DNA of 29,101 nt from a virus. The translations under genes were made by a program, and so were the position numbers. Positions 1 to 29,101 of this stretch are shown here, in pieces (within the stretch, counting starts at the first letter, position 1; every line of letters begins with the position of its first letter). The notes under the pieces were generated by a model. It was not told where the DNA came from. It was given only the letters and a program-made list of their open reading frames with translations, and ran no database searches. Location: positions 1-29,101 of the IMG/VR virus record IMGVR_UViG_3300017772_000079, one strand, 5' to 3'.

Positions 1-1
1 A

Positions 2-547
2 TCAATTACCGCCGCATTAGATTTAGGAATGGCTACCAAAAGTATTTCATTAAATGGGATAATTAGAGATACTCAAATTAAAAAAACAAATGTAGGTAAT
101 AATTCATTTGTAACTTTTACAGCACATGAAATAGCGCAGATGATTGCCGCAGGTGTGGATTCAACGGGATTTGCAAAAAATCAAGCATTTTCAGAATTAG
201 TTATTTTAATGCCTTCTTTTGTAAGAAGTGATTATCAACTAAGTGGCACTTGTGACATTACTGCACATAAAACTAAAACCGATTGTGAAGCCGCAGGGGG
301 AACTTGGACAGCAATAAATACAAATGAAAGAAGTAATGGTATTAATATACCATTAACTTTCGGTTCAAGGGGTGGTTCACAAAGCAAAGATAATTTAGGT
401 GTGCCAACACCCTTTTCAGTGTTTCCCGATAGTGAAACAGATACTGGCCTTACTGGTTTTGTGAGAACTTTTAGTTGTAATTTTGAATCCGAGGCTTTTG
501 AAATAACCTTTACTTTAGAATTTGAAGTAGCATCTGTTGTTCCTTGA
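2..547 (+). CDS. Tail tube or baseplate-like structural protein (5' partial)
   Basis: The reading frame is open to the left edge. The ATG at 29 has no spaced ribosome-binding site, so the gene probably begins upstream and this is its C-terminal 180 or so residues. The sequence starts with a short beta-rich stretch (TKSISLNGIIRDTQ), as often found at the start of tail tube or baseplate proteins, and ends in alternating hydrophobic residues (FEITFTLEFEVASVV) suggesting a closing beta-sheet. A small insert around residues 74-92 (counting from the ATG) has two cysteines and the pattern CEAAGGTW, and may be a disulfide-closed loop. It lies 10 bases upstream of the LamG-like gene, in the tail module. 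No specific family is recognised; the structural role rests mainly on position. Confidence 0.6.
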   Translation, partial: SITAALDLGMATKSISLNGIIRDTQIKKTNVGNNSFVTFTAHEIAQMIAAGVDSTGFAKNQAFSELVILMPSFVRSDYQLSGTCDITAHKTKTDCEAAGGTWTAINTNERSNGINIPLTFGSRGGSQSKDNLGVPTPFSVFPDSETDTGLTGFVRTFSCNFESEAFEITFTLEFEVASVVP

Positions 548-557
548 GGTGATTTAA

Positions 558-1679
558 ATGTATGATATTTTAACAGGAAAACAAAGGGCTTTGGTTTTCC
601 CCGTTATGTGTAATGGGCATGTTAAAATAGATTACTCGGAAAATGTGCCGGATTCTGCTGATGATGTAGGATATGGTATTTGGTCGCATAGTGGAGACTT
701 TACTTTTGAAGCAATAGTTACTCCCTATGACATAAATGGTGCTTTTGATACTACTTTAAGAGGTAGGACTCTTACTGCATCAACTAAAATTATGCCTAAT
801 AACGGACATGAATCTACATTAACTAACTATCAAAGTGAAAAATATTTACCCGTCGCTGATAGAATTACCCACGAAATGAGAATATTTTCTAGCACCAATT
901 TTTATATTTCATTAAAAAACGCCACTACAACAACTGCTAATCAACCTTCTGAATATAAAATATTAGTGGGTGTTAAATTAAGTAGTGGGGTTGTTCAAGA
1001 ATTTTTAACTGACAGTTCTGTTATTTTACCTTCTAGAACTAGGTCTTGGGTCTATTCTAGCGATAGTGATTATTACGGCATTAATGCAGATGGTAGAGTT
1101 GAATACGACCAATTTACCACTGTTAATCCAACCGACAATGATAACAATGAGGTAATTACCTGTTCCTCTATTACTGCTAACATGATGCTAGCAGGAGAAG
1201 AAGTATTCATCATTGAAGGAGGCATTTTTACTTCGATAGGGGCGGTAGAATCAATAGATGCAAGTCTAAATACCATCACGCTCACCAGTGCATACAGTGG
1301 CACTCTAAGTAGCACAACTAAACTTTTCCGTAAGACTTATGCCGACCCGACATACATTAACAATTCATTTCATATTGCTTGCACCTATGCTGAATCACCT
1401 AAAGAATTAAAAATATACTTTAATGGTTTATTAGTTAAATCAGGAACTCATGCACAATCTGGAACATTTTCATTTGAAGATGAGGATTTATTTATTGGGG
1501 CTAATGGTAGTGGGGCTGACGGTAGATTTAGTGCGACCACTAATAAGCAGTTTATGGGCGAAATCCATGAAATGTGTTTAACTTCTGTTATTCGCAGAAG
1601 GTTTCCGTCTATTACTAATTTACTACCAAATTATAACGATACATTATTTTACTTTAGATTTGAAGAGGTGGACTTATGA
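558..1679 (+). CDS. LamG/concanavalin-like tail protein
   Basis: This 373-residue protein has the hallmarks of a LamG (concanavalin A-like) jelly roll. Near residues 40-60 is a segment like GDFTFEAIVTPYD. Near residues 270-345 is the classic HIACTY...KELKIYFNGLLV...LFIGANG...FMGEIHEM series. Such domains usually bind carbohydrate or cell-surface ligands, so a role in tail-tip assembly or host recognition is likely. A GAGGTGAT ribosome-binding site precedes the ATG at good spacing. The gene overlaps the start of the giant hub gene by 4 bases, so the two are probably translated together. The middle third, residues about 170-250, matches nothing I recognise. The fold call is from pattern reading; the exact role is inferred. 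Confidence 0.68.
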   Translation: MYDILTGKQRALVFPVMCNGHVKIDYSENVPDSADDVGYGIWSHSGDFTFEAIVTPYDINGAFDTTLRGRTLTASTKIMPNNGHESTLTNYQSEKYLPVADRITHEMRIFSSTNFYISLKNATTTTANQPSEYKILVGVKLSSGVVQEFLTDSSVILPSRTRSWVYSSDSDYYGINADGRVEYDQFTTVNPTDNDNNEVITCSSITANMMLAGEEVFIIEGGIFTSIGAVESIDASLNTITLTSAYSGTLSSTTKLFRKTYADPTYINNSFHIACTYAESPKELKIYFNGLLVKSGTHAQSGTFSFEDEDLFIGANGSGADGRFSATTNKQFMGEIHEMCLTSVIRRRFPSITNLLPNYNDTLFYFRFEEVDL

Positions 1680-4600
1680 CATTAGATTTATTTAAGACTG
1701 GCTCAACATCGGAATATAATTTTGATGTTCCCACTAATCCACTAATGACAACTCAATCTACATTTAGTAGTGATAAGATTTTATTTGCTGCTATTTATAC
1801 AGATGATAGTGAAGAGAGTGTAATTTCGGAAATAGTAAGTGGTGCTACACTACAAGGCGAATATGAAAACTTATCCGTAACTAAGGGATATAATATACGC
1901 TGTTTTGATACCGTTTCTTCAACTGGTAAGGACTTAGCATCCATAGCCTCTACAATAAACGACTACTACTATTTTGTTTTGGTTCACTCCGACAACCACT
2001 TAAAACATCACTTTGCTAGAATTACAGAAATTAAAAACAGCGATGTATTGGGTGACTCTTTCGACTTTGAGCCAAAATTAGGAAACGAGATTGCTCAAGG
2101 AACTAAATTTAAATTATTCAAAGGGCCAGCAATTACTTCAAAAGCAGTTGCTTTTTCTGCCGGAATAAAAGCAGATTTACAGAACAACTTACATGTTGCA
2201 AGGCCACATTTTTGGTTTGTTAATACACTGGATAAGAAAAATCAATTAGACCATAATACAAAATACTTTGCTCGAATGAACGAAGGCTTGGGTGCGAGCA
2301 TTACATTGAATGCTGCTCATAAAGTAACTTTTGTTACTGTTACTGATTATGCACAAACAGTGGTAGATTACAGTAAATATTCTTTAAAGGCGACTATTTC
2401 AGACAATTTGAGAACTCAAGATGCAATAGCAACCTATACTCTAAATGAAAGCCAAAGCGGAAGTGGAAGTGGAGTTACACCTGCATTAGCAACCCAAGAC
2501 GATACAAATTATGATTTATTTGCACCAAACGCAAGAAGAGATACTGACGATTTAATAAATAATACTGCTGCTTATTCGTTTAAAGGCCCAATTAGATACT
2601 TACATTACGATTATTCTCCAACAAAAAATAACTCAACAAACAATATTGTAGATTTAGAACTAGAAGAATCCATTGGTAAAAAAAGCAGTTATGCCGAAAT
2701 TAAAATTGCAGATTCTTATAGAATACTTTCTAAGAAAATAAATACCTATGACCCATTAAGAGTTCGCCATATGGTTCATAGGGGTGACTTTAACGACTGG
2801 GTTTCTTTTGGTGCTAGTATTGGCTCATTTACTGACACTAATGTAAGCACTCAATCAGAATATGCAATTAACACACCAGTTGATTTGACTACCTATTTAA
2901 ATATCAATGATGAAGTTTTAATAAACTCAAGAGTAATGGTAATAGTTGCAGTAAGCGCAACTGATATTAGATTTAGTAGATATAGTAGATTAGAATCAGA
3001 ATTAAATTTTAGTATAACTACTGACTTAGATGATATTTCGGCAGATACTATTATTTACAGAAGAGCATGGAATAGACTAGATAGCACTCTTTTAACGGGA
3101 ATGAGAATGCTAGACAGCAGACAAGACTCTTTATATCTTTCTTTAATTAGTAATGAGTTTTCTTTACTGGAAGTAGGAGTTACTTCCTATATTGGAGAAA
3201 CTGGACTACTTACTCTTTCTTTTGAAAATCAAGGCTACGATAACATAAGTGCTTTAGATAAAATGACAGGACAATATATCATATATAATGAAAAATTAAA
3301 TGGTAGAATTACTCGATTAAAACAAGAAAAAGATAATGGGCAAACCATTATGACTATCAATGGTGCTGATAAGTTAAGAGAATTACTTGACCCTATTATA
3401 GAAAAGAATACATTGTTTTCTAGAGACATTATTTATTCTACTAATAGCCCATATAATAAATTAACAGCATTGGGGGTTAATGCTACTACCAATTTTGATG
3501 ATAATGACTTATTGTTATCAGGTAGTTATTCTTTGTCAGTCGGGGATAAAATTTTTGCTAAATCTACAAGTGGTGCTATTTTGTTCTTAGGAGAAATTGC
3601 ATCGGGTAGTGGAACAACTTATGAGTTCATTAATTTTTCAAAGGCTCAAGTGGCTGCAAAAGCAGCATATAAGACATCAACAAAATACACTGTTTTTAAC
3701 AAAGCCCTTTCTTCTAATTCCTTTGTTTCTTCTGCAACTAGCCTTTATGGAACAGCAAATAAGGGTCTTTTCTTTGAAAGTGGAAATAAATTAGTTGCAG
3801 GGGTAGAGGGAGATAGCCTTGTTGGTTCATCAATAAATACAGACAATCCAAATGCGAGGGGATATTATTTAAGTGAAGCAAAGAACATAAAATCGGATAA
3901 TCCTTTTCAAGCAAGATTAGATGATAATGCTTCTAGTAAGTCCTATGCTACTTTTGATACTGTGAATACTTTAATAGATTTTAACATATTATCTACTCAA
4001 GAAATAGATGGAAACCAAGTTATAGAAATAGCCCCCCATATACCTTTGGCTCTTGGAAGAGTAGATATTAATTATGGTAATACCCAAGATACTACTTTCA
4101 CTTCACTTGCAACTGTTTCAACTGATATAACATCACAAAGGTATATTAGAACAACTGTTGCTACTTCGGAACTGTTAAATTCTATTCCTAAAGTTCTATC
4201 CTTAAATTCTAAACCAAGAAAATATCATGGCAACGCAATATATGTAGATGAAATATTTGCTGGTTTTATGACTATTGCTGTTTTACAAAGTAATGGAACT
4301 GACATTTATATTTATCTTGATAGAGAAGTAACTACTTCACAAGGTTCTACTGTTTCAGTATTAACGGATTATCATAGTTCAAGCATTTTTGAAAGCAGTA
4401 AATTAACACATGAATTATCATTACTCAATGGCGCACACTTACATGGTGGTAAAGTAATAGCCTTATTGAATTCAGTAAGAGGTAACTCAAGTGAAACATT
4501 ACATTTAGATTTTCCTTTATTATACAACGGAGGAACATATGCTTTAACTAATTCAGATAGATTCGGAAGTCCTTATTATAGAATTATTAATATGGAAAAA

Positions 4601-7600
4601 GGAAATGTGTCACATATTAGGCCAAATATCACTACTATAAGTGGACTTAAATCAATTTACAATAAAAAATTAAGTAAAATCCCATATTATGCCTCTTCTT
4701 ACAAATTTAATCCTGCTCACTATATTGACAGCGTATTAGAAAGAGAAATAATAGGAACAGATAAGTTTGATATAAATAGTTGGAAACACACTCTTATTGA
4801 GAGTCGAGGAAACTTACCTCCAAGCGGTTCTAATTTTTTTGATGTTAAAGTTGTAAAAGATGGCGGTTCATTACCATTTACTAATTTTCACTTTGAACCA
4901 AGAGAGCACGAAAGTTCAACCTCTACTACACATGAAAAAACACCATTTGCAGTAAAAGATTTCTTACTACAACCAGACCAAAAGGTTTCTAGAATGTTTT
5001 TGTTTATTAACTCGGATTTAGAGCCATATTCTTCTACTAGAAAGGATAGTCTTTTATACCCTAGTCAAACTAGAAAAATAACAAACTATAATATATTTGC
5101 ACTGGGTCAAAATTCTAGCATCAATTCAAGTGAAACTAAGGACAATTCAGGAGTAGTTACAAATAGAATTTCTTTTAAGGATGGCGACTATTCTTCTTCC
5201 TCGATACTATCCAGCGAAAAAAACCTTTCTGATTTAACTAGATTTGGTATGATGCGATTAACTGAACTTTGTTTCGACTGGACTCTTAATCAATTTGACC
5301 CAGAAAATCCACCGGATAAAGAAACAACGCTACCCATATTTTATTATTATTCACACGACCATTCTTCAAATTTAGGAACATTACATGCAACACAAGATAG
5401 CAACCTTAAACTTTTGACATTTACAGGTGATGTTTCTGTTGCTGATGGTGATTTACTATTAGATAGTCACGGTAGATTTATTGGGGTTTGTGATGGGGCT
5501 AGTGATGGAACAGATGATAATATAGTATTGTTACATGAAAATAGATATAATACAGATGGAGTTTCTCATAATACTGCTACTAATGCAATATATAAAATCA
5601 CTAATACTAATGAGGCTAAATTTACAGGAGTTGGAGTTAAAGATTCATTTGTTAAAAGACACGAAGAAATTCATATGCACAAAGGAGTCGTTTTAAATAG
5701 TGTTTCAAGTTCGGATGGTGCTGGTAATGGATATTCACAAAATGAATGGGAAGCCACTTTTGGAACACATTTAGGAGTTTCTAGTTCTAATGCAAATAAA
5801 AAACACAACTTAATTAATCCTGTAAATATAGGTGGAGATTTTGAACTAATAGATTCTGCTGGCACTGACAATGTTCACAGTTCTAAATTACTAGAATTAT
5901 TTGATGGTATACCAATCATTGATGGAAGTGGGGCTGCTGATGGTAATGCTTTATTTATGCAATATTGGCTACCTATTTTCTTAGATAGGTATTCAATAGA
6001 AGACGGAACTCAATTAGTTTCTTCTGGAATGGTTGGTTCTCACATTAAAGCAACGACTAAACACAAGGATAGTGCTACTAGTGAAAGTGAAACTTATGGA
6101 ATAATAGGACATTCATTGAACACTAATTTCGCAAATGTGGAAACACAAGGGGGAACGGCAATAAGTGGTTCTGATTTAGATAAACTAGCCGATGGAGTAT
6201 TTTTAGGATTTAAGCCAAGACTAAAATCACCTTCATCTTATTCTTCTACTGCTAAAACAATTGGAAATCAAGATATTTTTAGATATAATATAGCCGCTTC
6301 TGATGAATATTCTTGGCTAAAGTTTGTTAATTTGACGGGAACATATTTAGCAACTGGTGGGTTTTACAATGACTCAACAGGAAGTAGTGCTAGCATATCT
6401 GCTGCATTATCCGAAACTTACGGTTTAAATAATAATGCACAAGCAAATATACCTTATGTTATTTCACATGAAATAGACCATAGTAACGGAACAGAAACCC
6501 ATATTATAGTAACTGACTTACAATTGACAGCAAACGCGTGGTATAGAATATTACAACCTAATCACACTTGCACATATGATTTTAGCCCAAAGGAAATAGA
6601 ATTGAATACTCTTTCTTCCTCTTACACTAAAATGCCTTATGCTAATGATGTTTATAAGCAAACTAATAATTATGCTTTACATAAAGCAACGGGAGATAGA
6701 ACTTTACAAGGCAATAATGAGGGTATTCTTTCAATGTATGTTGTCATTGATATTGAAAATGCTTCTGGGCAAAAAAGAAACATCGTTCCAGCCGCAAGTT
6801 TAGACGATATGTTAGAAAACAAAAATGGTAATTTTTGCGTAAGTGATGGAAATAATACTTACTCTACTAATTTTTCCTTTGTTAAAAAAGGAGGGAATGT
6901 AATAGGGAATACTATTTTATTTGATACTATACAAGAAACTCTCGGAGTAGTTTCTGTTTCCGAAATTACTTCAATTACAGTTGGTGGAGAATCTCCTATT
7001 GATACTAATGCTAAAAGGGCTATGATTGGTTCTGTTGTAAGTATTTGTAATGAAACTGAAGATATAATAGAAGAGTTATTTGAAGAACAAAACACTTCTT
7101 TTGATATAACAAGAGAGGACTATCCTTTATTTTTAGCACCTAATTTTGATGGGGTGAGTTTGTTTGAAGCAATCAACTTCTTATTGCAAAAGAAAGATAA
7201 AACTTTAGTTCAAACAGAAGATACATTCACAATTAAAAACAAAGAGAGTTCTGACTTTTATACTAATCTACTCATTAGTGATAATGGAGACATTAGAATA
7301 TATGAATACGATTTATTAGATAGCACCTTTGAAGAATACAATGAAATTATAGTTCACGGAAAATCACATAAGTCTAAAAGAAGAGATATGAGAAGCATTA
7401 ACAAAATAGGTAGAAAATCACTAAAAGTGTTTGAAAGAAAATTAACCACTCAAGAAGAAGTAGATACAAGAGCAAAGGAACTTCTTAGACTACATTCTGG
7501 AGATAATACCAAACTTAGAGTAACAGTAGGCCATGCTAATATAAGCCAACTTAAGGTCGGAGATATAGTAGAAGTGGAAATAAAACAAGAAAACATTCCT

Positions 7601-7945
7601 AGAAACCAATATTTAGTTCTAGAAATAACCCATGCTCTTACAGGTTTAATGGAATTGGAACTAGGAAAATATAATACTCAGATGGAAGATAGATTTTCAG
7701 AATTGGCTATTGATATAAACACCGCCCAAACTCAACAAAATGCTAAATCTAATGAATCAAACATCGGTCTTGGGTTCTTAGATTCGATTAAAATTAAACC
7801 AATGCGCCTATTAGTTCGTAAAAGAACCACTACTGGCGGAGTTACACTTGGTTTCACGACAGCGTTAAATACCGGAAGCACCCCACTTGGATTTACAAGT
7901 GGCGCATCAATCACCTATACTGACTTAGTGGAGGAAGAATTTTGA
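1676..7945 (+). CDS. Giant tail hub/baseplate protein (2,089 aa)
   Basis: This very large protein appears to be a tail hub (gpD/gp27-like) with a long insertion. The C-terminal part, about residues 1,800-2,005, shows the usual hub pattern: an early SLFEAINFLLQ helix, then a beta stretch with NEIIVHGKSH, SINKIGRKS, a TQEEVDTRAKELLRL helix, and LKVGDIVEVEI...YLVLEITHAL...MELELG. An earlier stretch at about residues 515-585 (LNGRITRLKQE...TIMTINGADKLRELLDP) resembles the first hub domain. The roughly 1,200 residues between are Ser/Thr/Asn-rich and probably beta-structured. The hub would sit at the tail tip and anchor fibres. A GAGGTGG ribosome-binding site precedes the start. No frameshift is visible over 6.2 kb. 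The hub call is moderate; the nature of the insert is unknown. Confidence 0.7.
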   Translation: MTLDLFKTGSTSEYNFDVPTNPLMTTQSTFSSDKILFAAIYTDDSEESVISEIVSGATLQGEYENLSVTKGYNIRCFDTVSSTGKDLASIASTINDYYYFVLVHSDNHLKHHFARITEIKNSDVLGDSFDFEPKLGNEIAQGTKFKLFKGPAITSKAVAFSAGIKADLQNNLHVARPHFWFVNTLDKKNQLDHNTKYFARMNEGLGASITLNAAHKVTFVTVTDYAQTVVDYSKYSLKATISDNLRTQDAIATYTLNESQSGSGSGVTPALATQDDTNYDLFAPNARRDTDDLINNTAAYSFKGPIRYLHYDYSPTKNNSTNNIVDLELEESIGKKSSYAEIKIADSYRILSKKINTYDPLRVRHMVHRGDFNDWVSFGASIGSFTDTNVSTQSEYAINTPVDLTTYLNINDEVLINSRVMVIVAVSATDIRFSRYSRLESELNFSITTDLDDISADTIIYRRAWNRLDSTLLTGMRMLDSRQDSLYLSLISNEFSLLEVGVTSYIGETGLLTLSFENQGYDNISALDKMTGQYIIYNEKLNGRITRLKQEKDNGQTIMTINGADKLRELLDPIIEKNTLFSRDIIYSTNSPYNKLTALGVNATTNFDDNDLLLSGSYSLSVGDKIFAKSTSGAILFLGEIASGSGTTYEFINFSKAQVAAKAAYKTSTKYTVFNKALSSNSFVSSATSLYGTANKGLFFESGNKLVAGVEGDSLVGSSINTDNPNARGYYLSEAKNIKSDNPFQARLDDNASSKSYATFDTVNTLIDFNILSTQEIDGNQVIEIAPHIPLALGRVDINYGNTQDTTFTSLATVSTDITSQRYIRTTVATSELLNSIPKVLSLNSKPRKYHGNAIYVDEIFAGFMTIAVLQSNGTDIYIYLDREVTTSQGSTVSVLTDYHSSSIFESSKLTHELSLLNGAHLHGGKVIALLNSVRGNSSETLHLDFPLLYNGGTYALTNSDRFGSPYYRIINMEKGNVSHIRPNITTISGLKSIYNKKLSKIPYYASSYKFNPAHYIDSVLEREIIGTDKFDINSWKHTLIESRGNLPPSGSNFFDVKVVKDGGSLPFTNFHFEPREHESSTSTTHEKTPFAVKDFLLQPDQKVSRMFLFINSDLEPYSSTRKDSLLYPSQTRKITNYNIFALGQNSSINSSETKDNSGVVTNRISFKDGDYSSSSILSSEKNLSDLTRFGMMRLTELCFDWTLNQFDPENPPDKETTLPIFYYYSHDHSSNLGTLHATQDSNLKLLTFTGDVSVADGDLLLDSHGRFIGVCDGASDGTDDNIVLLHENRYNTDGVSHNTATNAIYKITNTNEAKFTGVGVKDSFVKRHEEIHMHKGVVLNSVSSSDGAGNGYSQNEWEATFGTHLGVSSSNANKKHNLINPVNIGGDFELIDSAGTDNVHSSKLLELFDGIPIIDGSGAADGNALFMQYWLPIFLDRYSIEDGTQLVSSGMVGSHIKATTKHKDSATSESETYGIIGHSLNTNFANVETQGGTAISGSDLDKLADGVFLGFKPRLKSPSSYSSTAKTIGNQDIFRYNIAASDEYSWLKFVNLTGTYLATGGFYNDSTGSSASISAALSETYGLNNNAQANIPYVISHEIDHSNGTETHIIVTDLQLTANAWYRILQPNHTCTYDFSPKEIELNTLSSSYTKMPYANDVYKQTNNYALHKATGDRTLQGNNEGILSMYVVIDIENASGQKRNIVPAASLDDMLENKNGNFCVSDGNNTYSTNFSFVKKGGNVIGNTILFDTIQETLGVVSVSEITSITVGGESPIDTNAKRAMIGSVVSICNETEDIIEELFEEQNTSFDITREDYPLFLAPNFDGVSLFEAINFLLQKKDKTLVQTEDTFTIKNKESSDFYTNLLISDNGDIRIYEYDLLDSTFEEYNEIIVHGKSHKSKRRDMRSINKIGRKSLKVFERKLTTQEEVDTRAKELLRLHSGDNTKLRVTVGHANISQLKVGDIVEVEIKQENIPRNQYLVLEITHALTGLMELELGKYNTQMEDRFSELAIDINTAQTQQNAKSNESNIGLGFLDSIKIKPMRLLVRKRTTTGGVTLGFTTALNTGSTPLGFTSGASITYTDLVEEEF

Positions 7946-8325
7946 TAACTGACTTATTACGAAACAAACTTGCGGCTTACATTGTTGAATTAATTGATGG
8001 AACAAATCAAGGTTCTGCTGATTTAGGATTAGGTGGCAATTCAACAAGTCCTGCCGCAACTGCTTTAGATGTTCCCTTAAATATTACTCCTTCTCAATAT
8101 GTAGCAACTCGTTCCGATGATAATGTGGTTGAGATAAAACTATCCGTTGAAGGTTCAAACATCACAGGTAAGGTTATTCGAGAAGCAAGTTTTGGCGCAG
8201 ATGATTCGGGAGATTCTTTTGACGATGCCGCAGCATTTATGTTATCAAGAGTAGCATTTGAAGGAGTTGGCCCGTTTGCAGCAAATGAACAAATAGAAAT
8301 ATTTTTAGTATTAGAGGTGGAATAA
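7942..8325 (+). CDS. Small tail-associated protein with TTG start
   Basis: This 127-residue protein follows the hub gene and shares four bases with it: its TTG start overlaps the hub stop as TTGA. The start is supported by GGAGG seven to eight bases upstream, and no ATG lies nearby in frame. The sequence has an N-terminal helix (LLRNKLAAYIVELID), a Gly/Ser/Ala-rich linker, and a beta-rich C-terminal domain with EIKLSVEG, KVIREASF and EIFLVLEVE. Marine phages often have such small beta-domain proteins between hub and fibre genes, where they act as fibre adaptors. That role is inferred from position; I do not recognise the family. Confidence 0.6.
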   Translation: MITDLLRNKLAAYIVELIDGTNQGSADLGLGGNSTSPAATALDVPLNITPSQYVATRSDDNVVEIKLSVEGSNITGKVIREASFGADDSGDSFDDAAAFMLSRVAFEGVGPFAANEQIEIFLVLEVE

Positions 8326-8326
8326 A

Positions 8327-10570
8327 ATGGTAGAAAATAACCCGCACAAAATTTCAACAATGGGACAAGGTGGTTCTTTAGCCGGAATTACTGACGCTTC
8401 TGATTTTCCTCATACTGGTTTAATCAAAGGTCTTTCTCAAATGGCAAGACAAAACCTAGTAGTTAAGAACAACTCAAATGATTTTGATATTACTCAATCA
8501 ACGGCTAATGGTGGAACAGTCGCAGTATCAGCAGGAACATACCTTAGAGATGGAAAGAAATATGTTGCTCAATATAAAACAGGAACAACTTCTGCATCAT
8601 TTACATTTAATGCAAGTGAATTAATTACAACATACGATAAAGGTTATCATCTTGTTGTAGTTGATGAAAATAATTTCATTCTAATAAGAAAACCAACAGC
8701 CGCAAATAAAGTTCCCGACTATACTTCGGGAGATACTATTATTGCTATTGTTGAATACTCATCAACTACAAGTAGTGGCGCAAGAAATGTTCAATATTTG
8801 ACAACAGATAAAACAGAAAACAGTGTAAGTATTGCTTATAAAAACTCTAATGCTTACACTGAAGTAAGTTCAATTACTGGAACTAGTGACGGTTTATTTA
8901 TTTCCGGCATAGGGAGTGTTACTCCCGCCGCAGATGGTTCAGATAAAGTTATTATTCAAGACGCAAATGCTTCCGATGTAATTAAATCAGTTACAGTTGC
9001 TCAAATTAACGCATTAGCACCCCAAGGAGATATTACTGGCGTTGATTTAACCGATGGAACAGGTATTGGTATTGCTTCGGAAGCGAATACTGCTAGTGGA
9101 GCATATTCCGCTACTATTAATTTAGATTTGACAGAAATTACCGTAAGTGCTGGTTTGGATAATCCCGCCGCCACTACTCTTAATTTAGATTTAACAGAAG
9201 TTATTGCTAATGATGGTGCTAATAGAGTTCTAACTTCCGATGGAGACGGAACATTAACTGCTCAACCAGAATTATTAGTAGTGGAGGGTTTGGTTTCAAT
9301 AGAAAATGCATTGGCTTTAGGTGCTTCGGGAGTAACGCAATATGATGGAAGCACTTCTTTGCTTGTAGTGGATGCTTCTAGTAATAGTAACACCATTACT
9401 CTACCTGCGGCGGTATCTATTGAAAGTAGAGTTATTATAATTAAAAATGTAGATACTTCTAATTTAACAGTAACTACTCAATCCTCGGATAAATTTGAGG
9501 ATAACCGTGTTGGTGAGGATTATAGACAAACCGATGTAAACAACTTAAAATTAAGACCTCTAGAATCTGTAATGTTATATGCAATAAGTGATTCTTTTTC
9601 AGTGGATGGAAGTTCCTTGACTAATGGATATTTAATTATTGATAGAGAATATGAACACCCCAACCATACAGGCGAAGTTACTTCTAGTGCCGATGGTGCT
9701 ACTGTTATTGCTTCTAATGTTGTTGATGAAGACAACCTTAAAGTTTCTAATACACCAACAAACGGATATTTTCTACAAGCCCAAAGTGGTGCGGCAGGTG
9801 GTTTAACTTGGGCGGCTGTTTCTTCAAGTAGTGGTGATATTGAAGGAATTACAACTGCTTCTAATAGTGGTTTGGCGGGTGGTGCTACAACTGGAACACC
9901 AAGCCTAAGTTTAGATATAAATAATTTAACTGCTGAAGCAATTGCGAGTGGAGATACAATAGCATTTAATGACAGTGGAGACAATGGCGTACATAAAGAG
10001 TCAATTGATGACATAGCAACTTTGTTTGCGGGTGATGGTCTTACTGCTTCAAGTGCAGTAATAGCAGTAAATGTAGATGATTCTACTATTGAAACAAATA
10101 GCGATACCCTGCGGGTTAAAAATAATGGAATTGGAACACAACATATTGCCGATGATGCAGTTAATAGTGATAAATTAGCAGATGATATTATTATTGCGTC
10201 AACATTGGAAGTAACAGGAACTACTATTTTAAATGATGATTTAGTAGTAGCCCCAACTAAAACCCTTCTTGCAACAAGACTACCTGTTGTTGCTTTAACC
10301 GCTTCTACTACTTTAACCGAATCAGACCACGCAGGTAGATATGTTTTTGTTACAGGGAGTAGCATTGTTATTACAATCCCCGACAATCAAGGTGCAGGTG
10401 TTCATTTCACTATTATCAATAATGACGGTAATGGTTTTACATTAAGAACTAATAGTGGTAGTGGTGCGGGTGATAACATGAATGGCGCACAAACTGATAT
10501 TGCAGTAGCGGCTCGTAATGGTGTTACTTGTATTTCAACCGGAACTGATTATGTTGTTTTGGGGGTATGA
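8327..10570 (+). CDS. Tail fibre protein
   Basis: This 747-residue protein is rich in Gly, Ser, Thr, Asn and Asp and looks like a long modular beta-structured fibre. The N-terminal 100 residues may attach to the tail. Short repeats follow, including two copies of NLDLTE about 25 residues apart near residues 263-290. Pieces such as DNLKVSNTPTNGYFL, GDGLTASSAVIAVNVDDSTI and IGTQHIADDAVNSDKLADD are typical of marine tail fibres. Two related beta-modules occur: one near residues 340-420 (SNTITLPAAV...IIIKNVDTSNLTV) and one at the C-terminus (SIVITIPDNQ...FTIINNDGNGFTL). AGGTGG precedes the ATG, one base after the previous stop. Probably a trimeric host-contact fibre. Confidence 0.75.
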   Translation: MVENNPHKISTMGQGGSLAGITDASDFPHTGLIKGLSQMARQNLVVKNNSNDFDITQSTANGGTVAVSAGTYLRDGKKYVAQYKTGTTSASFTFNASELITTYDKGYHLVVVDENNFILIRKPTAANKVPDYTSGDTIIAIVEYSSTTSSGARNVQYLTTDKTENSVSIAYKNSNAYTEVSSITGTSDGLFISGIGSVTPAADGSDKVIIQDANASDVIKSVTVAQINALAPQGDITGVDLTDGTGIGIASEANTASGAYSATINLDLTEITVSAGLDNPAATTLNLDLTEVIANDGANRVLTSDGDGTLTAQPELLVVEGLVSIENALALGASGVTQYDGSTSLLVVDASSNSNTITLPAAVSIESRVIIIKNVDTSNLTVTTQSSDKFEDNRVGEDYRQTDVNNLKLRPLESVMLYAISDSFSVDGSSLTNGYLIIDREYEHPNHTGEVTSSADGATVIASNVVDEDNLKVSNTPTNGYFLQAQSGAAGGLTWAAVSSSSGDIEGITTASNSGLAGGATTGTPSLSLDINNLTAEAIASGDTIAFNDSGDNGVHKESIDDIATLFAGDGLTASSAVIAVNVDDSTIETNSDTLRVKNNGIGTQHIADDAVNSDKLADDIIIASTLEVTGTTILNDDLVVAPTKTLLATRLPVVALTASTTLTESDHAGRYVFVTGSSIVITIPDNQGAGVHFTIINNDGNGFTLRTNSGSGAGDNMNGAQTDIAVAARNGVTCISTGTDYVVLGV

Positions 10571-11577
10571 GTTTGTATCTCGCTATTGCTGGTTCTTGCG
10601 CTGAACAAAAGGCTAATGCTGTTACTGTTAATACAGACTTATACAATTTGGCTTCTGTTAAAGCCATACATGAAACAGCCGGAAACAATGCAGTAGGAAT
10701 TAACTTTAACGCAGGTGCGGCTAATTCGGCATGGCTAACTGGTATGCAAGTAATAGGCACAGACATGTATATTTCAAATAGAGGTAATAATAATAACTTT
10801 GATAGCACACATGTATTATTTTCAAAGTTACCAATTAGTTCTACTGGAAACGGAGCAGTTGTAAGACAAAACTCTACGGGATTAAGTATAAACAGTTGTG
10901 AGGGTTTTGGTTTGGATAGCACCGCAACAAAAATAATTATTGCCGACCATCACGCAAATAGAGTAAGAAGTGGGACTCTCTCTCAAAGTGGTAGTAGTTT
11001 AACAGTAACTCTTAATGGTAGTTCTTTATACGCAGGTGGTGGAATTAGATACGCTCGTTGGAATGATGATGGTTCTAAGTATTACTTCGGCTACCAAAAT
11101 GTTCCGCTTAATGGTAAATCGAAAATTAAACAATATTCAACATCAACAAATTATGTAGTTCAAAACAGCGATACATTACTTGGTAGCGTTGATTTACCAC
11201 ATGACATTATTTCTGACTTAATTTTCAATTCCGATGGCACTAAGATGTATCTTGCTGAACACGATGGATATATTCACGAATACGACCTATCAACTGCTTA
11301 CGATATTACAAGTGGAACGCTCGTTACTACACTTGATTTGACTTCTTTCTATGGCACTATCGGTTCATCTCCGTGGTGGCCGAGTAGTAACACTGGAAAC
11401 GGATTTTTCCTTTCCGGTATATCTTGGAATGCTGATGGTAGTAAATTATATGTAAGTAATATATATGCTTCTACTTTACAATCTAAAGTTAATGGAACTG
11501 TTAATCCTGCCACAGTTACGGGAGATGGCGGAACAAGAACCAATACTATGCCGGTTATTGAATTTAGAGTGCAATAA
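10567..11577 (+). CDS. Beta-propeller putative receptor-binding tail protein
   Basis: The 336 residues contain repeated beta-propeller blades. The clearest are DLIFNSDGTKMYLAEHDG followed by IHEYDLSTAYDITSGTLV (residues about 217-255) and GISWNADGSKLYVSN near residue 286. Weaker copies include YARWNDDGSKYYFGY near residue 160 and EGFGLDSTATKIIIADH near residue 112. The blade pattern (SDGTK-hydrophobic-Tyr, then Tyr-Asp-Leu-Ser-Thr) is common in tail-tip proteins of marine viruses. It is the last large gene of the structural module and its ATGA overlaps the fibre stop. A role in host-cell binding is inferred from its place beside the fibre. The fold is well supported, the function less so. Confidence 0.72.
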   Translation: MSLYLAIAGSCAEQKANAVTVNTDLYNLASVKAIHETAGNNAVGINFNAGAANSAWLTGMQVIGTDMYISNRGNNNNFDSTHVLFSKLPISSTGNGAVVRQNSTGLSINSCEGFGLDSTATKIIIADHHANRVRSGTLSQSGSSLTVTLNGSSLYAGGGIRYARWNDDGSKYYFGYQNVPLNGKSKIKQYSTSTNYVVQNSDTLLGSVDLPHDIISDLIFNSDGTKMYLAEHDGYIHEYDLSTAYDITSGTLVTTLDLTSFYGTIGSSPWWPSSNTGNGFFLSGISWNADGSKLYVSNIYASTLQSKVNGTVNPATVTGDGGTRTNTMPVIEFRVQ

Positions 11578-11603
11578 TAACTAAAGACGGTTGATGTGAT
11601 ACT

Positions 11604-11711
11604 ATGAATATTAATGAAATGATTTCAAAAACACTATTATTATTAATAGTAGTTTCTTTTCCTATTGCTATGACAAGCATTCATTATTTAATGTGCGAGG
11701 TGTGTGGTTAA
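11604..11711 (+). CDS. Tiny single-helix membrane peptide
   Basis: An ORF of 35 codons with ATG at 11604. It has a hydrophobic segment (LLLLIVVSFPIAM, residues 11-23) and ends with two cysteines in CEVCG. A GTGAT ribosome-binding site lies a few bases upstream. Its TAA overlaps the ATG of the next tiny membrane ORF as TAATG, which suggests translational coupling. It lies just after the beta-propeller gene, at the end of the structural module. A lysis or membrane role is possible but unproven. Confidence 0.45.
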   Translation: MNINEMISKTLLLLIVVSFPIAMTSIHYLMCEVCG

Positions 11712-11797
11712 TGATTCCTTTATTTTTTGCTTTTACTATTAGTTTTATTTTTGGGTTTATGATGCTTTGGTTTTTATCTGAAGATTTATTCAATTAA
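11711..11797 (+). CDS. Tiny single-helix membrane peptide
   Basis: An ORF of 28 codons, coupled by a one-base TAATG overlap to the previous peptide. Nearly the whole chain is a membrane helix rich in Phe (LFFAFTISFIFGFMMLWFL), with a short acidic tail. It ends two bases before the tRNA gene on the other strand. Too short for family assignment; the paired arrangement with the preceding peptide is the main support that it is real. Confidence 0.4.
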   Translation: MIPLFFAFTISFIFGFMMLWFLSEDLFN

Positions 11798-11798
11798 T

Positions 11799-11873
11799 TG
11801 GCGAGCGTGACAGGAATCGAACCCGTATCTTCGGCTTAGAAGGCCAAAATGCTATCCATTACACCACACGCTC
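11799..11873 (-). tRNA. tRNA-Arg (anticodon UCU), CCA encoded
   Basis: Read on the - strand, the sequence folds as a full cloverleaf. The acceptor stem is GAGCGTG paired with CACGCTC. A four-base D stem follows (GTGT with GCAT). The anticodon stem TTGGC/GCCGA encloses the loop CTTCTAA, giving anticodon UCU. The T arm is ACGGG-TTCGATT-CCTGT. The discriminator is G, and a genomically encoded CCA follows at 11799-11801. It would read AGA, a common arginine codon in these AT-rich genes. It sits beyond the operon terminator, so it probably has its own promoter. Confidence 0.93.
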
Positions 11874-11888
11874 AATTAAAAAACGAAG

Positions 11889-11908
11889 AAACTATTAACT
11901 TAGTTTTT
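11889..11908 (+). terminator. Possible weak AT-rich terminator of the + strand genes
   Basis: AAACTA and TAGTTT can form a six-base stem with a short loop, followed by two more Ts. It lies about 90 bases after the last + strand ORF, across the tRNA gene. The stem is AT-rich and weak, so this is only suggestive. Confidence 0.22.
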
Positions 11909-11923
11909 GAAAAAAAAATCCAT

Positions 11924-11963
11924 AAAAAAAAAGGACAGGCTGACCCGAAGGCCAACCTATCCT
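11924..11963 (-). terminator. Strong intrinsic-type terminator of the leftward operon
   Basis: On the - strand a 14-base stem (AGGATAGGTTGGCC with GGTCAGCCTGTCCT, fully paired allowing G-T pairs) is closed by a cUUCGg tetraloop. A run of about nine Ts follows immediately. It begins about ten bases after the stop of the last leftward gene and separates that operon from the tRNA. Archaea usually terminate at T-runs alone, so a hairpin of this quality is noteworthy. A more distant T-run on the + side could make it partly bidirectional. Confidence 0.85.
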
Positions 11964-11972
11964 AAATATTTT

Positions 11973-12116
11973 TTACTTTGTAGTTACACTCCAAATACCA
12001 AAACACTCTCTACATTCCCAAAGTTTCTTTTGGTCGCTAGACCCGACATAGAAACCCAATATACGCTTCGCAAGAGTTTTCTCTCCGCAATACTTACAAG
12101 TTTGCTTTAAACTCAT
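11973..12116 (-). CDS. Small zinc-ribbon protein
   Basis: A 47-codon ORF with two CxxC knuckles: CKYC at residues 7-10 and CREC at 35-38, joined by a basic and hydrophobic segment. This spacing is typical of a zinc ribbon, so it probably binds zinc and perhaps DNA, RNA or protein. Its ATG overlaps the stop of the upstream membrane-protein gene as ATGA. It is the last gene of the leftward operon, with the terminator hairpin directly after its TAA. The specific function is unknown. Confidence 0.7.
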   Translation of the reverse strand: MSLKQTCKYCGEKTLAKRILGFYVGSSDQKKLWECRECFGIWSVTTK

Positions 12117-12268
12117 TTTTGCTCGCCTTCATTATTATCCCCAAGTAGTCGCTTAATGTATTCATCTACGCTGTGTTCAGTGATATTAGAACCACCAAAC
12201 GCTGCAAAGAATAATAGCGAAACTACTATCAAGAAAATAAATAGGCCAAACCATTCTGCTGTGGACAT
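12113..12268 (-). CDS. Small membrane protein
   Basis: A 51-codon ORF. Residues about 5-24 (EWFGLFIFLIVVSLLFFAAF) form a strong membrane helix. A soluble acidic and basic tail follows, with VDEYIKRLLGDNNEGEQK. It starts with a TAATG overlap on the exonuclease stop and ends with an ATGA overlap on the zinc-ribbon gene, so it is firmly placed in the operon. The likely topology is N-terminus out, tail in the cytoplasm. No function can be assigned. Confidence 0.6.
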   Translation of the reverse strand: MSTAEWFGLFIFLIVVSLLFFAAFGGSNITEHSVDEYIKRLLGDNNEGEQK

Positions 12269-12861
12269 TACCAATCAACTCCTAAATCTATAAATTCTTC
12301 TTTTTCAATAGAGAAGGCTTTTACAATACCATTCTCTTTTCCATATCCCCACAAGTCATATACTAACTGTGTGTCTTTCATGCAATACTCTACTACTTCA
12401 TCATATTTTCCCATTTTCCATAACTTAGGTGCATCTGCACTATCCATTAACTTTGAGTCATCCATAGTGCATTTAACTAAGTTTTTGAGTTGAAATCTTT
12501 CACCATGACCCTTAAGTAATTCTTTACTTGTGTCAATGTATTGTTCGTTGTTCAAATACTTGTGAATACAATAAATATCCATAGAGTCTCTAAGTATAGG
12601 CAAATCAAACGCCACAATGTTGTGTCCTAATAACTTGCCACCTTTTTGAAAATGGTCGTCTAAGTCATACTTTAACTGTTGTAGTGATTTAATAACATGG
12701 CCGCTTTTTGCGAAAGTATCAACGGTTTCATCCACATAGACTGTTCCTGTATTCCCATCCCATGTTGCCACTGTTGATACTTGAAACATATGAGTATTAC
12801 CAAATCCCCCTATTTCGTGAGACATATTCTTAGTCTCAATATCTAATGCTAATACAGACAT
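12268..12861 (-). CDS. DEDDy 3'-5' exonuclease (DnaQ/PolB-exo-like)
   Basis: All three exonuclease motifs are visible. Numbered from the ATG at 12861, Exo I is LALDIETK with D7 and E9, Exo II is GHNIVAFDLPIL with N81 and D86, and Exo III is YCMKD with Y159 and D163, the YxxxD form. The ATG at 12861 follows a GTGAT sequence just after the stop of the DUF4177-like gene. In-frame starts at 12876 and 12933 would overlap that gene more. The protein is a stand-alone exonuclease, although the PolB N-half also carries exonuclease motifs. It may proofread, process ends or act in recombination; the activity is well supported, the role is not. Confidence 0.82.
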   Translation of the reverse strand: MSVLALDIETKNMSHEIGGFGNTHMFQVSTVATWDGNTGTVYVDETVDTFAKSGHVIKSLQQLKYDLDDHFQKGGKLLGHNIVAFDLPILRDSMDIYCIHKYLNNEQYIDTSKELLKGHGERFQLKNLVKCTMDDSKLMDSADAPKLWKMGKYDEVVEYCMKDTQLVYDLWGYGKENGIVKAFSIEKEEFIDLGVDW

Positions 12862-12865
12862 AGCA

Positions 12866-13087
12866 TCACGAACCATTAGACCAAAGTTTTGAAATCTTCG
12901 CACTTTCTTCATCAACGGGTTCTTCTCCGCCAATCCTTCGCTTTAAGAAAGCAACGATGTTTATATTGCCAACTGATAGCATACTACAACATTCCCAACC
13001 TTCATCACCGTATGTGTCCAGTGTTTCAATTATTACTTTTGGCCCTTTTGTTATGTCAAAAACGACATATATATTTTCGTATTTCAT
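12866..13087 (-). CDS. DUF4177-like small protein
   Basis: The 73-residue sequence starts with a beta strand (KYENIYVVFD) and contains DEGWECCSMLSVGNINIVAFLKR. This resembles the small DUF4177 family, where a GWE-containing helix-strand segment is followed by an F/Y-KR strand. The charged C-terminal 20 residues are extra. Its ATG overlaps the helicase stop as ATGA. The family match is by eye and no function is known for this group. Confidence 0.5.
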   Translation of the reverse strand: MKYENIYVVFDITKGPKVIIETLDTYGDEGWECCSMLSVGNINIVAFLKRRIGGEEPVDEESAKISKLWSNGS

Positions 13088-14658
13088 ACTTTCACTTCCT
13101 TTAGTTTAATGTAGTTTTGCCTACCTTGTTTTTTGAGTTCAAAATTCATTTGGACTTTATCTTTAAAATCTCTATTTACCTGAGCATTAGATTTTTTAAC
13201 AACTTTGCACATTTGAGAGATATACAACTTTCGATTAACCCACCCGTCTTCTGTCTTTTTAGCCATCTCTTCGTATTTTTCCTTGAATGGCTTTGAATTG
13301 AAAACCGGAGAGGTCATTCGCTTCTCCTTTAGGCTTCGTTCAAGCCATTCTACCAATGACATATAACATTGTCGGGTGATAGCCCCTGCCTGTCTAACAT
13401 TTTGCCCCGTAACATGAAACATCTTTGATTTATCCTTAATATAAGGTGCTTGAGCAATTGAACACAATACTGCTAATTTAGAGGTAGTGATATACAATCG
13501 GTTAATAAACAAGTTTGCTACCTCTCTTACAAACAATCCACAGTCATTAATGTAACCTACCATGTTCTCATATTCCAAATCCAATACATCGTTTGCTGAA
13601 TCAGTATAAGTCATCATATTACATTTAGTTTCTATTTCTGATTTGCCTTCTTTCAATTCTTCTTCATATCTTTCTAATACCAAATCATACATTTTCATAA
13701 ACTCATCTGAAAACTTATCCATTGGGCCTTGCCTGTCTTTGAACTTACCAAACTTAGCAATCTTTTTCTTTCGTATGTTATGCTGAATTGCTTCGGGAAC
13801 TTCTCGAATATAACAAAGCATTCTTTGTAGTAGTCCGGTTTCTGTCATAATTCTACTTAATTCAGTTGGTGGATAAGTCATAGCCAATACAGAACGCTCT
13901 CCAAATGTCTCAACAATATCTCCTTCTTTCAGTTGCTTTTTCATTACCCAAGAATCACCATGTAATGTATTTAGCATGGTATTCAAAAATACAACCATAT
14001 CCACTTGATGAGAATTAGGGCTAAAAATACCAGACCTTTCAAACTCATCCCAATGGGCTAAACCACTTCCTTCTAAAGCACCGTTCATTTTAACTGAAAT
14101 CTTCTTTCCAGTTAAACGGGAGTTTCCGTTATCATCTGTTTCCATCTCGTCTTGTAGCGCATAATGCCCAACAAGTGCGGCTGATGTTGCTACTTGAACA
14201 GAAAATACATCAAAGTGTTTTCTTGCATAGTGCATAATGGCATTACCATCAGCGTCTTTTTCAATATTACCATTTGCATCTTTTAGTGGCACTTCGACAT
14301 TTAAGTTGAAGGGGTGCTTTTGTTTAGCATTTATCTTTTCAAAAACACTTCTTGCAATAGGTTGAACAAAATTAGACAATACTGTTTTACCTGTTCCAGA
14401 TGTTTGTATTTGTAACATATGTATTCTAGTATCTTCATATTCCTCTTCAAACGGAATTGCAATAAAATCTTTACATATCTGTCCAAGTATTGTAAAGAAA
14501 CTCATAACCGCAGGAGTTTCATTGTAGTGCGATATATTCGCCGCTGACATTTGAAACTGTTGAACAATAGCCGGAAGGCTTTGTTTAAAAACGGCACTCA
14601 CTTGTTTATAGTCTTCAAAGATTTCATTTTCATATTCTTCATCATATTCATCACTCAT
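13084..14658 (-). CDS. P-loop ATPase, probable replicative helicase
   Basis: The 524-residue protein has a Walker A motif (SGTGKT, residues 87-92), a Walker B-like strand (LAHWDEFE, D204-E205), and a possible arginine finger in GLLQRML near residue 279. The last 80 residues look like a winged helix, with KLYISQMCKVVKKSNAQVNRDF. This layout resembles the ATPase core of MCM or DUF3987-type phage helicases, but I cannot place it firmly in either. It lies just downstream of the ERCC4 nuclease and the primase, which fits a replicative helicase. The N-terminus is very acidic (residues 1-16). Its ATGA overlaps the nuclease stop. ATPase is well supported, helicase is inferred from context. Confidence 0.6.
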   Translation of the reverse strand: MSDEYDEEYENEIFEDYKQVSAVFKQSLPAIVQQFQMSAANISHYNETPAVMSFFTILGQICKDFIAIPFEEEYEDTRIHMLQIQTSGTGKTVLSNFVQPIARSVFEKINAKQKHPFNLNVEVPLKDANGNIEKDADGNAIMHYARKHFDVFSVQVATSAALVGHYALQDEMETDDNGNSRLTGKKISVKMNGALEGSGLAHWDEFERSGIFSPNSHQVDMVVFLNTMLNTLHGDSWVMKKQLKEGDIVETFGERSVLAMTYPPTELSRIMTETGLLQRMLCYIREVPEAIQHNIRKKKIAKFGKFKDRQGPMDKFSDEFMKMYDLVLERYEEELKEGKSEIETKCNMMTYTDSANDVLDLEYENMVGYINDCGLFVREVANLFINRLYITTSKLAVLCSIAQAPYIKDKSKMFHVTGQNVRQAGAITRQCYMSLVEWLERSLKEKRMTSPVFNSKPFKEKYEEMAKKTEDGWVNRKLYISQMCKVVKKSNAQVNRDFKDKVQMNFELKKQGRQNYIKLKEVKV

Positions 14659-15350
14659 ATTTTCACCTTCTTTTCTGAATTTAAAGTATTTAGAATGCGA
14701 GAGGCTAATACTAAGCCAATGCCTTCAAGGAACTGTAATTCCTCTTCTGTTTGTTCTCCTATTTCCATCACTGAACCAAACTCTTTAATAAGAAGTTTGG
14801 CTTTTTTGATAGATACTCCTTTAATACTTGTGAGAACATCAAGTCTTAAATCATCAGTAGTTACACGCTTGAATACTTCGGGGCGTATAACATCTCTTTT
14901 TATTGGTTTCATTTTACAAATTGCTGTAATTATCAATGAGGCTTCTTCTTCGGTTGGAGTCCAAAAAGCCTTTACATCAGTATCTAATGTAATTCTACCT
15001 ATTGCACCTAGAAATTTATTATTTAACATAATACTTCTAGCAGGTTCTTGTATGTTTGCCTTTGAGTATTTCTTCACATTGAATATGGCTTCCTCGATTG
15101 TGCCATAGATAATAACTACATTTGTCTTGTAGTGTCTATCCATATTATCTATTTGTGTCCAAAGTCTTTTACTTATTACAGAACCTAAAAAATCTGTTGT
15201 TGATTTGGCTTCAAAACAAACATCATCAAAAACATAATCTCCTATTTCAAGCCACTTCTTTTCCGTTTGGATATTAAGTGCTTTCGCCTTACTCTCAACT
15301 AATTTTACTAGTTTCGAGCCTTCTTTTTCTCTACTATCTATAATTAACAT
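14655..15350 (-). CDS. XPF/Mus81/Hef-type ERCC4 nuclease with HhH domain
   Basis: The 231-residue protein combines an ERCC4 nuclease domain (residues 1-150) and a tandem helix-hairpin-helix domain (residues about 170-225). The nuclease motifs are DSREK at D5, GDYVF at D38, and FEAKSTTDF with E47 and K49 (the ERKxxxD motif in an EAK form). They are followed by SKRLWTQ, typical of the family. The HhH part contains IKGVSIKKAKLLIKEFG and LEGIGLVLASRI. Relatives cut branched DNA, flaps and stalled forks; here it probably serves repair or recombination of viral replication forks. The archaeal helicase domain of Hef is absent, as in crenarchaeal XPF. The start follows the primase stop as TAATATG. 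Confidence 0.88.
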   Translation of the reverse strand: MLIIDSREKEGSKLVKLVESKAKALNIQTEKKWLEIGDYVFDDVCFEAKSTTDFLGSVISKRLWTQIDNMDRHYKTNVVIIYGTIEEAIFNVKKYSKANIQEPARSIMLNNKFLGAIGRITLDTDVKAFWTPTEEEASLIITAICKMKPIKRDVIRPEVFKRVTTDDLRLDVLTSIKGVSIKKAKLLIKEFGSVMEIGEQTEEELQFLEGIGLVLASRILNTLNSEKKVKI

Positions 15351-15351
15351 A

Positions 15352-16404
15352 TTAGTCCTCCTTATCTAAAAAGGTCGGGTATCGCCAACACTTCCCCACA
15401 CAATACCCATCGGGGATTAGCACAGTCTTACAGAATGGTGTTTTATAATTACCAAACACTGTAAATCGAGCGTGTTTTCTTGTTTCGTATTCATTCCAGT
15501 CTAGCCATATTCCTTCATTAGTTTCTACTAGGTTTTTTATTTCTTCTACTATAATTTCTAAAACTTGTTGCTTTTGTTCTGTCGTTGTTAATTTTCTTCT
15601 TTGCGTCAATAAATCTCTATACCATGAAACGAGGTATGCTCTCGCCATATGTGAAGGATTCTCTACCATAATAGCATTGTGTAAACATGGCAACATTGGC
15701 AATTTACCCGTATGCTTAGGCACAGAAACCTCGCCTCCAACCTCTTCAATGGGGGGTGCATCGGGAAACTTGGCCTTGTTTTTACCACCCTTACGGAAGG
15801 GGATAAGGCGCATGTTTGATGCTAAAGAAAGTATTTCGCTTATGTCTTTAGAAAGGTCTTCTTCTAGCAAAGGGATGCAATAATACGGATTACCGTTACT
15901 ATCAGCAGAAGCCATATTTACAGTATTGGGAACTCTTCTTAGTCGGGTCTTTTGACCCACTCTATCATCAAGAGTAATGTCATCACCCACCTTTGAAATT
16001 AAATACTTTTTAATTTCCCTAAAGAAATATTGAATACTTCTCATGTCTTCTACCAATTCACCAAAAATAAACATATGAAAACCCCGACCTGAGAAAAATA
16101 AAGTATATTCAAATTCTTGTTCTAATACCAATTCCATTATTACTTTAACATCCCTAAATGCTTTTTCGATTCTTTCTCCATGTGCGTCAAAGTCAAGAAA
16201 AATTCTATCTAGTATTACAGAAGAATCTATTTTTGCAGTTTCTGAAAAATGCTCGAAATCATATACTGTTGTATATACATTAGTTCTATTGTTTTGTGCA
16301 TTGACAAAATTAATGTATTCAATCTTCGATAAGACTACTCTTCTTTTCATTTGTGGTGCGTTCTTTATGTGGCTTCCCGCCCATACTTCCCTCGGATATT
16401 TCAT
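15352..16404 (-). CDS. Archaeo-eukaryotic primase with PriL-like Cys-rich C-terminus
   Basis: The N-terminal half has primase (PriS) signatures, numbered from the ATG at 16404: FLDFDAH with D71 and D73, SGRGFHMF with H110, D146/D147, then RRVPNTVN. The C-terminal part has cysteines at 240 (LPC), 325 (TPFC), 335 (GYC) and 339 (GKC), with WRYP after the last. That resembles the Fe-S domain of PriL, so catalytic and Fe-S functions appear fused in one 350-residue chain. The ATG has GGAGG eight bases upstream; the TTG at 16419 lies inside that site. The 5' end overlaps the upstream ORF by about 85 bases. It would make primers for viral replication. Primase is very likely, the PriL likeness is moderate. 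Confidence 0.85.
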   Translation of the reverse strand: MKYPREVWAGSHIKNAPQMKRRVVLSKIEYINFVNAQNNRTNVYTTVYDFEHFSETAKIDSSVILDRIFLDFDAHGERIEKAFRDVKVIMELVLEQEFEYTLFFSGRGFHMFIFGELVEDMRSIQYFFREIKKYLISKVGDDITLDDRVGQKTRLRRVPNTVNMASADSNGNPYYCIPLLEEDLSKDISEILSLASNMRLIPFRKGGKNKAKFPDAPPIEEVGGEVSVPKHTGKLPMLPCLHNAIMVENPSHMARAYLVSWYRDLLTQRRKLTTTEQKQQVLEIIVEEIKNLVETNEGIWLDWNEYETRKHARFTVFGNYKTPFCKTVLIPDGYCVGKCWRYPTFLDKED

Positions 16405-16693
16405 TTTTATTCCCTCCAAAATCTACGGTTGCTGTATCTAGCATTTCTCTAATTACTCCGGCTATTTCACCAGATAGTTTTATTTTTATAGCCTGTCTCA
16501 TTACATCTTCAAATGTGTGTCCAACAAACCCTTCATTTATTTTAACTTCTCTAACTAAGTTAAATCTTTCACTTAGTTTAGACTCGTTATATATCTCGCT
16601 ACAAAGAACATCTATTGTCTTTTTGAGATTAGATATTTCCGAGAATGTCCAAGACCTTGCTAATACTTTCAGTTTAATCATTTCGTTGTCCAT
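16319..16693 (-). CDS. Hypothetical protein, mostly helical
   Basis: A 124-residue protein, helical up to about residue 85 and then charged and Gly/Lys-rich. It overlaps the primase start by about 85 bases, a long overlap, so its C-terminal 28 residues share DNA with the primase N-terminus and the primase ribosome-binding site lies inside it. The start at 16693 overlaps the end of the preceding small ORF by about 20 bases. I recognise no family. Confidence 0.5.
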   Translation of the reverse strand: MDNEMIKLKVLARSWTFSEISNLKKTIDVLCSEIYNESKLSERFNLVREVKINEGFVGHTFEDVMRQAIKIKLSGEIAGVIREMLDTATVDFGGNKNEISEGSMGGKPHKERTTNEKKSSLIED

Positions 16694-16814
16694 TTATCAC
16701 ACCTTCATATCTATTTAGTAATGCTCTCGCATATCCCAATGTATCTTCATCGTATTTACCTAAGTGAGATAGAATAGTTATTGCATCAAAGGCTATTTTT
16801 TGCATATCATCCAT
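16674..16814 (-). CDS. Small helical protein
   Basis: About 46 codons from the ATG at 16814, just after the stop of the Fe-S nuclease gene (TGATATTATG) and with a GGTGTGAT sequence upstream. A longer version starting at 16859 would overlap the nuclease, so I prefer the short one. The chain is helical (MDDMQKIAFDAITILSHLGK) with a charged end. No family recognised. Confidence 0.5.
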   Translation of the reverse strand: MDDMQKIAFDAITILSHLGKYDEDTLGYARALLNRYEGVINGQRND

Positions 16815-16818
16815 AATA

Positions 16819-17748
16819 TCACACCCATGTATCTTCTTGTGCGGCATCACATATTCCAAAGAAACTACAAAAAGAACAGGTCTTATAATAAAACTTAGTC
16901 GGAAACTGTTTCATTTCATACGCTCTAAGAAGTTTAGCAATACCAAACATAACAGAAGTCATAGAACGAGTCTTAACAGGTTGAGCAAAGACATAGTTTG
17001 AAACAGGATAATACCAACCCCAATGAGTAACAGGCACATTAGGTCGTAGGCCGTTCTTAATCAAGACTTCATCATCAGCATTTTCAATTAGCAATTGATA
17101 AAACGCCATTTCTTTCCTCATATCACCGGCCTTGTAATCCTTCCAAGGCCCAGTTTTGAACTCAAAGGGAACATATCCCCCATCTTCCATAAATATTCTA
17201 TCAATGATTCCTTGAATATGAATCTTATAATCACGCTGTAAAGTAAACGGTTGGTAATTAAGTGAGGCATCACCCTTGTATGGGCCTTTAGGTATAACTA
17301 TTTCAGCATCAAACTTTCCTTCGTTACATACAGGTAAGTATTCATCAGTCTTATTTTCTGCCCTTGCTTGTAAATATCGGTTTGTTTCAAACGATGCTAT
17401 GTTTAATGAAATATCATAGTATTCATCAATAGGTGTTATTCCTGTTATGTATTCCCCCACCTCATCAGCAGTCATTGAATCTACTTTCTTAATATCAAAC
17501 TCGTTAAAATAGTCTTCTCTATGATTGTGAAGCACAGTTCCTTTACGCATAGCCTCGCTTTGGTCTTGTGGCAATCGTTGAATGTATGAAAAGTCATACT
17601 TTTTATTACACCAACCAAAAGAACCAAGCGAAGACTTGGTTATTTTTAATATTGGCATAGACGGGTCATCGTAATTCTCCGGCTTCCAGTAATAGGTATA
17701 TTCGCTCATAGCGGAAATAACCGCATTATATTTTTCATCTTGTTCCAT
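16819..17748 (-). CDS. Cas4/Dna2-like RecB-family nuclease with Fe-S cysteines
   Basis: This 309-residue protein carries the PD-(D/E)xK nuclease pattern: an early His (VLHNHRE, H74), D183 in GIIDRIF, E196 and K198 in PFEFKTG, then MAFYQLL. Four cysteines match the Fe-S cluster of Cas4, AddB and Dna2: C47 in GWCNKKY and C291, C294 and C300 in CSFCSFFGIC. Such enzymes trim single-stranded tails or flaps. Here it sits between PolB-C and the primase, so flap or end processing in replication is the likely role. No CRISPR array or other cas gene is present, so a CRISPR role is not suggested. The start lies just after the PolB-C stop. Confidence 0.85.
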   Translation of the reverse strand: MEQDEKYNAVISAMSEYTYYWKPENYDDPSMPILKITKSSLGSFGWCNKKYDFSYIQRLPQDQSEAMRKGTVLHNHREDYFNEFDIKKVDSMTADEVGEYITGITPIDEYYDISLNIASFETNRYLQARAENKTDEYLPVCNEGKFDAEIVIPKGPYKGDASLNYQPFTLQRDYKIHIQGIIDRIFMEDGGYVPFEFKTGPWKDYKAGDMRKEMAFYQLLIENADDEVLIKNGLRPNVPVTHWGWYYPVSNYVFAQPVKTRSMTSVMFGIAKLLRAYEMKQFPTKFYYKTCSFCSFFGICDAAQEDTWV

Positions 17749-17749
17749 G

Positions 17750-18634
17750 TTAAAACCAATCCTCTAATTTTGTTTGTAATTTTCCTGTTCTTATACTTGA
17801 TAAGTCCCAATCCATCGCTCGATAAATTGGTTCGGCCTTTTTCAAGACCTGTTGTGCGTAGTGTTCCCAATCCGGCTCATAATCATTAAAGTCCTCATAG
17901 GTTGTGCCGGACATATACTCTACGACTTTTTCTTCCTTAGTCAATGGGTTTATGAAGGTATCGTTATGCTTTACCTTCATAAATAAATATGAATCATCAA
18001 AATTCATATCATGTTTTTGTTTAGCGTAAAGAACCCCTGCAATTCCTGACCCAACACTAGGTCTTTTATTTTGTAATGTAACAAATTGTCTTGTATCTGT
18101 TCCACATTTTAGACACCACTTAATATCTAAACATTCATGCAAGTCATACTTAGAATTGCATTCGTTACACTTAACGCTAAATCTTTCACTTTTTAACCGA
18201 CTTCTCTTAATTAGAGAAGATACGGGTATCTCTCCTTTCAATACAGAAGAATATAAGTTAAATAACCTAATATTTATTCTGCCCAACGGTTCTTGATTTA
18301 CCCATTGTTTTAGTGCGCTCGTTTGAATTTCTTTCGCAAAGGGAGTTTCGCTTACCCTTTTAGCAGTAAAGCCAGTCATAGTAAATTTGGGTTCTTTTAA
18401 CCATTCTCCATCATCCCAAGTAATCATACCTGCATTTCTATTTTTAGTTGTTCCAACGCCCAATGCCGAATAGTATTTCTCGAATTCTAATACAACGGGG
18501 TGTTGTTCAAGTTGCATTACATTAGGAAAGTGTTCTCTCACTGATGCTTCTATTTCTTTAATTGCTACTTGTGCTTCTTCTACTGAATCTATTTGAACAT
18601 AGATTGAATCAGTGTGTCCATATACTACCTTCAT
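17750..18634 (-). CDS. polB (C-terminal part): Family B DNA polymerase, C-terminal half (motif C, thumb, PIP box)
   Basis: The protein starts MKVVYGHTDSIYVQ, which is motif C. The first Asp of the usual YxDTDS is His, while the catalytic second Asp is kept. A KFTMTGFTAKR segment follows, as in other B-family enzymes. A cysteine-rich zinc-ribbon-like insert lies near the middle (CNEC and later CLKC). The C-terminus is LQTKLEDWF, a PCNA-interacting (PIP) box, ending at the stop. Joined to the N-half, the chain makes a full polymerase. The ATG at 18634 has GAGG ten bases upstream; the TTG at 18643 has it only one base away and is less likely. The gene is separated from its N-half by about 1.3 kb of small ORFs. 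Confidence 0.9.
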   Translation of the reverse strand: MKVVYGHTDSIYVQIDSVEEAQVAIKEIEASVREHFPNVMQLEQHPVVLEFEKYYSALGVGTTKNRNAGMITWDDGEWLKEPKFTMTGFTAKRVSETPFAKEIQTSALKQWVNQEPLGRINIRLFNLYSSVLKGEIPVSSLIKRSRLKSERFSVKCNECNSKYDLHECLDIKWCLKCGTDTRQFVTLQNKRPSVGSGIAGVLYAKQKHDMNFDDSYLFMKVKHNDTFINPLTKEEKVVEYMSGTTYEDFNDYEPDWEHYAQQVLKKAEPIYRAMDWDLSSIRTGKLQTKLEDWF

Positions 18635-18639
18635 TCTTC

Positions 18640-18729
18640 TCAATCCTCAGAAATAGCGGCTAGCATAAGTATAGGCCATGCTACTATAATTGCAGCAATA
18701 ATAAAAACAAATTCTATTAATTTACCCAT
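18640..18729 (-). CDS. Tiny membrane peptide
   Basis: A 29-codon ORF almost all of which is a membrane helix (LIEFVFIIAAIIVAWPILML). The upstream sequence GGGGTGAA may serve as a ribosome-binding site. Its stop lies five bases before the PolB-C ATG, and the end of the gene supplies the GAGG for that ATG. Too short for a family. Confidence 0.4.
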   Translation of the reverse strand: MGKLIEFVFIIAAIIVAWPILMLAAISED

Positions 18730-18734
18730 TCATT

Positions 18735-18899
18735 TCACCCCAAATAATATGTAAACTTGGCCGCAGGTGCGTCATGTTGTTCTTGTAATTCTTGAATTGC
18801 CTTATACATCTTAGTAAGTGCCTTATTGTCTTTATACAATTCAGCCAATTCGTCTTCTAGCATCTTAATTTTCTTTTTCATTTCTTTCAATTCGTTCAT
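18735..18899 (-). CDS. Small coiled-coil protein
   Basis: A 54-codon ORF. The first 40 residues are rich in Lys, Glu and Leu with heptad spacing (MKKKIKMLEDELAELYKDNK), typical of a coiled coil that would make a dimer or trimer. The last 14 residues are extended. Its ATG overlaps the stop of the upstream ORF as ATGA. Function unknown. Confidence 0.55.
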   Translation of the reverse strand: MNELKEMKKKIKMLEDELAELYKDNKALTKMYKAIQELQEQHDAPAAKFTYYLG

Positions 18900-19024
18900 A
18901 TTACCACCGTAATTATTGTTATAATGGTCGCTATGTTCACGATATTTACCATCATCAATATCTTATTACTTCTTGCTATCATAGCCAGCAATTCTTCTAA
19001 TAACTCATTCGTTCTGTCCATCAT
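18896..19024 (-). CDS. Small membrane-associated peptide
   Basis: A 42-codon ORF (43 if the first of three adjacent ATGs is used). An amphipathic helix (NELLEELLAMIA) is followed by a hydrophobic Ile-rich C-terminal segment (IVNIATIITIITVVI). It overlaps the preceding ORF by 20 bases and the next by four. Function unknown. Confidence 0.4.
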   Translation of the reverse strand: MMDRTNELLEELLAMIARSNKILMMVNIVNIATIITIITVVI

Positions 19025-19175
19025 CATAATTGACACCCTGCTCAACTTCTAAAATAATAGCATGACGCTTCAAGTTATTCATCATTTGAAATATTTCTTT
19101 TATTTCTTGCATGGTAATATCCCATGTTTCTTCTGTATCATACGATACTTTAACTGTTACTATTTTTGTTCTCAT
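19005..19175 (-). CDS. Small hypothetical protein
   Basis: A 56-codon ORF preceded by a good GGAGG site (TTGGAGGAAATAACATG). It starts with a beta strand (RTKIVTVKVSYDTEE) then a helix (MQEIKEIFQMMNNL) and a second strand (HAIILEVEQ). The pattern could be a small alpha/beta fold. No family recognised. Confidence 0.5.
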   Translation of the reverse strand: MRTKIVTVKVSYDTEETWDITMQEIKEIFQMMNNLKRHAIILEVEQGVNYDDGQNE

Positions 19176-19176
19176 G

Positions 19177-19389
19177 TTATTTCCTCCAATATATATTATA
19201 TTCTTTATTTCTTTGCTTGATACAAACTCTACTTAAGTATGAACCCACTGAATATACACTCGTTATGTAGTTTGAATTAGGTCTATCCCTAAGTATCTTT
19301 TCATATATTTCTCTAGCAGTAAATGGTTCTTCTTGACCCACTATTGCTTTATCAATCCATCCTCTCATTCTAGAATTCATTTTAGTCAT
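19177..19389 (-). CDS. Small helix-turn-helix-like protein (paralog 2)
   Basis: A 70-residue basic protein with the pattern WIDKAI...PFTAREIYEKIL...YSVGSYLSRV...YNIYWRK. The N-terminal half may form a winged helix, with the last strand as the wing. It closely resembles the 65-residue neighbour upstream: both have an aromatic at the start, FTxxE near residue 25, SYxxR near the end, and a basic C-terminus. AGGAGG lies eight bases before the ATG. Likely a DNA-binding accessory protein; not assigned to a family. Confidence 0.58.
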   Translation of the reverse strand: MTKMNSRMRGWIDKAIVGQEEPFTAREIYEKILRDRPNSNYITSVYSVGSYLSRVCIKQRNKEYNIYWRK

Positions 19390-19583
19390 ATTCTTTTCCT
19401 CCTATATGTCATTGGGCCAATCCTATAACCATGCCTTCTACAATAAGATGCAAGTTGGGTATTACTTCCAATAATAAGACTATTACCTTTTTTGGATATA
19501 ATATTATCTCTTACTTCTTCTACTGTAAATGTTGTATTAAGGCTATTGATTGATTCCATGACCCACTTTTCTATTAATTTCAT
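19386..19583 (-). CDS. Small helix-turn-helix-like protein (paralog 1)
   Basis: A 65-residue basic protein (WVMESINSLNTTFTVEEVRD...ASYCRRHGYRIGPMTYRRKRI). It looks like a tandem duplicate of the following gene, though only the positions of hydrophobic and aromatic residues and the FTxxE and SYxxR motifs are conserved. GGAGG precedes the ATG, which overlaps the stop of the zinc protein upstream as ATGA. Possibly a DNA-binding regulator. Confidence 0.58.
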   Translation of the reverse strand: MKLIEKWVMESINSLNTTFTVEEVRDNIISKKGNSLIIGSNTQLASYCRRHGYRIGPMTYRRKRI

Positions 19584-19831
19584 TTTGATTCCTCCTTCTT
19601 TCTTCTGTATCTGTGTGACTTTTCAATGCTGAACAAGTATTGCCTCTGTTGCTTCATAGTCATACTCGTTGTATGAAAACCCAAACAATACTCGCAGTAA
19701 TAATAATTTAACTTAATACCTTCTTTTCTCTTCTCCATTACAAGTCCATGAACCTTATTAGCATCAGGATAAATTATTTTACCACATCTTTCAGTTATGT
19801 CACAAATTGTTTCTTTCTTTTCCTTCTCCAT
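19580..19831 (-). CDS. Small zinc-binding protein
   Basis: From the ATG at 19831 the protein is 83 residues, with C10 and C16 in ICDITERCGK, and then YYYCEYCLGFHTTS, giving CxxC followed by His. This pattern (two spaced Cys, then CxxC and GFH-TS) occurs in many small viral proteins that look like zinc fingers. A GGAG site stands nine bases before this ATG. An earlier in-frame start at 19876 is possible but would overlap the Cys/His ORF almost entirely. The basic C-terminus (RYRRKKEESK) fits nucleic-acid binding. Confidence 0.68.
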   Translation of the reverse strand: MEKEKKETICDITERCGKIIYPDANKVHGLVMEKRKEGIKLNYYYCEYCLGFHTTSMTMKQQRQYLFSIEKSHRYRRKKEESK

Positions 19832-19913
19832 TTTTTTTCTCTCCTTCACATAATTTACAATGGTGCTTTCCTTCAAATTGAGGGTTGTGTGCTAATGGTT
19901 TTTTACATTTCAT
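19800..19913 (-). CDS. Small Cys/His-rich peptide after PolB-N
   Basis: A 37-codon ORF whose ATGA overlaps the stop of PolB-N. It begins MKCKKPLAHNPQF and continues with GKHHCKLCEGEK, so Cys3, two His, and CxxC may bind one zinc ion. The 32-base overlap with the next zinc gene reduces confidence, but the coupling to the polymerase stop favours a real gene. Confidence 0.42.
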   Translation of the reverse strand: MKCKKPLAHNPQFEGKHHCKLCEGEKKNGEGKERNNL

Positions 19914-21592
19914 ATTTTCATCTCCTTTGCTTTGAATGCTGCTAATCTAATTGCTTCTCTTGCACTTGCAGTAATACTTGCGGCCAAATTAACATCAGCC
20001 CAACCAAATCCTTGAAATGCAACAATGCCATAAAAAGATGCCATTAAACGCTTTACAGCCATTTGATTGTTATTCCACTTAACTACTTCCGAATCGTTTC
20101 CTGCTTCTCTCGCATCTCTCATAAGACGCTTATATTCATTTCGCAACTCTTTCAATTCGAGAACTGCTCTTGGCAATAAGCCCAATTTATCTGTTTTGTA
20201 ATACAACATGTGCTTTCTTGTTACTGGGCTAAAGTCTCTTGGAGTTGCGATATTAACTGCAAACTCCGTAGGTTCTTCGCTTTTAGTTTCAAAAGAAATA
20301 TTGCGAGCAATCATCATTGATGGATAAAGACCGGCAAAATCAAAGGCGGCTACATTCAAATGTAATCCGTTTGTTCCTTCACTAAGCGGGTCGTAAATCA
20401 TAGCACCGTCATAAGTTTCTCTTTTATCCACTTTACTTCCAGTCTTACAAATCCAATCAGCATTACGCATAAAGTAAATAGAACCCATGTGACTCGCATA
20501 AAAACACGCTTCAAACGGTGCAACAAGTAATCGTTGTAGTGCAATAATCGCTTCACTACAAAAGTTTGTTTCATCTATTCTCACAAGTAACTCAACATCT
20601 ATTAAAGCATATTTCAAATAGGCTTCTGTATCTTCAAGCCAACCTCTACGGTAAAACTCATTCGGGTCTTCAAAAATAGTTTCCTTTGATTTACCTTCAC
20701 CGAATAATGTTTGAGATACAAACTCAAGACTCATTGATGGCAATGTTCCTCTTTGTGAATCATTCCATTGTCGCTCAAAGGCAAGGTCTAAATTGAGGGT
20801 TATGCGACCCCCTAATGGCTGTTGTATAGGAGAGAATCCACTTTCACCCTTACTGAAAGTAAAGCCGTTGCCGGTCTTTTTAACCCCGTCTATGCGGTTA
20901 ATTGGAGACATACGCATAGGGTTGATACCCAATGCACAACACCTTTCAAGCAATTTAGGCAAATCGAATTTAAGGCCAAACCATGCTATTAACATATCGG
21001 GGTCTTTATCTATCATAACATTGATAAATGATTCAATCATATCTTTTTCACTACTAAACCATTTAGTTTCAAATTCATGGATAGATTTACCCGAAATCCC
21101 ATAGGGAGTAATATTAGGTTCTAATCCTTTAGGAAACCAAACCCATTGGTAATACTTCTCATCATAATTATCATACATTACAATAGTAGTAATCTTATCA
21201 TGGTGTTCTCCGCCTTGTTGCCATTCCATATCCCAATACCACTTTCGCAGTTTAAATTCAGGTAGTTCATTTAACTTATCAATAGCATATCTAAATCCAA
21301 AAGGCACATCTGCTTCATATGTTTTATTCCACATTTTACGAGCCTTGTAAATATCCGTTGCTTGTTCAACAATAACTTTCTTCAAAGACTTTCCTTGAAG
21401 AGAAACCCAACCTCCTTTCTCATACTTGAAAGAACGAGAAATGTATTTGTTCACTGTATAGTTTTCAAATTCAAACTCATCATCCTCAATAAAGAAGTAT
21501 GGCTCATGTGCTTCAAGTTTAAACTTTCTTTCTCCGTTTTCTCTCCATGCTGTGTAAATATGCTTTTCATCTATACATTTACTAATTATCAT
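19910..21592 (-). CDS. polB (N-terminal part): Family B DNA polymerase, N-terminal half (exonuclease and motifs A, B)
   Basis: The 560 residues include an exonuclease domain with YWDMEW (D121, E123), Exo II ending in FD (D210) and Exo III YALID (Y328, D332). Motif A is DFAGLYPSMM (418-427) and motif B is KRLMASFYG (514-522). The chain then stops at KAKEMKI, just before the expected strand carrying motif C. The missing part is encoded separately at 17750-18634. The halves join with the expected number of residues between motifs B and C, so this is a clean split and not a broken gene. The start follows the clamp gene stop with GGAGG before it. The product must pair with PolB-C to polymerise. 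Confidence 0.93.
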   Translation of the reverse strand: MIISKCIDEKHIYTAWRENGERKFKLEAHEPYFFIEDDEFEFENYTVNKYISRSFKYEKGGWVSLQGKSLKKVIVEQATDIYKARKMWNKTYEADVPFGFRYAIDKLNELPEFKLRKWYWDMEWQQGGEHHDKITTIVMYDNYDEKYYQWVWFPKGLEPNITPYGISGKSIHEFETKWFSSEKDMIESFINVMIDKDPDMLIAWFGLKFDLPKLLERCCALGINPMRMSPINRIDGVKKTGNGFTFSKGESGFSPIQQPLGGRITLNLDLAFERQWNDSQRGTLPSMSLEFVSQTLFGEGKSKETIFEDPNEFYRRGWLEDTEAYLKYALIDVELLVRIDETNFCSEAIIALQRLLVAPFEACFYASHMGSIYFMRNADWICKTGSKVDKRETYDGAMIYDPLSEGTNGLHLNVAAFDFAGLYPSMMIARNISFETKSEEPTEFAVNIATPRDFSPVTRKHMLYYKTDKLGLLPRAVLELKELRNEYKRLMRDAREAGNDSEVVKWNNNQMAVKRLMASFYGIVAFQGFGWADVNLAASITASAREAIRLAAFKAKEMKI

Positions 21593-21593
21593 T

Positions 21594-22361
21594 TTAATTT
21601 CCTCCCGAATACGGGGCTTTTAATATCATTCTGTTATTGGCTACAATAATTAAAGGGAATTCATCTTTCACATAAAAGTTAAGAGTCTGTCCTTTTTCAA
21701 AGAAGTTATGTAGCGGGCCTGAATATTCAAGCGTTGCGTCTTCTCCTATCGCTGATGCTAATTGAATTGTTTGTTCATATTGGTTTGAAGCGTTTGCTCT
21801 ACTTGAAAAGGTTACATTACCACCGAGATAGTTTAGTTTGTAAACTCCACTCTTAACTAATTCACAAAGACTTATTGCTTCATTAAAAATATCACTATTT
21901 AATTGAAATGCCCCTTCAAAAGTTTTTGAGCCAAAAGACCAAAGTTTGTCTAATGCTTCTTCATATGAAATGTGCTTTACCATTTCTCTAATACGAGAGA
22001 TAGCATCCATGTTTGGGTGATTAACCACCATAGGTAGAGAAGCCTTCTTTGTTCCAGAAGTTAATTTCAAAAAGTCTCCACTCTCAAAGAATACACTTTC
22101 ACCAAACTTTTTCAAGTAAGGAATAATAAAATTAGCATCACCAATAAAAGAACCATTCGTTACGCCTTCTACGGTTAATGTAATATTCATTCCAAATGTA
22201 GCATCCCCGTTCCAAATCTCCAAAGAATTATCATTAAGTGTCATGTAAAAGTAAGAACCCATCTTAGATGAGCCAAGTCCTCCATTACCTAGATACTTTC
22301 CTTTTCCTTGAATGTCTGTTAATGCTTTCTCCATTTGTTTGTTATTCACTACGAATTTCAT
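21594..22361 (-). CDS. PCNA-like sliding clamp
   Basis: The 255-residue length and the layout fit a PCNA-type clamp. The C-terminal part has the expected series GPLHNFFEKGQTLNFYVKDE followed by PLIIVANNRMILKAPY, equal to the second domain's final strands in archaeal PCNA. The N-terminal domain (MKFVVNNKQMEKALTDIQGK) and a middle section with helical and strand alternation also fit. Two neighbouring replication proteins, PolB-C and the RFC-large-like protein, end in PIP boxes, which supports a clamp here. It lies directly upstream of PolB-N. The ATGA overlaps the preceding stop. Sequence likeness is moderate, context is strong. Confidence 0.82.
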   Translation of the reverse strand: MKFVVNNKQMEKALTDIQGKGKYLGNGGLGSSKMGSYFYMTLNDNSLEIWNGDATFGMNITLTVEGVTNGSFIGDANFIIPYLKKFGESVFFESGDFLKLTSGTKKASLPMVVNHPNMDAISRIREMVKHISYEEALDKLWSFGSKTFEGAFQLNSDIFNEAISLCELVKSGVYKLNYLGGNVTFSSRANASNQYEQTIQLASAIGEDATLEYSGPLHNFFEKGQTLNFYVKDEFPLIIVANNRMILKAPYSGGN

Positions 22362-22549
22362 TTTATCTCTTCCATTTTCATTATGTTGTTATTTTTAATT
22401 ACTATTGTAATACCGCCCATTTTATCAATGAAGAAAAAATTAGGACTAATATAATCGGTAAGTTCTAGTTTATTTCTAGAAAAAACCTCTCCTACTTTAG
22501 ATGCTACTAAAAAAGTTTTGCCAATTTGTTGTTGCCACATGGGGTTCAA
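22358..22549 (-). CDS. Small hypothetical protein
   Basis: A 63-residue protein with QQQIGKTFLVASKVGEVF near the start and a hydrophobic strand GGITIVIKNNN near the end, probably a small beta-rich fold. It is tightly packed between the Sak4-like ATPase and the clamp (both junctions overlap by four bases). Function unknown. Confidence 0.5.
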   Translation of the reverse strand: MNPMWQQQIGKTFLVASKVGEVFSRNKLELTDYISPNFFFIDKMGGITIVIKNNNIMKMEEIK

Positions 22550-23319
22550 ATCTTCCCCTCCCTTAATTCAGGAACACCGTTCCATTGAATATTAGGGGGA
22601 GTTCCTTCTCGCACAGTCCATTTCTTTCCGACTAAATTACCATTGGTTCTTGAACCAATCAATTCAGCACTGAAATGTAATTCATTCTTGACCTTCTTCT
22701 TTGAGCAGTAAATCTCTTGTTCCAGTTTTCCGCCCCAATCTTTCCAAGCAGGTTGCACACCAACAGGGGTATTATCAACATACTTTTCTGTTTCGTGAGT
22801 AATATAAATTACATCACAATTCAATTGATAGATTGCTTCCAATAGGAAATAGAAAGTCTTATTTCTATTACCATACTGAAATGGCATAATCTTGGTAACT
22901 ACTCTTGGATTAGGATTAACCTTTAGAATACAACTATCTAGCCAAGTATCTACACCATCCATAACGAATACAATGTCTTCACCTGCTTCCATTTGTTCTT
23001 TAGCAAAGTTAATGAAGTCAAGAGAGTTTTGTTCACTCTTATCAATATCCATAATGTTATCCTTTCGCATTACAATTGGACAATATACATTGATTCGGTC
23101 TGTTGCATCATGGTGTTCAAACCAAGTTGATTCAACGCCTCTATCCCAATCAAGAACATATATGTTCTTATCGGGGAAGTCTAATGCAATTCCAGTCTTT
23201 CCGGTCTTGGGTTCTCCCCAAATACCTAATACCATTCGTGCTTTTCGTTGCGCTCTTTTTTGAGCCATCAATTCTTTAAAATTTGTTTTTTCTTTCTTAA
23301 TCCCTAGCAAGCCAATCAC
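22546..23319 (-). CDS. RecA/Sak4-like ATPase
   Basis: Walker A is GEPKTGKT (35-42) and Walker B is IVFVMDGVDTWLD (D121), with a later VIYITHE strand near residue 172. This is the RecA-fold order of Sak4-like and related phage recombination ATPases (AAA_24 type). Such proteins load on single-stranded DNA and promote annealing or strand exchange. The first 25 residues are basic. The start is uncertain: GTG at 23319 overlaps the previous gene, and an ATG for MAQKRAQ lies 18 codons further on with a weak ribosome site. It lies between an unknown protein and the clamp. Confidence 0.75.
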   Translation of the reverse strand: MIGLLGIKKEKTNFKELMAQKRAQRKARMVLGIWGEPKTGKTGIALDFPDKNIYVLDWDRGVESTWFEHHDATDRINVYCPIVMRKDNIMDIDKSEQNSLDFINFAKEQMEAGEDIVFVMDGVDTWLDSCILKVNPNPRVVTKIMPFQYGNRNKTFYFLLEAIYQLNCDVIYITHETEKYVDNTPVGVQPAWKDWGGKLEQEIYCSKKKVKNELHFSAELIGSRTNGNLVGKKWTVREGTPPNIQWNGVPELREGKI

Positions 23320-23563
23320 CTATATCATTTTCATTTATATTTACATTTTTACCATTCGCTTGACACCATGCCTTGATGATGCCGAGTAATTCTTTCTTCG
23401 ATGAACAGACAAACCTTGTTTCTTTTTCTCCAATGTGAAACTTAACAAAGTATGTTTCTGCTATCTTATCATTTTCATTCCAAGTTAGAAAATCAACCTT
23501 TTGCAAATCTGCAATATAACTTTCTCCCTTTAGAATGAATCTATCTTCTATAATATCATTCAT
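23297..23563 (-). CDS. Hypothetical protein
   Basis: An 88-residue protein, probably alpha/beta, with AETYFVKFHIGEKETRFVC and a helix KKELLGIIKAWCQANGK. It has an AAAGGAGG ribosome site upstream and is the first gene after the only substantial gap in the leftward operon, which holds a TATA-like element. It overlaps the ATPase gene by about 23 bases if the GTG start of that gene is right. No family recognised. Confidence 0.55.
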   Translation of the reverse strand: MNDIIEDRFILKGESYIADLQKVDFLTWNENDKIAETYFVKFHIGEKETRFVCSSKKELLGIIKAWCQANGKNVNINENDIGDWLARD

Positions 23564-23654
23564 TTATTTTTCCTCCTTTAAGGAATGGGCTTTGCACCCA
23601 TTTTGGCCTACATTCATTGGTGTAAGACTACACACGCACTTTACTATTTAAATA
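23564..23654 (-). promoter_or_regulatory. Intergenic region with TATA-like element, hairpin and micro-ORF
   Basis: This 91-base gap is the largest between genes inside the leftward operon. Read on the - strand it contains TTTAAATA, a good match to the archaeal TATA box, just after the RPA-like gene's stop. About 30 bases later comes an ATG with a 17-codon ORF (NVGQNGCKAHSLKEEK). A stem AATGGG/CCCATT lies within it, then AAAGGAGG before the next gene. An internal promoter for the downstream genes is the likeliest reading. Confidence 0.5.
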
Positions 23655-24878
23655 TCAAAACCAATCAAATGATTCTTCAACCGGCGCATCTACTTCAACA
23701 GGCGCACCACGCTTTTCAGTTACAAGAACAGAAGAAACATTGATAGTTACAGGGTCAGCAACTCCATCAATCAATCGTTGTGATGTTCGACCAACAACAA
23801 TTACAGTAGAACCAATACCAAAGTCAATATTTAGATGTTCGGGAATCCAACAAGTAGTCATGTTTGATTCATTATCATAATCGAATTCAGCATTCAAGTC
23901 TGTAATATTTAGAATGCGATTACCATTTGAAGTTGGCATCATATTCATATTACAAACTGTTCCACCAGTAATAACGAAACGGTCTTTGGCAGGTAGTGTT
24001 TGGCGAGTAATGTGCGCTCGGTCAATTTCTACCAATTCAACCATATGACTTTCAAAGTTTTCATTAAGAACACTTAACCATTCTACTTCTCCCATATCTC
24101 GATAATCTGAGTTATCGGGGTCTAAGTCAGCATTACGGATAAGACTGTCTTTTGTTGTCATTGTCATACCATATAGATTACTACCATCTTCGGAAGGAAT
24201 CGCTACAAAGTGAACAAAGTCATAACAATCGGGAGTAAATGCTACTCCACCATCATTCTTATATGAAAAGGTATATCGCTTCATATCAGCACCATCTACA
24301 CTTCCGTAGAAAATACCTGTTCTTCGCATTTGTTCCAAAGGCAAAGGCTTACCGTAACTTCGGTTTTCTCCGCCATTCATGTATGTTTTAGTATTATCCA
24401 AAGGAATAACCATTACACCATCCGGCATTTCTTCTGCACCGGAGGGTAAATCAGCGACCATTCGCTCTTGATATTCACCATTATGGTAACGGCTAATCAT
24501 CCACTTACCTAAAGCATTCTTTGTGGCAACGGCTACATGTCCTTCATTCAAAGCATTATCCGAATCACGGTTGTATTCTTCTTTTGCTTTATTACGATTC
24601 CAAGACATCATATCTCTTGGTGCTTCTAAGGCAATAAAAACACCAAAGCATTTCTTTACTAAAGAATTGCTTCCGGTAGATTTCGGAGATTCACCTTGTT
24701 TTGCTCGTCGAACAACTTGTGCCGCATATGAACGCCATAGACCTAAGCCTAAATCGTCATTTACTTCCATGTTATTATCGGAACAAATTTCCGTATATTT
24801 TTCAGTTGCTTCCTCTACCGTCATTTTCAGGTATTGTGCGCTCTTTTCTATTTCTGCTTGCATTTTTTCGCTTAACAT
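23655..24878 (-). CDS. RPA-like single-stranded DNA-binding protein
   Basis: The 407-residue protein has an OB-fold-like part near residues 295-390 (RFVITGGTVCNMNMM, then NRILNITDLNAEFDY, GIGSTVIVVGRTS and PVTINVSSVLV). The N-terminal 75 residues are helical, and the middle section is unrecognised but probably holds further beta domains. The acidic tail ends in VEESFDWF, as SSB proteins often end in an acidic tip with an aromatic residue. Its place after the RFC small subunit and ahead of the ATPase, clamp and polymerase genes fits an ssDNA-binding replication protein. The OB call is moderate, the role inferred. Confidence 0.6.
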   Translation of the reverse strand: MLSEKMQAEIEKSAQYLKMTVEEATEKYTEICSDNNMEVNDDLGLGLWRSYAAQVVRRAKQGESPKSTGSNSLVKKCFGVFIALEAPRDMMSWNRNKAKEEYNRDSDNALNEGHVAVATKNALGKWMISRYHNGEYQERMVADLPSGAEEMPDGVMVIPLDNTKTYMNGGENRSYGKPLPLEQMRRTGIFYGSVDGADMKRYTFSYKNDGGVAFTPDCYDFVHFVAIPSEDGSNLYGMTMTTKDSLIRNADLDPDNSDYRDMGEVEWLSVLNENFESHMVELVEIDRAHITRQTLPAKDRFVITGGTVCNMNMMPTSNGNRILNITDLNAEFDYDNESNMTTCWIPEHLNIDFGIGSTVIVVGRTSQRLIDGVADPVTINVSSVLVTEKRGAPVEVDAPVEESFDWF

Positions 24879-24894
24879 ATTTTCACTTCCTTCT

Positions 24895-25809
24895 TCATAT
24901 TAATTGTCCAACCATCCATGATAGTAATACTTTCGGAGTCATGGTAGTTGAACGGTATTCGCTTTCTCCGACTGTTCTTAATAGTTTATACTTGGTAGCA
25001 TTATCCAAGCCATCCGAAGCAATAACAGCATTATGCAAACCTAAACAGATTTGTTTAACGCTTCTACCTTCATAGATTATGCTATGAAGGGTTGCTAGTG
25101 CTTTGTTTGGATTTTTATTTAAGATTTCGATTAATATTTCATTGTATTCTTTGTGAGATGATTCTATTTGTTTCGATAAAGAGAAGCCGGAAGACTTAGC
25201 CGCCTGTATCTCGGTTATCGCTCTACGCAAGTCTCCATCTACCTCATATATGAAGGTTGCTAATTCATCATCTGCAAATACAGTTACTTGCTCTTTTTGA
25301 AGCATTGATTTGATTACACCAAGAATGACTTCATTAGTAAGTGGCTTAAAATGATAATTAGCACACCGACTTTGTAGCGGGTGAATAATCTTACTTCGGT
25401 CATTACAAGTAATAATGAAACGAACATTATGTGCATATCTTTCCATAATGCGCTTCAATGCGCTTTGAGCATCAACCGTCATTCCTCCTAATTCATCCAG
25501 TAGAATTACTCGAAAAGGCACATCTCCAATTGTTCCACTTTGGGCTACATTCTTAATTGTTGTTCTTACAACTTCAAGTCGCCTATCATCGGAAGCATTT
25601 ACTTCTACAAAGTTATCATTAAAACAATCACCTAAAATATCTCTCGCTAATGCAATTCCAGATGCAGTTTTACCTGTTCCTGCATTACCAAACAATAATA
25701 CATTTGGCATATTTCTTTCTTCAATCCAAGTAGCGGCATCCATTACAAAATGTTCTTGCCCTACAATATCTCCTATCTTCTTTGGTCTATATTTTTCTGT
25801 CCATAACAT
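24895..25809 (-). CDS. rfcS: Clamp-loader small subunit (RFC small)
   Basis: The sequence starts MLWTEKYRPKKIGDIVGQEH, the classic RFC opening. Walker A is FGNAGTGKT, and Walker B is VILLDELGGM (DELG where archaeal RFC usually has DEAD). The SRC motif is LQSRCANYHF, and VNASDD and VDGDLRRAI are present. The ATG at 25809 is preceded by GGTGG at good spacing; an earlier start at 25833 would overlap the preceding gene. The 304-residue length is slightly short for RFC small subunits. It loads the PCNA clamp onto primed DNA together with a large subunit, perhaps the AAA+ protein two genes upstream. Confidence 0.93.
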   Translation of the reverse strand: MLWTEKYRPKKIGDIVGQEHFVMDAATWIEERNMPNVLLFGNAGTGKTASGIALARDILGDCFNDNFVEVNASDDRRLEVVRTTIKNVAQSGTIGDVPFRVILLDELGGMTVDAQSALKRIMERYAHNVRFIITCNDRSKIIHPLQSRCANYHFKPLTNEVILGVIKSMLQKEQVTVFADDELATFIYEVDGDLRRAITEIQAAKSSGFSLSKQIESSHKEYNEILIEILNKNPNKALATLHSIIYEGRSVKQICLGLHNAVIASDGLDNATKYKLLRTVGESEYRSTTMTPKVLLSWMVGQLI

Positions 25810-25811
25810 AT

Positions 25812-26099
25812 TTATTCCACCTTTAATTCCCAAATTACCTGCTTCGTTTCTTTACAAAAGCCTTCTTTATTTGCAACACTTCGCATAATGTTACACAATT
25901 GGTTCATAGTAGGTGCATCTAAACGCCTATTAGAACGCTTAACTTTCTTATATCCAATTATTTCACCATTTACAGTAATCTTTCTTGTTCCTCTAGTAGA
26001 TTCGTCATCTTTCAACCTTGTCATAATTTGACCTGTTGTTTTTGGCCCTTCTTCTAGAATCGCTCTAATTCTTTTTTTATTATTTTTATTTCTACTCAT
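25812..26099 (-). CDS. Small basic HTH-like protein
   Basis: A 95-residue basic protein (start MSRNKNNKKRIRAILEE). IRAILEEGPKTTGQIMTRLKDD resembles a winged-helix core. The second half has ANKEGFCKETKQVIWELKVE, a helix and strand. It lies between the two AAA+ clamp-loader-like genes, with an ATGA overlap on the upstream one. Probably DNA-binding. Confidence 0.5.
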   Translation of the reverse strand: MSRNKNNKKRIRAILEEGPKTTGQIMTRLKDDESTRGTRKITVNGEIIGYKKVKRSNRRLDAPTMNQLCNIMRSVANKEGFCKETKQVIWELKVE

Positions 26100-26947
26100 A
26101 GGTAATCACCTAATGTTTTTTGCTGAACCCTTATTGGGTCAGTCTTTTTTCTTCTTCTCTTTTCTCCTAATCCAAGTATTCGACAATCGCCATTGTTAAG
26201 TTTAGTTTTAGCAAACTCTACAAACTCTTCGTCTTTCTTAAACTGCTTGAATAGTCGTTCTTCTCCACTTTTAATTCCCAACCTTTTGATTAGTTTAGGT
26301 TTCTGTGAATACTTGCCTCTCTTTGGCATTGATACTTGCCCGAATGTTTTACCGCTATGGGTATATGCCAACATCTCATAAAAATAAGACAAGGGCCATC
26401 TACGCTTTACTACACTATCAATAAATACTATTTTGTTTGGGTGCATGTTTTCAACCAACCAAGAAAGCATTTGTGTATCGGATGGTTTATTATACTTCAA
26501 TATTTTTGCCATCAAATCTCTATCCGTTTCCTTTAGATACATTGAAACTAAACTGTAAGTGTCTTGTTCCATTGACAAAGGCTCGCAAGAGCGTGGTGCT
26601 ATTTCTTGAATAGCATTTAGTAAATGTTTAGTTGAACCTGCTCTTTTGATTTGACACATACTCTTAATGTCTTTAGGCACTGACTTTTCGTTGATAGAAG
26701 TAATTATAACTTGCCCTCGATACTTTCTAAGAACATTGAGTATCTCATCTTTCTTCGGTTTAATGTGAATGTCCTCTATGATTATACCGTTTTCTATTGA
26801 CATCGAACCTAATTCTCTAATATTCATTTCGTTAGCATAATACAATGCGGCATCCGGCAACCATTCTTTTGCTTTAGTTGTTTTTCCCGTTCCCGCTTTA
26901 CCAGTTAAGAGTATCGGCCTTTTTATTTCCATTGTTGTAAATCCCAT
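26096..26947 (-). CDS. AAA+ ATPase with C-terminal PIP box, RFC-large-like
   Basis: The protein has a P-loop (LLTGKAGTGKTT, about residues 14-24), a Walker B-like GIIIEDIH, and a sensor-1-like strand VIITSINEKSVPKD. The C-terminus is very basic and then ends in QKTLGDYL, a PCNA-interacting motif at the extreme end, where archaeal RFC large subunits carry theirs. The protein is much shorter than usual RFC large subunits (283 against roughly 400-500 residues). I therefore read it as a reduced clamp-loader large subunit partnering the RFC small subunit encoded just downstream. An alternative is an unrelated AAA+ protein that binds the clamp. The ATG at 26947 has GGGG upstream; TTG at 26953 is less likely. 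Confidence 0.68.
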   Translation of the reverse strand: MGFTTMEIKRPILLTGKAGTGKTTKAKEWLPDAALYYANEMNIRELGSMSIENGIIIEDIHIKPKKDEILNVLRKYRGQVIITSINEKSVPKDIKSMCQIKRAGSTKHLLNAIQEIAPRSCEPLSMEQDTYSLVSMYLKETDRDLMAKILKYNKPSDTQMLSWLVENMHPNKIVFIDSVVKRRWPLSYFYEMLAYTHSGKTFGQVSMPKRGKYSQKPKLIKRLGIKSGEERLFKQFKKDEEFVEFAKTKLNNGDCRILGLGEKRRRKKTDPIRVQQKTLGDYL

Positions 26948-26949
26948 AA

Positions 26950-27345
26950 TCAAACCCCTTTCAATTCAAATAATTCTTCTAAGCCGTCTAGTTGCAAGTG
27001 TCTATCATTGGCTACAATATCTACTGCTTTCCTAAATACTACCCATTCATCCTTTGCATCCGGTAAAGTCTTAGGAATCAAAAGACATAATTTATACAAG
27101 TTTTTAATTCCACCAATCCTAAGAATTGGTTTAGGGCGGCTCTTATGTTCAGTCTCCTTATAGGTAGTGCCTATTTGGTGTTGTTCTAAACTTCGTTGAA
27201 TCGCCAAAAGGAACTCAGCGTTTGCTCGAAGATTTACCCTAAGCCTAACTCTATAACCAATTTGTGACTTATCATTTCTATCTAAGTAAATATCAGTCTT
27301 AGACATACCGAGAATAATACCAATCAACATATCTTTACTAAACAC
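26950..27345 (-). CDS. LAGLIDADG-like protein, catalytic acid missing
   Basis: From the GTG at 27345 (GGAGG eight bases upstream) the protein is about 131 residues. The pattern fits a single-motif LAGLIDADG fold: LIGIILGMSKTDIYL, then RVRLRVNL, a helix FLLAIQRSLEQHQIG, and LRIGGIKNLYKLCLLIPK. However, the motif reads LIGIILGMS: the residue that should be the catalytic Asp is Met, so nuclease activity is doubtful. A degenerate homing enzyme recruited for DNA binding is one option. An ATG at 27387 would lie inside the histone-fold gene. Confidence 0.6.
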   Translation of the reverse strand: MFSKDMLIGIILGMSKTDIYLDRNDKSQIGYRVRLRVNLRANAEFLLAIQRSLEQHQIGTTYKETEHKSRPKPILRIGGIKNLYKLCLLIPKTLPDAKDEWVVFRKAVDIVANDRHLQLDGLEELFELKGV

Positions 27346-27347
27346 AC

Positions 27348-27797
27348 TTATTCCTCCTTCTTTGCATATTCGTTCTGTGTGGGCCAATAGCCACGAACTT
27401 GCATATTAGTCTCCAACCAATAAATATCTCCTGCTTGGATTGTTTTTGCACCTCTACGCATAGCATTATGTTGTGCATTGATAATGGCATTACGGATTCC
27501 TGTATCTGCCCATTCAGATAATAGTCGTATTGCTGAATTACTAATAGGCATTTCTACTTCTTCCTTTGCAACTTTCCTTACACTAATTTTAGTTTTTACT
27601 TTAAACTCTTCCACTGGTTCAGGTTCAGGTGTAATAAAAACGCCATTCTCAAAATACGGAACTAATACTGCTTTCATTTTCTTTGGTCTTCCCTGCGTAG
27701 TAGTTATGTCTTTTAAGTGTGCATATCCTTCCGTGTCAATTTTAACACAAGAATATGTCTTAAAATCTATTACTGTTAATCCTCCTACTTCTATCAT
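27348..27797 (-). CDS. Histone-fold protein with N-terminal extension
   Basis: Residues about 70-130 of the 149 read as a histone fold: helix 1 ISVRKVAKEE, loop VEMPISN, a long helix 2 SAIRLLSEWADTGIRNAI continuing to about residue 116, then GAKTIQAGDIYWLE, the usual loop 2 and helix 3 of archaeal histones (compare GRKTVKAEDIKLA). The first 65 residues form a separate unknown beta-rich domain, followed by an acidic Pro/Glu linker (TPEPEPVEEF). Archaeal histones are usually about 67 residues, so this is an unusual long form. It could compact viral DNA or alter host chromatin. It is followed closely by the LAGLIDADG-like gene and lies downstream of the ligase. Confidence 0.68.
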   Translation of the reverse strand: MIEVGGLTVIDFKTYSCVKIDTEGYAHLKDITTTQGRPKKMKAVLVPYFENGVFITPEPEPVEEFKVKTKISVRKVAKEEVEMPISNSAIRLLSEWADTGIRNAIINAQHNAMRRGAKTIQAGDIYWLETNMQVRGYWPTQNEYAKKEE

Positions 27798-29101
27798 ATT
27801 AATCTCTCCACATCTTCAATCGTGTTTATGTCTGCTACAAACTTATCATTTCTAATTCGTTTCATTCTAGGGAATCGCAAACCTATATTTCCCTTTGCAT
27901 CTCGGCTAATTAAATCAGCCTTAACTTCCAAAACAATTCGAGGAAGGAATACATACCTTCCATCATTGTAAGACTCTACAACCTTACGCAACTGATTAGT
28001 TAAACTAATCAAATCGCTATCAGTAAACCCACTACCAATAGAACCAATGTTAGTAAATCCACTTTCGGACTTAACGCCCATCTCAAAAGTTCCGAATACA
28101 TTTGCTCTACGACCTTCTCCGTAAGAAGCCGCAAGAATAACAACATCTAATTCAATTTGAGGCGGTTTGTATTTAGCCCAACCTGTGCTTCTTTTACCTG
28201 CTTCATATGGTAATGTAGTGTCTTTTACAATAATACCTTCAAAGCCATCGTTAATTGCATTGTTATAGAATGCCATAATGTCTCCGTCTTTTTCCATTCT
28301 GTGCGCTTGGTCGGGATTAGACTTGAATTTCTCTAATCGTTGAGCATAAGAAAGATTCATAATAGTTTCTCTTTCCCATTTCAAACAATCGAAAATAACC
28401 CATCGAACCGGCACTCTTTCCATAGCCTCGGCATGGTCTTTAGAATGCACTCTCGTTCCCATTTTCTTGTGTTCATCGGGGCTTCCGTCTTCCTTTATCG
28501 GGTAGATTTCGCCGTCGAATATGGCTTGCATAACCTCATACTTACTTACTTGTTCTGCAACATCAGCAAATTGGGCAGTTACAATATTACCTTTACGATT
28601 AAAAATAATTACATTATCTCTATTCTTATGAATTTGATAACGATTGCCGTCATACTTATAATCAACAATAGGTTTACTAGGCCATTTCTTCATAGGTATT
28701 TCCTTAGCAAGCATAGGTGAAATAAACTTTCCATGTGTTAAATCACATGGGGGTTCTTCATCACGCTCATAATAAGAAACTACATCTTTGATAGAATTGA
28801 AATTACAGTGTTTCTTAACAATTGATATTTTCTTATTATAATGTTTGGCTATAATCTTTTTAACTACTCCATCACGCAAGCCATTACGGGTTGTCTTTAA
28901 CCAGTAACGAATAAACCATTTTGCTTCCAATGCAGATAAACCTGCTAAGAAGAAGTCAATAGTTTTATAGGCATCCGAATCAACGCCTCCACAATCTAAA
29001 GAAAGAATCCTATGAAATGTAGCAAGGTTATGTTTTGTTTTAGTTACAGCCGATGTATCGAGATAATAAACAGCATCACCTAAATCATCATGCACACTAT
29101 A
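27794..29101 (-). CDS. ATP-dependent DNA ligase (5' partial)
   Basis: The nucleotidyltransferase motifs are all present: motif I VDYKYDGNR (lysine 147 from the GTG at 29095), motif III FDGEIY, IIIa VIFDCLKW, IV DGFEGIIVKD, V GWAKYKPP, and VI near RFPRMKRIRND. The first 110 residues look like the DNA-binding domain of archaeal ligases. The frame is open to the window edge, and archaeal ligases are about 550-600 residues, so the N-terminus is probably outside. It joins nicks, for example between Okazaki fragments. Its ATGA stop overlaps the histone-fold gene. Confidence 0.93.
   Translation of the reverse strand, partial: YSVHDDLGDAVYYLDTSAVTKTKHNLATFHRILSLDCGGVDSDAYKTIDFFLAGLSALEAKWFIRYWLKTTRNGLRDGVVKKIIAKHYNKKISIVKKHCNFNSIKDVVSYYERDEEPPCDLTHGKFISPMLAKEIPMKKWPSKPIVDYKYDGNRYQIHKNRDNVIIFNRKGNIVTAQFADVAEQVSKYEVMQAIFDGEIYPIKEDGSPDEHKKMGTRVHSKDHAEAMERVPVRWVIFDCLKWERETIMNLSYAQRLEKFKSNPDQAHRMEKDGDIMAFYNNAINDGFEGIIVKDTTLPYEAGKRSTGWAKYKPPQIELDVVILAASYGEGRRANVFGTFEMGVKSESGFTNIGSIGSGFTDSDLISLTNQLRKVVESYNDGRYVFLPRIVLEVKADLISRDAKGNIGLRFPRMKRIRNDKFVADINTIEDVERLI

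Follow-up and report, generated by a model that had tools for sequence, protein, structure and literature searches.

The window (the whole 29,101-nucleotide stretch of viral DNA analysed) encodes a family-B DNA polymerase (PolB) in two parts, PolB-N and PolB-C, which lie on the minus strand and are separated by a cassette of eight tiny ORFs. The features of the locus, in the direction of transcription, are as follows.

21594 to 22361, minus strand: putative gene for a DNA sliding clamp, adjoining PolB-N on the upstream side
19910 to 21592, minus strand: PolB-N, 560 aa; comprises the N-terminal domain, the 3'-5' exonuclease, the beginning of the palm with motif A, and the fingers with motif B
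19922 to 19927, minus strand: Shine-Dalgarno sequence AAGGAG inside the last PolB-N codons
18635 to 19909, minus strand: cassette, from the PolB-N stop to the PolB-C ATG, 1,275 nt
19800 to 19913, minus strand: ORF1, 37 aa; looks zinc-binding-like by eye, with four Cys/His-rich positions; start and PolB-N stop overlap as ATGA
19580 to 19831, minus strand: ORF2, 83 aa from an ATG with a Shine-Dalgarno, or 98 aa from an upstream TTG
19386 to 19583, minus strand: ORF3, 65 aa, HTH-like by eye; Shine-Dalgarno AAGGAGG; overlaps the ORF2 stop
19177 to 19389, minus strand: ORF4, 70 aa, HTH-like by eye; overlaps the ORF3 stop
19005 to 19175, minus strand: ORF5, 56 aa
18896 to 19027, minus strand: ORF6, 43 aa, C-terminal half hydrophobic
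18735 to 18899, minus strand: ORF7, 54 aa, coiled-coil-like by eye
18640 to 18729, minus strand: ORF8, 29 aa, one hydrophobic segment
17750 to 18634, minus strand: PolB-C, 294 aa from the ATG; motif C strand pair, remaining palm and thumb
18605 to 18622, minus strand: motif C, YGHTDS, in which His replaces the first Asp of the usual DTD
18101 to 18169, minus strand: CxxC...CxxC stretch in PolB-C, zinc-ribbon-like by eye
17753 to 17776, minus strand: PIP-box-like clamp-binding tail QTKLEDWF, C-terminal pattern Q..[LIM]..[WFY][WFY]
16819 to 17748, minus strand: gene for a PD-(D/E)XK (Cas4/RecB-like) nuclease, immediately following PolB-C (PF12705, E 1.1e-10)

Both parts matched the Pfam family DNA_pol_B (PF00136) above its curated cut-off of 23 (68.7 bits for PolB-N, 36.2 bits for PolB-C), occupying successive stretches of the 453-position profile, 29-193 and 221-446, respectively. 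The last residues of PolB-N are KAKEMKI and those opening PolB-C, from the ATG at 18634, are MKVVYGHTDS, so that the split site lies four residues before the Tyr of motif C and not inside the motif. These positions, with the parts that we take to carry motifs A and B assigned to PolB-N, bear out a sequence-only reading of the locus in which the gene was cleanly split directly before motif C and each half lacked essential parts. An in-frame TTG occurs at 18643, upstream of the PolB-C ATG. The PIP-like pattern, named after the PIP-box consensus, ends 153 of the 177 complete PolB-C proteins and is absent from the other 24, while among 62 PolB-C sequences the cysteines C156 and C159 are invariant and C177 is conserved in at least 90%.

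When the two parts of the window are joined, 43 residues (counted by eye) separate the Gly of the motif B YG from the Tyr of motif C. The same stretch of HRTV-27 PolB also spans 43 residues by eye, and Pfu PolB is consistent with this value, judged from residue numbers and the position that we take for its Asp541. Among relatives the joined spacing ranged from 41 to 45, being ∼43 in 83 loci and 41, 42, 44 or 45 in 99, a count that covers the 182 of 188 loci with both marker pieces and assumes a constant length from YG to AIR. As the spacing differs among loci, the earlier view that no residue had been gained or lost is true of the window, but not of every relative.

Structural predictions are consistent with a single PolB fold that the two parts would cover together. 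On the KOD polymerase (4k8z_A) the predicted PolB-N aligned to residues 2-533 (Z 27.5, rmsd 3.0, 479 aligned) and the predicted PolB-C to residues 534-756 (Z 12.7, rmsd 4.1, 212 aligned), the two abutting at 533/534 and appearing structurally complementary. On RB69 polymerase the parts aligned to 6-606 and 615-901, leaving eight residues between them uncovered; this gap, and the variation of several residues in the spacing at the joint, count against the explanation proposed below. In the model of PolB-N by itself pLDDT fell below 50 over residues 396-419, which run to the motif A Asp; this would be expected of a palm sheet that depends on the C part.

The split recurs throughout the relatives, which are represented by metagenome contigs. 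All 188 distinct related loci in which both parts occur share this split site, none has both in one ORF, and the split is common to both main branches of the virus family. In the loci read, PolB thus consists of two neighbouring genes, each lacking essential parts, with no fused copy. A set of 24 records that included the window contained no complete PolB; 21 of these had one N and one C match, two were fragments with a single half, and one 184.7 kb contig contained two N/C pairs. Both halves are under purifying selection, with dN/dS values of 0.02-0.24 (PolB-N) and 0.04-0.25 (PolB-C) in the 13 pairs with finite dS. Every relative being cut at the same spot points to a long-standing two-part enzyme, and the recurrence refutes an assembly artefact; neither this nor, in the 24 records, a second complete polymerase, two of the findings that the sequence-only reading had named as fatal to it, was encountered. 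That PolB-N and PolB-C are non-functional debris, or products of sequencing or assembly error, is therefore extremely unlikely, given also the conserved clamp-binding-like tail. The debris reading does draw on motif C, which is YGHTDS in 188/188 loci, only the second Asp being kept and the two-Asp form (DTD) not being found. A His in place of the first Asp is unusual for an active PolB, and counts against our own explanation as well.

The 3' end of PolB-N appears to have a second role. A Shine-Dalgarno match of at least four is present in the N tail of 188/188 loci, compared with 34% of control stretches, and a match of at least five in 21% versus 5%. In the tail AAG is used in 89 of 89 cases and GAG in 94 of 100, compared with 44% and 22%, respectively, elsewhere. 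At the sequence level, the last PolB-N codons thus seem to double as a ribosome-binding site, with their synonymous codons locked. The first ATG lies at -4 relative to the end of the N stop in 135/188 loci and at -1 in 29/188. Such an arrangement, a Shine-Dalgarno in the tail and a stop overlapping the next start, would let ribosomes restart at once. The gap between PolB-N and PolB-C ranges from -4 to 2,392 nt (median 691, 188 loci), while the junctions taken as controls are short, with a median of 4 nt from clamp to PolB-N (185 loci) and of 1 nt from PolB-C to nuclease (171 loci). Five loci (L217, L266, L281, L315 and L320) carry no cassette, their two parts overlapping as ATGA or TAATG; they fall in four places of a tree for which N and C were concatenated, even though recombination between the halves can occur.

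These junctions bear on whether a single full-length polymerase is made after all, be it by splicing of the RNA, by ribosomes that bypass the gap or shift frame, or by a split intein that went unrecognised. In favour of this, the spacing across the joint agrees with that of intact PolBs, the four cassette-free ATGA loci have reading frames overlapping by 4 nt, which makes a frameshift conceivable there, and Nanoarchaeum equitans PolB is a known split-intein case. A full-length product is nevertheless very improbable: the gaps extend to 2.4 kb of coding sequence that turns over, the Shine-Dalgarno is found in every N tail and also upstream of PolB-C in 90% of loci, and PolB-C starts with ATG in 182/188. 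No intein family was detected in PolB-N or PolB-C (Pfam, E 1e-3) and 100 PolB-N proteins end one to five residues after A[KR]E, which argues against a split-intein polymerase with intein domains at the broken ends, and the Rfam scan of the window returned no family other than a tRNA. The intein or splicing signal that would have undermined the sequence-only reading was not seen.

The content of the cassette is variable. In the window the description of eight tiny genes proved right: the eight ORFs encode 29-83 aa, and several of them show an evident Shine-Dalgarno and an overlap of stop and start (a TTG-started 27-aa frame within ORF2/ORF3 was left out of the count). Five of the eight (ORF2, ORF3, ORF4, ORF5 and ORF7) were scanned against Pfam; ORF3, ORF4 and ORF5 had no match, and ORF2 and ORF7 matched only SNAD3 and ABC_tran_CTD, respectively, below the cut-off. 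Clustering of ORFs from 144 loci identified no cluster shared by all cassettes, and contents turn over almost completely between loci. The ORF2 cluster occurs in 8/144 loci. ORF1 and ORF6 resemble, by eye, clusters in 26/144 and 56/144 loci, the window's own copies having been left out of clustering because of overlap (in the case of ORF1 with the TTG form of ORF2). In a clustering of 51 loci the ORF5 cluster was present in 35 and ORF8 was a single copy. ORF7 is the commonest cassette gene of the first locus set (81/96), and might on that account be a third subunit of the polymerase, joining the two halves and making the cassette a functional part of the enzyme; its occurrence in 0/48 loci of the other set, together with the five loci that have no cassette, renders this quite improbable.

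Six relatives have cassettes with nuclease genes by Pfam/PHROGs, comprising HNH (L066, L102 and L134), endonuclease VII-like (L159) and MUG113/T5orf172 GIY-YIG-type (L015 and L051) genes, and in three of these six the tail peptide of PolB-N is repeated at the end. Both observations would fit a mobile nuclease, either a homing endonuclease or an intein or intron remnant, that broke the gene and left the cassettes as decayed remains of a split that is tolerated rather than used. The split also lies beside motif C, near what we take to be the Pol-c intein site. Erratic intein excision has, in addition, been proposed for the two-gene PolB of Methanobacteriales by Makarova 2014 (PMC4104785). Against this, the site is four residues before the motif C Tyr and not within the motif, no ORF cluster is common to all cassettes, and the five window ORFs scanned gave no nuclease match (Pfam, PHROGs). 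We regard this reading as rather unlikely, although a mobile-nuclease origin can coexist with a two-subunit enzyme. As the split is common to both branches, the contents turn over and five loci are insert-free, the cassette is not one gene-breaking insert; what stands of the original proposal is a cassette of small genes between the halves.

Copies of the PolB-N tail matching at 19 or more of 26 positions were found in the cassettes of 12/177 loci, compared with none in two controls, each a single draw. One such copy, of 24 nt, forms the joint in L014, which matches L015 at 97.5% identity as far as the final base of PolB-N and L101 at 95% identity thereafter. In the L049/L039 pair the break lies 4 nt before the PolB-N end (L049 is on the 184.7 kb contig with two N/C pairs), and in L232/L228 it is inside PolB-C. 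Although L014 or L049 could have arisen as chimeras during assembly, the sequences suggest that in a few pairs one half was exchanged at or near the junction. Discordant N/C pairs numbered 8 versus 59 concordant, and the N-C distance correlation (0.90) is not below that between two halves of N (0.76), indicating that N/C exchange is not in general excess.

We consider it likely that these viruses have a permanently split PolB, the N and C proteins folding non-covalently into one replicative polymerase, with coupled translation and a junction that captures genes. The N gene (N-terminal domain, exonuclease, motifs A and B) and the C gene (motif C, thumb, clamp-binding-like tail) would belong to one operon-like cluster, their products associating into the complete enzyme, while the Shine-Dalgarno in the last PolB-N codons and the stop overlapping the next start, mostly as ATGA or TAATG, would couple translation of the two genes. 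A few viruses have PolB-C itself as the following gene, whereas in most of them tiny genes may have entered at the stop/start junction, at times together with a nuclease of the HNH or GIY-YIG type. Some inserts end in a copy of the SD-ATGA stretch, by which the downstream gene would stay coupled. With coupling kept, the junction may act as a site of gene capture and recombination in the replication cluster. The split, its presence in every locus read, the embedded Shine-Dalgarno, the variable cassette, purifying selection, the complementarity of the models and the examples of half exchange are apparent from the sequences; subunit assembly, activity, coupling in the cell and the mode of insertion are inferred. 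More tentatively, and with rather less than even confidence, the ATGA restart site within the catalytic palm may have turned into a place of gene capture, where the N end would be under selection as both protein and ribosome-binding site, incoming tiny genes and nucleases could bring along a copy of this 20-25 nt stretch at their 3' ends, and the copies would serve as crossover points for adding or dropping cassettes and for swapping halves between viruses.

If correct, a marine virus group runs its replicative polymerase as two non-covalent subunits cut beside the catalytic aspartate, and two chains would together make up the active site in the palm. How genes split and stay split becomes directly testable with the five loci that lack a cassette and with the locked synonymous codons at the PolB-N end, and the junction suggests a way to add small viral genes to a cluster without breaking downstream expression. 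We found no biochemistry of the split polymerase in this virus group.

The window derives from a marine virus that probably infects archaea. Aoguangviridae (Magrovirales, the magroviruses), whose members are tailed viruses of archaea, 90-100 kb in size and equipped with a cluster of replication genes, offer the closest label: an arrangement of this kind, unfamiliar to the sequence-only reading, appears as 'PolB-NTD/CTD' in an ICTV figure legend for the family (Poseidoniales virus YSH_150918), without comment. The profile text does not discuss the split or where it lies, nor the cassette and how it varies. Nine of the contigs scanned in this study are 92-98 kb. Of the candidate links to Magrovirales, the split PolB lies next to a putative clamp gene, which is supported in 6/19 family members (PHROG processivity factor, best E 1.3e-7, a match that the window's own protein lacks), and a chaperonin gene occurs in 7/14 records scanned, though not in the 29 kb window.

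Other split PolBs are also known. PolB3 of Methanobacteriales, reportedly described as split by Kelman in 1999 (cited in Makarova 2014), is an archaeal PolB that, like the one in the window, is encoded by two genes (erratic intein excision having been proposed, as above), but is cellular and of another PolB group. In N. equitans the two PolB parts are non-adjacent and joined via a split intein, whereas no intein domain was found in the window. The haloarchaeal tailed viruses HRTV-27, HF1 and HCTV-5, among the best-covering PolB-N matches in 50,697 phage records (∼25% identity), have a single-gene PolB with motif C YGDTDS, in contrast to YGHTDS in the window; PolB-C had no match in these records at E 1e-5. 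The T4-like Aeromonas phages 25 and 44RR2.8t, like the window, encode a tailed-virus replicative PolB in two adjacent genes (43A/43B), and the gp43 halves of phage 25 co-purify and have polymerase activity, according to PMC2988022, which also places a homing endonuclease between them; this is a precedent for the two-subunit reading. The T4-like gp43 is cut ∼50 residues earlier, before motif B, while the window is cut after it: the match of 43A (498 aa) to the PolB-N profile stops at position 501 of 555, and 43B holds the motif B stretch (profile 492-548). A shared split site is thereby ruled out, and the two splits are separate events. The T4-like gap contains one homing endonuclease or a short untranslated stretch, whereas that of the window is filled by a cassette of tiny genes.

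The window comprises the whole virus record of 29,101 bases, and both PolB-N and PolB-C, the two parts of one family-B DNA polymerase, matched the Pfam family DNA_pol_B. The locus is arranged as follows, in the order of transcription.

Directly upstream of PolB-N: putative sliding clamp gene
19910-21592, minus strand: PolB-N, 560 aa, matching the earlier portion of the DNA_pol_B profile
18635-19909, minus strand: the cassette, small ORFs (ORF1-ORF8) between the two parts
17750-18634, minus strand: PolB-C, 294 aa from the ATG at 18634, matching the following portion of the profile
Directly downstream of PolB-C: PD-(D/E)XK nuclease gene

The sequence-only reading had counted eight tiny genes between the parts, and the number is correct. 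A tRNA-Arg gene (anticodon TCT, 11799-11873, minus strand) was the only structured RNA found in the window, and a 2,089-aa ORF at 1676-7945 (plus strand) matched neither Pfam nor PHROG families at E 1e-3.

The search of related viral genomes that the sequence-only reading had proposed drew on the best 80 of 511, 80 of at least 475, 80 of 460 and 80 of 545 loci from viral scans, together with 16/16 from a smaller scan and 1/1 from a genome scan. The 327 sequences read, window included, contained both parts in 278 cases, PolB-N only in 45 and PolB-C only in 4; none of the N-only loci had more than 2.5 kb of sequence downstream. Removal of 90 junction duplicates left 188 loci, which are related to one another and are not 188 independent events. 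All 188 were split, none carried both parts in one ORF, and the first aligned PolB-C codon was ATG in 182. This recurrence rejects an assembly artefact, one of three findings that had been named as fatal to the split. The other two did not materialize either: Pfam detected no intein domain in either half, and 24 records yielded no second complete polymerase. A record nearly identical to the window (L030/L082), in which the PolB-N match begins only at residue 70, was left out of the junction reading, probably over a stop in the N frame; the shortened match may reflect a frameshift or an error in sequencing.

Rooted on three haloviruses with intact PolB (HRTV-27, HF1 and HCTV-5), a tree built from 168 of the 188 loci had two main branches, one of 87 loci (support 0.955) and one of 81 (support 0.948), with a support of only 0.64 at the family node. 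As every locus in both branches is split, the division of the gene dates back at least to the origin of the family as sampled. Of the five linker lengths 33, 36, 39, 42 and 45 nt, those of 39 nt (the spacing in 83 of 182 loci with both pattern pieces) and 33 nt (62 loci) were sought in IMG/VR as exact DNA patterns for a fused gene containing the VVYGHTD codons, and neither gave a match. Thirteen pairs chosen by hand, all with finite dS, gave a dN/dS of 0.02-0.24 in PolB-N and 0.04-0.25 in PolB-C; these ranges leave out a 14th pair whose dS was saturated in PolB-C. By this measure of sequence constraint both parts are kept. As judged from the loci compared, the split of this viral replicative polymerase is real, old and general, and the divided enzyme is predicted to be active. 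The split is probably visible in existing annotation already.

The location of the cut was explored with AlphaFold models based on family alignments (mean pLDDT 87.6 for PolB-N and 82.5 for PolB-C). The structural alignment proposed in the sequence-only reading placed the halves on successive ranges of KOD polymerase, 2-533 for PolB-N (7tqw_A: Z 27.7, rmsd 3.1, 479 residues aligned) and 534-756 for PolB-C (4k8z_A: Z 12.7, rmsd 4.1, 212 aligned). On RB69 polymerase the ranges were 6-606 and 615-901, leaving eight residues uncovered. Invariant columns comprise the exonuclease residues and what we take to be motifs A and B in PolB-N, and motif C in PolB-C. In the PolB-N model, pLDDT falls below 50 at residues 396-419, a stretch that runs up to the Asp of motif A; this would fit a palm sheet left incomplete until the hairpin of motif C joins it. 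Motif C itself (window 18605-18622) is YGHTDS in 188/188 loci, with His in place of the first Asp, whereas the three haloviruses have YGDTDS. The majority of complete PolB-C sequences (153/177) end in a PIP-box-like QxxLxxWF pattern, as might be expected if this subunit of the polymerase bound the clamp. PolB-C also contains a zinc-ribbon-like CxxC...CxxC at 18101-18169, the first Cys pair of which is invariant in 62 sequences. A sequence search of the PDB with PolB-C returned only eight weak matches (best E 2.6e-6), and a comparison with phage records returned none.

The last codons of PolB-N (the tail) resemble a ribosome-binding site. A Shine-Dalgarno (SD) match of at least 4 lies in the last 20 nt of PolB-N in 188/188 loci, compared with 34% of control stretches within the gene; at a threshold of at least 5 the values were 21% and 5%. 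Upstream of PolB-C, matches of at least 4 occurred in 90% of loci, against 49% of controls. Codon choice follows the same pattern: in the 100 loci with A-[KR]-E tails, Lys is AAG in 89/89 and Glu is GAG in 94/100, compared with 44% and 22%, respectively, in the remainder of the same genes. FKV[MR]E-type tails occur in 55 further loci, where two nucleotide solutions are common, AAGGTGATG for FKVME and, as the commonest form, AAAGTGAGG for FKVRE. The first ATG lies at -4 relative to the PolB-N stop in 135/188 loci and at -1 in 29/188. At the sequence level, these data argue strongly for a double reading of the tail, as protein and as a predicted restart signal. In one locus, L133, the tail contains an additional in-frame stop two codons ahead of the usual one.

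The gap between PolB-N and PolB-C ranges from -4 to 2,392 nt (median 691; 188 loci), and 95% of gaps exceed 100 nt, compared with 7% at the clamp/PolB-N junction (median 4 nt; 185 loci) and 26% at the PolB-C/nuclease junction (median 1 nt; 171 loci). The view that a single gene cassette had been inserted is rejected in the sense of one conserved insertion, as the 539 cassette ORFs of 144 loci formed 85 clusters, of which 36 were singletons and not one was present in all loci; these counts are approximate, since greedy ORF choice drops overlapping small ORFs, including ORF1 and ORF6 of the window. ORF7, the 54-aa coiled-coil-like protein, was present in 81/96 loci of a first set (the window plus loci from three of the scans, not a clade) and in 0/48 of the other set. 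Its absence from the latter, and the existence of five loci without any cassette, reject an obligatory third subunit. A search for ORF7 elsewhere confirmed it at no fewer than three loci, all on contigs that the set included beforehand. The cassette-free loci, L217, L281, L315 and L320 (all with the ATGA stop/start overlap) and L266 (TAATG), occupy four separate places within the 81-locus branch. L315 and L320 are nearest to each other, and the nearest relatives of L217, L281 and L266 carry cassettes (the L281 pairing has a support of only 0.50).

Six scanned cassette genes matched nuclease families in Pfam or PHROGs.

L015 and L051: MUG113/T5orf172
L066: HNH
L102, L134 and L159: HNH or endonuclease VII PHROGs

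In three of the six genes the product terminates with the tail peptide of PolB-N (KAKEMKE in L051, AKEMKI in L102 and KAKEMEV in L134). DNA copies of the tail at 19/26 or better occur in 12/177 cassettes, compared with 0/177 shuffled cassettes and 0/177 PolB-N stretches. At 18/26 the numbers were 25, 3 and 6, and at 17/26 they were 41, 21 and 11 (n=177). Eight pairs of loci were discordant, with one half above 93% DNA identity and the other below 78%, against 59 pairs alike in both halves. In L014/L012 and L014/L015 the match stops precisely with the final base of PolB-N, while that of L014/L101 starts at an internal tail copy, with 24 nt shared. The break lies 4 nt ahead of the PolB-N end in L049/L039, within the cassette in L165/L039 and L232/L231, exactly at the PolB-C start in L232/L223 and within PolB-C in L232/L228. 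Exchange of halves as an explanation is weakened by distance correlations, which gave no overall N-C discordance excess (0.90, versus 0.76 between halves of PolB-N); a general excess of N-C exchange over exchange within PolB-N is unsupported by them. Chimeric assembly may explain L014 and L049. The L049 contig (184,733 bases) carries the PolB-N/PolB-C pair twice, together with two matches to a chaperonin, and may thus be two joined virus genomes or a chimera.

The window's putative clamp protein had no Pfam or PHROG match. Among 19 family members, Pfam found DNA_pol3_beta_3 in two clamp proteins (best E 0.013), and a PDB profile search gave a best E of 0.12; the assignment as a sliding clamp is made because six of the 19 match a PHROG processivity factor (best E 1.3e-7). 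MCM was matched by Pfam in 5/14 records, every match below cut-off. Nine family contigs are in records of 92-98 kb and a chaperonin is present in 7/14 records, making a magrovirus relative likely; the host may be Poseidoniales. One family contig (L176) lies inside a genome record that bears the label Maricaulis sp. MAG, probably a binning error.

The sequence-only reading knew of no such arrangement, which holds only in part. PolB-NTD/CTD are listed, without comment, in a figure legend of the ICTV Aoguangviridae profile, and other split PolBs are on record. The ICTV Aoguangviridae/Apasviridae texts and passages of PMC7544198, PMC10160649, PMC7824862, PMC5332604, PMC8651126, PMC4104785, PMC2988022, PMC2993671 and PMC13108676 contained no earlier description of the embedded ribosome-binding site, nor of cassette turnover, cassette-free forms or junction breakpoints (Philosof 2017, Zhou 2023 and Prabhu 2025 lie outside this literature). 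Split cellular PolBs occur in Methanobacteriales and N. equitans, according to the portion of PMC4104785 available. The nearest functional precedent, by analogy, is gp43A/43B of Aeromonas phage 25, the parts of which are described in the available sections of PMC2988022 as co-purifying and showing polymerase activity. In that phage, however, gp43 is cut before motif B, whereas the cut in the window's family lies between motifs B and C, and the two splits are therefore taken to be separate events.
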